Source: Sphingobacterium sp. SRCM116780
GTDB lineage: Bacteria > Bacteroidota > Bacteroidia > Sphingobacteriales > Sphingobacteriaceae
DNA: 64,000 nucleotides
Assembly (NCBI RefSeq): GCF_021442025.1
Contig: NZ_CP090446.1
Location: forward strand, 1,798,001-1,862,000
Direction: 5' to 3'
This document shows, piece after piece, positions 1-64,000 of this stretch; the stretch's first letter is position 1; each line of letters begins with the position of its first letter. Both the position numbers and the translations under genes were made by a program. The notes beneath the pieces were generated by a model. That model worked only from the letters and a program-made list of their open reading frames with translations, did no database searches and was not told the origin of the DNA.

Positions 1-31
1 TAAGGAATTTATCCTTAAATTCGCATTCAAT

Positions 32-1030
32 ATGGAAACTGTTGTCAGTGGTATTAGAAGTACCGGAAAATTACATTTAGGAAACTATTACGGCGCATTA
101 AGCAATTTTGTGAAGATGCAAAATGAATATAATTGTTATTTCTTCATTGCCGATTTACATTCTTTAACAACCCACCCTACCCCTCACGGATTACAAGGTA
201 CCGTTCGACAGGTGATTGTGGAATATTTAGCTGCAGGAATTGATCCGGAAAAATCTACGATCTATGTGCAATCTGATGTTCCTGAAGTCGCAGAATTGTA
301 TTTATACATGAATATGAATGCCTATTTGGGAGAGCTTGAACGTGCTACAGCTTTTAAAGATAAAGTACGCAGCAATCCAGATAATGTCAATGCAGGTTTA
401 TTAACTTATCCTGTTTTGATGGCTTGTGATATTTTAATCCATCATGGAACCAAGGTACCTGTAGGAAAAGATCAGGAACAACATTTGGAAATGACCAGAA
501 CTTTCGGTAATCGTTTCAACCGTCTATACGAAGTTGATTACTTCAAAGAAGCTTTTGCCTTTACTTATTCAGACAAATTAGTAAAAATACCAGGTCTAGC
601 TGGACAAGGTAAAATGGGTAAATCGAATGGCGAAGCCGACTGTATTTATTTGTCAGATAGCGCTGATGTGATTCGTAAAAAAGTGATGCGTGCTGTTTCT
701 GATTCGGGACCAACAGAAATGAACCAACCGAAACCTGAGTCTGTTCAAAATCTTTTTGATTTGATGAAAGTGGTTTCTACTCCTGATACTTTACAACACT
801 TTGACGAACTTTACAATACATGTCAGATTCGTTACGGTGATTTCAAAAAGCAATTGGCTGAAGATATGGTTGCTGCAACCGAGCCAGTACGTTCACGTAT
901 AGAAGATATCTCCAACGATGATGCTTATATTGCTAAAGTAGCGAAATTGGGTGCTGAAAAAGCAGGTGAATCTGCACGTAAAACTTTAAAAGAAGTCCGT
1001 GAGATTATTGGTATAAAAAGATTTTATTAA
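32..1030 (+). CDS. trpS: Tryptophanyl-tRNA synthetase
   Basis: Class I aminoacyl-tRNA synthetase that charges tRNA-Trp with tryptophan in the cytoplasm. The protein has 332 residues, the usual length. The HIGH-type signature is seen near the N-terminus as HLGNY (about residues 15-19), preceded by SGIRSTGKL, and the KMSKS-type loop reads KMGKS near residue 195. The ATG at 32 gives a start directly before the first beta strand (METVVSGIRS), as in the family, so no longer N-terminus is needed. It is followed after 17 nt by a deoxynucleoside kinase on the same strand, so the two are probably co-transcribed and end at the hairpin at 1684-1722. Identification is secure. Confidence 0.97.
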   Translation: METVVSGIRSTGKLHLGNYYGALSNFVKMQNEYNCYFFIADLHSLTTHPTPHGLQGTVRQVIVEYLAAGIDPEKSTIYVQSDVPEVAELYLYMNMNAYLGELERATAFKDKVRSNPDNVNAGLLTYPVLMACDILIHHGTKVPVGKDQEQHLEMTRTFGNRFNRLYEVDYFKEAFAFTYSDKLVKIPGLAGQGKMGKSNGEADCIYLSDSADVIRKKVMRAVSDSGPTEMNQPKPESVQNLFDLMKVVSTPDTLQHFDELYNTCQIRYGDFKKQLAEDMVAATEPVRSRIEDISNDDAYIAKVAKLGAEKAGESARKTLKEVREIIGIKRFY

Positions 1031-1047
1031 GAACTAAAGATAGAAAT

Positions 1048-1662
1048 ATGCATATTGCTATTGTAGGAAATATTGGTGCTGGAAAAACAACTTTAACGAA
1101 ATTATTAGCGAACCATTTTAAATATGAGCCTCAGTTTGAAGCTGTGGAAAACAACCCTTATTTAGAAGACTTTTATGCTGATATGAAACGTTGGTCATTC
1201 AATTTGCAGATTTTCTTCTTAAACAGCCGCTTTAGACAAATTGTTGAATTGCAACAAACAAATATTGATATGATCCAAGATCGTACAATCTATGAAGATG
1301 CATACATCTTTGCAGAAAACTTGTATGATATGGGATTGATGAGTGCTCGGGATTTTGAAAATTATAGTAATATTTTTCAAAGTATCATCCATTATATCAA
1401 ACCTCCGGATTTATTAATTTATCTAAAAGCCTCAGTTCCGACACTTGTCAATAATATTCAAGTAAGAGGACGTGATTATGAATCGGGAATCCGATTGGAT
1501 TATTTATCCAAATTGAATGAGAAATATGATAAATGGATCGATAATTACAAAGACGGTAAATTATTGGTGTTAGATAAAGATAATTTGGATTTCACGAATA
1601 AACCGGAAGATCTAGGTACCATCATTGAGAAAATTGAATCACAATTATTTGGATTGTTTTAA
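1048..1662 (+). CDS. Deoxynucleoside kinase (dNK/dGK-dCK family)
   Basis: Phosphorylates deoxynucleosides for the salvage route to dNTPs. The 204-residue protein opens with a P-loop (GNIGAGKTT, residues 7-15), followed by the family's E-N-N-P-Y-L substrate-binding stretch and the later DRTIYEDAYIFAENL segment with the conserved Asp-Arg. The C-terminal LID-like part (VRGRDYESGI) is also present. This fits the Bacteroidota/Firmicutes dAK/dGK group; the preferred nucleoside cannot be read from the sequence. It sits 17 nt behind trpS and is closed by a strong hairpin just after its stop. Confidence 0.9.
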   Translation: MHIAIVGNIGAGKTTLTKLLANHFKYEPQFEAVENNPYLEDFYADMKRWSFNLQIFFLNSRFRQIVELQQTNIDMIQDRTIYEDAYIFAENLYDMGLMSARDFENYSNIFQSIIHYIKPPDLLIYLKASVPTLVNNIQVRGRDYESGIRLDYLSKLNEKYDKWIDNYKDGKLLVLDKDNLDFTNKPEDLGTIIEKIESQLFGLF

Positions 1663-1683
1663 TCCGAAAAATGTATAAGATCC

Positions 1684-1722
1684 GAAAGCCAGCTTTTTTT
1701 ATTAAAACTGGCTTTCTTTTTA
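1684..1722 (+). terminator. Rho-independent terminator after the trpS-dNK pair
   Basis: GAAAGCCAG (1684-1692) pairs perfectly with CTGGCTTTC (1708-1716), followed by a T-rich run. It lies 21 nt after the kinase stop codon. Confidence 0.85.
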
Positions 1723-1914
1723 AAACGCTTATGAGGAGATGATCATAAGTATGATACTCAAAAGCGATAACGAACCGAACGTAATGCCACCAAATGAATT
1801 CTTTCACTAAAAATGTGAAATTTCCTTACAATAGCTTCGTTATCATTAAAGAAACAAACGGTATGTAGTAAGCTAGTTTGAAAAATTACAGACCTAAATA
1901 AAATATATATACTG

Positions 1915-2658
1915 ATGAAAATAATAGGTATCATCCCCGCTCGCTATGCTTCTTCCAGATTTCCAGGAAAACCTTTGGTTGACATTGCTGGTAAATCTAT
2001 GATCCAACGCGTATATGAACAAGTTAAAAATACAGGTTGTTTAAATGAAGTTATTGTCGCGACAGATGATAGCAGGATTGAAGAACATGTTCGAAGTTTC
2101 GCTGGAAACGTAGTTATGACTTCCTCTTCGCATCAGTCGGGAACAGATCGATGTGCAGAAGTTGTCTCTAAAGTAACTGGGTTTGATATTGCTATCAATA
2201 TCCAAGGAGATGAACCCTTTATCAATCCATTACAAATTGAATTATTAGCCTCTTGTTTTAATCAAGAACAGACTCAAATAGCAACTTTAGTTAAGAAAAT
2301 CCATACCGAAGATGAATTATTCAATGTCAATATCCCAAAAGTAGTTCGTAACATTCGTGGAGAAGCCATTTATTTTTCTAGACAAACTATCCCTTACTTA
2401 AGAGGAGTCGAACAAAAAGAATGGTTATCGAAACAAACTTACTTCAAACATATCGGCATCTATGGTTATAGAACGGCTATTTTAGAAAAACTAACACAAT
2501 TACCCATATCAACATTGGAAGAAGTTGAGGCATTGGAACAGTTGCGTTGGATTGAAAATGGATATGCTATTCAAACTGCCGAGACAGAACATGAAACAAT
2601 TGCGGTAGATACCAAAGAAGATTTGGAACGTATCATGCAAACTTATTTCACAAAATAA
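1915..2658 (+). CDS. kdsB: 3-deoxy-manno-octulosonate cytidylyltransferase (CMP-KDO synthetase)
   Basis: Activates KDO with CTP for transfer to lipid A in lipopolysaccharide synthesis. The 247-residue protein carries the signature IIPARYASSRFPGKPL at residues 5-20, IATDD-type VATDDSRI, and the NIQGDEPF motif that binds the sugar and metal. Length and motif order are typical. It is a single gene with 250 nt of upstream sequence and ends 3 nt from the convergent aldo/keto reductase. The gene implies a Gram-negative outer membrane. Confidence 0.96.
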   Translation: MKIIGIIPARYASSRFPGKPLVDIAGKSMIQRVYEQVKNTGCLNEVIVATDDSRIEEHVRSFAGNVVMTSSSHQSGTDRCAEVVSKVTGFDIAINIQGDEPFINPLQIELLASCFNQEQTQIATLVKKIHTEDELFNVNIPKVVRNIRGEAIYFSRQTIPYLRGVEQKEWLSKQTYFKHIGIYGYRTAILEKLTQLPISTLEEVEALEQLRWIENGYAIQTAETEHETIAVDTKEDLERIMQTYFTK

Positions 2659-2661
2659 TGA

Positions 2662-3567
2662 TTATCGGTGTTCAGTGAAAAATAATTCTCGAACACCGTT
2701 TAACAATTCTTTTTTTTCTACTCCTGTCAATTGGCGCACCTGATCTTTCACATTTAAAAGTTCAGACATTTGCAATGGTGTATTTATCCCCAAAAGTATA
2801 GCAGCAACCGTTTCATTAGAAAGGACAAAAGAAATCGCAGCCGTTAGATTTTTAAATTGATGCTGACTTGCAAAAGTATTCAGATTACGTATAATATGCT
2901 GAACCTCACTAGAAGTATATTGTAGAAATTTTTCTGCAGGTTTATTGATCAGCATTCCTTTTGCTACTGCTCCCCTAGCTAAAATAGAAATTTGATTTTC
3001 CAATAAATAGTTTCCCATTTCCTCTTCCAGACGCCTATCTAATAGACTATATTGCATCATTACGGCGCTGATATTGGATTTCTGCACATATTCACGGATT
3101 ACTTGAGGACGTATAGAGGATATTCCATAAGCTCTGATTTTACCTGCATGAACCAATAGTTCAAAAGCTTCTATAATCTCATCGATTGGATCTTCTATAG
3201 TGCCGCCATGAAGTTGATACAAATCAATATAATCTGTCTTTAATCGCGATAAGGAAGACTCGACGGTTTTTATAATGTAGTTTTTAGAAGCTTTCCAATC
3301 CCAACCATTTCCGTCTGCTCGCCAGCTATTTCCTACCTTCGTAGACAGAACCAGCTGTTTTCTACATCCATATATCGCTTCTCCAACGAGCATCTCATTG
3401 AAACCTTTTTCATATAAGTCAGCGGTATCAAAAAAATTGATACCGCTATCAATAGCTTTATGAATGATATCCAACCCCTGTTTATGCTTGTTGCCTTTCA
3501 GAGACATACAACCCAAACCAATGGAGGAAACTTCTATGGTAGATTTACCTAATTTATTCCGCTGCAT
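2662..3567 (-). CDS. Aldo/keto reductase
   Basis: NAD(P)H-dependent oxidoreductase with a TIM-barrel fold. In 301 residues the family's catalytic features are visible: FFDTADLYEKG (Asp and Tyr of the tetrad, about residues 45-55), the Lys of VLSTKVG, and YQLHGG (His). The C-terminal part contains the coenzyme-binding ILARGAVAKGML stretch. The substrate is not predictable. It is the last gene of a minus-strand group; its ATG lies inside the end of the FKBP gene (14-nt overlap), suggesting translational coupling. An 8-bp inverted repeat inside its last codons (2666-2673/2691-2698) may help stop transcription. Confidence 0.9.
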   Translation of the reverse strand: MQRNKLGKSTIEVSSIGLGCMSLKGNKHKQGLDIIHKAIDSGINFFDTADLYEKGFNEMLVGEAIYGCRKQLVLSTKVGNSWRADGNGWDWKASKNYIIKTVESSLSRLKTDYIDLYQLHGGTIEDPIDEIIEAFELLVHAGKIRAYGISSIRPQVIREYVQKSNISAVMMQYSLLDRRLEEEMGNYLLENQISILARGAVAKGMLINKPAEKFLQYTSSEVQHIIRNLNTFASQHQFKNLTAAISFVLSNETVAAILLGINTPLQMSELLNVKDQVRQLTGVEKKELLNGVRELFFTEHR

Positions 3568-4264
3568 TTTTTACAAAATCCACTAACTCAATATCGAAGA
3601 TTAAGATACTATTCGGAGGAATAGCTCCCATGTCACGGCTTCCATAACCCAAACGACTTGGAATATAAAAGCGGTACTTAGCCCCTTTAGACATGAGTGG
3701 AACTCCAATTTTCCAACCCTCAATCACCCGATCCAATTTCATTTTCAAAGGCTCATTGCGGTCATAAGAACTATCAAATTTTTTACCATCCAATAATGTT
3801 CCAGTATAATGAACCGTTACTTCGTTTTCAGGATTAGGCTTATCTCCTGTACCAGCCACTAAAACTTCATATTGAAGCCCTTCTGGCGTACTTTTAACCG
3901 TTGGTTTTTTCGCGTTTTCAGTAAAAAAAGCTTGCTCTTTTGCAAGGTTTTCTTTTTCTTTCTGTTCTTTAACTTCAGTAACAGCTTGCTGTATAATACC
4001 CTTCAATTTATCTTCTTCGATCAAAGAATTCTGGTCATTAAGTGCACTGATCAATGCTTTTCCAATTAATTCCTGATTCCAATTTGTGATTCCTAGACTT
4101 TTTAAAGAACCACCGATATCACGACCGAAAGCATACGACACAGAATCTGCTTTTGTCGATAATAATGTTTTTACCGTTGTCGTTTTTTTAACTGTTTTCT
4201 TTTTTTGTTGAGCAGATACAGATAATGTAGCCAAAGACAAGATTGCTAGAGCAATATATTTCAT
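3554..4264 (-). CDS. FKBP-type peptidyl-prolyl cis-trans isomerase (FkpA/Mip type), exported
   Basis: Proline isomerase that assists folding of envelope proteins. The 236-residue protein starts with a signal peptide (MKYIALAILSLATLSVSAQ), followed by a lysine-rich linker, a helical FkpA/Mip N-terminal dimerisation domain (about 38-120, with DSVSYAFGRDIG), and a C-terminal FKBP domain (about 125-232) with VTVHYTGTLLDGKKFDSSYDR and the AIPPNSILIFDIEL end. It starts 7 nt after the glycosyltransferase stop and overlaps the next gene by 14 nt, so all three are likely one transcript. It probably acts in the periplasm. Confidence 0.93.
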   Translation of the reverse strand: MKYIALAILSLATLSVSAQQKKKTVKKTTTVKTLLSTKADSVSYAFGRDIGGSLKSLGITNWNQELIGKALISALNDQNSLIEEDKLKGIIQQAVTEVKEQKEKENLAKEQAFFTENAKKPTVKSTPEGLQYEVLVAGTGDKPNPENEVTVHYTGTLLDGKKFDSSYDRNEPLKMKLDRVIEGWKIGVPLMSKGAKYRFYIPSRLGYGSRDMGAIPPNSILIFDIELVDFVKNAAE

Positions 4265-4271
4265 AAAATAT

Positions 4272-5258
4272 TTAACTATGTTTATTTACAATATTAGTAA
4301 TAATTTCTTGTGTATTATTTTTATAATCGACAACAACTTTTGATCTACTGTTCAACCAAGCTTCTATAGACAACATATTTTTTTGTTTTAAACTAGAAAT
4401 AACAGAAACACCCATTTCCTCTAAGGCAGCAGCATTCAAATATTGTTCGTATTGATTTTTCATCGGAACAACCAATAATTTTTTCTGTAGAAACAATGCT
4501 TCTGCAGGAGTTTCAAAACCTGCACCGCAAAGCACTCCAGAAGAACTGGCCATACTGTGAATAAATGCATCATTATTTATAGGCTGAATGGTGACATTTT
4601 TCATATCAAAAGCTTTAGAATTATGCTTGCTAAAAACTTCCCATTTAACATCTGGAAACTTCATGAGGTGTTTCAATAGATGCGCATCATCATACGCGGG
4701 TAAATAAACGGTATAATGTCCGCGGTCTTGAATTTCTAATTCCCGAACTGAATTTCGTATAACAGGTGTGAAAATATTTTTGTTATAGCTTTTGAAATGA
4801 AAACCATAGGCATGTGTAGAAGGTGCGTAATTTTTCATGATGAATTTCCCTAACATTTCAGTCTCTTCGGGCTTAGGACTTGAAGCGTCTAATGCTGCTA
4901 TTTGATGGCTCAACCCAATGCAATTTACATCTTTCATATGAGCAGCCCAAGCAGATATGGGTTCAAAATCATTGATAATTAAATCATATTCTTCAATAGG
5001 AAGTGATTTAATCTCTTGTGTAAATTTACGAACAGTAGAACTCAGAAATGTTTTCCAAAGATCTACCCCTCCAGATTTCCCAAAAATAAAACTTAAACCA
5101 TGTAACCGATATTTCACTTCAAATGGTAAAACCAAATCGGCTTGAATGCCACTGACCAAAACATCTACCTCTCCCAAATTGCGTAAACAAGGAACAATAT
5201 CCATCGCTCGACTGAGGTGGCCATTGCCTGTTCCTTGTACCGCATAAAGTATTTTCAT
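4272..5258 (-). CDS. GT-B-type glycosyltransferase
   Basis: Predicted cytoplasmic glycosyltransferase of 328 residues. The N-terminus MKILYAVQGTGNGHLSRAM has the glycine-rich G-x-G-H-L-x-R loop seen in MurG/MGT-like enzymes, and the C-terminal half has GAGFETPAEALFLQKKLLVVPM, which matches the donor nucleotide-sugar binding region of that fold (a Gly-rich loop followed by an E-x-x and a Q near the end of the motif). Acceptor and sugar are unknown. It is the first gene of a three-gene minus-strand group with an FKBP protein and an aldo/keto reductase; the order does not define a pathway. Confidence 0.8.
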   Translation of the reverse strand: MKILYAVQGTGNGHLSRAMDIVPCLRNLGEVDVLVSGIQADLVLPFEVKYRLHGLSFIFGKSGGVDLWKTFLSSTVRKFTQEIKSLPIEEYDLIINDFEPISAWAAHMKDVNCIGLSHQIAALDASSPKPEETEMLGKFIMKNYAPSTHAYGFHFKSYNKNIFTPVIRNSVRELEIQDRGHYTVYLPAYDDAHLLKHLMKFPDVKWEVFSKHNSKAFDMKNVTIQPINNDAFIHSMASSSGVLCGAGFETPAEALFLQKKLLVVPMKNQYEQYLNAAALEEMGVSVISSLKQKNMLSIEAWLNSRSKVVVDYKNNTQEIITNIVNKHS

Positions 5259-5403
5259 AAACTGCGCGATTATTTAGGCCAAAATAAAAATTTTTGATGA
5301 CAAACAGTGTTAAATTTATGTTACGTATTCTCCACTATGTCATATCTCTTTATCTAAATTTAAATTATAATCGGTAACTTACTTTTAATTAACCAATTAT
5401 TTT

Positions 5404-6345
5404 ATGATGAAAAGATTATCGGTCACTATCACCATAGTGACTATTTTTATAGTATGCACGTCATGGGGATTTTTTGCCCATAAAAAAATCAATGAATATG
5501 CCATATATACACTTCCGCCAGCATTAGCCTCATTTTATAAAAAAAATATCTACCTCATCAGTGAAAAAGCAGTAGATCCAGATAAAAGATGTTATATCGA
5601 TAGTTTAGAATCTCCTCGTCATTATATCGACATTGACGACTACGAAGAGCCTTCCATTGACTCTATCCCCATACACTGGACAAAAGCCAAACAGAAATAT
5701 CAGGAAAAACAGTTATTATTAAATGGAATTGTTCCTTGGCAAATATCATTTACCTATAATAAGCTCGTTAAAGCATTTAAAAATAAAGATCTTCGTCAGA
5801 TCATCCGATATTCAGCGGATTTGGGTCATTACATTGGAGATGCGCATGTTCCCTTACATACAACAAAAAATTATAATGGACAATTGACCAATCAAATTGG
5901 CATACATGCCTTTTGGGAAAGCAGACTACCAGAAATGTTTGCCAATCATTACAAATTTATAAAAGGCAGATCGCATTTTATTACAGATCCCCTTCGTGAA
6001 GCCTGGGCAATTGTGAAACAGAGCAATAGCTTAGTGGATTCCGTATTAATGATGGAGAAAGAACTATCTGCCTCTTTTTCAAAACATGAGAAATATGCTT
6101 TTATAGAACGAAATAATGTGCTTATCAGAACGTATTCTGATGATTATGCGAAGGCATATCACCTCGCACTTAATGGAATGGTGGAGAAAAGAATGGCAAA
6201 TGCCATACAACAGGTAGGTTCCTTTTGGTATTCTGCTTGGGTGGAAGCAGGTCAACCCGAACTCAAAAATTTATCAACCAATAAATTAGAAGAGACCACC
6301 ATTAATACCGATAACAAAAAAAATATGGGTCGAGAAGAATGGTAA
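5404..6345 (+). CDS. Exported zinc-dependent phospholipase C / S1-P1 nuclease-like protein
   Basis: A signal peptide (about residues 1-20) ends at CTS just before Trp21, so the mature protein would begin WGFFAHKK. A free N-terminal Trp as zinc ligand is the hallmark of the phospholipase C/P1 nuclease fold. Other expected ligands are seen: DLGHYIGDAHVPLH (His, Asp, His) and HAFWE (His, Glu). All three zinc sites therefore look intact in 313 residues. The true substrate, phospholipid or nucleic acid, cannot be decided. The first two codons are both Met, so the start could be one codon later. A TonB-dependent receptor follows 90 nt downstream; co-transcription is possible. Confidence 0.85.
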   Translation: MMKRLSVTITIVTIFIVCTSWGFFAHKKINEYAIYTLPPALASFYKKNIYLISEKAVDPDKRCYIDSLESPRHYIDIDDYEEPSIDSIPIHWTKAKQKYQEKQLLLNGIVPWQISFTYNKLVKAFKNKDLRQIIRYSADLGHYIGDAHVPLHTTKNYNGQLTNQIGIHAFWESRLPEMFANHYKFIKGRSHFITDPLREAWAIVKQSNSLVDSVLMMEKELSASFSKHEKYAFIERNNVLIRTYSDDYAKAYHLALNGMVEKRMANAIQQVGSFWYSAWVEAGQPELKNLSTNKLEETTINTDNKKNMGREEW

Positions 6346-6435
6346 ACAAACCGGACTATGTTATATATAAAAAGTGGTACCCTGAAGTAAGAACAGCTGA
6401 AGCTATTTTTGTCAAAAAAAATTAAGAAAAGCCAA

Positions 6436-8331
6436 ATGAATAAAAAAACTACCTTATTAACTTTTTCTTTATTGCTGGGATCTTCTTATGCTTTTAGTCA
6501 AATAGCAAATGCTCAAGCATACTCCTTAAGAGATACCACTAATCTCAATGAAGTTATTATTAATCAGAATCGTTTGCAGATTCCTTTTTCCAAGCAAACT
6601 AGAAATATTCAAATTATAACGAAAGAGGATATCAAGCGATTTCCTGCTCGATCGATCAATGAACTTTTAGCCTATATCAGTGGCGTTGATATTCGTCAAA
6701 GAGGTCCTTTTGGGTCTCAGGCAGACGTCAATATTGATGGTGGTACTTTCGAACAAACGTTAATCCTGTTGAATGGAGCGAAAATATCAGATCCACAGAC
6801 AGCTCATCACTCCTTAAATCTTCCAATTCCTACAGATGCCATTGAAAGAATAGAAATTATTAAAGGGCCTGCATCTCGCATCTATGGAATCAATAGTTTA
6901 ACGGGTGCCATTAATATCGTCACAAAAACTGCTGAGAGTAATCTCATAAGTGCTCAGGTCTATGCGGGTAGCTCATTTGAAAAAAGTGAAGATGCACAGC
7001 ATGGAAAATATTACGGTAAGGGAATCCAACTTGGATTTGCAAATAAAATGGGACATTTTGGCCAACAGCTTTACCTAGGTCATGAAGATTCAAATGGACA
7101 ACGTTATAATACCGCTTCAAAAAACAATAAAATTTATTACCAAGGAAACTATACTCCGAACAGTAATAATGAAGTTTCTACTGCTGTTGGATACATCGAC
7201 AATCAATTTGGAGCGAATGGCTTTTATGCAGCTCCTGGAGATAAAGAATCGTATGAGTTAGTGAAAACTGCCTTTGCAACCCTACAGTCTAAACATCAAT
7301 TGGGAAAGCGCTTCACGCTATCTCCACGGATTTCCAATCGATACAATGAGGATGATTACCGTTATTTAAGACATGACTTAACGAAAGCGAGAAGTAAACA
7401 TTATAATAATGCTTTTATGACCGAACTGAATGCGGTATATGAACAAGATTATGGTTCTTTTGGTATTGGGGTTGAAAGTCGATTTGAAAACATTAACAGC
7501 TCGAATATTGGACGTCATAGCCGTGAGAATTACGGTGGATATTTCGAATTCAAGACAGAAATGATTAAAAACCTATTAATCAACATCGGTACTTATGTCA
7601 ATTATAATAGTGACTATAGTTGGCAAGTTTTCCCAGGAATAGATTTAGGATATGAGATCAATAATCAATGGAAATTGGTTTTCAATGCTGGTTCTAGCCA
7701 AAGAATACCTTCATTTACGGACTTATATTTGAATCAAAGACCTGCGAATATTGGTAATCCAGCATTAACTTCTGAACGCGCAAGACAGGTCGAAGGAGCT
7801 GTAAAATATGCTGATGCACATATCATCGCCCACGCAGGTTATTTCTATCGAACCATCAATGATTTTATCGATTGGACACGTGAGGTGAATACAGAACCTT
7901 GGCAACCGCAAAATATGGATAAAAATGAAGTACAAGGTTTTAATTTTAATTTCCGTCTGGATCTTAATGATCCAGTAGCTACCACCAAGTATTACACCAC
8001 TTTAGGCTATAATTACCTGCATCCAAAAGTAAAAGATGCGACTATGGGGAATGCTTCTAAATATGCGATTGAAAGCCTGAGACACCAAGCAAATGTGAAC
8101 TTTACTGTTTCACACAAGGAATGGAGTTTAACAACAGCTAACCGTTTCAATGAACGTATATCTTATAAGTCTTATTTTATCTCCGATATTCGACTTTCCC
8201 ATAACATAGCTAAACTCAATTTATATGTAGATGCGCAGAACTTATTCAATGTCAAATACATTGAAGCGGGTGCAGTACCCATGCCAGGCACTTGGTATAC
8301 GATGGGAATAAAATACAGTATGGGTTATTAA
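6436..8331 (+). CDS. TonB-dependent outer-membrane receptor
   Basis: Outer-membrane active transporter. The ATG at 6436 is preferred over an in-frame TTG at 6409 because it puts a clean signal peptide first (MNKKTTLLTFSLLLGSSYAF, cleavage near ANAQA). Then come a plug domain (about residues 35-155; ITKEDIKRFPARSINELLAYISGV, LNGAKISDP, ERIEIIKGPASRIYG) and a 22-strand barrel ending in an aromatic-rich segment (YTMGIKYSMGY). There is no N-terminal carboxypeptidase-like domain, so it resembles BtuB/FepA-type receptors more than SusC. The ligand is unknown; no cobalamin riboswitch was recognised upstream. It shares a terminator with the convergent ThuA gene. Confidence 0.92.
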   Translation: MNKKTTLLTFSLLLGSSYAFSQIANAQAYSLRDTTNLNEVIINQNRLQIPFSKQTRNIQIITKEDIKRFPARSINELLAYISGVDIRQRGPFGSQADVNIDGGTFEQTLILLNGAKISDPQTAHHSLNLPIPTDAIERIEIIKGPASRIYGINSLTGAINIVTKTAESNLISAQVYAGSSFEKSEDAQHGKYYGKGIQLGFANKMGHFGQQLYLGHEDSNGQRYNTASKNNKIYYQGNYTPNSNNEVSTAVGYIDNQFGANGFYAAPGDKESYELVKTAFATLQSKHQLGKRFTLSPRISNRYNEDDYRYLRHDLTKARSKHYNNAFMTELNAVYEQDYGSFGIGVESRFENINSSNIGRHSRENYGGYFEFKTEMIKNLLINIGTYVNYNSDYSWQVFPGIDLGYEINNQWKLVFNAGSSQRIPSFTDLYLNQRPANIGNPALTSERARQVEGAVKYADAHIIAHAGYFYRTINDFIDWTREVNTEPWQPQNMDKNEVQGFNFNFRLDLNDPVATTKYYTTLGYNYLHPKVKDATMGNASKYAIESLRHQANVNFTVSHKEWSLTTANRFNERISYKSYFISDIRLSHNIAKLNLYVDAQNLFNVKYIEAGAVPMPGTWYTMGIKYSMGY

Positions 8332-8339
8332 GAAATAAA

Positions 8340-8365
8340 AAAGGTCAGCTGATAAGCTGACCTTT
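8340..8365. terminator. Bidirectional terminator between the TonB receptor and ThuA genes
   Basis: AAAGGTCAGC (8340-8349) pairs with GCTGACCTTT (8356-8365) around a 6-nt loop. It fills the 36 nt between two convergent stop codons and has A-rich and T-rich flanks, so it can work in both directions. Confidence 0.85.
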
Positions 8366-8367
8366 CC

Positions 8368-9093
8368 TTATTTCTTTTTAATGGCATATAAGATACCCCC
8401 TAAAATATGCTTTTGAAAATTCTCCTCGTCAAAGGATTCGCTTGTATGACCGAGTCCGGTATAAAATGAACGTCCTCCATCAAAATCCTGATACCAGGCT
8501 ATAGGATGAAATTTTCCCATCTTTCCATCTTTATAACTTGTTTCATCCAAGTTCATCAATACATGAAGCCCCTTTTTCACGGATTTATAATTGTACCATT
8601 CATCCCGATGAAACCAAACCTGAGGTAAATGTTTGGTGGAAAGATGCTTACGGTTCTTCACCTGAATTTTAGCATCTTGTACTGCGGGATGTGATGCAAA
8701 GTAACCTCCAACCAGTTGACCATACCAAGGCCAGTTATATTCCGTATCACTTGCGGCATGAATACCGACAAAGCCATTACCCGATTGAATAAAGCGAACA
8801 AAAGAAGTCTTTTCATTTTCGTTTAAAATATCCCCTGTTGTACTTAAAAACACCACTGCATCATATTTCGAAAGTGTACTATCTGTAAACAGACGGCTAT
8901 CTTCAGTATGATCAGACGCTATATTTGCTGACGAAGCTAATGCTTTTATCACCTCAGTGCCATGCTCTATGCTCGCATGTCTAAATCCGGTCGTTTTAGA
9001 AAAAATAAGAATTCGATGTTGTGCATACCCTTGTATGGTACAAAGTACCAACAAAAGGAATATTATTTTTCTAACGAGAATAGTCATAACCAA
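8368..9093 (-). CDS. Exported ThuA-domain protein
   Basis: ThuA-like (trehalose-utilisation) fold of the glutamine-amidotransferase-like superfamily. A signal peptide is visible (MTILVRKIIFLLLVLCTIQGYA); the start may be 9093 or the second Met at 9087. The body shows HRILIFSKTTGFRHASI, DAVVFLSTTGDILN, GFVGIHAASDTEYNWPWYGQLVGGYFASHP and HPIAWYQDFDGGRSFYTGLGHTSES, all typical of the domain. At 241 residues it is a single-domain form. Enzymatic activity of this family is poorly defined, probably sugar related. It starts 5 nt after aroB, so it is probably translated from the same transcript. Confidence 0.88.
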   Translation of the reverse strand: MVMTILVRKIIFLLLVLCTIQGYAQHRILIFSKTTGFRHASIEHGTEVIKALASSANIASDHTEDSRLFTDSTLSKYDAVVFLSTTGDILNENEKTSFVRFIQSGNGFVGIHAASDTEYNWPWYGQLVGGYFASHPAVQDAKIQVKNRKHLSTKHLPQVWFHRDEWYNYKSVKKGLHVLMNLDETSYKDGKMGKFHPIAWYQDFDGGRSFYTGLGHTSESFDEENFQKHILGGILYAIKKK

Positions 9094-9097
9094 GAGT

Positions 9098-10168
9098 TTA
9101 AGATTGTGAGATTAAATTACGATAAAAATCTAAACTTTCAATAATTAAATCTTCTGTCACATAAATATCATAGTCACATGCACCGATTTTATTTAATAAG
9201 GCGAATCCAATCTGATTGGAATGATTCTTCTTATCATTATTCATCAAACTCAACAATTCAAGATCAATGGATTCATCAAAATGATAATCGGTAAAGTTTT
9301 TTCTAAACGTAGCAATCAAATCATTTAGTTCATCTAGCGATAAACCGTTCAATTTATGCGATAAGTAACCTTCACAGATCATCCCTATAGCGATCGCTTC
9401 ACCATGCAATAATGAGTTTTTATCGTTCAATAATGAGTATCCTTCAATCGCATGACCAATGGTATGTCCAAAATTCAATATTTTGCGTAAACCCTTTTCG
9501 GTAGGATCTTGTGTAATGACCGTATTTTTAATACCAACAGAATGGCTCACATAATCCGTATTGATGGCAGAAGCATCTAGATTTTTAATCGTTTGATAAT
9601 AAGCTGCGTCGAATATTAAGCCATGCTTAATCACTTCTGCGAAACCAGAGACAAGCTGTCTTCTTTCTAATGTTTTCAAAAATTCACTACTGATGAAAAC
9701 AGCCTGAGGTTGCGTAAACGTACCAATGATATTCTTAAAATTGTCTAAATCAATGCCTGTTTTACCACCTACGGATGCATCTACTTGTGATAATAAGGTA
9801 GTTGGAATTTGAATAAAATCAATTCCTCTCTTAAACGTAGAAGCCGCAAAACCACCCATATCGGTCACTACTCCTCCCCCTAAATTGATCATTAAACTAT
9901 GGCGATCTGCTCCAAAATCAAGCATGGTTTTCCATACACCAATACAAAAATCGATATTTTTATTTTCTTCTCCAGAATCAACCGCTATGATATCGTAATT
10001 ACCCAAATCAGCTAAAAGAGGTTGAATAATCGGTAAACAATGATCATTGGTGTTTTCATCCACCAACACAAAGATTTTAGAGTAATTTCTTTCTTCTATA
10101 AATGTTTTTAAAGAGTCTAAAGAGTCTTCAAAGACTACCTGATAGCCCAAACTTTCAATAACCTGCAT
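9098..10168 (-). CDS. aroB: 3-dehydroquinate synthase
   Basis: Second step of the shikimate pathway: DAHP to 3-dehydroquinate, NAD- and zinc-dependent, cytoplasmic. The 356-residue protein contains the NAD-binding NLGGGVVTDMGGFAASTFKRG, QIPTTLLSQVDASVGGKTGID, and the metal ligands in GFAEVIKHGLI and NFGHTIGHAIEG. Length is normal. It lies between a small S4-domain gene (47 nt upstream) and a ThuA gene (4-nt gap downstream), probably one transcript. Confidence 0.97.
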   Translation of the reverse strand: MQVIESLGYQVVFEDSLDSLKTFIEERNYSKIFVLVDENTNDHCLPIIQPLLADLGNYDIIAVDSGEENKNIDFCIGVWKTMLDFGADRHSLMINLGGGVVTDMGGFAASTFKRGIDFIQIPTTLLSQVDASVGGKTGIDLDNFKNIIGTFTQPQAVFISSEFLKTLERRQLVSGFAEVIKHGLIFDAAYYQTIKNLDASAINTDYVSHSVGIKNTVITQDPTEKGLRKILNFGHTIGHAIEGYSLLNDKNSLLHGEAIAIGMICEGYLSHKLNGLSLDELNDLIATFRKNFTDYHFDESIDLELLSLMNNDKKNHSNQIGFALLNKIGACDYDIYVTEDLIIESLDFYRNLISQS

Positions 10169-10215
10169 TTTTATTGTTTCAGTTTATATTTTTAATAAAC
10201 AAATTTTGTTAAATA

Positions 10216-10422
10216 TTATACCAATTTTACTTGTTGACCTTCAAATTCAACCACATCATTGGGTCTTAGTTTTAGCCTTTTACGATAATCAACCTGACCA
10301 TTATAAAGCACCATCCCTTCGGATACAACCTGTTGAGCCATAGCGCCATGTTCTACCCAATTTAAAGCTTTAAGTAATTGAATTAATTGAATATACTCTC
10401 CTTCTATTTTGAATGTTTGCAT
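10216..10422 (-). CDS. Small S4-domain RNA-binding protein (YbcJ/YaaA type)
   Basis: A 68-residue protein consisting of one S4 fold: an N-terminal IEGEYIQLIQLLKALNWVEHGAMAQQVVSEGMVLYNGQV segment followed by the basic RKRLKLRPNDVVEF loop that contacts RNA. Stand-alone S4 proteins of this size are associated with ribosome or rRNA binding. It is the first gene of the S4-aroB-ThuA group. The function here is only inferred from the fold. Confidence 0.85.
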   Translation of the reverse strand: MQTFKIEGEYIQLIQLLKALNWVEHGAMAQQVVSEGMVLYNGQVDYRKRLKLRPNDVVEFEGQQVKLV

Positions 10423-10515
10423 GCCGCAAAAATAAGTTAATATTTTAGCAATCTCCTAATCAATAAGTTTTAATATTTTGGAATTTACTACATTTGTGAG
10501 GATTATAATATAATA

Positions 10516-11709
10516 ATGACACAGATTTCGGAACCCAGAAAACTTTCTTTTGATAATACAGAAATTGCATTCAAAAGTAAAACCGATAAAGATTTAGATC
10601 GTGCTTATCTACTTTACAAAGTAATAGCGAGCAATTTTTTAGTAAAAGTAGGTCCTCCTATCACTAATTTTGCACTTAATATCGGACTACCTATTCAAGG
10701 AATCATCAAATCAACAATCTTTAAACAATTTTGTGGAGGTGAAACCATTGAGGGCTGTTCAGAAGCAATTAATCACTTAGGAGAGAATCATGTCGGTACA
10801 ATCTTAGATTATTCGGTAGAAGGGGAAGAAACAGAAGCTGCGTTTGATGCGACGTTCAAAGAAACACTGCGAACTGTAGTAGCGGCAAAAACTAATAAAT
10901 ACATTCCTTTCTCTGTGTTCAAACCAACTGGCTTAGGTCGTTTTGAATTGTTTGAAAAAGTAAATGCGAAAGAAGTATTAACGGAGTCTGAGCAAGCGGA
11001 ATATAATAGAATGTATGATCGTTGTGATCAGATCTGTCAAGCATGTTATGAGGCAAATGTTAAAGTATTAATCGATGCGGAGCACTCTTGGATCCAAGAT
11101 GCCATTGATGACATTGCACGTGAGATGATGGAAAAGTACAATAAAGAACAGCCTATTGTCTATAATACGTATCAATTATATCGCCACGACAAGTTAGCTT
11201 CATTAAAAGCAGATTTAGCTTACGCCAATACACAAAATTTCTTTATAGGTGCTAAAATCGTCCGTGGTGCTTACATGGAAATAGAAAGACAGCGTGCAGC
11301 AGAAAAAGGGTACCCAGATCCTATTCAACCAACTAAAGAAGCTACAGATGCGGATTATGATGCTGCTATTCACTTCATTTTAGATCATCTTGATCGTTTT
11401 GGTTTTATGGCCGGTACACATAATGAGGCGAGTAGTTTATTGTTGGCAAATGAGTTGGATAGACGTGGTATTGACCATAGAAGTGATCGTATATTCTTTG
11501 CTCAATTATTAGGGATGTCAGATAATTTAACTTTTAATCTTTCAGCATCTTATTATAATGTGGCAAAATATATGCCTTATGGTCCAATAAAAGCTGTTAT
11601 GCCGTACTTATTCCGTCGCGCTCAAGAAAATACTTCAGTAGCAGGACAAACTGGACGAGAGCTGGGATTAATCATGAAAGAAAAACGAAGAAGAAAAGCT
11701 AGTCGATAA
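10516..11709 (+). CDS. Proline dehydrogenase (monofunctional)
   Basis: FAD-dependent oxidation of proline to pyrroline-5-carboxylate. In 397 residues the PRODH barrel motifs are present: DAEHSWIQ, YNTYQLYRHD, GAKIVRGAYMEIER (substrate/FAD contacts), GTHNEAS, and FAQLLGMSDNLTF, with the RRAQENTS arginine pair near the C-terminus that binds the proline carboxylate. It lacks the P5C dehydrogenase part of PutA. A -7-like TACATTTG lies at 10489-10496. It is followed after 42 nt by a HAD phosphatase; a weak hairpin overlaps its stop. Confidence 0.95.
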   Translation: MTQISEPRKLSFDNTEIAFKSKTDKDLDRAYLLYKVIASNFLVKVGPPITNFALNIGLPIQGIIKSTIFKQFCGGETIEGCSEAINHLGENHVGTILDYSVEGEETEAAFDATFKETLRTVVAAKTNKYIPFSVFKPTGLGRFELFEKVNAKEVLTESEQAEYNRMYDRCDQICQACYEANVKVLIDAEHSWIQDAIDDIAREMMEKYNKEQPIVYNTYQLYRHDKLASLKADLAYANTQNFFIGAKIVRGAYMEIERQRAAEKGYPDPIQPTKEATDADYDAAIHFILDHLDRFGFMAGTHNEASSLLLANELDRRGIDHRSDRIFFAQLLGMSDNLTFNLSASYYNVAKYMPYGPIKAVMPYLFRRAQENTSVAGQTGRELGLIMKEKRRRKASR

Positions 11710-11721
11710 GATTAGCTTTTT
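11694..11721 (+). terminator. Possible weak terminator overlapping the proline dehydrogenase stop
   Basis: AAAAGCTA (11694-11701) can pair with TAGCTTTT (11713-11720), followed by further T and A. The stem is AT-rich and includes the last codons, so it may be only an attenuator before the HAD gene. Confidence 0.4.
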
Positions 11722-11751
11722 TACAAAAAAACACTCCCTATAACCTCGTAT

Positions 11752-12366
11752 ATGTCACCCGAATCAATAGAAAAATTTAATAAACTAAATGAAATAGCAG
11801 CATCATATGATGCTTTGTTGTTTGATGTTGATGGAACTTTAGCCGATAATATGCATGCGCATAAAGCGGCTTATGTAGCTACTGCAGCTGAATATGGTGT
11901 TACTTTAGATGATCGTTTGATTGATGAAACTGCAGGCTGGCCTACTGTGGCTGTGGCTCAAGAAATCGGAATTCGCTATCAAAAAACTTTTGATGTAGTA
12001 GAATTTTCGAAACGAAAATCTACCATCTTTATCGAACGTTTTGTTCAACAAACGCAGCCTATTGATTATGTTGTTGAGCACCTAAAATTTCAAATAGGAA
12101 AAAAACGTATTGCAGCTGTATCAGGTGGTACCCGATCAACATTAACCATTACGCTAACTGTGATTGATGTGCTTGATAAATTAGAAACCTTGGTATGTGC
12201 AGGTGACACTCTCAATGGTAAACCTTCTCCTGAACCATTTTTATTAGCAGCAGAAAGATTGCAAATCGAACCATCAAAATGTTTGGTATACGAAGATGGC
12301 GAACCGGGTGTGCAAGGAGCTACCGCAGCAGGAATGGGATCTGTACGTATTGATCTGCTAGATTAA
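11752..12366 (+). CDS. HAD-family phosphatase (beta-phosphoglucomutase/YqaB-like)
   Basis: Haloacid-dehalogenase phosphohydrolase of 204 residues. Motif I is LFDVDGTLAD (about residues 22-31, nucleophile and acid Asp), motif II is AVSGGTRST, motif III Lys lies in NGKPSPEPFLLAAERL, and motif IV is VYEDGEPGVQGATAAGM. The cap is the small helical type inserted after motif I, so sugar phosphates are likely substrates. It follows the proline dehydrogenase gene by 42 nt and overlaps the convergent anti-sigma-like gene by 4 nt. Confidence 0.9.
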   Translation: MSPESIEKFNKLNEIAASYDALLFDVDGTLADNMHAHKAAYVATAAEYGVTLDDRLIDETAGWPTVAVAQEIGIRYQKTFDVVEFSKRKSTIFIERFVQQTQPIDYVVEHLKFQIGKKRIAAVSGGTRSTLTITLTVIDVLDKLETLVCAGDTLNGKPSPEPFLLAAERLQIEPSKCLVYEDGEPGVQGATAAGMGSVRIDLLD

Positions 12367-13724
12367 AAACTGGTAACAATTTTTAATCCGCCATTGGTAT
12401 AATTAAGATCGGTAGATTTGAGACCTCCAATGGGAAGTTTAACAAATGGTTCTACAGCGATTGATAATTTTGATCCTACTCCTATCTTCTTTCCAATGGA
12501 GAAGTTGACAAAACCGTTAAACTTATCGGTGCTGACAGAGTTTCCTTTAAAAGACTGCTTCACAGTTTCAGGAGATGAAACTACAGATTTATTATTGACA
12601 AATGAATCTTCGTTAATTCCGTCAACAAAATAGTTATCTTGTGTCTGGTTTACCACCCCCACATAAGATACACCCACTGATGTATACAATGATTTTGTAA
12701 CATGATAACGTACATCAACGGGTATGTCAACCGTCAACAATTTATTACTTACCCCACTTAAATCTTTATCTACTGTTTGTTTAGCTAATAAAAGTGATTC
12801 ATTATTTTTTGGTACTGTATTCTGTGCAATCGCATCATTGTAAGCCAAACTAGCTGACTGTACAGCACCTGGATTCGTTTGTCTATTTGCTCCTGCCCCA
12901 TATTCTTGCATCGATACACCAGATCGAATACTCACCTTATCGCTCACTTGGTAAGCCAAGCTTAAACCACCACCCAATCCAATTTTGTCAGCTGTAGAAG
13001 CAGGTGCAACAAAAGCGCCGACCTCCCATTTTTTCAAAGCCGAAGCAAAATCATGTTTCTCAGATTTTGAAGGATAAAGAGAACCTAATCGCGCTAACTG
13101 TTCACCTACAGACATCATCGTTTGATTTTCTTTCTTAACGGTTTCATTAAGCGCTGTATGATTGGGGTTGATTATTTCTTTTTTAGTTGAAACAACATTA
13201 TTCGGAACGGTTACATTACCAACAGTTATCTGTTTATTTTTATCACTTAAGCTAAAATTAGGATTGATACGAGGACTTACCAGATGTTCTAAGGACAAAA
13301 CATCTGTATTCGTCAAATGCTCAGTCTGATCCCCTTGTAAAATCTCCTGATCAGCTTGTTTAGCGATCGCAGCAATTGCAATATCACCTAAAAAAGAGTT
13401 TTCAGGTACTGATGTTGAAGTATCGATATCTGTTGTTATTGGTTCTACTTTTACATTTAGTGATTTCACATCAACAGTTGATGCCGTTTGAACAGGTAAA
13501 TCCAATGGATCATTTCCATGATTCAGGTAGAAAAACGAAGCACCCGAGATCAGCAATACAGCTGCGGCGGCACTCCAGTATTTCCAGTTTGATTTTTTAT
13601 TTCCGACAAAAGGGTTATTTTTTGACGCAAATCTTTCCCACGAACCTTCCTGATAAGGAAGCTCATGAGCTTTCAGTTTGTCGACAATATTGTCTATCAA
13701 TTCCCTATTTTTTTCGTTTGCCAT
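12363..13724 (-). CDS. Anti-sigma-like protein fused to an outer-membrane beta-barrel-like domain
   Basis: 453-residue protein with no classical signal peptide. The N-terminus (1-45, ELIDNIVDKLKAHELPYQEGSWERFASKN) is short and charged as in Bacteroidota anti-sigma partners, followed by one membrane segment (about 47-67, WSAAAAVLLISGASFFYL). A low-complexity linker rich in Thr/Val/Asn runs to about residue 215. The last 230 residues alternate in beta-strand fashion (VGAFVAPAST, GLGGGLSLAYQVSDKVSIRSGVSM, VDVRYHVTKSLYTSVGVSYVGVV, NFSIGKKIGVGSKLSIAVEPFVKLPIGGL) and resemble a small outer-membrane barrel. It lies 19 nt behind an ECF sigma gene and is probably its regulator. The topology is inferred. 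Confidence 0.7.
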   Translation of the reverse strand: MANEKNRELIDNIVDKLKAHELPYQEGSWERFASKNNPFVGNKKSNWKYWSAAAAVLLISGASFFYLNHGNDPLDLPVQTASTVDVKSLNVKVEPITTDIDTSTSVPENSFLGDIAIAAIAKQADQEILQGDQTEHLTNTDVLSLEHLVSPRINPNFSLSDKNKQITVGNVTVPNNVVSTKKEIINPNHTALNETVKKENQTMMSVGEQLARLGSLYPSKSEKHDFASALKKWEVGAFVAPASTADKIGLGGGLSLAYQVSDKVSIRSGVSMQEYGAGANRQTNPGAVQSASLAYNDAIAQNTVPKNNESLLLAKQTVDKDLSGVSNKLLTVDIPVDVRYHVTKSLYTSVGVSYVGVVNQTQDNYFVDGINEDSFVNNKSVVSSPETVKQSFKGNSVSTDKFNGFVNFSIGKKIGVGSKLSIAVEPFVKLPIGGLKSTDLNYTNGGLKIVTSF

Positions 13725-13743
13725 TGTACTTTACTACTTCTAT

Positions 13744-14349
13744 TTATTTAAATTCTTGTCTTATCGTATTTTGTTCCAAATAAAGCGTCCTTAACTTTTG
13801 CTTGGCTCTCGTCAGATAAGTACGAGAAGTACTATCGGGTATATTCAGTTGTTTTGCTATTTCATCATGTGAAAAACCTTCTATCTCATATAGATTGAAG
13901 ATAACACGCTGTAGTTCGGGCAATGCATGTAACAATTTTAGAATATCACTAACCTCTAAACTGCTTGAATTATAAATCATCGGAACCTGTAGATCACCTT
14001 CATTAACATCCTCTAAAGATGTCATATGTTTTTTTGAACGTAAAAAGTCAATCGAAATATTAGCGGCAATTCTACCTATCCAGGCACGAAATGATTTTTC
14101 TAAAACATCCTCCTCTACTTGACTATTAAAAGAATCTAATCGTTTAAAAACGCGAATAAATGATTCATTTGTTAGTTCTTCGGCATCGACATCAGATTTA
14201 ACATAGCGAATAATGATAGCCATTAAGTAGCCATAATATTTTTTATAGACAAAAGCTTTCCCTTGCTCACGATTTTGTAAACATTCTTCCAGCGCACGTT
14301 TAAGTGTTTGTTGTTTTTGTTTTTTAAAATATGTTTGAATAACGCTCAC
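13744..14349 (-). CDS. ECF-type RNA polymerase sigma factor
   Basis: 201-residue sigma-70 family protein. Region 2 spans about residues 28-100 (YGYLMAIIIRYVKSDVDAEELTNESFIRVFKRL ... FRAWIGRIAANISIDFLRSKK) and region 4 about 130-190 (LPELQRVIFNLYEIEGFSHDEIAKQLNIPDSTSRTYLTRAKQKLR, a helix-turn-helix). Regions 1 and 3 are absent, as in ECF sigmas. The neighbouring anti-sigma-like gene starts 19 nt downstream, which suggests a pair responding to an envelope signal. Target genes cannot be told from this window. Confidence 0.93.
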   Translation of the reverse strand: MSVIQTYFKKQKQQTLKRALEECLQNREQGKAFVYKKYYGYLMAIIIRYVKSDVDAEELTNESFIRVFKRLDSFNSQVEEDVLEKSFRAWIGRIAANISIDFLRSKKHMTSLEDVNEGDLQVPMIYNSSSLEVSDILKLLHALPELQRVIFNLYEIEGFSHDEIAKQLNIPDSTSRTYLTRAKQKLRTLYLEQNTIRQEFK

Positions 14350-14544
14350 TCAATAAGACTAATATTAATTCCCAATCTTTATCTAAAATAATACTTTCTA
14401 AACTAAGATTAGGAAAGTCTTTTTTCTAATTTTATCATGCTATTGATCAAGTACGTTGTCATAACGTGAGGATCGGATGAAACGCTACAGGTTCTCTACA
14501 TAAATATTATGAAAATTCAACCCTCATAAGTGCAAAAAAAAAGC

Positions 14545-14552
14545 TATTTTTG
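14545..14552 (+). promoter_or_regulatory. Bacteroidota-type -7 box upstream of lysS
   Basis: TATTTTTG matches the TAnnTTTG consensus of the Bacteroidota housekeeping sigma factor, 30 nt before the lysS ATG. No clear -33 TTTG is seen at the expected distance. Confidence 0.35.
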
Positions 14553-14582
14553 CATGATTTTTTTATTATTTAATCCTTACCA

Positions 14583-16301
14583 ATGAGTACTGTATTATCC
14601 GAACAGGAACAATTAAGAAGACAGGCATTGCAATCTCTAATCGATTTGGGTATCGACCCTTATCCTGCACATGAGTTTGAAATCAATGCGAATGCTGCTG
14701 ATATATTAGAAAATTACGATAGAGATAAGCTAAATTATAAGAATATAACGATTGCTGGACGTATCATGAGTCGTCGTGTAATGGGAAATGCCTCATTCTT
14801 TGAGATTCAAGATAGCTCGGGTCGTATCCAAGCGTATATCAAACGTGATGATATCTGTCCTGACGAAGATAAAACCTTATATAATATTGTTTTTAAAAAA
14901 TTATTAGATATCGGTGATATTGTTGGTATCCATGGATACGTATTCACAACACAAACAGAAGCGATCTGTGTGCATGTCGAGAAACTTACCGTATTATCAA
15001 AATCATTGCGCCCACTTCCGATCGTAAAAACAGCTGAAGGTAAAACCTATGATGCTTTTACAGATCCAGAATTACGCTATAGAATGCGTTATGTTGATCT
15101 TGTGGTGAATCCTCAGAATAAAGAGATTTTCGTAAAACGTACCAAGTTATTTAGTGCGATGCGTAACTTCTTCAATGATGCAGGATACATGGAGGTTGAA
15201 ACTCCTGTATTGCAATCCATCCCTGGAGGTGCAGCTGCCCGTCCGTTTACTACCCATCATAATGCTTTAGATATCCCATTATATTTGCGTATTGCAAATG
15301 AGTTGTATTTAAAACGTTTGATCGTCGGTGGTTTTGATGGTGTTTACGAGTTTTCTAAGAACTTCCGTAACGAAGGGATGGATCGTACGCATAACCCTGA
15401 ATTTACAGCAATGGAAATCTATGTAGCCTATAAAGACTACAACTGGATGATGAATTTCACAGAGCGCTTATTAGAGCATTGTGCTATTGCGGTGAACGGA
15501 ACGACAAAAGCGACTTTTGGCGAACATGAGATTGATTTCCGTGCACCGTACAAAAGGATCACGATGGCTGATTCGATCAAAGAATTTACAGGTTTTGACA
15601 TTACCGGAAAATCTGAACAAGAGATTTTCGAAGCTGCAAAAGGAATGGGTATTGCAGTCAACAATACCATGGGTAAAGGCAAGTTAATCGATGAGATCTT
15701 TGGTGAAAAATGTGAAGGAAAATACATCCAACCAACATTCATCACCGATTATCCGAAAGAGATGTCTCCATTGACGAAAAAACACCGTGATAATCCAGAA
15801 ATCACAGAGCGTTTTGAATTGATGGTATGTGGTAAAGAAATTGCAAATGCGTATTCAGAGTTAAATGATCCGATTGATCAACGTGAGCGTTTTGAAGCAC
15901 AAATGGCCTTATCAGTACGTGGAGATGACGAGGCGATGTTTATTGATCAGGACTTTTTACGCGCATTGGAGTATGGTATGCCTCCTACCTCTGGTTTAGG
16001 TATTGGCATGGATCGCTTGATTATGTTCTTAACGAATAATGCTTCTATTCAAGAGGTTTTATTCTTCCCACAAATGCGTCCAGAGAAAATAACAACAGTT
16101 GCTTCTACAGAAGATTATGTTGCCTTAGGTATTCCTGCAGCATGGGTTCCTGTACTACAGAAAATGGGATTCAATACCATTCCTGAATTGAAAGAAGCAA
16201 ATCCAAATAAAGTGTTCAACGATTTAGGTGGAATGCGCAAAAAAATGAAATTAGAGATCGCTATGCCAACGAAAGACGAAGTCTTAGCTTGGTTTGCATA
16301 A
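14583..16301 (+). CDS. lysS: Lysyl-tRNA synthetase (class II)
   Basis: Charges tRNA-Lys in the cytoplasm. The protein has 572 residues: an N-terminal OB-fold anticodon-binding domain (about 55-160, ITIAGRIMSRRVMGNASFFEIQDSSG), then the class II core with motif 1 (MEVETPVLQSIPGGAAARPF), motif 2 (FSKNFRNEGMDRTHNPEFTAMEIY) and motif 3 (GLGIGMDRLIMFL). About 60 residues after motif 3 (residues 510-572, containing VLQKMGFNTIPELKEANPNKVF) are a C-terminal extension of the helix-hairpin-like kind seen in Bacteroidota. It stands alone and ends in a strong terminator. Confidence 0.97.
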   Translation: MSTVLSEQEQLRRQALQSLIDLGIDPYPAHEFEINANAADILENYDRDKLNYKNITIAGRIMSRRVMGNASFFEIQDSSGRIQAYIKRDDICPDEDKTLYNIVFKKLLDIGDIVGIHGYVFTTQTEAICVHVEKLTVLSKSLRPLPIVKTAEGKTYDAFTDPELRYRMRYVDLVVNPQNKEIFVKRTKLFSAMRNFFNDAGYMEVETPVLQSIPGGAAARPFTTHHNALDIPLYLRIANELYLKRLIVGGFDGVYEFSKNFRNEGMDRTHNPEFTAMEIYVAYKDYNWMMNFTERLLEHCAIAVNGTTKATFGEHEIDFRAPYKRITMADSIKEFTGFDITGKSEQEIFEAAKGMGIAVNNTMGKGKLIDEIFGEKCEGKYIQPTFITDYPKEMSPLTKKHRDNPEITERFELMVCGKEIANAYSELNDPIDQRERFEAQMALSVRGDDEAMFIDQDFLRALEYGMPPTSGLGIGMDRLIMFLTNNASIQEVLFFPQMRPEKITTVASTEDYVALGIPAAWVPVLQKMGFNTIPELKEANPNKVFNDLGGMRKKMKLEIAMPTKDEVLAWFA

Positions 16302-16321
16302 GCATCATCAACGAAATAAAG

Positions 16322-16352
16322 AGCCGATTCTGTGTTAGAATCGGCTTTTTTT
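16322..16352 (+). terminator. lysS terminator
   Basis: AGCCGATTCT (16322-16331) pairs perfectly with AGAATCGGCT (16337-16346), 5-nt loop, then a run of seven T. It lies 20 nt after the lysS stop. Confidence 0.92.
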
Positions 16353-16720
16353 ATGGAGAAGCCGCAGCTTCTGTTGTCGAAAATTCTTCTTACTGATTGT
16401 TGAATATGCTATTGCGTTTGAAATCCCTTTAAGAATACCATTATCTCCTTCTGCATTTCTATAAGGGTCACTCCTCTCCGTCATACTACTAGCAACCCTA
16501 ACATCTTTATTATAGTGAAAACCCTGCATTGACTACTTCTGTCAGCATACTGTATTAGCTTGTTATTGATCTTGTTTTTTTCTTACAATTTCATATTTAA
16601 TGCTTGAAGAGAATCTCAATAGTTAGAAGCGGAGAAAACAATAAACTACATAATGGTTAATAACATATAGGACAAAGAGATTAAGTTCTAAAATTAATCC
16701 TGTTTTCAACCTAGCTTATT

Positions 16721-16790
16721 CGAACCTCATTCATACCTTGTTCGTTTCTGCTCGAACGAGGTACGAACAAGGTACGATTGAGGTACGATT
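16721..16790. repeat. Imperfect 25-bp inverted repeat containing 11-bp tandem units
   Basis: The left arm 16721-16745 and right arm 16763-16787 are reverse complements at 22 of 25 positions, including an exact 12-bp core (16734-16745 with 16763-16774). The right half is also a tandem array of 11-bp units, CGAACGAGGTA, CGAACAAGGTA and CGATTGAGGTA (16753-16785), followed by a partial CGATT. The loop contains CTCGAACGAG, itself able to pair. It could be a dispersed intergenic repeat or the end of a lost element. Confidence 0.75.
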
Positions 16791-16948
16791 CAGCTCCCTA
16801 CTATGTTACCAGTTAAATCCTTATTTTATCCTATTTCTGTCTAATATCTTTAAGAAATACAGGACATATCTTTAACTCGTTAAGAACTCTTTTCCCTTTA
16901 ATAATGATTTCTTCTCAATCATAATGTTATAAATTTTAAGTCAATAAA

Positions 16949-16979
16949 AAATGCGAAGTCCATATCGAACTCCGCATTT
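16949..16979 (-). terminator. Terminator-like hairpin at the end of the RHS locus
   Basis: AAATGCGAAGT (16949-16959) pairs with ACTCCGCATTT (16969-16979) with one mismatch. Read on the minus strand it is followed by TTTTTATTG, so it fits as the terminator of the minus-strand gene ending at 17083. Confidence 0.6.
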
Positions 16980-17082
16980 CTATAACTTACACATTTTATG
17001 ATATAGTGTCAAACTTTAATGAATTTGTCTCAATTGAAGGAAAATAAGATTATAAATTTAATTACTTTAAATATTTTAAATT

Positions 17083-17661
17083 CTATACTTTGACTTTATC
17101 AGACTTTTCTGTAAAATTTGTGTCCAACTTGAATTCAAAGTCTTTTGTCTTTATAAATTTCACAATATATCCATCAACAAAGCTTAATGTTATATTTTCA
17201 CTATAAATATTGCCATAGTCATTTCCTTGATATACTTCTATATCTTTAAATACTTCTTTCATTTTTTCTAGCCCTCCAGATGCATCAAGAATTACTTCAT
17301 CTTTAGCTGAAAATGATGTAAAATCAAATGCACTTTTTTTATTTGATTTTCTTAACAAATAAGGAAGAAAAATCAATGTATTATTCAATTTTTTACCGAT
17401 AAAAGTTGTGTCTCGTTTTACTGAAAGAAAATATTCTTGGACATTTGTAGAGTCGTTTTTTGACTCATAGTGCCTTTTTATTAAATATACATTATTATAG
17501 TTTGTTTCATAATATTTATAGATAACTCTTAATTGCTTTGTTTTAAAATCCCTAAGCTCAAAAACTCTAACATTAGATTTGGAATTACATCCATGAAGAA
17601 ACAAGCTAATTGCTAGAATTAACATTATTATGATTTGATTCTCTTTTTTCTCGTTCAACAT
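17083..17661 (-). CDS. Hypothetical lipoprotein, possible immunity protein of the RHS locus
   Basis: I do not recognise a family. The start at 17661 gives a charged n-region, a hydrophobic stretch and a lipobox (LFLHGC), so a lipid-anchored protein of about 192 residues is likely; an upstream in-frame Met at 17685 is possible. The mature part begins NSKSNVRVFELRDFKTKQLRVIYKYYE and is rich in Lys, Asn, Phe and Tyr. It is the last gene of the RHS locus, 72 nt behind an intact candidate immunity gene, with a scrap of RHS-core-like sequence between them. Position and lipoprotein character suggest an immunity role, but this is inference. Confidence 0.6.
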   Translation of the reverse strand: MLNEKKENQIIIMLILAISLFLHGCNSKSNVRVFELRDFKTKQLRVIYKYYETNYNNVYLIKRHYESKNDSTNVQEYFLSVKRDTTFIGKKLNNTLIFLPYLLRKSNKKSAFDFTSFSAKDEVILDASGGLEKMKEVFKDIEVYQGNDYGNIYSENITLSFVDGYIVKFIKTKDFEFKLDTNFTEKSDKVKV

Positions 17662-17733
17662 TATTAAAAATTTTACTATCCCCATACCAACCTCTTAAAT
17701 ATTCAACGTAATGGCCTTCAAGCTCACCTAGCC

Positions 17734-18195
17734 TTATTTAAACGTTGTATTTTCACGTACATAGTTTAAATCAGAACCTTCGGATATCATGTAAAGACTT
17801 CCCTCCTCATATCCTTTTTGAAGATTATAGTAGATTGTTAAATCATTAGAAACCACTTTCACAGAATCGTCTACTTTTATATCATTCGAAATTGTAGTAT
17901 ATAATTCCGCTAAATCATTCTTAATTCTGTATGGATAAATTCCCTTAAATTCATTATGAACAATGCTTTTATAGAAGTCATTGACATTGCATTTAATGAG
18001 TTTTAATTCAATGATTCCAAAAGCATGATTATTCGACCTTTGAATTCTAACGATTATACCTTCAAATGCAACATTATTATGTAATAATCTATTAGACTTT
18101 GCAATCTCTTTCTTTGATAATTGAAAATTATAATATATCAAATAAGAAATAACAAATACAGTAAAGATCCGTACTATATGCCTAAAATTTTTCAT
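17734..18195 (-). CDS. Candidate immunity protein, membrane-anchored (intact copy)
   Basis: 153 residues, family unknown. It begins with a basic n-region and one hydrophobic segment (about residues 8-24, VRIFTVFVISYLIYYNF), followed by a soluble domain. It is clearly paralogous to the broken gene at 18754-19215: both share FGIIELKL, a G-I-Y-P-Y-(R/K)-I-(K/R)-N motif, VKVVSN and an LNYVRE ending. It follows directly on the last 47 codons of an RHS tip (18246-18386), and the broken paralogue follows the matching tip at 19300-20078. This repeated tip-then-gene order is the reason for calling it an immunity gene. Within 26 nt after its stop, 22 positions match the sequence after the paralogue. 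Confidence 0.65.
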   Translation of the reverse strand: MKNFRHIVRIFTVFVISYLIYYNFQLSKKEIAKSNRLLHNNVAFEGIIVRIQRSNNHAFGIIELKLIKCNVNDFYKSIVHNEFKGIYPYRIKNDLAELYTTISNDIKVDDSVKVVSNDLTIYYNLQKGYEEGSLYMISEGSDLNYVRENTTFK

Positions 18196-18245
18196 TTTTT
18201 TTATTTAGTAATAATTCTGATTCAACAACAGATGTCATAATGACC

Positions 18246-18386
18246 TCATTTCATTATTTCCCTTAATTTAGCCACCGTTCCAATTGATATGGCAGAATCT
18301 ATAGGGTTTATCTTATTATTAAGCCTGTCCAGAAATTCTCTTTGAGATGTAGGTTTAACATCATTAATTAACCATGTCTGAGCCCT
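18246..18386 (-). pseudogene. C-terminal scrap of an RHS tip
   Basis: On the minus strand an open frame of 47 codons without its own start reads RAQTWLINDVKPTSQREFL, LNNKINPIDSAISIG and ends LREIMK-stop. The segment AQTWLINDVKPT-QR-FLDRLNNKINPI-SAI is shared with the orphan tip at 19300-20078. It begins abruptly a few bases from the hairpin-ended insertion at 18391-18528, so the rest of this tip was lost or separated by that event. The candidate immunity gene 17734-18195 follows 50 nt later. Confidence 0.75.
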
Positions 18387-18390
18387 CTTT

Positions 18391-18528
18391 GGTTTAAGTG
18401 TTCCAACGGGTCACTTAAATCCTTTTTAGCCACCAGGTCTCCAGACCAAGATACAGTACTACACGAATGTTATATGGACATACCCTATGTTGGATTAAGT
18501 GACCGCAGAAATAGCGAACACTTAAACC
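18391..18528. mobile_element. 138-bp insertion with hairpin-forming terminal inverted repeats (MITE-like)
   Basis: GGTTTAAGTGTTC at 18391-18403 is the exact reverse complement of 18516-18528. Just inside, GGTCACTTAA (18409-18418) is the exact reverse complement of 18495-18504. Each end can therefore fold by itself (TTTAAGTG with CACTTAAA-type pairing) and the two ends pair with each other. It encodes no protein and separates RHS fragments. A third copy of the same end structure occurs at 20649-20688. The family is not identified; it may be a remnant of an insertion sequence. Confidence 0.55.
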
Positions 18529-18753
18529 AGAGGAGTCCTTTTTCCTTTTGGATCATCAGTATATCCCTTTAGGTATAAAAACATTTCATTTCCAAGTATT
18601 ATTGGAGAAGTTTCCTCATTCTGATTAGCAATATCTACTTCGATTATATATTGAATAATTAACATACTTTTCTGTAAGTGGGTCAATAACACTCCAGCTT
18701 CGCATCATAGAACCTTGCTCCGTAGTCGTAATGGTCCCCAAGCTTACCTAGCC
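18529..18753 (-). pseudogene. RHS core fragment, frameshifted
   Basis: The minus strand reads [15 protein letters not shown] (18700-18745), then shifts frame to WSVIDPLTEKYVNYS, which is the start of the RHS-associated core after the YD repeats (compare [20 protein letters not shown] in the intact effector). After another frame change it reads IIEVDIANQNEETSPIILG and ends TPLV-stop next to the insertion at 18528. The fragment begins within 10 nt of the stop of the broken immunity gene. Non-functional. Confidence 0.7.
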
Positions 18754-19215
18754 TTATTTAAACTTTGTATGTTCTCGCACATAGTTTAAATTATAGCCTT
18801 TAGTTATAATATAAAGATTATCTACTTCACCCGATGTTTTAGGATTAAAATAAATCATAAAATTGTTTGAGACGACCTTTACTTGATCTCCCAACTTTCT
18901 GTCAACCGAAATGGTACAATATAATTCTGCTATACCATTTCTAATTTTGTAAGGGTAAATTCCTCCACCATCATCTTTTCCAATATTTTCATTAAAGTTT
19001 TTAACATTGGACTCCAATAGCTTTAACTCAATTATCCCAAAAGAATGATTCGTCGACTTTCACATTCCTATAACTACCCCTTCGAATGTTATGTTATTAC
19101 TCAAAAGCTTATCAGATCTTATTGCTTCCTTTTTTGATGAATCGAAATCACGAATCATCAAAAAAGAAAAAATAGATAACGCGACGATTAACCCTAAATA
19201 TCTTAACTTCTTCAT
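18754..19215 (-). pseudogene. Candidate immunity gene, broken by an in-frame stop
   Basis: Paralogue of 17734-18195. It starts MKKLRYLGLIVALSIFSFL (one hydrophobic segment), runs to FEGVVIGM, meets TGA at 19060-19062, and continues in the same frame with KSTNHSFGIIELKLLE to LNYVREHTKFK. The intact copy has CAA (Gln) exactly where this copy has TGA, and the flanking residues align one to one without gaps, so this is a nonsense change and not a frameshift. It follows the orphan tip at 19300-20078. Confidence 0.8.
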
Positions 19216-19299
19216 TTTATTATATTTTAAAGGTTCTGAATAAAAAGACTTAATGAAACTTACTTTTAGTAAATTTCTCAATTTAGCCACCGTTCCTGT

Positions 19300-20078
19300 T
19301 TATATGGCAGAACCTATAGGGTTTATCTTATTATTGAGCCTGTCCAGAAATCCTCTTTGAGCAGTAGGCTTAACATCATTTATTAACCATGTCTGAGCAC
19401 CCATACCAACTACCACTCCTAAATTACCACCTACTCCTACATTCATTCCTATCAACACTCCTTTCCAACCCAGTTTATCTGCCGAACCAGTAACCACTCC
19501 TCCTGCTACCACTTTAACGTCTGCTGCAGCTCCTTGAGAGATCGTTATACCTGGATAACCTTCTGGGGATCTATTCTTCTTACTGAAGTATTATATGCAA
19601 TGGAAACACTACCACCAACACTTGCATTTAAGGGTGCTTGTGCTCCCACCGAAATGCTTAAATGTGTACCCGCATAAACGTAATTATAATCGCTATAATT
19701 CTTATCAGTAAAATTTACCACAGATAATTCAGCCCCACCGCTTCCACCAACTCCTAATGATCCACCTAGATCCGCCTGTACTGTATAACCTATTGCAAAT
19801 CTACTTGGATCTACATTGCCTGCACCAATATCAATTGTAGTGTTATTTTTTAAGTCAAAAGGAACATTATAAACGATATCCTCCCCAGCAGTTTTTACTC
19901 TCCACTCTTTATTATCAGTTCCTTGGACAACAATATTTTCCAGCATCCCATCTGGATCAATAAACCGTAATGGATTGTCATATGCATAACGATATGGTGA
20001 CCATTTTCTATTAACCTCGGATTTCGGATCGATCACATTCCATCTTCCTATCTCTGCATCCCCGATAGATCGGGACAA
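19300..20078 (-). pseudogene. Orphan RHS core end plus glycine-rich C-terminal tip, frameshifted
   Basis: From 20055 the minus strand reads [18 protein letters not shown] and YDNPLRFIDPDGM, the conserved RHS-core end, then a tip rich in Gly, Ala and Ser (LGGSLGVGGSGGAELSV, ASVGGSVSIAYNTSV). At the four-G run 19565-19568 the frame breaks; with one extra C on the coding strand it would continue DPPEGYPGITISQGAAADVKVVAGGVVTG to NPIGSAI, stop at 19300-19302. The sibling scrap at 18246-18386 has TCA where this copy has the TAA stop and reads on 12 more codons, so the stop is also probably secondary. A decayed, displaced effector end. Confidence 0.75.
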
Positions 20079-20083
20079 GCTGC
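20061..20083. repeat. 23-bp palindromic insertion in an RHS core remnant
   Basis: Where the intact core has GCATC-ATA-GAACC, this copy has GCATC, then CCCGATAGATCGGG (a perfect CCCGAT/ATCGGG hairpin), ACAAGCTGC, then GAACC. The net gain of 20 nt shifts the frame between DYGARF and DAEIGRWN. Confidence 0.6.
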
Positions 20084-20605
20084 GAACCTTGCACCATAAT
20101 CCAACTGTCCTTCCAGAAAATAAGTAGCTCCCAAAGTATGCGTACCTACATTCAGGTCACTCTGCATTTATTCGGAAATAATTTGTCTTTTAGCTGACCT
20201 CATGAACCGCTATGCGGTTTCCTTGCTATTATAAAGCTACTTACTATTTACAATAGCCTTGGTCTTTCCAAATGGATAGTAATCCTGTTTCTATACAACC
20301 GTTGCAATTGGTGCTGCAGCAGTTCCTGTCTGCTTGATCACCGAGCGTACATTGCCCAGATGATCGGTTAGGTTGTAGTGGTAGCTGTAAGTTCCAGCAC
20401 TGTTCAACAGGAAGCCTTCTTCTGTAGCGATCCGTTCGATCACACTGCTACTGCTCCAAGATTGCCGTATTCGATACCACCAATATAATCTTGCTCTGTA
20501 GTTACAGCAGCAACCGTTGCTGTCTTTTTCAGTTTAGCTCCTGTTGCATCATACAAATAAGCAGCCGTTCTTCCTGTTATTGTTGCTGTTTTGGACAGGT
20601 TTCAT
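20079..20605 (-). pseudogene. Decayed RHS core upstream of the orphan tip
   Basis: The minus strand contains recognisable core pieces in different frames: [32 protein letters not shown], then after a frameshift [16 protein letters not shown] and [19 protein letters not shown], a stop, QDYYPFGKTKAIVN, a stop, and FLEGQLDYGARF. The order is the same as in the intact effector ([50 protein letters not shown]), so this is the 3' half of a second RHS gene inactivated by several lesions. Confidence 0.8.
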
Positions 20606-20648
20606 CGGTTCTGATCTATTTCTAGACGAAGTCTTAGTTTTATATATT

Positions 20649-20688
20649 GGATTTAAGTGTCATCAGAAATAGCGGACACTTAAACCAA
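20649..20688. repeat. Third copy of the insertion end sequence
   Basis: TTTAAGTGTC (20652-20661) is the exact reverse complement of GACACTTAAA (20675-20684), and the loop shares CAGAAATAGCG with the end at 18490-18528. It lies just upstream of the decayed RHS core, so the same element probably also cut the locus here. Confidence 0.55.
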
Positions 20689-20765
20689 GGGGGAAAACAC
20701 TTAACCTTAAAAAATTGAGTTTGAATTTCACATGTTATTTTGAATCTTACTTAGTTAATCAAAAG

Positions 20766-21506
20766 CTATAAAAGATTCATAGATATTTCTATTTTCATTG
20801 GAGGATTACTTTTATTCATCTTTTCTTGAAACTGATTAAAGAATGATTCTTGTTCTACATATTGAATAACGTTAGTTCCTGGCTTTGAGACAAAATATAC
20901 ACCGTCCTTTATATCTTTGAAATCGGATAGATCTTTTGTTATTTTCTTCAAATTCCCATTGTCTAGTGAGTAAATACCAATAGGTAAATTTTCAAAATTT
21001 AAATTTAGGCCTATCAAATTTCCGTAATTAAGACTTTTTTCAAGCTTATTCTTTGGATCATAAAAGTTATATATTCCATTTTTTTTCAAAATCATATAAT
21101 TAGGGAATTCATCTATTAAGCTATCTAAAATTATTTTATCATTTGGTAATCTTTCAATTATATTTCCTTTTTCAATAGCATACCATCCTTGAAAATTGCT
21201 TTTTTCTTTATCAACAATACATAAATATTTGCTTGTAATAAATAAATCTTCTTTTTTTGCAAGGTTTATTTTATATGCTGCAGAGTATTTTCCAGAATTT
21301 TGTATAACTACTCGATTAATAGAAAACTTTCCAAAAGGACTATCATTTATAATATTTCCTATTATTATTCCTTTACTAGTTATGCTGATTAAAGTATCTA
21401 TTTTAAAATGATCTTTATTAATTCTTTCTAAATCTAATGTATTGGATCTACTATCGCATGCAATTATTAGTAAAACTAATACATACATTAATATTATTTT
21501 AATCAT
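20766..21506 (-). CDS. Hypothetical lipoprotein, candidate immunity partner of the RHS effector
   Basis: 246 residues, no family recognised. The N-terminus [17 protein letters not shown] is a short lipoprotein signal with Cys17 as the likely lipid site. The rest is rich in Ile, Lys and Asn and has no obvious catalytic motif; several short beta-like segments ([24 protein letters not shown]) suggest a beta-rich fold. Its ATG overlaps the stop of the RHS effector by 4 nt, so the two are translated together. An overlapping downstream gene is the usual place of the immunity gene for a C-terminal toxin tip, and lipid anchoring would suit protection against an envelope-acting toxin. Inference only. 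Confidence 0.65.
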
Positions 21507-24500
21507 TTTCTATCCCTTAAGTATTGATAATATAATGTGGTTGTTTCTTCAAGATTACTATTGTCATTTCTTGTTTTATTTGTTTGATTTAGATAACCCC
21601 TTATAATAGATTCAATATGATTGTTTTGATTGTCCTTAGGGCTATCTCCAAAATAGTTATCATAAGTGTTATACCCCTCAGCCGCGTTCAAAGAAGTATT
21701 TAAATCTATCCCTAATTCAGCAATACTTTTACCCCACATATAATTCAATGCTTCATGATTATTCATATAAATTCCATCCAAATTAATCAACTCTCCAGGA
21801 GCGAAATTAGGTCTAAAATCTAAATTTCCTCCGTCAGATTCACGTACGACATCTTCATAACTATTTATTCCTTGAATACTATTCGAAACCATCTCATTTT
21901 GAACATCTGAAGTAAAACTATTGTTAAATTCCCCAGTAAACCTCGCTCCTAATCCAATTCCTGATCTCCTATTTTCTCGAGGATCACCTAAAACAGATTC
22001 CGAACTTAAAACTCTTACAGCATTAAAAGATTTTTTATCCCCTGTAGTCCAAATAAAGTCAGCGTTACTATTTATAGCTAGATAATATTGATCTATATAT
22101 GAATCTTTTATTCTGCTTATTTCTTTTCCATCTAAATTTAATAGTATTTTATCAGTTGGTCCTCTTCCATCAGGATCAATAAACCGAACCGGATTATCAA
22201 AGGTATAGTTGTATGGAGAATGTCTGCGCATTTTCTCCGCCAAAGGATCCACTACATTCCATCTACCGATCTCTGCATCATAGAACCGAGCCCCGTAGTC
22301 ATATTGATCACCTAATTCTGACTGAATTTCCTTGCCATTATAAAGATACTTATTTCCTGCACCACTTACAAATACCCCCTTACGCTTACCAAATGGATAA
22401 TAATTATCGCGTTGAACCAGATCTATTGTTGTGGCAGAACTTCCTCGTTTCAAAGTTGCGCGAACATTATCGAGATGGTCTGTCAAATTATAATGGTAGA
22501 TATAGTTATTACCACTCTTCAGGGCATAACCCTCCGAATTGTGAATCATATCGATAGTCGTGCCATTGTACTCAATATTTCCAACATACTCCTTTACAGT
22601 TGTAATTCCACTGACTATAGCGGTCTTGCGTAGTTTCGTACCCATTGCATCATATAAATAGCTCACATCGGTACCTGTCTTAACAGCAATTTTGGGCAAG
22701 TTTAGATGGTTATATGTAAAAGTCATACCCATTCGATCGGTCTTGGCATTGCCATTGCCATCATAGGTATAGTTACCTCCTAATCCACCAGTCAATCCAG
22801 TTAGTTGATTGCCATTATAAGTATAGGTCGTCACTGTTCCTGCATCCCGCTTCAAGGTTTTGATATTGCCCATATCGTCATAAGTTATCAACTCTGTCAT
22901 GGCTGTATTACTTCCGTTGAGTAGTCTATTGAGCGCGTCATACTGATAACTGAAGATATTAGGGAGTGTACGATCATCGCCCCAAAACTGTTGGCTGATG
23001 TTACCATTCCATTGTGGATTCGTACCATCTTGATATTTCAACTGCTGGCTGAATTTATCCGAAATGCTCTTGCTTAACCAGCCTCGTTCATTATATGTAT
23101 AGTCCGTATTGTTAACAAAGCTGCTCTCTGTTGACATCGCTTTCCCCACCGATTTGTTCTTGAGCTGACCAATCTCATTGTAACTATTAGAGGCCAATAT
23201 CACTGTATCTTGAGCATTGATTTTTTCCTTCACAGCTATCAAACGACCAACATGATCATAGTCATTCTTACTTACGATGGTGGTAGCTGTACCTGTCTTT
23301 GGTGTATGGACCCGTGTACTTTTGATCAGCTCGCCAGGAAAGTTGTACTCATTGGTCACCACGTCCGTTCCTTCTAGATGATTTTGAGAGGCTGTCCGTA
23401 TTACCCTGCCATAGTCATCGTAGTAGTTGATCCTGAGCAGCGTAGATGTACCATCATCTTTAGCAACCTTCGTAGCTGTCAGCAATCCCTTGGTTTTGAT
23501 ACTTTTCGTAATTCCTATAGGTTGGAGACCTGTTGTCGTATTTCCATTGAAGGTATAGTCGTCATAATAATTTGTCACTAATATTGAGGGCGATCCCAAT
23601 GGAAAAGCTTGATTTGTCGTATACTCTGCAGTTCCAACACGGTCCTCCCAATATTTGGTTACTGTATTTACATCCGTCTGAGCAGCGATTTGGTTGCTGT
23701 AGGACTTGGTAAATTTACCTGTGATCGCAACATGTCCAAATGCATCATATTTTGTATACAACCATTGGTTCTGTGTACGTAGTACTGAATCCTGAGTCAT
23801 CACTACCTGATTATTCTTGTTGTAAACTAACCATTCCCAGCCTTTACCTGGAATTTTTCTCTCAATCAGTCTTCTCCTATCATCATAATTATAGGCGTAG
23901 ATATATTTACCAAAATTAGGGTCAGTAGACTTGATTGTAAAACTGTTTGCCGTTACTCCTGGAGGAATAACATACCTCAGATCACCAAAATCATCATAGA
24001 TATAGTATGTATTCAATGACTTCGTCTCCGATTCCCAAACACGTTTTAACACCACTCGATCCGCAAAATCCTTGTATTCGTCCACAGATCCTGTACGGCT
24101 GGTTGTATTGGTACTGTTCTCATCGCGAATGGTAATCAAATGCAGTTTACCTGTAAGATAATTACCTGTACTGCTTGCCCCATCCACTCCTATATTCCAT
24201 AGTTTTACCGCGTCGTTTCCTGTCGTTGTGTTGGTAGCATAGTTCGTCTTTACTGTATGACCTGTTCCCACAATAGCTGCTGGTTGCCAAGCGTCTCCGG
24301 GTGCTCCCTGCTCAATAACACGATTCAGCGGACTGTTCTCGAAGATTGTTACTGAAAAAGGTTTGTTCGTACGAACAATACCGACGATGTCTCCTCCAGT
24401 CGTTTTGCTGTAAAAGGTAGTTACATTTGTATTTCCTCCTGTCTTGTATGCACCATTGCCTTCGGTATGCACATAAGGCAGATATTTATTACTCTCCCTT

Positions 24501-24919
24501 CCAAATACATCGTATTCCTTATGTTCTACAATATCCTTGTATAATGGACTTGCCATTAACTGCACTGTTTGAAGAGATCTCCCTAATCCATCGAAATATT
24601 GGATGGTTTGATTCTCTTGTCCAATATTCCGTAAGGTATTCAGAGTCTGAGGTGTTACTCCTGATATTCGAAATGTTCGTGTCAATATATAATTCTGCCC
24701 TATACTAGGCTGACTCATCAATGTAGGAAAGCCTGCTATACTGATTGTGACTGTTTTGCCTGTAGGAATATAAAATCCATTGGTGAGGGTAACGCTTTTT
24801 AGTGCTTGTATGTTCGTTTGGTTGCTATAGCTATTAAGAATGAGATCATTCTGTATGGTCTGTCCTTGAGCAATACTGGTTGCAAATAAGGATAATATGG
24901 CTAGAATATGTCTTTTCAT
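21503..24919 (-). CDS. RHS/YD-repeat effector with distinct C-terminal tip (DUF6443 N-terminus)
   Basis: 1138 residues. A signal peptide (1-19, [12 protein letters not shown]) is followed by a DUF6443-like region (about 80-160, [31 protein letters not shown]), many YD repeats (about 290-800, such as [41 protein letters not shown]) and the RHS-associated core (about 830-919, [52 protein letters not shown]). The last 219 residues (920-1138) are a separate tip with [39 protein letters not shown] and YFGDSPKDN. The order of these blocks recalls polymorphic toxin type 44, but I could not confirm it. It starts 12 nt after another RHS-type gene and overlaps a lipoprotein gene. Confidence 0.9.
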
Positions 24920-24931
24920 AACTTAACTTGA

Positions 24932-27900
24932 TTAATTGGGATTGTAATGATAATCAAAGGATTTGTTCACATTCTTGAACTGATCCAAAATGACCTGTAA
25001 TCTTTGCATGCCATCGTAGTTGTAGTACTCTGTAACTCCTCGTGGATCTGTCTTACTCGTCATACCTACAAGTGGTTTGTACGTGTAAGTACTAACCTGC
25101 GATTTTGGTAGGTTTGCTCTGAGTAACTGGATCGTACTATTGATGGTTTCTGCTGTTACTCCATTTGCATTTAAAGCATCTAGCTTGTTTGTAGCTATAG
25201 TACCAGATCCCAATGCGGTAAGTACTTCTGCATATGTCGCATTCTCAATCTTCGCAACAGGATATTGGCCTATATAACCCCAAATATAGACGGTAGTTGT
25301 TGACGCATCCATACTAACTTGAGTAGGATTACCGTATGTATCATAAAGATGATAGATAATTCGTGGTTCAATAGTTTTATTAACTCCTGTATTCGATTTT
25401 ACTGTAGACAATTGAGGCACACTATTAAATAAGGCATAATCATTAATAACTTGCGAAAACTTCCCATTAATTGTTTGTTTAGTTTCAATTGGAATACTGA
25501 TTCTATTCGTCTCTGTCAATTTATTTACGACAGAATTACCTGTTATATCTGGTGGATATTTATAATCAATAGTCTTTAATACTTCAGTACCAGATTTTAA
25601 CTCTTCCTTTGTTATATAATTGTAGGTAGGATTATACGTATAATTCATTATAGACTCTATCGGCACACCATTTTCAAAGATTGTTTCTTTCTTTTGGTCA
25701 AGTCTCACCCATATTGGTCTTAAGGCTGGATAAAGAAAATTAAGCCTTGTTACTTGAGTATTATTTTCATGTGTATATATATCTCCATTTGGGATAAGGT
25801 AAGGAAGAGAGGTCGTTGTATATCTGCTCTTATTAATACCCCAAGCTATATTTTTTTCTAATATATTATATATATATTCCGTTGTCTTTACTGGCTTTAG
25901 GCTCTGATTTTCCTCCCTAAATAGACTGTCTCTTAACAATGTTCCATTTTCTTGATATTTAAATCCCTCTACACCAGAAGGATTAATATCATAAGCATAA
26001 TTGGAATCACTGAATTTAAAATTGTAGTATAAGTTTTTATCAGGTTTATTTATATACTCATATAAAGCCACACCATTTTTAGAGCCATTAATGAGGTCAA
26101 CATCTGTTACATATACCGATGAATAACCAACAGAAAAACCATTACCTCTTCCTCCATCAGACGTCTGATACAAACGATTTTTCATGTATCGAGGGTAGAA
26201 CATTAATTTACCTGATGAAAATCCTGGAGAATAATAATCATATCGGAAATAATTAGTCGTATACTTAAATGATTTCCCAGAAACAAACTTATTATTCCTA
26301 TCATAATTGTTTATCATGTTAATCCTTAAGCCCCCGCCTATCCCTAAATAATTTTTCTTTATATAATCTTCTGGATAACCATTTATTCCTGTGGCACTAG
26401 CTGTGATTGACTTTAATTGTTTAAACAAACTGCCTCCGACCATAAAAATATAATTTCCAGGTGGTATCAAAATATCTTCTGAAATATATGTCATTTTCTT
26501 GTTTTCTGAAACAGGGGGGGCTGGCAAGAAATTATTACCATGTAAAGTGTATTTAAATAATGGATTCAAATCATTAATATCTTTTTTAATACTTATTTCC
26601 AAAGAGGGGTCGCCTGTGTACAAATATTGATCCAGAACGAACTCTACAGAAATATTGAATTTCTTTGAGCTATTCGCAACGATGAAAGATTTTAACTGAT
26701 GAGGCATATTATTTAATCCATTTGCTTGACTTTCTGTAAAAGAATTAGATTCCCGAGTATACATGAGATTCCTTTTATAGGAATCATTTTCAAAGTTGTC
26801 CGTATGAAATCTATTCGGCTCAAAGGCAAATTGTGTCTGTCCTCCCGTTGGATACGTAATTTTTTCTAAGATAAAAGCTTTGTTATACTCAGCATTAGCC
26901 TCTCTGTTTGCACCATATCCTCCATAATTGAATTTTGGCATTCCATTTTCATAAGAATCAAACTGAATTAAATCTGGTATTAATGCTAAGTTATTAGCGC
27001 CATTATAATACCCCCAATGATCAATCGATGAGGATAGTTTTGAAGGTAATTTATCCTCATTATAAGTCAACTTATATACTTCTGGCTGATTGTCCGTATT
27101 TGTTCGCCATATTTCATCCAATCTCAATCTTTTTTCATTCCAAGATTTGGAAAAACTTCCCCTATTGGCGGCATCTATATAATAATGTTGTCCTGCAAAA
27201 TTTAAGTTTAATTGTTCTAAAGTGGGAAGATCTACTCCAGATACATTCGCATTGAAATAGTTTTGAATGAATTCCCATTTATGTTTATTAGATCCATATT
27301 CGTCATCAATATAGATGGTTTTCAATCGAGGTTCAGGTTCATTATCTTCTCTATCAAATTTATATTCGAACCTGACACTACCACCTGCGAACTGTATGTT
27401 ATCTAAATATACTACTTCATAATATCCAGTACTAGATTGTACATATTTTCCTAGGTCTCGGGAGTCTTGAGACCGAGAAAAAGTTCCCAAAAGCATATTG
27501 TTCTTTTTATAATTTAAACTTATAATAGAACCATTTATCGTTTCTATTTTTGTTAAGTAAAAACTACTATTGTGAGTGTCCTTTTGAGGACGATCTACAA
27601 ATTTCACTTTTTCTGTTTCATTAAAATAATATTTTGTTCCATCAGGCGTTGTTACTTTCCAAGATGCAACATCAGTTGTCGTGACAGTAGAATTGACCGT
27701 ATATTCAATTTTTAAATTGTCTTCTTTTTCCTTTAATACCTGGCCATTTCTTAAAACAATAAATTTACCCGAATATCCTAAAAAATTGTAATTAAATATA
27801 TCAGGCTCAAAATCATATCCTAATTCTGGGTCATTATATAAGCTGCTAATTCCTGCTATAAATTTATCATACGTCAGATTAGATGGTAAGGAGAATGGAA

Positions 27901-28441
27901 TAGCGGTTTTATTAACGGGGTCTTGCACCACTCTGTAATAGTTATCAAGAGGATTAGTTCCTGTAGAGCTATTTGCATTAGGATTATGAAGTATAAATTG
28001 ATAATTCTGTTTTATTGTATAATCGTTAGGATTAATTCCTTTCAGATCAGGTAAGTCATTATCAGCAGGATTGTTTAAGTAATCATAGGAGTAAAAATCA
28101 TTAGATTCTCTTATATTATGTGTAATTAACCCACCTGCATTTAAAACCCATCCTAGCCCAACACGACTAGCTTCTTCTTCAACCCTAATACCTGATGAAT
28201 TGTAAGATAAAGTAATGGGAAGAGTAATATCTTTAAGTGAAATATTATATATAGGGACTGATATATCAGGCACCCCTGTGTAATTGGATACTGGAAAATT
28301 GCCATACTTAATAAATGTCTGAGCATTTGGTGATGGAGGTATAACATTTGGTAGCTCAACAACATTTTGTGCTTTAATCTGCAAAGTAAATAAGAAAGAT
28401 ATAGCAAGTGTCAGCGTATTTTTTTTTAGTATTTTTATCAT
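24932..28441 (-). CDS. Large secreted RHS/SpvB-like protein, partner of the RHS effector
   Basis: 1169 residues with a signal peptide (1-24, LTLAISFLFTLQIKAQ). The region after it (about 30-130, PPSPNAQTFIKYGNFPVSNYTGVPDISVPIY, LPITLSYNSSGIRVEEEASRVGLGWVLNAGG) is the conserved N-terminal module found in secreted Bacteroidota RHS proteins and is related to the SpvB/TcdB start. YD-type elements appear only near the C-terminus (TDPRGVTEYYNYDGMQRLQVI), and the protein ends shortly after (DYHYNPN) with no RHS core and no tip. The effector starts 12 nt downstream. It may supply the beginning of the shell or act in export and presentation of the effector; this is inference. Confidence 0.82.
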   Translation of the reverse strand: MIKILKKNTLTLAISFLFTLQIKAQNVVELPNVIPPSPNAQTFIKYGNFPVSNYTGVPDISVPIYNISLKDITLPITLSYNSSGIRVEEEASRVGLGWVLNAGGLITHNIRESNDFYSYDYLNNPADNDLPDLKGINPNDYTIKQNYQFILHNPNANSSTGTNPLDNYYRVVQDPVNKTAIPFSLPSNLTYDKFIAGISSLYNDPELGYDFEPDIFNYNFLGYSGKFIVLRNGQVLKEKEDNLKIEYTVNSTVTTTDVASWKVTTPDGTKYYFNETEKVKFVDRPQKDTHNSSFYLTKIETINGSIISLNYKKNNMLLGTFSRSQDSRDLGKYVQSSTGYYEVVYLDNIQFAGGSVRFEYKFDREDNEPEPRLKTIYIDDEYGSNKHKWEFIQNYFNANVSGVDLPTLEQLNLNFAGQHYYIDAANRGSFSKSWNEKRLRLDEIWRTNTDNQPEVYKLTYNEDKLPSKLSSSIDHWGYYNGANNLALIPDLIQFDSYENGMPKFNYGGYGANREANAEYNKAFILEKITYPTGGQTQFAFEPNRFHTDNFENDSYKRNLMYTRESNSFTESQANGLNNMPHQLKSFIVANSSKKFNISVEFVLDQYLYTGDPSLEISIKKDINDLNPLFKYTLHGNNFLPAPPVSENKKMTYISEDILIPPGNYIFMVGGSLFKQLKSITASATGINGYPEDYIKKNYLGIGGGLRINMINNYDRNNKFVSGKSFKYTTNYFRYDYYSPGFSSGKLMFYPRYMKNRLYQTSDGGRGNGFSVGYSSVYVTDVDLINGSKNGVALYEYINKPDKNLYYNFKFSDSNYAYDINPSGVEGFKYQENGTLLRDSLFREENQSLKPVKTTEYIYNILEKNIAWGINKSRYTTTSLPYLIPNGDIYTHENNTQVTRLNFLYPALRPIWVRLDQKKETIFENGVPIESIMNYTYNPTYNYITKEELKSGTEVLKTIDYKYPPDITGNSVVNKLTETNRISIPIETKQTINGKFSQVINDYALFNSVPQLSTVKSNTGVNKTIEPRIIYHLYDTYGNPTQVSMDASTTTVYIWGYIGQYPVAKIENATYAEVLTALGSGTIATNKLDALNANGVTAETINSTIQLLRANLPKSQVSTYTYKPLVGMTSKTDPRGVTEYYNYDGMQRLQVILDQFKNVNKSFDYHYNPN

Positions 28442-29077
28442 CTTTTCTTTAATAATTAATGAACACTTAGTTTTCCACCATATCAGTATTCCTGAATTAT
28501 GGAAAAAAGCGTTTTGTTTAACAACAGTTACAGCTGTTTTTTATGTGTACGTATAGTTCGTATAATACTTTCCTATCTAATATATTATTGTTAATCAGAC
28601 ATTTATTTCATTCAATATTCTTATTTTTCTACGTTATTTAATTTGAATGGTATTGATTCCTCTAAGAATGCTTTACAGAATCTTAAGTAGAAAGCAAATC
28701 CCAATAAAATAACTATTAGTATATGTGACCTAATATTTTTATTTTCAACTAAATTAACAGAGACATTATGGTTAATTATATGGCTTACATATAACCAAAA
28801 AAACATGTTGAGCAAATATAAAAAATTAATACACTTTTAATATTATTCCTTTATTATTTTTTTAAGCATTAAAATTTCTTTAATCGAATCGTTAATAATG
28901 ATACAGATTAAGGATAACATCCATTTCAAGTGGTTTGTCTATAGTATGTATACTGTAAATTTCTAAAATCTTGATGAAATCTAACTAAGTCATTCAAAAG
29001 GATTTTCCTCAACAACTTTTTTTGAATGACAAGCGTTTAATAACTATTTTTTGTACTTTAGAATATAAAGATTAAAG
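28442..29077. other. AT-rich intergenic stretch upstream of the RHS operon and the patatin gene
   Basis: 636 nt between divergent genes, so it should hold promoters in both directions. A 64-codon minus-strand frame (28621-28815) with two hydrophobic stretches (MFFWLYVSHIINH, ILIVILLGFAFYLRF) is the only open frame; it could be a small membrane protein, but nothing supports translation. No tRNA or repeat was found. Confidence 0.4.
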
Positions 29078-30133
29078 ATGAAAAGTATACTTTCCATAGA
29101 TGGTGGTGGAATTAGAGGCATAATACCAGCTTTAGTACTCGTGGTTTTAGAAGAAATTCTTCAAAAAAAAAGTAATAATCCCAATGCAAGGATTGCTGAA
29201 TATTTTGATTTTATAGCAGGTACAAGTACAGGTGGTATTTTAGCGTGTATTTTGTTATATCCGAGTGATGAGGATCCTTCCAAGCCTAAGTTTTCGGCGA
29301 AAGATGCCTTAGATCTTTATGTATCACACGGCACAGAGATTTTCAAAACGACCAAGTGGCGAAAATTTTTAAGTGAGTTTGGATTGGTCAGCGAATTATA
29401 TTCTGCAAATGCTTTAGAAAATGTGTTGCATGAATACTTTGGAGATACCAAATTAAGTCAGCTCATTAAGCCGTGCATCATGACTGCATATAATATTGAG
29501 CTTCGAAAAAATCATTTCTTTAGACAGCAGAAAGCAATTACGCACGGGCAAGCACGAGATTTTTATTTAAAAGATGTTTGTCGCGCTACTTCTGCGGCTC
29601 CTACTTACTTTTCTGTTGCTGAAATATATTCCATTTCTGGCACCCGGTTTCCACTAGTGGATGGTGGAATGGTTGCTCAAAACCCTTCTATTTGTGCTTT
29701 ATTGGAAGTGATGAAAGCTTTTGAGGATACGGAGATTAATGACCTATTTATGGTTTCATTAGGGACAGGAATTGCAAAGAAAGCGTACAATTATGAGCAC
29801 TTCAAGAAAAAACTTGCCATTCAAATTGGCCCCGCTTTGGTCGATATCATGACCAGTGCTTCGTCCGAAAGTACGGAATTTTTTATGGAACAATTATTTA
29901 AATTCAATCGAAGCTCACAAAATTACATCCGATTAGAACCCACCAATTTATCAAGTGTGGAATCTTCTATGGATGCTGCCTCGAAAAACAATATTCAAAA
30001 GCTTATCTCATTAGCGGATAGATTAATGGGCGATCATGAAGATCAACTCAATGAAATTGTGGAGCATCTGATAAAAGAAAATAACGCTAAAAACAAGAAA
30101 AATCCTTGGTCGAAGTTGATGGATAGGTTGTAA
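29078..30133 (+). CDS. Patatin-like phospholipase
   Basis: Predicted acyl hydrolase of 351 residues with a complete patatin domain: the oxyanion loop DGGGIRGIIPA (8-18), the nucleophile elbow GTSTGG (Ser50) and the catalytic Asp195 in DGGMVAQNP. No signal peptide, so cytoplasmic. The size and N-terminal position of the glycine loop resemble plant-type patatins and the CapV effectors, but no cyclic-nucleotide synthase lies beside it, so a housekeeping lipase is the better reading. The next gene (SpmAB-like) starts 31 nt downstream on the same strand. Confidence 0.9.
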   Translation: MKSILSIDGGGIRGIIPALVLVVLEEILQKKSNNPNARIAEYFDFIAGTSTGGILACILLYPSDEDPSKPKFSAKDALDLYVSHGTEIFKTTKWRKFLSEFGLVSELYSANALENVLHEYFGDTKLSQLIKPCIMTAYNIELRKNHFFRQQKAITHGQARDFYLKDVCRATSAAPTYFSVAEIYSISGTRFPLVDGGMVAQNPSICALLEVMKAFEDTEINDLFMVSLGTGIAKKAYNYEHFKKKLAIQIGPALVDIMTSASSESTEFFMEQLFKFNRSSQNYIRLEPTNLSSVESSMDAASKNNIQKLISLADRLMGDHEDQLNEIVEHLIKENNAKNKKNPWSKLMDRL

Positions 30134-30164
30134 AAGTTTACATTTACGCATATTTTAAATCTAT

Positions 30165-31397
30165 ATGGCATTAAATATCGTTTGGATAGCGTTTTTTGTT
30201 ATTGCATTCATTGTTGCGTTAGTAAAGCTGATTTTCTTTGGAGATACGGAGATCTTTATGAAAGTTGTGAATGGCATGTTTGATAGTGCCAAGAACGGCG
30301 CTGAAATTTCATTGGGACTAGTGGGAATGATGACTTTTTGGTTGGGCATCATGAAGATTGGTGAAAAAGCGGGCATGATTACGTTATTTGCAAAGGCTGT
30401 CAATCCTTTTTTTAGTAAGCTCTTCCCTGGTATTCCGAAAAATCATCCTGCAAACGGATCGATTATTATGAATTTTTCAGCGAATATGCTTGGCTTGGAT
30501 AACGCGGCTACTCCAGTAGGTTTAAAAGCAATGCAAGAGCTGCAAGAATTGAATCCCGAAAAGGAAACGGCAACAAATGCACAAATTATGTTTTTAGTGC
30601 TCAATACGGCTGGTATCGCATTAATCCCGACATCAGTCATTGCGTTAAGAATGGCAAATGGGGCAGCCAATCCCGCAGATATCTTTATCCCTTCTTTAAT
30701 TGGAACATTTATTTCCTTTATTTCAGGGATGTTAGCTGTTGCATTTTTTCAAAAAATTAATCTTTTTAAACTACCAATTCTTATCTTTCTAGGTAGTTTT
30801 ATAGCGTTGATGGTGGCTTTATATTTTGGATTAAATGGCCTTCCTGCTGATAAAATTGAAGTTATTACCGGTTTGATTGGTGGTATTTTAATTTTTTCAA
30901 TTATCATCTTATTTATTGTTTATGGAGCATTCAAAAAACTAAATGTTTATGATGCTTTCATTGATGGTGCAAAAGAAGGTTTTAAAACCTCCATCATGAT
31001 TATTCCTTTTCTAATCGCCATACTTGTGGCTATTTCTGCATTTAGAACAACTGGCTGTATGGATTATATTGTTAATGCCATTGGGTCTTGTTTTGCATAT
31101 TTTGGATTAGATACCCGATTTGTACCAGCTCTTCCAGTTGGACTGATGAAAACATTAAGTGGTGGCGGAGCAAGAGGTCTTATGGTCGATGTGATGCAGG
31201 CATATGGTGCTGATTCCTTTCAAGGAAGGCTAGCGAGTGTTATTCAAGGGTCTTCAGAAACGACTTTTTATGTATTGGCCGTGTATTTTGGTTCAGTAGG
31301 AATTAAAAATACGAGACATGCTCTTGTGTGTGGTTTAATTGCCGATTTAGTTGGCTTAGTCGCTGCTATTATTTTAGCTTATATTTTCTTTGGTTAA
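30165..31397 (+). CDS. Nucleoside-recognition (Gate) domain membrane protein, SpmA-SpmB fusion type
   Basis: 410-residue integral membrane protein with about ten hydrophobic segments. It holds two Gate domains: one near residues 40-150 (GMTFWLGIMKIGEKAGMITLFAKAVNPFFSKLFPGIPKNHPANGSI, then NMLGLDNAATPVGLKAMQEL) matching SpmA, and one near 270-390 (GAKEGFKTSIMIIPFLIAILVAISAFRTTGCMDY, PVGLMKTLSGGGARGLMVD) matching SpmB. The two are separate genes in spore formers; Bacteroidota carry the fused form, whose role is unknown and cannot be sporulation here. It probably follows patatin in one transcript. Confidence 0.88.
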   Translation: MALNIVWIAFFVIAFIVALVKLIFFGDTEIFMKVVNGMFDSAKNGAEISLGLVGMMTFWLGIMKIGEKAGMITLFAKAVNPFFSKLFPGIPKNHPANGSIIMNFSANMLGLDNAATPVGLKAMQELQELNPEKETATNAQIMFLVLNTAGIALIPTSVIALRMANGAANPADIFIPSLIGTFISFISGMLAVAFFQKINLFKLPILIFLGSFIALMVALYFGLNGLPADKIEVITGLIGGILIFSIIILFIVYGAFKKLNVYDAFIDGAKEGFKTSIMIIPFLIAILVAISAFRTTGCMDYIVNAIGSCFAYFGLDTRFVPALPVGLMKTLSGGGARGLMVDVMQAYGADSFQGRLASVIQGSSETTFYVLAVYFGSVGIKNTRHALVCGLIADLVGLVAAIILAYIFFG

Positions 31398-31475
31398 TAT
31401 AGTACGTTAACAAATCAGGTATCACGACTCTATATATTACGTTGAAAACTTACATGCATAAATAATTATATTTCA

Positions 31476-31850
31476 ATGAAAAAAACAATTGCATTAATCG
31501 CTCATGATGGTAAAAAACCAGAAATGGTTGCTTTTGTAAAAGATCATATCGAGTTTCTTAAAAAAGCACATTTAGTGGCTACTGGTACTACGGGATCCTA
31601 TGTAAAACAAACAGGATTGGAAGTTGAACTAAAGTTGAGTGGTCCTATGGGAGGTGATGCACAAATTGCCGCGCTTACAGCAGAACGAAAAATAGACGGT
31701 ATCATATTTTTTAGAGATCCTTTAGGTAAGCATGCCCACGAACCAGATATCCAAATGTTGATGCGTGTCTGTGACTTGTATAATGTTCCCTTAGCGACCA
31801 ATCCAGCAACAGGGAGTCTGATTATTGAAGGCATATTAGAAGATGAGTAA
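31476..31850 (+). CDS. mgsA: Methylglyoxal synthase
   Basis: Converts dihydroxyacetone phosphate to methylglyoxal and phosphate, a bypass of lower glycolysis under phosphate limitation. The 124-residue protein is shorter than the E. coli enzyme but has the key elements: ALIAHDGKK at the start, ATGTTGSYV (phosphate binding), GPMGGDAQ with the catalytic Asp, and FFRDPLGKHAHEPDIQMLMRVCDLYNVPLATNPATG with the conserved His and Asp. It lies 78 nt after the SpmAB-like gene and ends before a hairpin. Confidence 0.95.
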   Translation: MKKTIALIAHDGKKPEMVAFVKDHIEFLKKAHLVATGTTGSYVKQTGLEVELKLSGPMGGDAQIAALTAERKIDGIIFFRDPLGKHAHEPDIQMLMRVCDLYNVPLATNPATGSLIIEGILEDE

Positions 31851-31867
31851 AAGATCATATTGATAGA

Positions 31868-31908
31868 AAAAATAGTTAGATAACCATTATTTAACTATTT
31901 TTTTTTAT
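31868..31908 (+). terminator. Terminator after mgsA
   Basis: AAAAATAGTTA (31868-31878) pairs exactly with TAACTATTTTT (31892-31902), followed by more T. AT-rich stem, 18 nt after the mgsA stop. Confidence 0.65.
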
Positions 31909-31917
31909 TTTTAGGGA

Positions 31918-32322
31918 ATGAACGATAATGAAATTTCAGTTTCTATAGGTCAAGTTGCTTATACTACGACCATTACCCATGGGAAAAACACCCTTATAGC
32001 AGACGAACCAGAAGAAGTAGGCGGAAAAGACAAGGGTTTTAATCCAGCTTCCCTCCTTTTATCTTCATTAGGATCTTGTAAAGCGATGACAGTAAGAATG
32101 TATTCTGATCGTAAAAAATGGGATTTGGAAGAGGTAAACATCAAGCTTTCATATGAAATTCTCAAAAGTGAACTGCAGCAAACCACTTATATAAAATGCC
32201 ATATTTCCTTTAAAGGAGAATTGGATGAAGCACAAAAAGCGAAATTATTTGAAATTGCAGATAAATGTCCTATCCACAAATTACTGACTAATCCAATTGT
32301 CATTTCTTCTAATCTCATCTAA
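31918..32322 (+). CDS. OsmC/Ohr-family protein
   Basis: 134-residue OsmC-like protein, a family of thiol-dependent hydroperoxide reductases. The first reactive cysteine is in LLSSLGSCKAMTVRMYSDRK (about residue 50) and the second in IADKCPIHKLL (about residue 119), so the redox pair is intact. The GGKDKGFNPASLLL stretch before the first Cys is typical. More like the YhfA/OsmC branch than Ohr, but the substrate is not certain. Its ATG lies just after the mgsA terminator, so it likely has its own promoter. Confidence 0.9.
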   Translation: MNDNEISVSIGQVAYTTTITHGKNTLIADEPEEVGGKDKGFNPASLLLSSLGSCKAMTVRMYSDRKKWDLEEVNIKLSYEILKSELQQTTYIKCHISFKGELDEAQKAKLFEIADKCPIHKLLTNPIVISSNLI

Positions 32323-32339
32323 AATAATTATTCATAATT

Positions 32340-32369
32340 TTTGATTATATAGATGAGATAGTATATTTG
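32340..32369 (+). promoter_or_regulatory. Promoter of coaA (Bacteroidota -33/-7 type)
   Basis: TTTG (32340-32343), an 18-nt spacer and TATATTTG (32362-32369) match the TTTG/TAnnTTTG consensus with near-ideal spacing, 22 nt before the coaA ATG. The best complete promoter match in the window. Confidence 0.55.
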
Positions 32370-32391
32370 TCGCCACAAAGAATCCAGTAAC

Positions 32392-33354
32392 ATGCAAAAT
32401 GAACAGTACACGCCCATTGATTCTCCTTTTACATCAATTAAAAGAGAAGATTGGAAAAAACTAAATGGTCACTTCACACATACATTTGCACAGCAAGATC
32501 TGGATCAATTGCATGCACTTAACGAACCGCTAAATGCAGAAGAAATTGAAGATGTGTATTTCCCTTTAAGTCATTTACTTGGTATTCATATCGAACGTTT
32601 TCATGATTTGCATAAAAGATCCAATCTTTTTTTTCAAAAAAATGAAAGTAGACTTCCTTTTATCATTGGGATTGCTGGATCAGTTGCTGTAGGTAAAAGT
32701 ACAACAGCAAGGGTATTGCAACGTGTTCTCGCTTTACTTCCCACAAAACCAAAAGTAGACTTGGTTACGACGGATGGATTTCTTTATCCAAACAAGGAAT
32801 TGAATGAAAAAGGCATCATGAATAGAAAAGGGTTTCCTGAAAGCTACGATGCTAAAAAGTTAATTCAATTCTTATCTGCAATAAAATCTGGTGTTGGTTC
32901 AGTTTCTGTTCCTGTTTATAGTCACTTAGCATACGACGTCTTACCTGATGATCAGCAACAGATCATTGATCATCCTGATATTTTGATCGTAGAAGGTATC
33001 AACGTCTTACAAGTCAATTCACAAAGAGCTAAAAAAGGACATAACAGTGTCTTTGTATCTGATTTTTTTGATTATTCTATTTATGTCCATGCAAGTGAAA
33101 AAAACCTGTTAGAATGGTATACCAATCGATTTGAATCTTTAAGAAATACAGCTTTCCAGGATCCGGCTTCATTCTTTCACCGTTACGCCAATATGAATAC
33201 CAAAGAGAGTGTGCAAATGGCTCATCAAATCTGGAACGAGATCAATAAACCAAATTTAGAACACAATATTTTACCGACACGCTACCGTGCTGATTTAATT
33301 TTAGAAAAAGGTAGTCACCATTTCGTTAAGAATATAAAAGTGCGCAAGATTTAA
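32392..33354 (+). CDS. coaA: Pantothenate kinase, type I
   Basis: First step of coenzyme A synthesis: ATP-dependent phosphorylation of pantothenate. The 320-residue protein has the P-loop GIAGSVAVGKSTTARVL (about 92-108), TTDGFLYPN, MNRKGFPESYD, VPVYSHLAYDV and LIVEGINVLQV, all diagnostic of the CoaA type and not of the type III enzyme. Length is normal. Its stop codon overlaps the stop of the convergent MscS gene (33351-33354). Type I CoaA is usually feedback-inhibited by CoA. Confidence 0.96.
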   Translation: MQNEQYTPIDSPFTSIKREDWKKLNGHFTHTFAQQDLDQLHALNEPLNAEEIEDVYFPLSHLLGIHIERFHDLHKRSNLFFQKNESRLPFIIGIAGSVAVGKSTTARVLQRVLALLPTKPKVDLVTTDGFLYPNKELNEKGIMNRKGFPESYDAKKLIQFLSAIKSGVGSVSVPVYSHLAYDVLPDDQQQIIDHPDILIVEGINVLQVNSQRAKKGHNSVFVSDFFDYSIYVHASEKNLLEWYTNRFESLRNTAFQDPASFFHRYANMNTKESVQMAHQIWNEINKPNLEHNILPTRYRADLILEKGSHHFVKNIKVRKI

Positions 33355-34202
33355 TTCTCTCTGGAGGTAAACAATAGCACTTCATTTAAAATTTCATTCT
33401 GAATTTGATAATGTAACTTATTGCTACTGGATATGGTTGTTAGGTCAATTTTATATTTAACAAAATCCTTCCCTACTTCCGCAACTTTTACTTTAAATAC
33501 ATCATCCCAAATAATATTTTTATTTACTTTCAATAAGGGTTCCAAGTGGTTTTCAAACTGATTGATGGGTAGCATTTTTTCCAAAGGAAGTTCAAACTTG
33601 ACAATCAATTTATTCGACTTCTGCGAAGATTTATTCACCATTGTTGACGTAAATATTAAATTATTGGGAATCAATACGACATCATCATCCTCATCGCGTA
33701 CCACGATATTCGCTAATGTAATATCAACAATTTTTCCTTGATAATTGTTGATTTTAATATGATCTCCGATGGAAAATTGATCAGAAAACATTACTAAAAG
33801 TCCACTGATCATATTGGTAATATATTCTCGAAAGATGACAGCTATAGCCATCGCAACAATCGTCATGCTGGTCACAAATTCCTTCGGATCGATCCCTAGT
33901 GCAATCATTACTGTAATGACAATCATCACAGCATTAAATACACGTGCTACTCGTGATATACCCAAAACAAAGTTACCTCTAACAGTATGGTTCGCATGCT
34001 TTCGATTATACAATGAAATGATTAAAAATCGCCCAATGGAGATCAATAAGTTTGCTGTCAAAAATGTATTTAACGCATAGGCAAAGTGCAGAATAAGGGT
34101 ATGCTTTTCATAAAAAGAAGCAAAACCCACAAATGAGTAATTTAAGACTAACCAAACGATGCAACGGATAACAAAAGATAAAGACAATTTATTTTTAATC
34201 AT
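33351..34202 (-). CDS. MscS-family mechanosensitive channel
   Basis: About 283 residues from the Met at 34202 (MIKNKLSLSF); a Met 12 codons upstream (34238) is also in frame. Three hydrophobic segments lead into the pore region TIVAMAIAVIFREYITNMISGLLVMFSDQFSIGDHIKI and the following beta domain (GKIVDITLANIVVRDEDDDVVLIPNNLIF), the conserved core of MscS. It would release solutes on hypo-osmotic shock or serve a related role. The pore helix is less Gly/Ala-rich than in E. coli MscS, so channel conductance cannot be assumed. The copper-ATPase gene is divergent. Confidence 0.88.
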   Translation of the reverse strand: MIKNKLSLSFVIRCIVWLVLNYSFVGFASFYEKHTLILHFAYALNTFLTANLLISIGRFLIISLYNRKHANHTVRGNFVLGISRVARVFNAVMIVITVMIALGIDPKEFVTSMTIVAMAIAVIFREYITNMISGLLVMFSDQFSIGDHIKINNYQGKIVDITLANIVVRDEDDDVVLIPNNLIFTSTMVNKSSQKSNKLIVKFELPLEKMLPINQFENHLEPLLKVNKNIIWDDVFKVKVAEVGKDFVKYKIDLTTISSSNKLHYQIQNEILNEVLLFTSREN

Positions 34203-34277
34203 GTAGACAAGATTTACTTCAACAGCTAAACTAATCATTTTTCAATCAATACAAAAAACAGGTTTATGTAAAATAAG

Positions 34278-34285
34278 TATATTTG
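34278..34285 (+). promoter_or_regulatory. -7 box upstream of the copper-type P-ATPase
   Basis: TATATTTG, identical to the coaA box, 26 nt before the ATG at 34312. No convincing -33 element at the right distance. Confidence 0.35.
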
Positions 34286-34311
34286 CAACAGACCTTTTTG
34301 GTCAGAAAAGC

Positions 34312-36411
34312 ATGAACGAAGAAACTAAGTACACAGAACTGACGGTAACAGGTATGCATTGCAACAATTGCGCAATTGCTATCCATCAATATTTAGAAAA
34401 AAAAGGTGGCAAAGATATATTTGTCAATTTTGCTGAAGATGAGGTCAAATTCTCCGGTATAGACGACCGCAACCTGCTCACAATAACAAAAGGAATAGAG
34501 GAGTTAGGATACAAGGTAATTACAGCCAATTCTTCAAAAGAAAAGTTCTATAAAAAAATAGAAACTAAATTTTGGTTTAGTCTGATCTTTACGCTCCCCC
34601 TATTTGCACATATGTTTATACATCATCCTTTATTGCATGACCCTTATCTGCAACTTGGATTATGTATACCAGTATTTTTATTGGGATTTTTCCATTTTGG
34701 AAAAAGTGCATTTTTCTCTGTAAAAAATGGGATGCCTAATATGGATGTGCTAATTTTCATTGGTTCAACTGCTGCTTTTACCTATAGCCTCATTGGGACA
34801 ATTAATCATCTTGGACCTAGTTATCTATTTTATGAGACATCAGCAACGATTATCACCTTGGTTCTTTTGGGTAATCTTTTAGAAAAGAAATCCATCAAAA
34901 AAACAACTTCCGCTATTGGGGACTTAATCAAAATTCAACAGGTAACTACCACAAAAATTGTAGACGATAAGGAAGAAACGATACAGGCAAAAGATGTCAA
35001 ACAAGGTGATATTTTATTGGTAAAATATGGAGATCAGATTCCAGTCGATGGTGACATCATAGCAGGAAATGGTTTTGTCAATGAATCGATGATCACTGGA
35101 GAGAGCCTCCCTGTTGCGAAAAAGAAATACGATACTGTTGTTGGAGGTACTATTTTGTCTGAAGGAAATTTAAAAATAACCGCGACAAAGGTGGGTAGCA
35201 AAAGTACCTTGTCTCAAATCATTCAACTGATCAGAGAAGCACAATCAAAAAAGCCACCGATTCAGAAATTAGGCGATAAAGTTGCTTCTTATTTTGTCCC
35301 CTTAGTAGTAGTCATTTCATTATTTACATTTTTCATCACTTATTTTATCGCAGAGGTGCCTTTACAACAATCTCTAATGAATGCGATTGCTGTACTTGTG
35401 GTATCTTGTCCTTGTGCAATGGGACTAGCCACTCCTACTGCTGTCATGGTTGGTTTAGGGAGAGCTGCAAAAATGGGCATATTGATTAAAGGTGGAGATA
35501 CCATTGAGGAAATGTCGGATTTAAAGTACATGGTATTTGACAAGACAGGTACATTAACAACAGGAAATTTTAATATTAAGGCCATTCAGACATTTGGTAT
35601 CGAGCAAAGCCAAGTAGAATCCATCATTGCCCAACTAGAAGGTTACTCTAATCACCCTATTGCCAAATCTATTCGGCAGCATATGGTAGAGGTAAAAGCT
35701 TATCGTATTATCTTTCAAAACGTGAAAGAAATTAAGAGTGAAGGCATTTACGCTGTAGACACAAATAACAACGAATATAAATTGATCAATGCGCGCTTAG
35801 GAAAGGTTGATTATTCCAATCGCTATGACTTAATTTTAGCGATTAATGATGTTGTTGTTGCTGGTTTGGTAATAGAGGATCAAATAAAACCGTACGCTAA
35901 AGAGTTGATTCAAGCGCTCAAACTTAAAAATATCACTCCCGTGATGCTGAGTGGTGATCGTAAAAGTAAATGTGATCTCGTGGCTCAAAAATTAGGGATA
36001 GCCGATGTTTATGCGGATAGCAGTCCTGCAGAAAAACTTAACATCATCAATAAAATTAAGAAATCTGGTATTACAGCAATGGTGGGCGATGGAATAAACG
36101 ATGCTCCCGCACTTACAACAGCACATGTTGGCATTTCTTTAGGTGATGCTAGTCATATCGCCATTCAGTCAGCAAAAGTTATTTTACTCAATAGTGATCT
36201 GAAATCCATTGAAAATCTTCTTTTGATTGGAAAACATACGTTACAAACGATTAAGGAAAATCTATTTTGGGCTTTTGCGTACAACATCATTGCGATTCCA
36301 TTGGCAGCCATGGGCTTTCTAGGGCCGATGTTGGCTGCATTATCAATGGCTTTTTCAGATATTATTGTGATTGGAAATTCCCTTCGTCTTCGTTTTAAAA
36401 AATTAAAATAA
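34312..36411 (+). CDS. copA: Copper-translocating P1B-type ATPase
   Basis: Exports Cu(I) across the inner membrane with ATP. The 699 residues include one N-terminal HMA domain with TGMHCNNC (about 13-20), the A-domain TGES (MITGESLPV), the transport site CPC in VVSCPCAMGLATPTA, the phosphorylation site DKTGTLT, the nucleotide-binding GYSNHPIAKS, and MVGDGINDAPAL. The last membrane helix reads MAFSD where Cu-ATPases usually have MxxSS, so one presumed ligand position is Asp. YN in TM7 is retained (FAYNIIAIPLAAMGFLGP). No copper regulator lies next to it. Copper is the best guess for substrate. Confidence 0.9.
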   Translation: MNEETKYTELTVTGMHCNNCAIAIHQYLEKKGGKDIFVNFAEDEVKFSGIDDRNLLTITKGIEELGYKVITANSSKEKFYKKIETKFWFSLIFTLPLFAHMFIHHPLLHDPYLQLGLCIPVFLLGFFHFGKSAFFSVKNGMPNMDVLIFIGSTAAFTYSLIGTINHLGPSYLFYETSATIITLVLLGNLLEKKSIKKTTSAIGDLIKIQQVTTTKIVDDKEETIQAKDVKQGDILLVKYGDQIPVDGDIIAGNGFVNESMITGESLPVAKKKYDTVVGGTILSEGNLKITATKVGSKSTLSQIIQLIREAQSKKPPIQKLGDKVASYFVPLVVVISLFTFFITYFIAEVPLQQSLMNAIAVLVVSCPCAMGLATPTAVMVGLGRAAKMGILIKGGDTIEEMSDLKYMVFDKTGTLTTGNFNIKAIQTFGIEQSQVESIIAQLEGYSNHPIAKSIRQHMVEVKAYRIIFQNVKEIKSEGIYAVDTNNNEYKLINARLGKVDYSNRYDLILAINDVVVAGLVIEDQIKPYAKELIQALKLKNITPVMLSGDRKSKCDLVAQKLGIADVYADSSPAEKLNIINKIKKSGITAMVGDGINDAPALTTAHVGISLGDASHIAIQSAKVILLNSDLKSIENLLLIGKHTLQTIKENLFWAFAYNIIAIPLAAMGFLGPMLAALSMAFSDIIVIGNSLRLRFKKLK

Positions 36412-36582
36412 AAAAGTAATCATTTCTACATTATCATTTCAAAATCAATTAAAAATTCGTCTATTTTTTCTATATCTTCCTGTGCAAAATATTCGCTTTT
36501 GAGGTTATTTTTTTGTAACTTCGCATGCGTAGCAATCCGCTTAAACGGTATTGCTTAATAGTTTTATCGAAACCAAATTAAT

Positions 36583-39150
36583 ATGGCTGAAGAAACAGAA
36601 AATGATAATAATTTAGTACCTGCAAACGATCGTATTATTCCGGTAAGTATCGAGGATCAAATGAAAACTGCTTACATTGATTATTCAATGACAGTTATTG
36701 TTTCCCGTGCGTTACCAGATGCTCGAGATGGTATGAAGCCTGTACACCGTCGTGTTCTTTATGGCATGCTAGATTTAGGTGTGACAAGTAGTAAACCTTA
36801 CAAGAAGTCAGCACGTATCGTTGGGGATGTTTTAGGGAAGTACCATCCGCATGGAGATACTTCAGTCTATGATGCCATGGTGCGTTTAGCACAAGACTGG
36901 AACATGCGTTATCCTTTAGTGGATGGCCAGGGTAACTACGGTTCTGTTGATGGAGATCCTCCTGCTGCAATGCGTTATACAGAAGCAAGGTTAAAGAAAA
37001 TTGCGGAGGATATTTTATCAGACATCACCAAAGACACAGTCGATTTTCAATTGAACTTTGATGACTCTTTACAAGAGCCAACTGTATTACCAACACGTAT
37101 TCCTAATTTATTAGTAAATGGTGCTTCAGGTATTGCTGTTGGTATGGCAACGAATATGGCGCCACATAACTTGACGGAAGTAATCAATGGTACAATTGCT
37201 TATATCGATAACCGTGATATCGACATTCCTGAATTAATGCAACATATCAAAGGTCCAGATTTTCCTACTGGTGGTTTGATCTATGGCTATTCAGGTGTGC
37301 AAGATGCTGCAAATACAGGACGTGGACGTGTTGTGATGCGTGCTAAAACGGAAATTGAGGTATCCAAATCTGGAAAAGAATCAATTGTTGTTACTGAAAT
37401 TCCTTATCAAATCAATAAAGCGAATATGATTGAACGTACCGCTGAATTGGTGAATGAAAAGAAATTAGAAGGTATTTCTGCTATTCGTGATGAATCCGAT
37501 CGTACAGGTCTACGGGTTGTGTATGATATTAAACGTGATGCAAATGCAAATGTTGTTTTAAACAACTTATTCAAATATACTGCTTTACAAACTTCATTTT
37601 CAGTTAATAACATTGCTCTTGTTAAAGGGAGACCTGTATTGATGAATCTGAAAGACATGATCCAAGTTTTTGTGGATCACCGTCATGATGTGATTACGCG
37701 TCGTACGCGTTTCGAGTTAGCGGAAGCAGAGAAAAGAGCGCATATTTTAGAAGGTTATCTAATTGCGCTTGATCATTTAGATGAAGTCATTAAATTAATA
37801 CGTGCTTCAGAAACTCCTGAAGATGCACGCGTAGGATTAATGGAGAAATTTGGTTTGTCTGATCTTCAATCTCGTGCAATCCTAGATATGACGTTACGTC
37901 GTCTTACAGGACTAGAACGCGACAAAATTAAAGACGAATATGCTGAATTAATGAAAACGATCGATTACTTAAAATCTATCTTAGCAGATGAAGGTCTTCG
38001 TATGCAGATTATTAAGGATGAATTGATCGAAATCAGAGAGAAATATGGTGATGAGAGAAGATCGATCATTGTCCATTCGGCAGAGGATATGCGTATGGAA
38101 GATTTTATTGATGATGAAGAAATCGTCATTACCATCTCTCATAATAGCTATGTAAAACGTACGCCTCTTACGGAGTATAAACGACAAGGACGTGGCGGTC
38201 GTGGATCTATCGGATCAACCACGCGTGAAGAAGATTTTACAGAACATATCATTACCGCTTCGGCTCATAATTATATGTTGTTGTTTACAGAATCTGGTCG
38301 CTGTTTCTGGTTACGTGCATTTGAAGTACCGGAGGGAAGTAGAACTTCTCGCGGACGGGCTTTACAGAATATCATCAATGTTCCAAAAGACGAAAAAATA
38401 AAAGCATACATATTAGTGAAGAACTTAAAAGACCAAGACTACTTGGAAAATAATTTCATCATTATGTGTACGAAAAAAGGTACAATTAAGAAAACTTCTT
38501 TAGAAGCTTACTCCCGCCCTCGTGCTAATGGTATCAACGCGATCAATATCAATGAGGGTGATCAGTTATTAGAAGCTTGTTTAACGAGCGGTACCAGTGA
38601 AATTGTGATGGCTTTACGATCAGGTCGTGCGATCCGTTTCAACGAATCGACGGTAAGACCTATGGGTAGAACCGCTACTGGAGTTCGTGGTATTACTTTA
38701 GGTAGTGAAAGTGACGAAGTAATTGGTATGATTAGTGTAGATGATCCAGAGACGACTGTACTTGTTGTATCTGAAAAAGGATATGGTAAACGTACCGATA
38801 TTGACGATTATCGTGTTACAAATCGTGGTGGTAAAGGTGTAAAAACAATTAGCGTTACAGAGAAAACTGGTAGTTTGGTTGCTGTAAAAGGTGTGAATGA
38901 TACCGAAGATTTAATGATCATCAATAAATCGGGAATTGTTATTCGTATTTCAGTACAAGAATTAAGAGTGATGGGACGTGCAACGCAAGGTGTTCGTTTA
39001 ATTAATCTTAAAGGAGAGGATGAAATCGCATCCATTACGAAAGTAGATCGAGAAGAGGATGAAGAAGAAGGAATTACTGAAGAAGAGATCACCTCAGAAG
39101 ATACAGCAGCAGACAATCAAGAAGAAAATTCTGAATCAAACGAAGAATAA
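36583..39150 (+). CDS. gyrA: DNA gyrase subunit A
   Basis: Breakage-reunion subunit of the type II topoisomerase that introduces negative supercoils. 855 residues. The catalytic tyrosine is in [11 protein letters not shown] (about residue 130); the quinolone region reads [21 protein letters not shown], with Thr at the E. coli Ser83 position and Asp at the Asp87 position. The C-terminal beta-pinwheel (about 510-820) carries the GyrA-box QGRGGRG, and the protein ends in an acidic tail. Two secreted TPR genes follow at 6 and 2 nt, so they may share its transcript. Confidence 0.97.
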
Positions 39151-39156
39151 AATAGA

Positions 39157-40254
39157 ATGAAAGCATTATTGACATCGTTTATATTGTCAGCTACGAGTTT
39201 AACTGTTGTTGCCCAATCCAATATTAAGGAGGGCAACAACAGTTTTGCTCTTTATACACAAACTGGAGATATAAAGAATCTTGAAAATGCAAGAAAGTTT
39301 AGCGATGCTGCATTTCAAACTAGAAAAGATTCCTCTTCAGTTCGTAATAATATTTTAAGAGGCTTAGTTTATAGCTCTTTAGCAGTGATTGATTCCACTA
39401 GAAAACAACAGTATACCAGAGATCCTATTGATGAAAGTTTAAATACGTTAAAACTAATCAATAGGAAAAAGGCTTATAAAAATTTCCCTACTGAAGTGGA
39501 TTATATTAAACAAAATTTAGCGACTGCATTAATCTACAAATCGAATGTTGATTTAAAAAATACAAAAGTAGAAGATGCCTATCGTGGATTTTTAAAAGTA
39601 GATTCTCTAGGCTTTAAAAATACAGATCTAAAATTTAATTTAGCAACTTTAGCGGTCAGTAGTAAGAATTATCCAGATGCTATTAAATATTATCAAGAGT
39701 TAATTAAACAGGATTCCCCAAAACCTCAATATTACTTGGAGCTTGCTTCGGTATATGAAAAAATCGGGACAAAGCAGGATGAACTCAATACGTTAACAGC
39801 TGGTCGATTACAATTCCCTCAGAATAAGGAAATTCTTTTTAAACTTATCGATATCTATACAAAAAATGAATCTTATGACGCTATTTTACCAATAGTGGAT
39901 GAGGCCATTAAGTTAGAACCTGAAAATATCGAATTGAATTATTTAGCCGGTTATGCTTATGAAGAAGCTAAAGATATGCATAGCGCAAAACAATATTATA
40001 ACAATGTGTTGCGTTTAGATGCTAATAACTATGCTTCAAATTTAGCTTTAGGCCTTATATACTTAAAAGATTTTCTAAAGTCTAAATCTGAAGAGGATAA
40101 ACAATCTGCACAAGCTTTTCTTTTGAAAGCAAATGAAATTAAACCCTATGATATCAATGCACTCAAAGCTCTATCGACTTATTACACAGCAATAGAAGAT
40201 TTTGTGCAATTGGATCGGGTGAATATATTATTAAATCAATTAACAGTTAATTAG
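39157..40254 (+). CDS. Exported tetratricopeptide-repeat protein
   Basis: 365 residues. Signal peptide about 1-19 (LTSFILSATSLTVVAQS), followed by a helical region and at least four TPR units in the second half (NYPDAIKYYQELIKQDSPKPQYYLELASVYEKIG; YDAILPIVDEAIKLEPENIELNYLAGYAYEEAKD; HSAKQYYNNVLRLDANNYASNLALGLIYLKD). It is a scaffold-type protein, probably periplasmic; partner unknown. It starts 6 nt after gyrA and is followed after 2 nt by a related TPR gene, so the two likely work together. Confidence 0.85.
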   Translation: MKALLTSFILSATSLTVVAQSNIKEGNNSFALYTQTGDIKNLENARKFSDAAFQTRKDSSSVRNNILRGLVYSSLAVIDSTRKQQYTRDPIDESLNTLKLINRKKAYKNFPTEVDYIKQNLATALIYKSNVDLKNTKVEDAYRGFLKVDSLGFKNTDLKFNLATLAVSSKNYPDAIKYYQELIKQDSPKPQYYLELASVYEKIGTKQDELNTLTAGRLQFPQNKEILFKLIDIYTKNESYDAILPIVDEAIKLEPENIELNYLAGYAYEEAKDMHSAKQYYNNVLRLDANNYASNLALGLIYLKDFLKSKSEEDKQSAQAFLLKANEIKPYDINALKALSTYYTAIEDFVQLDRVNILLNQLTVN

Positions 40255-40256
40255 CG

Positions 40257-41426
40257 ATGAAAATTAAATCATTATTACTATTGGCAGCTTTGGCATCAGC
40301 AGGAACCTCCGTTTATGCACAAAAAAATAATGTTAATAAAGCAAAAACGAGTATTGCAAAATATGAAGAATTAAAAGGAGCAGGAACAGCACAACTTGCT
40401 TTGCCAAATTTGAAGACTGCGCAGGAAGCGATTGATCTTGCCGTTGTTCATGAAAAAACAAAAGACAATGCTGAGGCTTGGACGATCTATTCTTTAGTAT
40501 ATGCCAATTTAGCGACTTTGGACAAATCAGCTGATGAAGCTAAAAAAGCTGAAGACGGAATTGCTAAAGCAAAATCACTAGACACTGATGGCGCTAACAA
40601 AGATAACATTCGTGTTTCTGAGCAAGTATTGGGTCAATTTAACTTTAATAATGGTGCTGAACAATATCAAGGTCAAAAATATAAAGAGGCTTATGATTCT
40701 TTTGAAAAAGCATTAACTTATTTACCAGGTGACACCACATTAATTTACTATGGTGGTATTTCTGCATTACAGTTTAATGATTATGGTAAAGCGATTGCAA
40801 AATACAAGGAGTTGCTTCCAAGTAAAACTTTTTCGTCTCATAAACAAGTGGTCGTAGATTTACCTAAATTATATTTACAGTCTAAAGATACGGCTTCTGC
40901 TTTGGAGTACGCTGCAAAAGCGGTAGAGCTTTACCCTGAAGATAATGCTGCAGCAGTACAAAATATCGAATTTAATTTGATCACTGGACATGAAAAAGAG
41001 ATATTAGCAGGTATTACTTCTCAATTGGCTAAAGATCCAAACAATAAAAATTTAAATTATTACTTGGGTATCGCTCACTCAGCAAATAAAAATGATGCAG
41101 CAGCTATTGAAGCTTACAAAAAAGCATTGGCTGTAGATCCTGATTATTTTGAAGCAAATACAAATATTGCTATTACAATGATGAATGGTGTTCGTGAAAA
41201 ATTAAATGCGTTAAATAATGATCGCTCACTTAGTCAAGCGAAATATAATGAAGGTGTTGCTAAAATCAAGGAAGAAATTAAACCTGCTTTAGTTTATTTA
41301 ACCAAAGCTGTTGAATTACAACCTAAAAATGTTGACGCGTTAACAAACTTGAAAAACTATTATGTTTTCATGCAAGATGAGGCTAAAACTTCTGAAATTA
41401 CAGCAAAAATCAATGCTTTAAACTAA
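40257..41426 (+). CDS. Exported tetratricopeptide-repeat protein (second of a pair)
   Basis: 389 residues with a signal peptide (1-21, LLLLAALASAGTSVYAQ) and TPR units across most of the length (KTKDNAEAWTIYSLVYANLA; YKEAYDSFEKALTYLPGDTTLIYYGGISALQFND; DAAAIEAYKKALAVDPDYFEANTNIAITM; ALVYLTKAVELQPKNVDALTNLKNYY). Same architecture as the gene before it, 2 nt away, suggesting an old duplication. No enzymatic motif. The gyrA-TPR-TPR transcript ends at a very strong hairpin. Confidence 0.85.
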   Translation: MKIKSLLLLAALASAGTSVYAQKNNVNKAKTSIAKYEELKGAGTAQLALPNLKTAQEAIDLAVVHEKTKDNAEAWTIYSLVYANLATLDKSADEAKKAEDGIAKAKSLDTDGANKDNIRVSEQVLGQFNFNNGAEQYQGQKYKEAYDSFEKALTYLPGDTTLIYYGGISALQFNDYGKAIAKYKELLPSKTFSSHKQVVVDLPKLYLQSKDTASALEYAAKAVELYPEDNAAAVQNIEFNLITGHEKEILAGITSQLAKDPNNKNLNYYLGIAHSANKNDAAAIEAYKKALAVDPDYFEANTNIAITMMNGVREKLNALNNDRSLSQAKYNEGVAKIKEEIKPALVYLTKAVELQPKNVDALTNLKNYYVFMQDEAKTSEITAKINALN

Positions 41427-41728
41427 GTTTTAAACTTAATCTAATAATAAAAAAGGGATTGCATTCATTTGCAATCCCTTTTTTATTATTATTAGATTAT
41501 CCGGTTTAATTTTTTTCTATATTTAATTCTTACGCAATCTGTACATAAATTCTAGCATATCTATTCCATATTCACCCTGGTATTAATTACTTTTCAAAAG
41601 CTTTAACTTTAATTAACATTATTAAAAAAAATAATTACTATCTTTAGAGAATAATATTTTTATCAACGTAAGCTCCGTATATGAACCTAATTTTTACTAT
41701 TATTTTTTTACAGGGCTAATCAATCTCA
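41427..41728. other. Intergenic stretch before the desaturase gene
   Basis: 302 nt containing the TPR-operon terminator and then AT-rich sequence that should hold the desaturase promoter. No further gene or repeat seen. Confidence 0.5.
41438..41498 (+). terminator. Terminator of the gyrA-TPR group
   Basis: A long hairpin: the AATAATAAAAAAGGGATTGCA side around 41443-41463 pairs with its complement 41470-41490, and the outer AATCTA/TAGATT bases pair as well around a small bulge. The T-rich 3' side completes a typical terminator. Confidence 0.9.
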
Positions 41729-42802
41729 ATGAAAACAACAATCAAATTTAATAACGTTAACACTTTATTTTCTAAGTCTTTAAAGGAAAGAATTAACGAT
41801 TATTTCAAAACTAATCAAATTCAAAAAACAGGAGAACACAGAGTCCTTACAAAAGCAATTATTTTGTTTTTGACTGCTGTTTCTTTTTACATCACTTTGG
41901 TGGTTATACAACCACATTGGTTAATCAGTATTGTTGTCTGTATTTTGTTGGGGATAAATTTTGCTGCTATAGGTTTTAATGTCATGCACGATGCGGGACA
42001 TGATACGTTTTCTAAAAGCAAAAAATTGAACAGTGTATTATCTTATAGTTTGAATCTTTTAGGGGGTAATATCTATTTTTGGAAATTGAAACATAATATT
42101 GCACACCATACCTATACCAATATTGAGGGAGAAGATCATGATATTGATATTAAATTTATGCGTGTACATAAAGACCAAGAGTTAAAGAAACATCACTCCT
42201 ATCAAAAATATTATTTCATGGCGCTCTATAGTGTCTCTTACTTGGCTTGGATTTTCTATCAGGATTATGAGAAATACTTTTTAGAAGCAATGGGAAGTAG
42301 AAAAAAATCATTTGACTTTCCAGCTCGTGAAAAAGTAATCTTTTGGGTAAGTAAAATTATTCATCTAACGATCTTCATTGTTATTCCTGTATTAGTTGTC
42401 GGTTGGTTACCCACATTGATCGGATTAGTTGTGTCTGGAATTGCCTGTGGTATTTGCTTAGCAACTATTTTTCAATTAGCACATGTTGTGACAGAAACAG
42501 AATTTGTCGCCATGGAAGAAACAACAGATGCAACCAAAATGGAGAATGAGTGGATGATACATCAATTAAGTTCTACTGCAAATTTTGCAACAAAAAATAA
42601 GTTTTTAACGTGGATATTAGGAGGTTTGAATTATCAAGTTGAACATCATCTTTTTCCTAAAATAAGTCACATTCATTATCCTGCTATCAACAAATTAGTC
42701 AGAGAAACTTGTCAAGAGTTCAATGTAAAATATTTAGAATATAAGACCTTAAATTCTGCTTTTAAGTCACACGTAAATGTGATTCAAGCGATGTCTAGAT
42801 AG
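41729..42802 (+). CDS. Membrane fatty-acid desaturase (acyl-CoA/front-end type)
   Basis: Di-iron membrane desaturase of 357 residues. The three histidine boxes are seen: HDAGHDTF, HNIAHHTYTN and QVEHHLFP, with four hydrophobic segments before and between them. The Q-x-x-H-H form of the third box is typical of front-end or linoleoyl-CoA-like desaturases, but there is no fused cytochrome b5 domain. It would adjust membrane unsaturation, for example at low temperature. Single gene with its own strong terminator. Confidence 0.9.
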   Translation: MKTTIKFNNVNTLFSKSLKERINDYFKTNQIQKTGEHRVLTKAIILFLTAVSFYITLVVIQPHWLISIVVCILLGINFAAIGFNVMHDAGHDTFSKSKKLNSVLSYSLNLLGGNIYFWKLKHNIAHHTYTNIEGEDHDIDIKFMRVHKDQELKKHHSYQKYYFMALYSVSYLAWIFYQDYEKYFLEAMGSRKKSFDFPAREKVIFWVSKIIHLTIFIVIPVLVVGWLPTLIGLVVSGIACGICLATIFQLAHVVTETEFVAMEETTDATKMENEWMIHQLSSTANFATKNKFLTWILGGLNYQVEHHLFPKISHIHYPAINKLVRETCQEFNVKYLEYKTLNSAFKSHVNVIQAMSR

Positions 42803-42823
42803 TTATTCTTTCAATCGTATAGT

Positions 42824-42865
42824 ATAGAAGAAGGGCTAAACAAAATTGTTTAGCCCTTCTTCTAT
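42824..42865 (+). terminator. Desaturase terminator
   Basis: Perfect 18-bp stem: ATAGAAGAAGGGCTAAAC (42824-42841) with its complement at 42848-42865, loop AAAATT. Confidence 0.92.
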
Positions 42866-42973
42866 TTAAAAATCGACGTACTATAAGTCTATATCGTTAT
42901 ATTGTGTCCAGAATCAGGCATCAGCATGCTATTTTGAATCTGTAAATTAGTATACGTTGTTATTGTATAATAG

Positions 42974-43018
42974 TTCATAAAAAGGCCATTGTACTTGAAT
43001 ACAATGGCTTCTTATGAA
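42974..43018 (-). terminator. Terminator of the large TonB receptor gene
   Basis: GCCATTGTA (42985-42993) pairs with TACAATGGC (43000-43008), and the flanks TTCATAA/TTATGAA extend the stem. It lies about 40 nt past the stop of the minus-strand receptor, with a T-rich run on that strand. Confidence 0.75.
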
Positions 43019-43055
43019 TAGTATTATATTTACTCAATCGGTAGAATTGAATTCT

Positions 43056-45641
43056 TTAGAACGTAAGTTTAACAGAAGCATTCCAAGTACGTCCCCAACC
43101 AACCAAAACATAGTTTGAGGTATCAATACCTTTCCAATATGTTGTTGTGCTTGTTGTCGTATTATTAGAAGTTGCTTCCGAGATATAAAATGTGTTGAAT
43201 AGATTGTTCACATTCACACGGAAACTCAATGCGTTTTTAGGACTAACGTGTAATTTATACGATACACCTGCATCCGTTAAATCGTAGTTAGGCAATCTTA
43301 ATGTTTCATTTGAATTTGTAGGCAGTGCTCCATATAATCTTTCAAAACGTCTGTAGTCAGCATCAATAGATAGGCCTTTTACGATAAAATAAGTAGCACC
43401 AAGACCAAATGTCGTTTGGGCGGCATCTCCAACATAAACGCCAGTTAAATCTCTATTTTCTACAGCCAATTCAACACGATTTTCATTACGGACGATTGTT
43501 GTAGCATTTCCTTCATATTTCCAATCGCCAATGGATGCAAAACCTTTGACAGTTAACCCTTTTAGTGGTCTTGCTGCAAAATCCAATTCTAAACCTCTAT
43601 GCACTTGTTTTACACCATAGTTGGAAAGATAGATATACTGTCCTTCACTTAAAATAGTAGGATCATTTGTTGGATTATATTTTTTTACATCAGCTGCACT
43701 CGCATTTTTCGAACTTCCTGTTACTCGGTTTTCCCAAGTCGTACGATAGGCGTTAACGCTAAGATCAAAATAACGAGAGCTAAATTTATAACCTGCTTCT
43801 AATCCCAGTATATCTTCATTTACAGCATTTTGATTGATATCATTTTTGTAGTTCATGAAGATATTCGTTTGATATGGTTGACGTGAATACACACCAGCAT
43901 TACCAAATAAGGTATGATGACCTAATGTATAGCTTACACCACCTTTAGCATTGTAACCTAGGTTGTTCACACTTTCCGAATCTCCAGTACCATATGTATA
44001 TAAGAAATAATCTTTACGGCTATTGTGTTGTTCTGAAACTGATCCCTGTACGAAAGCAGTAAAACCATCTTTCGCATACTCTAACTGGCCGAATAAACCT
44101 GCGTAACGAATGATTTGATCGTAATCCCAAGCTAAACGATCTTCAGCTGCAGCCGGTTTATCACGCCACGATTTCCATGGATTAGTACTATAGGTATGCA
44201 GAGTTGTCACAGTTCCTATGTTTACATTTCCACTGTGCGTTACCGAAGTAGCGCCTAATAGATCTGTCACTTGTCTGTAGTTCTCACCTTTGAAATCACG
44301 TAAATCAAACCCTGCATTTAAGTTTAAATTATCGCTCAATTTACGTTGGTAATTGGAAACGATTCCAAACCACTGATGATTATTAACATCAGCAGCTAAA
44401 TAATAATTGGGGTTAATTTTACTATCATTGCGTTGTGATTGCCCTCCTCCCCGTGCCATAGAAGCATATACAACAGTTGACAAGGATGATTTATCATTGA
44501 TGGTCCAATCCCAGTTTAAATTCGCTACTGGTTTGTGGTAATAGTTTTTACGTGGATTCATTTCAATACCATTGATTGTTTTGATGTTATCGTTGTATCT
44601 TTTACCGTATTGTAGAAAATTACTTAATTTAGATGTGTAACCTTGATTGTGCCACTGAGGTGCACCTGTTACCATTAAATTTAGATTATGATGTTCATTT
44701 ACTTTATACCCTACTGACAAGAAATAGTTTTGTCCAGCCCCCTCGGTTTTGTCCATGTAGCCATTACCTTTCCAACCGGTTAGCATTGCTGAAACAGCAA
44801 AACCACTTTTCATTAAACCAGTATTGTAAGCAATTGTGGATTTAACAAACATATCGTTACCAATAGAAGTTTTAACAAACCCTCCTTCTTTCATATCGGT
44901 TGATTTTGTAACAAAATTAACCGTACCTCCTACTGATGATATCGCTAATTTTGAAGAACCTAAACCACGTTGAATTTGAACTAACGAAGCAATGTCAGTC
45001 AACCCACTCCAATTAGACCAATATACACGACCATTGTCCATGCCATTAATGGGTTGACCATTTAATAAAAATGCGGTATTGGATTGATCAAAACCACGCG
45101 TTGTCATCGAAGATTCACCAAAACCTTTTGCCTGACCTGATACATAAACACCAGGAGTATTTACCATAGAGGCAGTGATATCTTGTGTACCTACTTTTTC
45201 TTCGATTACTTCTCGTGTGATTGTAGAAACAGCAATGGGAGTTTTGCGATCTTCTGCAATGTCAATCAAACCTCGTCCTACAACAACAACTTCGTCCAGG
45301 TTTGTAGAAGAAGATTCTGAAAAAACCGGATTTAATTGAAGTGCTTCACCAGCTTTTAAGAAAACATTGTCGTAAATGAGTGGTTTTTGGCCAAGATAGG
45401 TGACTTCGATTTTGTAAGGACCACCGTCTTGTAGATTCGCGATGTTAAAATGTCCGTTAGCATCTGCCGACCCACTGAAGGTGGCTCCACTTGATTGATG
45501 CGTAATTTTGATGGTTGCACCTGTTGTTGTTTGTCCAGTTGATTGTTTTACAACTCCTGTAACACTGCTTGTTGTTGTTTGTGCATGGATGGCTCCATAA
45601 CTAGCAACAGTAAGAGCAAAAAAAAGTAAAGACTTTTTCAT
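43056..45641 (-). CDS. TonB-dependent receptor with N-terminal carboxypeptidase-like domain
   Basis: 861 residues. Signal peptide 1-20 (LLFFALTVASYGAIHAQ), then a CarboxypepD_reg-like beta domain (about 25-110, SVTGVVKQSTGQTTTGATIKI), a plug domain (about 115-240, EVVVVGRGLIDIAED, NTPGVYVSGQAKGFGESSMTTRGFDQSNTAFLLNGQPING, SVGGTVNFVTKS) and a long barrel ending VGWGRTWNASVKLTF with a terminal Phe. There is no SusD-like partner beside it, so it is not a polysaccharide-utilisation pair. The ligand is unknown. A TACTTTTG -7-like box is at 45672-45679 on the minus strand. Confidence 0.93.
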   Translation of the reverse strand: MKKSLLFFALTVASYGAIHAQTTTSSVTGVVKQSTGQTTTGATIKITHQSSGATFSGSADANGHFNIANLQDGGPYKIEVTYLGQKPLIYDNVFLKAGEALQLNPVFSESSSTNLDEVVVVGRGLIDIAEDRKTPIAVSTITREVIEEKVGTQDITASMVNTPGVYVSGQAKGFGESSMTTRGFDQSNTAFLLNGQPINGMDNGRVYWSNWSGLTDIASLVQIQRGLGSSKLAISSVGGTVNFVTKSTDMKEGGFVKTSIGNDMFVKSTIAYNTGLMKSGFAVSAMLTGWKGNGYMDKTEGAGQNYFLSVGYKVNEHHNLNLMVTGAPQWHNQGYTSKLSNFLQYGKRYNDNIKTINGIEMNPRKNYYHKPVANLNWDWTINDKSSLSTVVYASMARGGGQSQRNDSKINPNYYLAADVNNHQWFGIVSNYQRKLSDNLNLNAGFDLRDFKGENYRQVTDLLGATSVTHSGNVNIGTVTTLHTYSTNPWKSWRDKPAAAEDRLAWDYDQIIRYAGLFGQLEYAKDGFTAFVQGSVSEQHNSRKDYFLYTYGTGDSESVNNLGYNAKGGVSYTLGHHTLFGNAGVYSRQPYQTNIFMNYKNDINQNAVNEDILGLEAGYKFSSRYFDLSVNAYRTTWENRVTGSSKNASAADVKKYNPTNDPTILSEGQYIYLSNYGVKQVHRGLELDFAARPLKGLTVKGFASIGDWKYEGNATTIVRNENRVELAVENRDLTGVYVGDAAQTTFGLGATYFIVKGLSIDADYRRFERLYGALPTNSNETLRLPNYDLTDAGVSYKLHVSPKNALSFRVNVNNLFNTFYISEATSNNTTTSTTTYWKGIDTSNYVLVGWGRTWNASVKLTF

Positions 45642-45994
45642 GTAAGATGTGTTTGATATCGTTTAATCCTGCAAAAGTAAAATTCAATTGTTTATTTAAC
45701 TAATTTTAACATTACATAATTCTATTTAAATACACTTTTCCATGTATTAAAAATTAACAAAAACCCATAAATTAAGATAATAAAGTGTGAAAATAAAACG
45801 AAAAGAGTTTTGTAATTATAGATTTCATTAATAACAATGCATTTTAGTTGCATAGATAATAATTCTAGTCAAAATAAAAGTTTGTCTTTTATTGATAAGA
45901 ATAAGAACTATTTTTCATACCTATAATCTTAAAATCTTTGTTATACAGGCTGGCTTGAAAACGAGTACCTCTGGATGTTCTCTGTAAAATCAAA
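45642..45994. other. Intergenic stretch upstream of the large TonB receptor
   Basis: About 350 nt, AT-rich, with the receptor's likely promoter near 45672. No gene, repeat or RNA motif was recognised. Confidence 0.45.
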
Positions 45995-46039
45995 TTACAT
46001 AAAAAAGGCTTAAAATTAATTTTAAGCCTTTTTATGTAA
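45995..46039 (-). terminator. pepD terminator
   Basis: Near-perfect long palindrome TTACATAAAAAAGGCTTAA... to ...TTAAGCCTTTTTATGTAA centred at about 46017. It lies 11 nt beyond the pepD stop on the minus strand. Confidence 0.88.
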
Positions 46040-46049
46040 TAATTCCTTT

Positions 46050-47516
46050 TTATTTTTTAGGAATTTCTTTCAAGATTTGTTTGACAAACTCCCAAAATTT
46101 TTGAACAGAAGATACAGATACACGCTCTGCTGGAGAATGGGCTCCTAAAATAGTAGGTCCAAATGAAATCATATCCATTTCAGGATAATTTGTTCCCAAA
46201 ATACCACACTCTAATCCAGCATGACAAGCAACAACTGCCGGTTCTTCTTGGTGCTGTTCTTTATAAATGCGTTTTAAGACATCTAAAATATCAGAATTGG
46301 GATTGGGTGTCCATCCTGGATAAGAACCCGAAAAAACAACTTTAAATCCAGCTAATTCAAACGTTGCTTGTAATGATTGCGCTAAGTCCATTTTAGAACT
46401 TTCCACAGATGATCTAGTCAAGCATTGGATATTGATGTTTCCCTTTCCGACAGTAACTCTTGCGATATTATTTGACGTTTCTACGAGATCTTCAAAATCT
46501 GGACTAACACGATATACACCATTTTGTGCTGCATAAATAGCCTGAATCAATTGTTCTTGATCTACAACAGGAATTACCTGAGCAGGCACTGTTGTCAATT
46601 TTTCAATTGAAATCGTTAATCCTGGATCAACCGTTTTAAATTCCAATTGGATATTACTAATCAAAGGCGCTAAATCCTCAGCAAAATTATTTTCATATTC
46701 TGAAGATACAATCACAACAGCAACAGACTCACGAGGAATAGCGTTACGTAAGCTACCCCCATTTAAGGATGCTATTTGTAAACCAAATTGATCATAGGAT
46801 TTAAACAATAAACGGTTCATAATTTTGTTGGCATTGCCCAATCCTTTATGAATTTCAATTCCCGAGTGTCCCCCGTTAAGTCCTTTTACAGAAATTTCAA
46901 AAGCAACAGCTCCTGAAGGACTTGCTTCCTCTTTATATGTTTTTGAAGCCGTTACATCGATACCTCCTGCACAACCAATATCGATTTCATTATCCTCTTC
47001 CGTATCTAAGTTTAATAGAATTTCACCAGAAAGTACTCCTGCTTGCAATCCCATAGCACCTGTCATCCCTGTTTCTTCATCTATTGTAAATAGTGCTTCA
47101 ATCGCTGGATGAGGTAAATCTGTAGATGCTAAAATCGTCATGATGGTCGCTACACCAATACCATTATCAGCACCTAATGTCGTTCCATTAGCTTTTACCC
47201 AATCTCCATCAATAAACATATCGATCCCCTGTGTATCGAAATCAAAAACGGTATCGTTATTTTTCTGATGAACCATGTCTAAATGTGATTGTAAAACGAT
47301 CGTCTTACAGTCTTCCATACCTATTGTCGCAGATTTCTTTATGAGTACATTTCCAACTTGATCTTTACTCACCTCAAGTCCTAAAGATTTTCCAAAATCC
47401 ATCATGAATGCGATAACACGTTCTTCCTTCTTTGAGGCACGAGGAACGGCATTCAATGCCGCAAAATTTTTCCATAACTCCTGAGGAGCTAAAGATTCTA
47501 AATTACTATTTATCAT
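46050..47516 (-). CDS. pepD: Aminoacyl-histidine dipeptidase (PepD, M20C)
   Basis: Zinc dipeptidase of 488 residues that cleaves Xaa-His and other dipeptides in the cytoplasm. Metal and catalytic motifs of M20 are present: LQSHLDMVHQK (His and Asp ligands, about 77-87), LGADNGIG (bridging Asp), FTIDEETGMTGA (catalytic Glu and ligand), LLNLDTEEDNEIDIGCAGG, and near the C-terminus CHAGLECGIL and SFGPTILGAHSPAERVS (final His). Length and order are normal for the PepD branch. Single gene between two terminator-bounded units. Confidence 0.95.
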   Translation of the reverse strand: MINSNLESLAPQELWKNFAALNAVPRASKKEERVIAFMMDFGKSLGLEVSKDQVGNVLIKKSATIGMEDCKTIVLQSHLDMVHQKNNDTVFDFDTQGIDMFIDGDWVKANGTTLGADNGIGVATIMTILASTDLPHPAIEALFTIDEETGMTGAMGLQAGVLSGEILLNLDTEEDNEIDIGCAGGIDVTASKTYKEEASPSGAVAFEISVKGLNGGHSGIEIHKGLGNANKIMNRLLFKSYDQFGLQIASLNGGSLRNAIPRESVAVVIVSSEYENNFAEDLAPLISNIQLEFKTVDPGLTISIEKLTTVPAQVIPVVDQEQLIQAIYAAQNGVYRVSPDFEDLVETSNNIARVTVGKGNINIQCLTRSSVESSKMDLAQSLQATFELAGFKVVFSGSYPGWTPNPNSDILDVLKRIYKEQHQEEPAVVACHAGLECGILGTNYPEMDMISFGPTILGAHSPAERVSVSSVQKFWEFVKQILKEIPKK

Positions 47517-47567
47517 AATTTCTCTATTTCGAGAACAAAGTTAGTTTTTTTGAAGTAATTTAGACAT

Positions 47568-48155
47568 ATGGATGGTAAGAAACTAAAGAAGGAGTACTTT
47601 CGTGAATCTGGAAAAGAGCTTTTCGAAAAAAGACTTCATGCGAAAGTGGAAATTAAGAAATTTAATGACGCTGATCCCAAATCATTTAAAGAAAGGCAAT
47701 TGATTATTAAAAAATTGATCAACACGAGTACCAATCGATTTTTTATAGAACCTCCTTTTTACTGTGACTATGGGTTTAACATTTCCATTGATGATAATTT
47801 TTTTGCTAACTACAATTGTACGCTACTAGACTCGGCTCCTATTTCTATTGGAAAAAATGTATTATTTGGCCCACATGTATCTTTGTATACTTCTGGGCAT
47901 GCTATCCATCCAGAAGATCGTGCTAAAGGTTGGCAATTTTCAAAATCCATTACTATTGCAGACAACGTTTGGTTAGGTGGACATGTGATTGTCAATCCTG
48001 GCGTACATATAGGTGAAAATAGCATCATTGGTTCTGGATCCGTCGTGACAAAAAACATTCCGTCAAATGTCATTGCCGCAGGTAATCCCTGTCGGGTCAT
48101 TCGATCAATACATGAAAGTGACCGATTTGTTAGGGAGGAAATGGACAGCTTCTAA
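47568..48155 (+). CDS. Sugar O-acetyltransferase (maltose/galactoside acetyltransferase type)
   Basis: 195-residue left-handed beta-helix acetyltransferase that uses acetyl-CoA. The N-terminal helical Mac domain (about 1-55) is followed by hexapeptide repeats (ISIGKNVLFGPHVSLYTSGHAIHPEDR with the catalytic His, then SITIADNVWLGGHVIVNPGVHIGENSIIGSGSVVTKNIPSNVIAAGNPCRVIR). This is the LacA/Maa/NodL family; the natural acceptor is unknown. It is divergent from pepD, with about 50 nt between the starts. Confidence 0.92.
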   Translation: MDGKKLKKEYFRESGKELFEKRLHAKVEIKKFNDADPKSFKERQLIIKKLINTSTNRFFIEPPFYCDYGFNISIDDNFFANYNCTLLDSAPISIGKNVLFGPHVSLYTSGHAIHPEDRAKGWQFSKSITIADNVWLGGHVIVNPGVHIGENSIIGSGSVVTKNIPSNVIAAGNPCRVIRSIHESDRFVREEMDSF

Positions 48156-48257
48156 TCAGGCTTTCGTCATATTCCTTGATCCATGTGATCAATTTCTACT
48201 ATTTATTCTAAAACTAGTTAAGTTTGTAACTTGTTTGAGAAATTAAACGGTATATAT

Positions 48258-49811
48258 ATGACTTCAATTCGCAAAAGTACACTTCTTTCATTTTTTTCAT
48301 TGGCCATTGGTCTTTTTATATTTTCCCAACCACAAACAGCTACAGCACAAGAGCAAATACAAGAATATATAGATACTGTTAATAATTTTAAACCTGTCCT
48401 GGAGAACGGTAAATTAGATTCCGTTGAAAAAAAACAGCATGGGCAATCTTACTTTTTTAAAGATTCGGTATCATCGCAAATCTTTGTTGAAAAAAATTAT
48501 CAAATTCCCAATTATCAAGATACAATTCGTAATAATCCCCGAAAGCACTTTGCAAGAGCAGGAGTAGAATGGTTTATGTTCCAAGCGTTACCTGCTTCTT
48601 TCAATTATTTTATACGAGAAGATCCTTATTCACATATTACATTTAATAATTGGTTTAAACATTTGAAACCAAATGCATGGGCTTGGGATGATAATGCTTT
48701 TGCAACGAATCAAATCGCTCACCCTTATCATGGGCAATTATATTTCAATGCCTTCCGTTCCAACAACTATTCATTTCTACAATCCTCACTAGCTACATTA
48801 GCAGGAAGTTTTATCTGGGAAACAGCTGGAGAAACACAAGCTCCTTCTATCAATGATTTAGTCAATACAACCTATGGTGGTATTATTTTAGGGGAGATTA
48901 CCCATCGGATCTCTCAAAATGTATTATCACGACCAACAAAAACATTAGCAGAAAGACAAGGTAAAGAAGTACTTGCTTTCTTTATTAATCCTGTCAATGG
49001 ATTAAATCGTTTATTAGATGGTCGATGGGGAAGAGTTGTTAAAGGAGCCGTTGTCGATTCTTCAAAAGTAAGAGCTGAAATTGATTTTGGTTTTCGTCGT
49101 TTTGACACAAAAGATTTGGATATTATTAGCAAAGGAAAAACAGATTATTTTGTTCGAATGAGTTTAGTGTATACGAATGATATGATTGAAAATAAAAAAC
49201 CTTTTGATGATTTTTATGTCAATCTAGAGGTTGGTGGCGATGATAGTTCATTTGTTAATACCGTAAATGTATATGCATCTCTTTATGGTAAACGTATTTT
49301 AAGAAATTTACCAGGCAAACACTTGGGTATCTTATCGGCTAATTATGACTTTTATCATAATGAAGCATTTTTCTATGGGGCTCAAAGTATGAACTATAAT
49401 ATCATCTCTACCTATAGTTTAGGAAGAAGAAATCGATTAACCACTACTTTTGGTGGAGGCCCCGTTATATTAGCAGCGGTACCCGACCCCTACTTACTCT
49501 TTGGAGACAGTCGAAATTATAATTATGGACCTGGTGTCGATATTCGCGGATCTGGAGAAATAAGTGTATGGAATAGGCTTAAGTTTGGCGCACAGTATCA
49601 TGGTGGATATTTCGCAACGATTAGCGGTAATGAATCACATTATTTTTTACATACGGCATCGATCAGTGGTAGTTTACGCTTATTGAAAAATTTTTCCTTG
49701 AATCTTAACTCAGGATATTTTAGATTAGAGGGTAATTTTAAAGATTACCCTGATGTAGACAAAAGCTATCCTTTTGCTCGTTTATCTCTTGGGTATAATG
49801 TTTTATTTTAA
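48258..49811 (+). CDS. DUF3943-type outer-membrane-associated protein
   Basis: The ATG at 48258 gives a clear signal peptide (MTSIRKSTLLSFFSLAIGLFIF, cleavage near TATAQE); an in-frame TTG at 48231 would bury it, so it is rejected. The mature protein of about 490 residues contains ARAGVEWFMFQALPASFNYFIREDPYSHITFNN, NQIAHPYHGQLYFNAFRSNNYSF and GSFIWETAGETQAPSINDL, which I associate with DUF3943, and the C-terminal half alternates like beta strands. Function unknown. Its stop overlaps the start of the next gene (TAATG), so the two are coupled. Confidence 0.75.
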   Translation: MTSIRKSTLLSFFSLAIGLFIFSQPQTATAQEQIQEYIDTVNNFKPVLENGKLDSVEKKQHGQSYFFKDSVSSQIFVEKNYQIPNYQDTIRNNPRKHFARAGVEWFMFQALPASFNYFIREDPYSHITFNNWFKHLKPNAWAWDDNAFATNQIAHPYHGQLYFNAFRSNNYSFLQSSLATLAGSFIWETAGETQAPSINDLVNTTYGGIILGEITHRISQNVLSRPTKTLAERQGKEVLAFFINPVNGLNRLLDGRWGRVVKGAVVDSSKVRAEIDFGFRRFDTKDLDIISKGKTDYFVRMSLVYTNDMIENKKPFDDFYVNLEVGGDDSSFVNTVNVYASLYGKRILRNLPGKHLGILSANYDFYHNEAFFYGAQSMNYNIISTYSLGRRNRLTTTFGGGPVILAAVPDPYLLFGDSRNYNYGPGVDIRGSGEISVWNRLKFGAQYHGGYFATISGNESHYFLHTASISGSLRLLKNFSLNLNSGYFRLEGNFKDYPDVDKSYPFARLSLGYNVLF

Positions 49812-50650
49812 TGAATAAAATTATGAAGAAGTTATATCTTATTTTTATTTCTTTAACCCTGATAAACTGTACATCATCTTCTAGTCAAGATAAATCAAAA
49901 GATAAACCAGAACAATTACGTTTTGTTGATGGCTATAATATGGATTTAGTTCATGCTCAAGGGAAAACCATTAAAGACAGATTTTTACCTCCAACAGGTT
50001 ATGAAAGAGAATCTTATAAAGAAAAGGAATTTGGTTATTTCTTAGAACATCTCCCGCTCAAGCCTATTCAAGATCTCGTTACGTATTATAATGGAAGAAC
50101 GAAAGAAAGAAGGGATATTTATGCCAGTGTCATCGATCTGCCGATCGGTAAAAGAGATCTTCATCAATGTGCCGATGCTGTCATGCGATTACGTGCTGAT
50201 TATCTATATCAAAACAAAAGGTATGATGAAATCCATTTCGATTTGTTATCTGATGGTAAACCTAAGTATTATAAGCAATTTGTAAACGGAGACTATTCTT
50301 ATCCAAAATACTGGAAATACCTGGAATATATTTTTTCTTATGCCAATACAGCCTCACTTCATGACGAATTAACAACTATCAAATCATTGGAGGATGTCCA
50401 TATAGGTGATACTTTTGTCCAAAAAGGAAATCCGATTGGTCATGCGATTATTGTCGTGGATATGGTCGTAAACCCTGAAAATGGTCAGAAATTAGTATTA
50501 ATGGCACAAAGTTATATGCCTGCTCAGGAATTGCAAATCATCAATAATCCCATCAACAAATCATTAAGCCCTTGGTATGTTCTATCAGGTGAAGTGATCA
50601 GAACACCAGAATGGAAATTCTATCCCGAAAATTTAAAAACTTGGAATTAA
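49811..50650 (+). CDS. DUF4846-type lipoprotein
   Basis: 279 residues. The signal ends in a lipobox (SLTLINC), with translation from 49811 or from the Met at 49823 (MKKLYLIF). The body carries RFLPPTGYERESYKEKEFGYFLEHLPLKP, ADAVMRLRADYLYQNKRYDEIHFDL and GDTFVQKGNPIGHAIIVVDM, which I recognise as DUF4846. The GHAIIV-VDM with a preceding QCADA is reminiscent of a papain-like or NlpC-type arrangement, but that is a guess. One-base overlap with the DUF3943 gene suggests joint function at the outer membrane. Confidence 0.75.
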   Translation: MNKIMKKLYLIFISLTLINCTSSSSQDKSKDKPEQLRFVDGYNMDLVHAQGKTIKDRFLPPTGYERESYKEKEFGYFLEHLPLKPIQDLVTYYNGRTKERRDIYASVIDLPIGKRDLHQCADAVMRLRADYLYQNKRYDEIHFDLLSDGKPKYYKQFVNGDYSYPKYWKYLEYIFSYANTASLHDELTTIKSLEDVHIGDTFVQKGNPIGHAIIVVDMVVNPENGQKLVLMAQSYMPAQELQIINNPINKSLSPWYVLSGEVIRTPEWKFYPENLKTWN

Positions 50651-50685
50651 TGATAGTAAAACATTCTAAAGTCTAAAAATATTAG

Positions 50686-50693
50686 TATATTTG
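50686..50693 (+). promoter_or_regulatory. -7 box upstream of the radical-SAM gene
   Basis: TATATTTG, the same octamer as at coaA, 16 nt before the ATG at 50710. No good -33 element seen. Confidence 0.35.
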
Positions 50694-50709
50694 CTAATAT
50701 TTTTAGATT

Positions 50710-51966
50710 ATGTCAGATCGCGTATTTCAAAAACTTCATATTTTAGCAGATGCTGCAAAATACGATGTAAGCTGTAGCTCTAGTGGTAGTAATAGATCAA
50801 ATAAGAACAAAGGACTAGGAAATGCAGATCAAGGTGGCATTTGTCATTCCTATACGGAAGATGGTCGCTGTGTCTCCTTATTAAAAATTTTATTGACCAA
50901 TCATTGTATTTATGACTGTGCATATTGTGTCTCGCGAAAGAGTAATGATATACAGCGAGCAGCTTTTACTGTACAGGAAGTTGTTGATTTGACGATCAAT
51001 TTTTATAGAAGAAACTATATTGAAGGTTTATTCTTAAGTTCTGGTATATTCAAAAATGCCGATTATACCATGGAACGGTTAGTTTCCATTGCTAAAAAAC
51101 TACGTCAGGAGCATAAATTTAACGGATATATTCATCTTAAAACAATTCCAGGAGCCAGCGAAGAACTTGTACATCAAGCTGGTTTGTACGCAGATCGTCT
51201 TAGTGTCAATCTGGAAATTCCGACTGAAGAAGGTCTAAAACTTTTAGCTCCAGATAAAAGTAGAGCGGAAATGATCCTGCCGATGAAATATTTAAAAAAT
51301 GAAATTGTCCGGTTCAAAGAAGAACGACAAATCATTAAATCAACTCCCACCTTCGCTCCTGCTGGTCAAAGTACACAAATGATCATTGGCGCTTCAGGCG
51401 AATCCGATAAACATATCATTCAAACAGCTCAGCATTTCTATACAAAATTCCAGTTAAAACGGGTGTATTACTCTGGATATGTACCCATATCCCATGACAA
51501 AAGACTTCCCGAAATTGGCTCTCAGGTTCCTATGGTTCGTGAAAATAGATTGTATCAATCGGATTGGTTAATGCGATTTTATGGTTTTAAGGCAGAAGAA
51601 ATTGTAAATGACATGTATCCATTGTTGGATTTGGATATTGATCCAAAATTAAGTTGGGCGCTTCGTAACCAACAGCTGTTTCCTATAGATATCAATCGAG
51701 CCGATTATAATTTGATTGTCCGCATACCAGGCATTGGTGTTCAATCTGCAAAAAAAATCATTATGGCACGTCGTTTCGGCCCATTGCGGATCGAGAATTT
51801 ACAAAAGTTAGGTGTAGCCATCAACCGTGCAAAATACTTTATTATCTGTCTAGGATTTCAGCAACTATATGCTGATAAATCGGGTGCAAACATCAAACAG
51901 TATATATTGGCGCAGTCGAGCAGTAAATACGTCAAAAATAACAGTGAACAATTATCACTATTTTAG
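50710..51966 (+). CDS. Putative DNA modification/repair radical SAM protein (TIGR03916 type)
   Basis: 418 residues. The radical-SAM cluster motif is in LTNHCIYDCAYCVSR (C-x3-C-x2-C, about residues 67-74), followed by SSGIFKNADYTMERLV and SAM-domain features (IHLKTIPGASEELVHQAG). The C-terminus has a helix-hairpin-helix (VRIPGIGVQSAKKIIMARRFGPLRIENLQKLGV, about 335-370), which binds DNA. This matches the family usually found next to a uracil-DNA-glycosylase-like partner. It abuts the DUF4130-type gene with no gap. Substrate and chemistry are not established. Confidence 0.9.
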   Translation: MSDRVFQKLHILADAAKYDVSCSSSGSNRSNKNKGLGNADQGGICHSYTEDGRCVSLLKILLTNHCIYDCAYCVSRKSNDIQRAAFTVQEVVDLTINFYRRNYIEGLFLSSGIFKNADYTMERLVSIAKKLRQEHKFNGYIHLKTIPGASEELVHQAGLYADRLSVNLEIPTEEGLKLLAPDKSRAEMILPMKYLKNEIVRFKEERQIIKSTPTFAPAGQSTQMIIGASGESDKHIIQTAQHFYTKFQLKRVYYSGYVPISHDKRLPEIGSQVPMVRENRLYQSDWLMRFYGFKAEEIVNDMYPLLDLDIDPKLSWALRNQQLFPIDINRADYNLIVRIPGIGVQSAKKIIMARRFGPLRIENLQKLGVAINRAKYFIICLGFQQLYADKSGANIKQYILAQSSSKYVKNNSEQLSLF

Positions 51967-52731
51967 ATGTTAAAAACACTTATTTACGACGGTACATGGG
52001 CAGGTCTGTTAACCACAATATTTTGCTCATTTGAATACAAATGGCAAATTGCAACTATTCAACATCGTGATGAGCCTGTACAATCTGGATTATTTGTAAC
52101 GACCGAAACCATTTTGACTGATGAATTAAAAACTAAACGCGTATTACTGGGTTTAGAAAAGAAAATTGGTCTTCAAGGTATCAAAGAATTATATTATGTT
52201 TTTCTTTCTGAATGTAAACATCGGGAGTTGTTGATTCTTCGTAGCACTCATTATTATTTTAAATCCAATCCAAAAGCAAATCTCAACTATGCGCATGATG
52301 ATATCTTAAAAATAAAAAAAACAGTACGATCAGTATCTAGGGAAAGACATCGGATGACAGCCTTTGTCAGATTTCAGAAAATGAAAGATGGTTTATATTT
52401 TGCGAATATTGAACCTGATTTTAATGTATTACCTTTAATAGCAAATTTTTTTAAAGATCGATTTGCAGATCAAAAATGGTTGATCTATGACCTAAAGAGA
52501 AAATATGGAATATATTATGATTTACAAGATATTACAGAAGTTAAATTTAGTCATACTTTAGATAGGAATACCATTCATATTCATTTAGATGATGATGAAT
52601 TGCACTATAGTTACTTATGGAAAAATTACTTTGATTCCGTTAATATTAAGGAAAGAAAAAACACAAAATTACATGTCCAAAGTCTGCCAAAGCGGTATTG
52701 GAAATATTTAAATGAGAAAAATTTATTCTAA
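51967..52731 (+). CDS. DUF4130 / TIGR03915-type protein, partner of the radical SAM gene
   Basis: 254 residues. The N-terminus LIYDGTWAGLLTTIFCSFEYKW and the central FVRFQKMKDGLYFANIEPDFNVLPLIANFFKDRFADQKWLIYD stretch are typical of the putative DNA metabolism proteins that accompany TIGR03916. No UDG-like domain is fused at the C-terminus; the protein stops after the DUF4130 part. The ATG follows immediately on the stop of the radical SAM gene, so the pair is translated together. Function is predicted from association only. Confidence 0.88.
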   Translation: MLKTLIYDGTWAGLLTTIFCSFEYKWQIATIQHRDEPVQSGLFVTTETILTDELKTKRVLLGLEKKIGLQGIKELYYVFLSECKHRELLILRSTHYYFKSNPKANLNYAHDDILKIKKTVRSVSRERHRMTAFVRFQKMKDGLYFANIEPDFNVLPLIANFFKDRFADQKWLIYDLKRKYGIYYDLQDITEVKFSHTLDRNTIHIHLDDDELHYSYLWKNYFDSVNIKERKNTKLHVQSLPKRYWKYLNEKNLF

Positions 52732-52792
52732 AAATCTTATTTTTATCAAAACTAAATTCCCGGTTTAGCTGTATATTTAAATAAAAACGCAT

Positions 52793-53074
52793 ATGACTAT
52801 TAAAAATATTGAAGGAGAAAAAAAAGGTCAAATAATCGCTGAAATTGAAGGGAAAGAAGCAGGTGTAATGGAGTATACTTGGGCAGGTTCAGATAAATTT
52901 ATCATTGACCATACAGAAGTTCACGCAGCATTTGAAGGACACGGTGTCGGAAAAAAACTTGTTTTAGAAGCTGTCGATTACGCTCGTAATAATGATGTTA
53001 AAATTATGCCTTTATGTCCCTTCGCCAAATCTGTATTTGACAGAACAGAAGCTTTTAAAGATGTATTATTTTAA
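52793..53074 (+). CDS. Small GNAT-type acetyltransferase (YidJ/NATD1-like)
   Basis: 93 residues. It has the acetyl-CoA site in short form: DHTEVHAAFEGHGVGKKLVLEAVDYARNNDVKIMPLCPFAKSVFDR, with G-x-G-x-G/K replaced by GHGVGKK, as in the minimal NATD1/YidJ family. Acceptor unknown. It is a single gene before a terminator shared with the convergent leuS. Confidence 0.88.
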   Translation: MTIKNIEGEKKGQIIAEIEGKEAGVMEYTWAGSDKFIIDHTEVHAAFEGHGVGKKLVLEAVDYARNNDVKIMPLCPFAKSVFDRTEAFKDVLF

Positions 53075-53265
53075 GATAATGATCAGGTTAAGGAGGTTAA
53101 AAGTAAATAAGTCCAGATGCAATCGCTGGATTAATGTATAGCGGAACAAAAAATTACGATAAGAGTTTAAGGTAATTTATTTTTTAAGACAAGATAAATT
53201 AACGAAAATGATATGTAGCAGTATAACTGCTGAATTTATGTATCAATAACAGTCATTTCTATATA

Positions 53266-53300
53266 AAAAAGAAGCTTTCCTTTTGAGAAAGCTTCTTTTT
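53266..53300. terminator. Bidirectional terminator between the GNAT gene and leuS
   Basis: AAAAAGAAGCTTTC (53266-53279) pairs with GAAAGCTTCTTTTT (53287-53300). It is closest to the end of leuS and has T-rich flanks on both strands. Confidence 0.88.
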
Positions 53301-53313
53301 GTTAAGTGCATCA

Positions 53314-56283
53314 TTAAATGACAATATTGATAATCTTACCTTTTACAAAGATTAATTTCTTCAAAGGTTTACCATCCATATAGTGTAAGACTTCTTCATG
53401 AGACAACACGATTTCTTCAACAGCTTTTGCTTCTAAATCCAATGCCAATAGCAAATTCATTTTCATCTTTCCATTGATGGAAACAGGATAAGCGAACTCT
53501 GATTCTACTAAATAATCAGCAATAAATGTTGGATAGGCCGCATATGATATCGATCCTGCTTCGTTTCCTAATAATGACCACAGTTCTTCAGCAATATGTG
53601 GCGCATAAGGCTCTAGAACAATAACAAGCTGCTCCAAGATGGCGCGTTTATTACATTTTAAATCTGTCAGTTCATTGACGCAGATCATAAATGCAGATAC
53701 AGATGTATTAAAAGAAAAGCGCTCGATATCTTCCTCCGCCTTTTTGATGATCTTATGCAAAGCTTTATATTCTGCTTTTGTTGGTTCTTCATCAGATACG
53801 CTAAAGTTACCTTCCGTATCGTGAAATAAACGCCATACTTTTTTCAGAAACTTATAAACCCCCTCAATACCATTTGTATTCCAAGGTTTTGATTGTTCCA
53901 AAGGCCCTAAGAACATTTCGTATAAACGCAGGGTATCTGCTCCATAAGTTTCAATAATGTCATCAGGGTTTACTACATTGAATTTTGACTTGGACATTTT
54001 TTCAACTTCCGTTCCACAAACATATTTGCCATCTTCTAAGATGAATTCAGCTTGCATATAATCTGGCCGAGAAGCTTTAAATTTATCCAAATTCAAAACA
54101 TCATTCACGACAATATTAACATCAACGTGCGATGGAAGAAAAGAATCGTTATTTAGTAAAACATAATTTAAACCCGGATATTTTTGAAATACAGTTTTTG
54201 AAAGTAAATCACCAAATTCACTTAATTCTTCAACTTTATCTAATTCATTAAAGTATATTCCATCCTTATATAAAAACAAATATTGATAAACCGTAAAATT
54301 TTTTGTAAAATTTTTAAAATCTAAATAATGATTTAATGATACTAATACATTTTGAATTGATGAATCTATTCCAGAAGTTGAAGTGTTAGCCAATTTGTAC
54401 ACAAAATTTGAACGTCCTTGAATCATACCTTGATTGATCAATTTTTTGAAAGGCTCTTCTTCATTATGGAATCCTAAATCCTTCAAGAACTTATTCCAGA
54501 AGCGTGAGTATAGCAAGTGACCTGTAGCATGCTCAGAACCACCAATATATAAATCGACAGCTTTCCAATAATCGACAGCTTCTTTGGATGCAAAGTTACC
54601 TTCGTTTTTTGGATCCATGTATCGGAACCAATACCAAGAAGAACCTGCCCAACCTGGCATTGTACTTAATTCATATTCATACTGATCTTCATATTTCCAA
54701 TTTTCAGCTCTTCCCAAAGGAGGTTCTCCTGTTTCCGTAGGCAAATATTTATTAACCTCAGGTAACAATAAAGGAAGTTCCTCCTCTTTAATTAAATAAG
54801 GTAAACCATTTTTAAAATAAACAGGAACAGGTTCTCCCCAATATCGTTGGCGTCCGAAGATAGCATCCCGCATTCGGAAGTTAATCTTTGCTTTTCCTAG
54901 TTTCAATTCTTCCAATTTGGCGATTAAAGCTGGTACTGCCTCTTGGTAGGTCATTCCATTAATAAATCCGGAATTGATATATTTTCCATCTTTATTCGCA
55001 TCCGCTTCTTCGTCAATATGTTGAGAATCAGAAATTGGAATAATAGGTAAGTTGAAATGTTTTGCAAATAAGTAATCACGCTGATCGCCTGAAGGAACAG
55101 CCATTACTGCACCTGTTCCATATCCTGCTAATACATAATCGGCAATCCAGATTTGTACATCTTCACCTGTAATTGGATGTTTGGCATAAGAGCCTGTAAA
55201 AGCTCCAGATACGGTTTTTGTATCTGCCATACGGTCTAGTTCAGATTTTTTACTTGTCTTATCAATATAAGCGGAAATGGTTGCTTGTTGCTCTGCTGTT
55301 GTTAATTGAGCAACCAATTCATGCTCAGGTGCCAATACAACAAATGAAACACCATAAATGGTATCTACTCGAGTTGTAAAAACTTCAATATTGGTTTGCA
55401 GTTGAGGAACTGGAAACTTGACGAGAGCGCCAACAGATTTCCCAATCCAGTTACGTTGCATTTCAACTAAAGGTTCAGGCCAATCAACATGATCCAACCC
55501 CTGTAGCATACGATCTGCATATGCAGTGATACGCATAGACCATTGCATCATTTTCTTTTGTTCTACAGGATAGCCACCACGCTCAGAAACCCCATTGATA
55601 ACTTCATCATTTGCCAGTACAGTACCTAATGCTGCACACCAGTTAACGGTGCTTTCGCGCAAATAAGCAATACGGTATTTTAGCAACTCGCGTTGTTGTT
55701 GTTCTTCGTTAAATGCCTTCCATTCTGAAGCTGTGAAAGACAAAACATCATCGTCAGAAACTGCTTTAATACCTTCGGATCCAACCGTGTCAAACTTGTA
55801 AATTAACGTATCGATAGTCTCTGCCTTATTTGATTCATTGTTATACCAAGAATTAAATAATTGCATGAATATCCATTGTGTCCATTTATAATACGTAGGG
55901 TCTGAAGTACGTACTTCCCTGCTCCAATCATAAGAAAAACCAATATTATCCAATTGTTCGCGGTAACGATTGATATTCGTCTCCGTTGTAATTGCAGGAT
56001 GTTGACCTGTTTGGATAGCATATTGTTCGGCAGGTAAACCAAATGAATCATATCCCATCGGATGCAATACGTTAAAACCTTTTAAACGTTTGTATCTTGA
56101 AAAAATATCCGAAGCGATATAACCAAGTGGGTGTCCAACATGTAAACCAGCTCCAGAAGGATAAGGAAACATATCTAACACATAATATTTCGGTTTTTCA
56201 TGTGTATCTGCTGATTTGAAGGTTTCATGATCAGCCCAAAACTTTTGCCACTTTTTTTCTAACGATTTGTGATTGTACTCCAT
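53314..56283 (-). CDS. leuS: Leucyl-tRNA synthetase with a large insertion
   Basis: Class I synthetase for leucine. The 989-residue protein has HVGHPLGY near residue 47, the CP1 editing domain with TTRVDTIYGVSFVVLAPEH and a later GTGAVMAVPSGDQRDYLFA (hydrolytic site), KINFRMRDAIFGRQRYWGEPVP, and KMSKSKFNVVNPDD near residue 765. Between FVYK (about 631) and HVDVNI (about 718) there are some 87 residues (SIQNVLVSLNHYLDFKNF ... LLNNDSFLPS) where related enzymes have a linker of about 20. The DNA there (54129-54390) is visibly more AT-rich. All catalytic motifs are intact, so the enzyme is probably active. Confidence 0.95.
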   Translation of the reverse strand: MEYNHKSLEKKWQKFWADHETFKSADTHEKPKYYVLDMFPYPSGAGLHVGHPLGYIASDIFSRYKRLKGFNVLHPMGYDSFGLPAEQYAIQTGQHPAITTETNINRYREQLDNIGFSYDWSREVRTSDPTYYKWTQWIFMQLFNSWYNNESNKAETIDTLIYKFDTVGSEGIKAVSDDDVLSFTASEWKAFNEEQQQRELLKYRIAYLRESTVNWCAALGTVLANDEVINGVSERGGYPVEQKKMMQWSMRITAYADRMLQGLDHVDWPEPLVEMQRNWIGKSVGALVKFPVPQLQTNIEVFTTRVDTIYGVSFVVLAPEHELVAQLTTAEQQATISAYIDKTSKKSELDRMADTKTVSGAFTGSYAKHPITGEDVQIWIADYVLAGYGTGAVMAVPSGDQRDYLFAKHFNLPIIPISDSQHIDEEADANKDGKYINSGFINGMTYQEAVPALIAKLEELKLGKAKINFRMRDAIFGRQRYWGEPVPVYFKNGLPYLIKEEELPLLLPEVNKYLPTETGEPPLGRAENWKYEDQYEYELSTMPGWAGSSWYWFRYMDPKNEGNFASKEAVDYWKAVDLYIGGSEHATGHLLYSRFWNKFLKDLGFHNEEEPFKKLINQGMIQGRSNFVYKLANTSTSGIDSSIQNVLVSLNHYLDFKNFTKNFTVYQYLFLYKDGIYFNELDKVEELSEFGDLLSKTVFQKYPGLNYVLLNNDSFLPSHVDVNIVVNDVLNLDKFKASRPDYMQAEFILEDGKYVCGTEVEKMSKSKFNVVNPDDIIETYGADTLRLYEMFLGPLEQSKPWNTNGIEGVYKFLKKVWRLFHDTEGNFSVSDEEPTKAEYKALHKIIKKAEEDIERFSFNTSVSAFMICVNELTDLKCNKRAILEQLVIVLEPYAPHIAEELWSLLGNEAGSISYAAYPTFIADYLVESEFAYPVSINGKMKMNLLLALDLEAKAVEEIVLSHEEVLHYMDGKPLKKLIFVKGKIINIVI

Positions 56284-56502
56284 GTTTTGTATTGAGGAAT
56301 TTATTAAGACTTGCGAAATTACGATTTTAATGGTGAATTGTAAGAAAAGTTTTGTAGTTTGAACAATAAATTATAGTATTGAAAAGTTATTTACAAGGAG
56401 CAAATTGAATTTTTCAGCTTTTAATAGGAAACTTATTACAAGATTAATTCGATTTAATCCACTCAAATCATTACTTTCGCAAATAAATTTTTATTGCTTA
56501 TT

Positions 56503-57381
56503 ATGTCAGAATACGAATCAAGCACGCAAAGAAGAAAAACTAAATCAGTTTATGTCTCTACTGTTATCAGTATTGCGCTTGTCCTTTTAGTGACTGGATT
56601 ATTAGGTTTATTACTTGTTCACGCAAAGAATTTATCTAAATATGTAAAAGAAAACATCGTTTTAAATGTTATCGTTAATGATGGTACAAACGAAGGTGAT
56701 GTGCTTTCATTACAAAAAGATTTAGAGAAAGATAATTATGTTCTTCGTACAGAATATATCAGTAAAGAACTTGCTGCAAAATCGCTCAAAGAAGATTTGG
56801 GTGAAGATTTTGTTCAATACTTAGGCCATAATCCACTCCTTCCTTCGATTGATGTATACATGAAGGAAAACTATGCTAACTCTGATAGTATCAAGACATT
56901 TATTGATAAAATATCGCGAAACACTAAAATTAAAGAAGTCGTTTATCAAGAATCGTTAATTGATATGGTGAATAAAAATGTGCGGATCATCAGTATTGTT
57001 GTATTAGCGTTTGCAGCTATTTTATTGGTAATTGCAGTTGCATTAATTAACAATACAATACGTTTAGCGATTTATTCGCAAAGGTTCTTAATTAAAAGTA
57101 TGCAATTAATTGGAGCGACTAAGAATTTTATTCGTAAACCTTTCATCACTTACGGCATTATTCATGGTTTATTAGGGGCTTTAATCGCTATTTTATTATT
57201 GATATTTACCTTAAAATTTGCGCAGCAACAAATTCCTGAATTAGTGTTTTTAAGAAACTGGTATGAATTCGCTGCTATATTTATAGTGGTTATCGCAATT
57301 GGAATTTTAATTTCAGGATTAAGTACTTACTTCGCAGTAACGAAATATTTAAAAGCAAAATCTAACGATTTATATAGTTAA
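56503..57381 (+). CDS. ftsX: Cell-division permease FtsX
   Basis: Integral membrane partner of FtsE that activates peptidoglycan hydrolases at the septum. 292 residues from the ATG at 56503 (MSEYESSTQRRKTKS); the in-frame TTG at 56494 is less likely. It has four membrane segments (about 19-43, 165-190, 215-240, 262-285) and a large extracytoplasmic loop between the first two (ENIVLNVIVNDGTNEGDVLSLQKDL). No ftsE is present in this window, as is common in Bacteroidota. It starts the ftsX-DUF3098-uppP-truB-ribF run. Confidence 0.93.
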   Translation: MSEYESSTQRRKTKSVYVSTVISIALVLLVTGLLGLLLVHAKNLSKYVKENIVLNVIVNDGTNEGDVLSLQKDLEKDNYVLRTEYISKELAAKSLKEDLGEDFVQYLGHNPLLPSIDVYMKENYANSDSIKTFIDKISRNTKIKEVVYQESLIDMVNKNVRIISIVVLAFAAILLVIAVALINNTIRLAIYSQRFLIKSMQLIGATKNFIRKPFITYGIIHGLLGALIAILLLIFTLKFAQQQIPELVFLRNWYEFAAIFIVVIAIGILISGLSTYFAVTKYLKAKSNDLYS

Positions 57382-57383
57382 AA

Positions 57384-57614
57384 ATGGCTCAAATCAAAAA
57401 ATCTGAATCGACAAACAAAGGTTCTTTTGTTTTCGGAAAATTGAATTATCAATTATTTATCTTAAGTATAATCATTGTGGTTATAGGTTTTGTTTTGATG
57501 AGTGGAAAAACTGACATCTACAATTTTACTAAAATTACTTTGGCTCCCATTGTTATTGTACTTGGGTTTGCTTTAGGTTTTGTAGCAATTCTTTACAAAC
57601 CGAAATCTAAATAA
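57384..57614 (+). CDS. DUF3098 small membrane protein
   Basis: 76 residues with two hydrophobic segments (about 25-45, LFILSIIIVVIGFVLMSG, and 50-70, ITLAPIVIVLGFALGFVAIL). DUF3098 is Bacteroidota-specific and nearly always placed between ftsX and uppP, as here (2-nt and 15-nt gaps). Function unknown; the context points to cell envelope or division. Confidence 0.9.
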   Translation: MAQIKKSESTNKGSFVFGKLNYQLFILSIIIVVIGFVLMSGKTDIYNFTKITLAPIVIVLGFALGFVAILYKPKSK

Positions 57615-57629
57615 AAGAAAAGCCAAACT

Positions 57630-58445
57630 ATGTCTTTATTTGAAGCTATCATTCTAGCAATTATAGAAGGGTTAACCGAATATCTTCCAATTTCATCTAC
57701 AGCCCACATGGGTTTTACTGCAGCCCTCATGGGAATGCAAGAAAGTGAATACTTGAAGATGTTTCAAGTATCTATCCAATTTGGTGCAATTCTTTCAATT
57801 GTCATACTTTATTGGAGGAAATTTTTTGATCTAAAAAATCTCCAACTTTATTACAAATTAGCAATTGCTGTTATTCCTGCTTTAGTATTAGGAAAATTAT
57901 TAGATGATAAAATCGAAGCTGTTTTAGGTAATCAAATCGCTATTTCTTCTGTATTGGTTCTTGGAGGTGTTATCCTGCTATTTGTGGACAAATGGTTTAA
58001 AAATCCGACGATTACAGATGAGAAGGAAATTCCTGTAAAAAAAGCATTGGTTATCGGTTTTTGGCAATGTTTAGCCATGATGCCAGGAACATCACGTTCT
58101 GCCGCGTCAATCATTGGCGGTCTAACACAAGGATTAGATAGAAAAGCTGCTGCTGAATTCTCATTCTTCTTGGCTGTGCCAACCATGTTGGCGGTTACTG
58201 TTTATTCCGTATTTGTAAAAACATGGGGTGAAGGAACTGCACATGCACAAAAAGGTTATGAAATGATTTTCGCTAGCCATGAAAATATTATTGTGTTTAT
58301 CGTTGGAAATGTGGTCGCATTTATTGTTGCTATGATTGCAGTGAAATCATTTATCACTGTATTAACGAAATACGGATTTAAGTTTTGGGGTTGGTACCGC
58401 ATTATTATTGGTATTGCTTTACTTGTGTTTTTTTGGAACCAATAA
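57630..58445 (+). CDS. uppP: Undecaprenyl-diphosphatase
   Basis: Recycles undecaprenyl pyrophosphate to the monophosphate carrier used in cell-wall and LPS synthesis; also linked to bacitracin tolerance. The 271-residue membrane protein has the catalytic blocks EGLTEYLPISSTAHM (residues 13-27) and MMPGTSRSAASIIGGLTQG (about 150-168), with seven to eight membrane helices. Length is normal. It lies in the ftsX-DUF3098-uppP run. Confidence 0.96.
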   Translation: MSLFEAIILAIIEGLTEYLPISSTAHMGFTAALMGMQESEYLKMFQVSIQFGAILSIVILYWRKFFDLKNLQLYYKLAIAVIPALVLGKLLDDKIEAVLGNQIAISSVLVLGGVILLFVDKWFKNPTITDEKEIPVKKALVIGFWQCLAMMPGTSRSAASIIGGLTQGLDRKAAAEFSFFLAVPTMLAVTVYSVFVKTWGEGTAHAQKGYEMIFASHENIIVFIVGNVVAFIVAMIAVKSFITVLTKYGFKFWGWYRIIIGIALLVFFWNQ

Positions 58446-58581
58446 ATGCTTAGAAAACGCTCCTATTACATTTGCAACCTATCGTAAAAATTATTACTAC
58501 CTTTGTACAACGCAATAAAATCGCTTGATTTTGTCTTGTTAGCAGATTATACTACAAAGAAAAATTAACATCAGTGATCTA

Positions 58582-59337
58582 GTGAAGTTGAATGAATTAA
58601 TGGAAAACAAAGAAAAAGATCAAAGAGAACAACCTTTCTCTTTTGCAGAAGGACAAATGTTGTTGATAGATAAACCGCTAACTTGGACAAGTTTTGATGT
58701 AGTTGGAAAAATTCGCAATTCCATCAAACCGCTAAAAATAAAAGTTGGACATGCGGGTACATTAGATCCATTAGCAACTGGATTGCTGATCGTCTGTACG
58801 GGTAAATTCACAAAAAAAATTGACAGCTACCAAGCAGAAGATAAAGAATATATCGGGACAATTACTTTAGGTGGAACAACGCCTTCTTACGATCTAGAAA
58901 CTGCAGTTGATGAAATCTTTCCGACGGATCACATTACGGAAGAAATGATTTACGCAGCTGCTAAAAGCTTTGAAGGAGAAATAGACCAATACCCCCCTGC
59001 TCATTCGGCTATAAAAATAAATGGCGAACGTGTGTATGAAAAGGCACGTCGTGGTGAAACGGTAGAATTGAAAACTCGTCATGTAAGTATTAATAGCTTT
59101 ACTATTGAAAAAATAGAAATGCCAGTTGTTCATTTTAGGGTATCTTGTAGTAAAGGAACCTACATCCGTTCTCTCGCATATGATTTTGGACAGGCACTCC
59201 AAAGTGGAGGACATCTGAGTTCATTGAGAAGAACCAAAAGCGGAGATTACCAAGTAGAAAATGCTTGGAATCTGGAAGAATTAATCCACAAAATAAAGGC
59301 TCACAAAGAAATTAGCGTAGCAGAAAATCAAGTATAA
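58582..59337 (+). CDS. truB: tRNA pseudouridine-55 synthase
   Basis: Forms pseudouridine 55 in the T-loop of tRNAs. 251 residues from a GTG at 58582, or 245 from the ATG at 58600, which may be the better start. Motifs: LLIDKPLTWTSFDVV, KVGHAGTLDPLATGLLIVCTG (catalytic Asp in AGTLDP), YIGTITLGGTTPSYD, YPPAHSAIKINGERVYEKAR and VSCSKGTYIRSLAYDFG. The C-terminal PUA domain is absent or very short. -7-like boxes TACATTTG (58467) and TACCTTTG (58498) lie upstream. ribF follows after 42 nt. Confidence 0.96.
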   Translation: MKLNELMENKEKDQREQPFSFAEGQMLLIDKPLTWTSFDVVGKIRNSIKPLKIKVGHAGTLDPLATGLLIVCTGKFTKKIDSYQAEDKEYIGTITLGGTTPSYDLETAVDEIFPTDHITEEMIYAAAKSFEGEIDQYPPAHSAIKINGERVYEKARRGETVELKTRHVSINSFTIEKIEMPVVHFRVSCSKGTYIRSLAYDFGQALQSGGHLSSLRRTKSGDYQVENAWNLEELIHKIKAHKEISVAENQV

Positions 59338-59379
59338 AATTTGTTTTTTTTCGTTAATTTGTCGCAAATATTCCAGTAA

Positions 59380-60354
59380 ATGAAAATTTATAGAAGTTTA
59401 GATGATTTTAAGGCATTGGACAATGCTGTTGTTACAATTGGCACATTTGACGGTGTTCATATTGGCCATCAAAAAATATTAACTCATCTAAAAGAATGTG
59501 CTAAAAAAATAAACGGTGAAACGGTATTACTAACCTTCTATCCTCATCCGAGACTTATTATCAATCCAGATGATGACAGTTTGCGTCTCATCAATGATAT
59601 TGATGAGAAGGTCAGCAGGCTTGCTGAATTAGATATTGATCATTTAATTATCACACCGTTTTCTAGAGATTTTTCTAATCAAACTCCAGAAGAATATATC
59701 AGCAATGTTCTGGTTGGGAAATTAGGAACTAAAAAGATTGTTATCGGATACGATCATCATTTTGGAAAAGATAGAAAAGGAACTTTAAAAGATTTACAAC
59801 AATTTGCCGACATATTTGATTACTCTGTAGAACAGATACCAGAGCAAGATATCAATGATGTAGCGGTTTCTTCAACGCGGATCAGACTAGCATTGATAAC
59901 GGGTGATATTTATACCGCTAATCTTTATCTAGGTTATCCTTTTGAATTGACAGGAACGGTCATAAGAGGAGACCAAATTGGACGTACGATTGGATTTCCA
60001 ACGGCAAATTTGCAAGTTCATGAACACCACAAGCTGATCCCGGCCTATGGTATCTATGCTGTTGAGGTACATATCTTTGATCACCTTCAAAATATTACAA
60101 CGGGTGAATATGTCGAAAATCCACCATTTAAGGTCGCTAAAGGAATGGGATACATTGGTACGCGTCCAACAGTAGATGGAATGAACAGAAGCATTGAAAT
60201 TAGCTTATTCGACTTCAATGAAGAGATATATGGCAAAACATTACGTGTGAAATTTTTACACTTTATACGTCACGATGAAAGATTTGATTCACTACAGGAA
60301 ATGAAAGAACAAATTCTGGAGGACGAAAAACAAATTAGATCTTTACTTTTCTAA
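59380..60354 (+). CDS. ribF: Bifunctional riboflavin kinase / FAD synthetase
   Basis: Makes FMN from riboflavin and FAD from FMN. 324 residues: an N-terminal nucleotidyltransferase domain (about 1-180) with TIGTFDGVHIGHQKIL and IGYDHHFGKDRKG, ending in SSTRIR, and a C-terminal flavokinase domain (about 190-320) with RGDQIGRTIGFPTANL and GMGYIGTRPTVDG ... SIEISLFDFNEEIYGK. Normal length. It ends at a perfect 20-bp hairpin shared with the M13 peptidase gene. Confidence 0.97.
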   Translation: MKIYRSLDDFKALDNAVVTIGTFDGVHIGHQKILTHLKECAKKINGETVLLTFYPHPRLIINPDDDSLRLINDIDEKVSRLAELDIDHLIITPFSRDFSNQTPEEYISNVLVGKLGTKKIVIGYDHHFGKDRKGTLKDLQQFADIFDYSVEQIPEQDINDVAVSSTRIRLALITGDIYTANLYLGYPFELTGTVIRGDQIGRTIGFPTANLQVHEHHKLIPAYGIYAVEVHIFDHLQNITTGEYVENPPFKVAKGMGYIGTRPTVDGMNRSIEISLFDFNEEIYGKTLRVKFLHFIRHDERFDSLQEMKEQILEDEKQIRSLLF

Positions 60355-60365
60355 AAAATAAGATT

Positions 60366-60408
60366 AAAAAGATAAAGGCTAGCTCAATGAGCTAGCCTTT
60401 ATCTTTTT
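60366..60408. terminator. Bidirectional terminator between ribF and the M13 peptidase
   Basis: Perfect 20-bp stem, 60366-60385 with 60389-60408 (AAAAAGATAAAGGCTAGCTC and its complement), 3-nt loop. It sits between two convergent stops with A- and T-runs on either side. Confidence 0.93.
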
Positions 60409-60426
60409 ATAGGGAATCCAGTATAA

Positions 60427-62430
60427 TTACCAAATTACAATTCTACTGTTTTTAGGTACAAACAACTTATCACCTTCCTTCGTTTCGAAAGCGTCATGAA
60501 AACCATCTAAATTGATGATTGGTGCAAATGCGCGATACTGAGCAGGAGAATGTGGATCTGTTTTTACTTGATTGACAACAGCTTCATCTGTTGTTTTTGC
60601 TCTCCAGATAGTAGCCCAAGATAAGAAGAAACGTTGTTCTTGTGTAAATCCGTCAATTAATCCTGGATTTCCTTTATCTTTTAAGTACATTTTCATGGCA
60701 TCAAAAGCAACAGAAGAACCACCTAGATCTCCAATATTCTCACCTAAGGTGAAACGACCATTTACTTTGACCCCTGGAACTGGTTCATAAGCTTCGAATT
60801 GTTTTACTAGGGCATCTGTAGAAGCTTCAAACTTTCTTTTATCATCTGCAGTCCACCAATTATTCAAGTTTCCTTTTCCATCATATTTAGCCCCTTGATC
60901 ATCAAATCCATGTGACAACTCATGTCCAATGACTGCTCCAATACCACCAAAATTAACAGCAGCATCTGCTTTATAATCATAGAATGGGGGTTGCAAAATA
61001 GCTGCAGGAAAAACAATCTCGTTAAACAATGGATTATAATAAGCATTAACCGTTTGAGGAGTCATTCCCCACTCGCTTTTATCAACAGGTTTTCCTTGTT
61101 TTGCTAAATTTTCTTTAAAACCCCATTGACGTGCATTGAGTACATTTTCAAATAAAGAAGTTCCTACAGTCAAATCTGAATAGTCTTTCCATTTGTCAGG
61201 ATAACCAATTTTCACATTGAACTTTGACAATTTTTCCAAAGCTTTCACTTTAGTCTCAGCTGACATCCATTTCAAACCATTGATATGTTGTTCAAACGAT
61301 CTGATCAAATAGCCAACCAATTCTTCCGCTTGTGCTTTCGCTTCTGGAGGAAAATTTTCTTTCACATATAACTTACCTAAAAGCTCTCCAGCAATACTAT
61401 TCACAAATTCAACACCTCTTTTTTCTAAATCACGTTGCTCCTTTTGACCTTTGAGTTTTTTATCCCAAAAATCAAAATTAAGTTGATCAAGATCTTTTGT
61501 CAAATATGCTGCTGCATCATTCATCACATTGAATTTTAAAACATCTTTAATTGTTTCCAAATTCTCTGGTTTCAAAACTTGATCTAGATTTTGGTAATAT
61601 GCTAATTCCGAAATAATTACTGTATCTGCTTGAAATCCTACATCCTTCAAATATTGTGCGATGTCAAAATTCTTAACCAATTTCTTCAAGTCAGAAACTG
61701 CTACTGGGTTATAGCGCTTCTCTGCGTCACGAGATTGTTCTACCGTTTTTAAATTTTTAGCTAATTGCTTTTCAAATTCTACAATTTTAGGACCTTTTAA
61801 ATCGCGTGTTTTCTGGCCTACTTTACTGTATAATGAAGAAATGAAGTTTGAATAATCTCCTAATGTCTCTGTATTTTTAGTATCTACGACTTGATAATAA
61901 GAACGACCTAAACCAAGACTTGCTGCTCCTAGATAAACCGTATTGAGATTGCTATTTTTTAAATGTGCATGTACATACGCTCCAAAAAAAGGATTGCCTC
62001 CTATTGGCGTTACTTCAACTAAGTAATGATATAGTCCTTTAAAATTCTTAATCGCATCTATCTTATCTAAATAAGGTTTAATAGGACTTATACCTAATTG
62101 ATCACGTTTATCAAAATTAATATAGGATTGATATAAATCACCAATTTTTTGACCATCTGAACCTTTTTCAAAAGTTTTGCCTAATGACTCTTTTAAAACT
62201 TTTAAAGTAGCAATATCTGTATTTTCACGAAGTTCATCGAAAGAGCCCCATCTAGCTCTATCAGAAGGTATGGTTACTGTTTTCATCCATTGACCATTTA
62301 CAAAATTATAAAAGTCATCTTGAGGACGTACACTTTTATCCATAAATGCTGGATTTATTGCTGGTTTTTCTTGTGCAAAAATCGCTCCTCCACACATCAT
62401 TAAAGCAGCTAGGACTGCATGTTTTTTCAT
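60427..62430 (-). CDS. Exported M13-family zinc metallopeptidase (PepO-like)
   Basis: 667 residues. Signal peptide about 1-19 (HAVLAALMMCGGAIFAQ). The zinc site is GAVIGHELSHGFDDQGAKYD (HExxH near residue 501), and the third ligand and its Asp lie in ENIGDLGGSSVAFDA (near 563). NAYYNPLFNEIVFPAAILQPPFYD is the conserved stretch before the zinc motif, and the C-terminus has the substrate-binding DPHSPAQYRAFAPIINLDGFHDAF. It degrades peptides in the periplasm. The C-terminal IVIW is slightly longer than the usual CxVW ending and lacks the Cys. Confidence 0.95.
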   Translation of the reverse strand: MKKHAVLAALMMCGGAIFAQEKPAINPAFMDKSVRPQDDFYNFVNGQWMKTVTIPSDRARWGSFDELRENTDIATLKVLKESLGKTFEKGSDGQKIGDLYQSYINFDKRDQLGISPIKPYLDKIDAIKNFKGLYHYLVEVTPIGGNPFFGAYVHAHLKNSNLNTVYLGAASLGLGRSYYQVVDTKNTETLGDYSNFISSLYSKVGQKTRDLKGPKIVEFEKQLAKNLKTVEQSRDAEKRYNPVAVSDLKKLVKNFDIAQYLKDVGFQADTVIISELAYYQNLDQVLKPENLETIKDVLKFNVMNDAAAYLTKDLDQLNFDFWDKKLKGQKEQRDLEKRGVEFVNSIAGELLGKLYVKENFPPEAKAQAEELVGYLIRSFEQHINGLKWMSAETKVKALEKLSKFNVKIGYPDKWKDYSDLTVGTSLFENVLNARQWGFKENLAKQGKPVDKSEWGMTPQTVNAYYNPLFNEIVFPAAILQPPFYDYKADAAVNFGGIGAVIGHELSHGFDDQGAKYDGKGNLNNWWTADDKRKFEASTDALVKQFEAYEPVPGVKVNGRFTLGENIGDLGGSSVAFDAMKMYLKDKGNPGLIDGFTQEQRFFLSWATIWRAKTTDEAVVNQVKTDPHSPAQYRAFAPIINLDGFHDAFETKEGDKLFVPKNSRIVIW

Positions 62431-62482
62431 ATTATAGTTTATTTTGTTTTAATTTAATGACAAACTTAGTAAAAGTTAGTAT

Positions 62483-62490
62483 TATGTTTG
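62483..62490 (+). promoter_or_regulatory. -7 box that favours the later start of the next gene
   Basis: TATGTTTG matches TAnnTTTG and overlaps the in-frame TTG at 62488, so translation should begin downstream, at ATG 62515. Confidence 0.35.
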
Positions 62491-62514
62491 CATAACAATA
62501 TTGTTAAATTCCAT

Positions 62515-63159
62515 ATGATCGTAGAAATAGCTGGAAAAAAATATCAAATCGTAATGACGGATACAAAAAGTATTCGAATTGATAATCATCAAGATCCTCC
62601 TATCCTATATACTTCCGCTAATTTTAATCTGACGACTGTAGAACAATTTGTCAAGAACAACAAGATAAATACCCTCATATCTGAGGAAATAGTTTACGCG
62701 GATGAACCTATCTGTATTTTTCAACAAAATTATCTGATAAAGATTATTAAGAACCAACCATCAAACAAAGTAATACTGAAAAATAAAACCGTTACCATTT
62801 ATTGTAAAAAGAATAGTAATTATCGGACACAATTAGTCCTATGGCAAAAACAATTTGCCATGAATCAATTATTGGATGTTGTTGCTTATTGGGAAGAAAA
62901 ATTGGACGTGTTGCTTGAAAGTATTGCTTTAAAATCTCTTAGCAAAAATCTCTATGCTATTAATCAGTCCAAAAAAACGATTACTTTTCATTCTAAAATA
63001 ATGAATTTATCAATTTCTGAAATGAAATATCTCATATTTAAAGCTATTGCAGATTTATTTAGATTTACTTCTGAAAGTATACATCAGTATTTTCCTACAG
63101 CACAAATCATTCAAGATCAAATTGCATATACACTTCAATCATGTCAACAATCAGATTAA
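62515..63159 (+). CDS. Hypothetical protein, possibly a degenerate YgjP-like fold
   Basis: 214 residues from ATG 62515. No signal peptide or membrane segment. The C-terminal part (ALKSLSKNLYAINQSKKTITFHSKIMNLSISEMKYLIFKAIADLF) has the spacing of YgjP/DUF45 metalloproteases, but where those have HELxH this protein has KAIADLF, so the metal site is missing if the relation is real. The relation is a weak impression. It overlaps the next gene by 19 nt, which suggests they are expressed together. Divergent from the M13 peptidase gene. Confidence 0.6.
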   Translation: MIVEIAGKKYQIVMTDTKSIRIDNHQDPPILYTSANFNLTTVEQFVKNNKINTLISEEIVYADEPICIFQQNYLIKIIKNQPSNKVILKNKTVTIYCKKNSNYRTQLVLWQKQFAMNQLLDVVAYWEEKLDVLLESIALKSLSKNLYAINQSKKTITFHSKIMNLSISEMKYLIFKAIADLFRFTSESIHQYFPTAQIIQDQIAYTLQSCQQSD

Positions 63160-63503
63160 AAATAAATATAAGTAACATTGAATTGCAGGAAATAGAGCAA
63201 AATCATCAAATCCTCTTGACAAAGATGTCGCTAGATGATATGAAGCAAATTCAAGATACTGTTTTTGATAGTTTAACAGATAAAGATGGGGCTCCTCAAG
63301 TTGGAGATCTCTTTGTCTCTATATTTGATATGGACAATTTGAAAACCAAAGGAAGATTTAGACTTACCTTTAATATAAACAGACAGTTTTGTTGTAGCGA
63401 CATTAATTCCTGTAAATCAGACTATATTGACTTAAACTTCACCTATGTAAATGATCAATTTGAAGCTGTAGGTAGTTTTATGAACTGGGATATGGATAAT
63501 TAA
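63141..63503 (+). CDS. Hypothetical protein
   Basis: 120 residues, no family recognised. The N-terminal half is helical and acidic (LQEIEQNHQILLTKMSLDDMKQIQDTVFDSL), the middle and end look beta-rich (GDLFVSIFDMDNLKTKGRFRLTFNIN; DYIDLNFTYVNDQFEAVGSF). Two Cys in a CCSD-x4-C arrangement (about residues 89-96) are the only special residues. It overlaps the preceding gene by 19 nt, so translational coupling is likely. No convincing terminator follows. Confidence 0.6.
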   Translation: MSTIRLKINISNIELQEIEQNHQILLTKMSLDDMKQIQDTVFDSLTDKDGAPQVGDLFVSIFDMDNLKTKGRFRLTFNINRQFCCSDINSCKSDYIDLNFTYVNDQFEAVGSFMNWDMDN

Positions 63504-63545
63504 TAGAAACTCAATTCGATAATAAAAATCAAAAAAATAGTCCAG

Positions 63546-64000
63546 TTATTTCAACGAAATAGAATTCTCTTTTAACATTGTTTTAAACTTTGAATTCCGG
63601 ATATAACGATTAAACTCATGACTTTTCATCCCTGAAAAATCAGTTTTTTCAAAAAAGTCATAATGCTTTATTAATTCATTGTATACATTGTCTCTATAAC
63701 CCAGATCCGTTGGATTTAATTTATCAGAAAGAAATCCAACAAATTTCTTCAGTGTATTATCCGTGTTATTGATGGTGATATGTATCTTTTTTACTTGAGG
63801 GCTAAAAGAACGAAAAGAATCATCGCCATTATGCAGGTCTTTTGATTTAAAATCAACTAAACCTACAGCTGGAGCAAGCATAATACAGGTGATTCTATTC
63901 CCATTTTCCAATAGTGTTTTGGAACCATCCACATCTACATTATGAATTTCTTTTGTTTCCTGTGCAAATTTTTCATTGAAAGGGGGTGTACTTAATGCAC
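63546..64000 (-). CDS. Hypothetical protein, 5' end outside the window (partial)
   Basis: The frame stays open to the window edge, so the start lies beyond 64000. An internal GTG at 63932 is not a likely start, because the reading frame upstream codes plausible protein (ALSTPPFNEKFAQETKEIH). The visible 151 residues include CIMLAPAVGLVDFKSKD, KKIHITINNTDNTLKKFVGFLSDKL and YNELIKHYDFFEKTDFSGMKSHEFN. No signal, membrane segment or known motif in this part. Family unknown. Confidence 0.6.
   Translation of the reverse strand, partial: ALSTPPFNEKFAQETKEIHNVDVDGSKTLLENGNRITCIMLAPAVGLVDFKSKDLHNGDDSFRSFSPQVKKIHITINNTDNTLKKFVGFLSDKLNPTDLGYRDNVYNELIKHYDFFEKTDFSGMKSHEFNRYIRNSKFKTMLKENSISLK

Follow-up and report, generated by a model that had tools for sequence, protein, structure and literature searches.

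The window analysed here, a stretch of 64,000 nucleotides from Sphingobacterium sp. SRCM116780, carries on its reverse strand an ECF sigma factor gene followed by the gene of a 453-amino acid protein which we predict to be an anti-sigma factor of the Dma type (Table 1). The open reading frames, their strand and their order are as stated in a preliminary description of the same DNA. The product of the first gene matches Sigma70_r2 (1.5e-11) and Sigma70_r4_2 (1.3e-17) in Pfam, and TIGR02937 (sigma70-ECF; 1e-25) in NCBIfam. Two further models, NF058625 (73.5 bits, cut-off 130) and TIGR02985 (82.1 bits, cut-off 126.4), are matched below their cut-offs. The end of the sigma gene and the start of its partner are separated by 19 nt, and the pair is neighboured by genes which, by eye, we take to specify a HAD-type hydrolase and a lysyl-tRNA synthetase. 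The host genome is a single contig of 4.28 Mb; the nearest named relative that was found is Sphingobacterium sp. B16, with 58% identity in the best segment.

Table 1. Features of the sigma/anti-sigma locus (positions in the window; residues are those of the 453-amino acid protein)
Feature	Position	Strand	Properties	Basis
ECF-type promoter TGTAGC-N17-CGTT (predicted)	14463..14489	-	-35 at 14484-14489, -10 at 14463-14466	
ECF sigma factor	13744..14349	-	201 aa, GTG start	Sigma70_r2, Sigma70_r4_2, TIGR02937
Dma-type trans-envelope anti-sigma factor (predicted)	12363..13724	-	453 aa	ORF, upstream sigma gene, Dma-like layout
Cytoplasmic anti-sigma segment (putative)	13581..13724	-	residues 1-48	conserved Y-x-x-G-x-W-E motif
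Inner-membrane helix, N-inside	13524..13580	-	residues 49-67	hydropathy and flank charge
Variable periplasmic tether	13032..13523	-	residues 68-231	no invariant column, length kept
Beta-barrel domain (predicted)	12366..13031	-	residues 232-453, C-terminal Phe	OMP_b-brl_2 in relatives, strand alternation

The two genes travel together. Using blastp, a relative of the window sigma factor (50-100% identity) was found directly 5' of the anti-sigma homolog in 31/31 genus loci, the window's own included, with a gap between the two genes ranging from -8 to +19 nt. A search of 79 genomes of the genus and the class revealed a homolog in all 47 of the other Sphingobacterium genomes searched, with its reading frame interrupted in two of these; outside the genus, one of 31 genomes of the class gave a weak match to the N-terminal part. 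At the level of the phylum, a profile of the genus alignment matched in 58 of 296 genomes, representing 33 of 139 genera, many of these matches covering the N-terminal part only. Among the 29 loci read from the phylum search, one of which is itself a member of the genus, the encoded protein has at least 400 residues in 23, and in 25 a relative of the window sigma factor is encoded directly upstream. By these matches the predicted design is widespread in the phylum. When viral contigs were scanned with the genus alignment no relatives were found.

The preliminary description had divided the 453-amino acid protein into a short cytoplasmic end, one membrane segment, a long flexible linker and a barrel-like C-terminal domain, and the pattern of conservation agrees with this anatomy. 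In an alignment of 20 genus sequences the mean column entropy is 1.56 bits for residues 1-45 and 1.57 bits for residues 227-453, against 2.69 bits for the linker. The C-terminal domain had been placed from residue 215 onwards; the domain itself is borne out, its boundary is not, as conservation begins nearer to residues 227-232.

At the N-terminus Y24, G27, W29 and E30 are invariant (20/20 in the genus alignment), and a Trp is found by eye at the place of W29 in all 29 of the phylum-search loci, many of which were found through their N-terminal match. Neither Pfam nor NCBIfam yielded a domain-model match to the N-terminus of the window protein. At 48 residues its cytoplasmic part is shorter than the Class I anti-sigma domain (ASDI), for which PMC7406223 gives a length of at least 50 residues (average 101) and an occurrence in 6% of Bacteroidetes ECFs. 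We infer that residues 1-48 would bind the sigma factor. Residues 49-67 make up the most hydrophobic segment of the protein (mean hydropathy 1.49; runner-up peak 1.13), and net positive charge is higher ahead of this segment than behind it. In 31/31 loci the main membrane segment is the strongest of the protein and begins at residue 44-53, second hydropathy peaks of at least 1.1 being present in three, and net positive charge is higher on the N-terminal side of the helix in 27 loci, equal in two and reversed in two.

The linker is 133-186 residues long (mean 156, SD 13; 20 sequences), and not one column between residues 69 and 226 is invariant in this alignment. Ser is its leading residue (10.6%), followed by Leu, Asn and Thr, and one cysteine is present, in one of the 20 linkers. 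A variable sequence of steady length, set between N- and C-terminal domains which are kept, would be expected of a tether.

The C-terminal domain is likely a beta-barrel, an assignment which derives from matches in relatives and not in the window protein, where Pfam and NCBIfam gave no significant match and the gathering score of PF13568 (OMP_b-brl_2) was not reached. PF13568 is matched at E ≤ 1 by 10 of 20 family members, the best at 5.7e-9. Eight members were scanned singly, of which three exceeded the gathering score, three fell below it and two had no match. Among eight distant relatives from the phylum three pass PF13568, one of them passing PF13505 (OMP_b-brl) as well, and one is without a match; the PorT/SprT and TDE1717-type barrel models of NCBIfam are also matched in distant members, far under their cut-offs. 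The last residue is Phe in 31/31 genus loci. Hydrophobic strand alternation averages 0.595, compared with 0.438 ± 0.046 for shuffled sequences, and exceeds every one of 1000 shuffles (highest 0.591). Eight strands can be read by eye from the genus alignment, and the connectors between them, likewise judged by eye, are alternately short (about 260-263, 341-346 and 412-419) and longer (242-249, 276-327, 361-401 and 432-440), the pattern expected of a barrel whose two termini both lie in the periplasm. The OMP_b-brl_2 matches in relatives, the C-terminal Phe and the strand alternation together point to a location in the outer membrane. A second Dma-like protein is encoded in the same genome, and hhalign matched the barrel alignment to its C-terminal part (93%, E 3.2e-7). 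A search of PDB sequences with the genus alignment returned two matches (E 0.7 and 0.76), which were judged to be chance.

This order of parts is that of the Dma family, described in PMC13088901 as an anti-sigma domain, a transmembrane helix, a long disordered tether and a C-terminal barrel; the sigma gene, of group ECF21, lies beside the Dma gene or, in Dma3, is fused to it. By the layout of its parts we liken the window pair to this published family: the adjacent ECF sigma gene is constant in the genus loci, hydropathy alone points to the transmembrane helix following the N-terminal part, and the length of the linker and its lack of invariant columns are consistent with a long disordered tether. 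With Dma1/Dma2 and Das1/Das2 of Bacteroides thetaiotaomicron (Pardue et al., PMC13088901) the pair shares the predicted layout of its parts, the adjoining ECF sigma factor and the phylum Bacteroidota. The predicted targets differ, those of the window pair being FKBP-type isomerase and other lipoprotein genes, whereas nigD1 is described for Dma1, and the operon of Dma2 itself and PULs for Dma2. According to the same report vesicle output rises when Dma2 is lost, but only if its sigma factor, Das2, is present.

A similar arrangement was described for M0N98_03760/03761 of Phocaeicola vulgatus (Evans et al. 2022, PMC9308784), which likewise comprise an upstream sigma gene and a trans-periplasmic anti-sigma factor with a predicted outer-membrane barrel. 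There the sigma gene was induced along with its regulon, whereas here the regulon is predicted only. The inducer was BcpT, a toxin thought in that paper to perturb the envelope; treatment raised the expression of the sigma gene 33-fold and that of three NigD (putative lipoprotein) genes strongly, and in the mutant 15 genes were changed and the O-antigen was lengthened (PMC9308784). As reported for Bacteroides and Phocaeicola in PMC13088901 and PMC9308784, loss of such an anti-sigma protein frees its sigma factor. PMC9308784 also names EcfO and its anti-sigma factor of Bacteroides fragilis (Ndamukong et al. 2013) as a similar pair; there the link is to oxidative stress.

It had been proposed from the window alone that one chain would reach from the sigma factor to the outer membrane. 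Conservation, the OMP_b-brl_2 and OMP_b-brl matches in relatives and the Dma layout all favor such a chain; the element of surprise attached to it is gone, as papers of 2022 and 2024 had already described the design. A reading of the protein as a novel architecture was dropped, the Dma papers describing the same design. The design is a real and uncommon one, but already published. What is new here is a conserved promoter together with a regulon prediction comprising lipoproteins and foldases.

The predicted promoter has its first base 140 nt ahead of the start codon of the sigma gene. TGTAGC-N17-CGTT occurs just once in the 64-kb window, against an expectation of 0.05 sites. Upstream of the sigma gene TGTAGC-N17-CGT is present in 28 of 32 genus loci. 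The four which lack it have just 70-199 nt of upstream sequence and were set aside, because the promoter sits 51-240 nt upstream in the other loci; all 28 with more than 200 nt (shortest region kept, 207 nt) carry it. The -10 box reads CGTT in 25 of the 28, and one locus included among the 28 has CGTC in place of CGTT or CGTA. Any other spacing from 10 to 24 nt is found in none or one of the 28 loci. Upstream regions of 24 distant loci were also examined, 16 of which were long enough (at least 180 nt): two have TGTAGC-N17-CGT, two TGTAAC-N16-CGT and twelve neither. TGTAGC-N17-CGT is built like an ECF promoter; in F. psychrophilum, too, a CGT box at -10 has been attributed to ECF factors (PMC9723704). 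The natural reading is that the sigma/anti-sigma pair is autoregulated.

Elsewhere in the genome of the host, the motif is found 62 nt before the gene of an FKBP-type prolyl-isomerase lipoprotein (FKBP_C, 7.3e-7 in Pfam), which has matches in 47 of 48 genus genomes. In 27 of 30 loci the FKBP operon is preceded by the sense-strand motif at spacing 17, and in 23 of these 27 an FKBP-lipoprotein-like ORF starts 55-72 nt downstream of it; the antisense motif at spacing 17 was seen in 0/30 loci, and other spacings in 0-5 loci. As the FKBP query was picked for its motif in the host genome, the proportion without that copy is 26/29. Overall counts for the host genome are barely above control (3 vs. 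1, and 6 vs. 4 sites). The sigma operon and the FKBP operon are its only target-like loci; the remaining sites, located within or close to other reading frames, were not counted as targets.

An unselected comparison was made between every TGTAGC-N17-CGTTA site (40) and every occurrence of the backwards pattern (30) in the same seven genomes, these being the first seven listed; some of the 40 sites are mutually orthologous and the counts are thus not independent. A lipoprotein gene is located downstream of 13/40 motif sites vs. 0/30 control sites, two further proteins which by eye are lipoproteins missed by the lipoprotein pattern being excluded from the 13. Sites outside long open frames number 23/40 for the motif (17/40 lie inside) and 5/30 for the control, and those which are non-coding with an ORF start 38-160 nt downstream number 19/40 and 2/30, respectively. 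Across 48 genomes there are 243 motif sites vs. 126 for the backwards pattern, indicating that about half of the motif sites are chance occurrences. A first batch of 20 sites, chosen by eye for AT-rich spacers, was kept out of these counts. Ten downstream proteins, six of them from this hand-picked batch, were scanned against Pfam and eight gave matches: DUF4397 (four), FKBP_C, Serpin, CpsB/CapC and a glycosyltransferase (one each). Literature searches in the library used found no earlier report tying a Bacteroidota anti-sigma factor to FKBP or lipoprotein genes, none, as judged by title, linking TGTAGC with an ECF sigma factor in Bacteroidota, and none of this promoter or regulon under Sphingobacterium, anti-sigma and outer membrane.

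It is likely, in our opinion, that the pair constitutes an envelope-stress switch of the Dma type, the regulon of which supplies lipoproteins and foldases. In this scheme the N-terminal segment of the 453-amino acid protein would hold the ECF sigma factor at the inner membrane, a single helix would cross that membrane, the flexible linker of about 160 residues would cross the periplasm, and the BAM machinery would insert the C-terminal barrel into the outer membrane. Should the outer membrane, or the process by which its proteins are assembled, be disturbed, the barrel end would not be inserted, or would be pulled, bound or cut, and the anti-sigma end would then release the sigma factor. Once freed, this would transcribe its own operon from TGTAGC-N17-CGTT together with the set of lipoprotein genes, and the FKBP-type prolyl isomerases among the latter would aid the folding of envelope proteins. 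In the Proteobacteria, RpoE/RseA/DegS similarly answers outer-membrane protein stress with foldases and lipoproteins; there a separate protease reads the unfolded porin tails, whereas here the anti-sigma chain itself would bear the barrel. We infer that the signal may be a disturbed outer membrane or disturbed assembly of its proteins. Such assembly is a better guess for the trigger than other signals because of the foldases among the predicted targets and the presence of the homolog throughout the genomes searched.

The same anatomy could serve another end, with the barrel acting not as an assembly gauge but as a receptor for a specific ligand such as a surface glycan or a toxin. The authors of the Dma2 study propose the sensing of a glycan (PMC13088901), and the two longest and most gapped connectors of the window protein (about 276-327 and 361-401) would be surface loops. 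We regard a dedicated receptor as possible but rather doubtful, since foldases and lipoproteins, and no sugar-use locus, are predicted as targets, and a homolog in 47/47 other genus genomes fits a general function better.

A stress switch with this regulon also presupposes that TGTAGC-N17-CGTT is read by this sigma factor. Another ECF sigma factor might read it instead, leaving the lipoprotein and FKBP genes outside the regulon of the pair: the site also precedes another ECF-like sigma gene, identified by eye, in two genomes (loci L115 and L116), and ECF regulons may overlap, as in F. psychrophilum (PMC9723704). Against this, the motif accompanies all 28 sigma operons of this kind whose upstream region exceeds 200 nt and is missing from the 300-nt upstream regions of the four other ECF sigma genes examined in the host genome; related forms precede the pair in four of the 16 distant loci. 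Positive autoregulation is, in addition, usual for ECF factors. Assignment of the motif to a sister factor therefore seems improbable, and it is presumably the window sigma factor that reads it.

Were the C-terminal domain a soluble periplasmic beta domain, the protein would span the inner membrane only. The window protein is without a barrel-model match; hhalign linked the barrel alignment to none of four plain OMP_b-brl_2 proteins encoded in the host genome (probability at most 2.9%); and AlphaFold, given two sequences (the window protein and one genus relative), returned unusable models with a mean pLDDT of 28.2 at full length and 30.0 for the barrel only. These observations would suit a soluble domain, yet we consider one very unlikely in view of the OMP_b-brl_2 and OMP_b-brl matches in relatives, the invariable terminal Phe with strong strand alternation, and the eight strands, the connectors of which are, by eye, short at one end of the barrel and longer at the opposite end. 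Least credible of all is surface signaling of the FecI/FecR kind, in which a separate TonB-dependent receptor would bring the signal and the barrel would be incidental, for although FecI/FecR pairs are common in the phylum, Pfam gave no FecR match to the window protein or family members, no receptor gene adjoins the pair as far as its neighbours can be judged by eye, and the barrel is conserved as much as the anti-sigma end.

Little is understood of the way in which Bacteroidota sense outer-membrane damage, and even for Dma2 the signal is described in PMC13088901 as not known. As a candidate switch of the Dma type the Sphingobacterium pair, present in every genome of the genus that was searched, with an exactly spaced, conserved promoter and a small set of predicted targets, could provide a simple reporter outside the gut Bacteroides. 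It poses the question of whether a self-sensing barrel may control the foldases that help to assemble the envelope.

The genome of Sphingobacterium sp. SRCM116780 encodes a second Dma-like pair, in which the ECF sigma gene overlaps that of a 399-amino acid partner possessing a transmembrane-like segment and an OMP_b-brl_2 domain above the cut-off (29.1 bits). The last residue of this protein is leucine. The TGTAGC promoter was not found in the 300 nt searched upstream of its ECF sigma gene. Another ECF pair in this genome includes a 418-amino acid partner, the C-terminus of which, judged by eye, seems to be carboxypeptidase-regulatory-like and TonB-like in place of a barrel. The main anti-sigma gene shares 4 nt with a convergent gene (window 12363-12366), the overlap falling at the stop codons of the two.

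Coordinates of the additional pairs and of the convergent gene
Feature	Location	Strand	Remark
Second Dma-like pair	L069:2883-4660 (about G000:C1:3559382-3561159)		Own genome
Another ECF pair	L066:665-2486		Own genome
Convergent gene	window 11752-12366	+	HAD-type hydrolase by eye

Of the 47 genomes of the genus with an FKBP match, 40 carry two or three FKBP-type lipoprotein genes, most of them adjacent to one another (loci L135-L164); these foldases form a small family that has expanded. At six of its 40 sites in seven genomes (L165, L173, L178, L186, L199 and L204), the predicted promoter motif, TGTAGC-N17-CGTTA, lies within the coding region of genes that look like members of one conserved family. 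Its recurrence there may reflect conservation of the coding sequence itself or a promoter inside the gene. At two further loci, in two genomes (L115 and L116), it is located 72 nt upstream of another ECF-like sigma gene, the gene type being judged by eye; the regulon may therefore take in a further sigma factor, unless the promoter is one that different sigma factors share.
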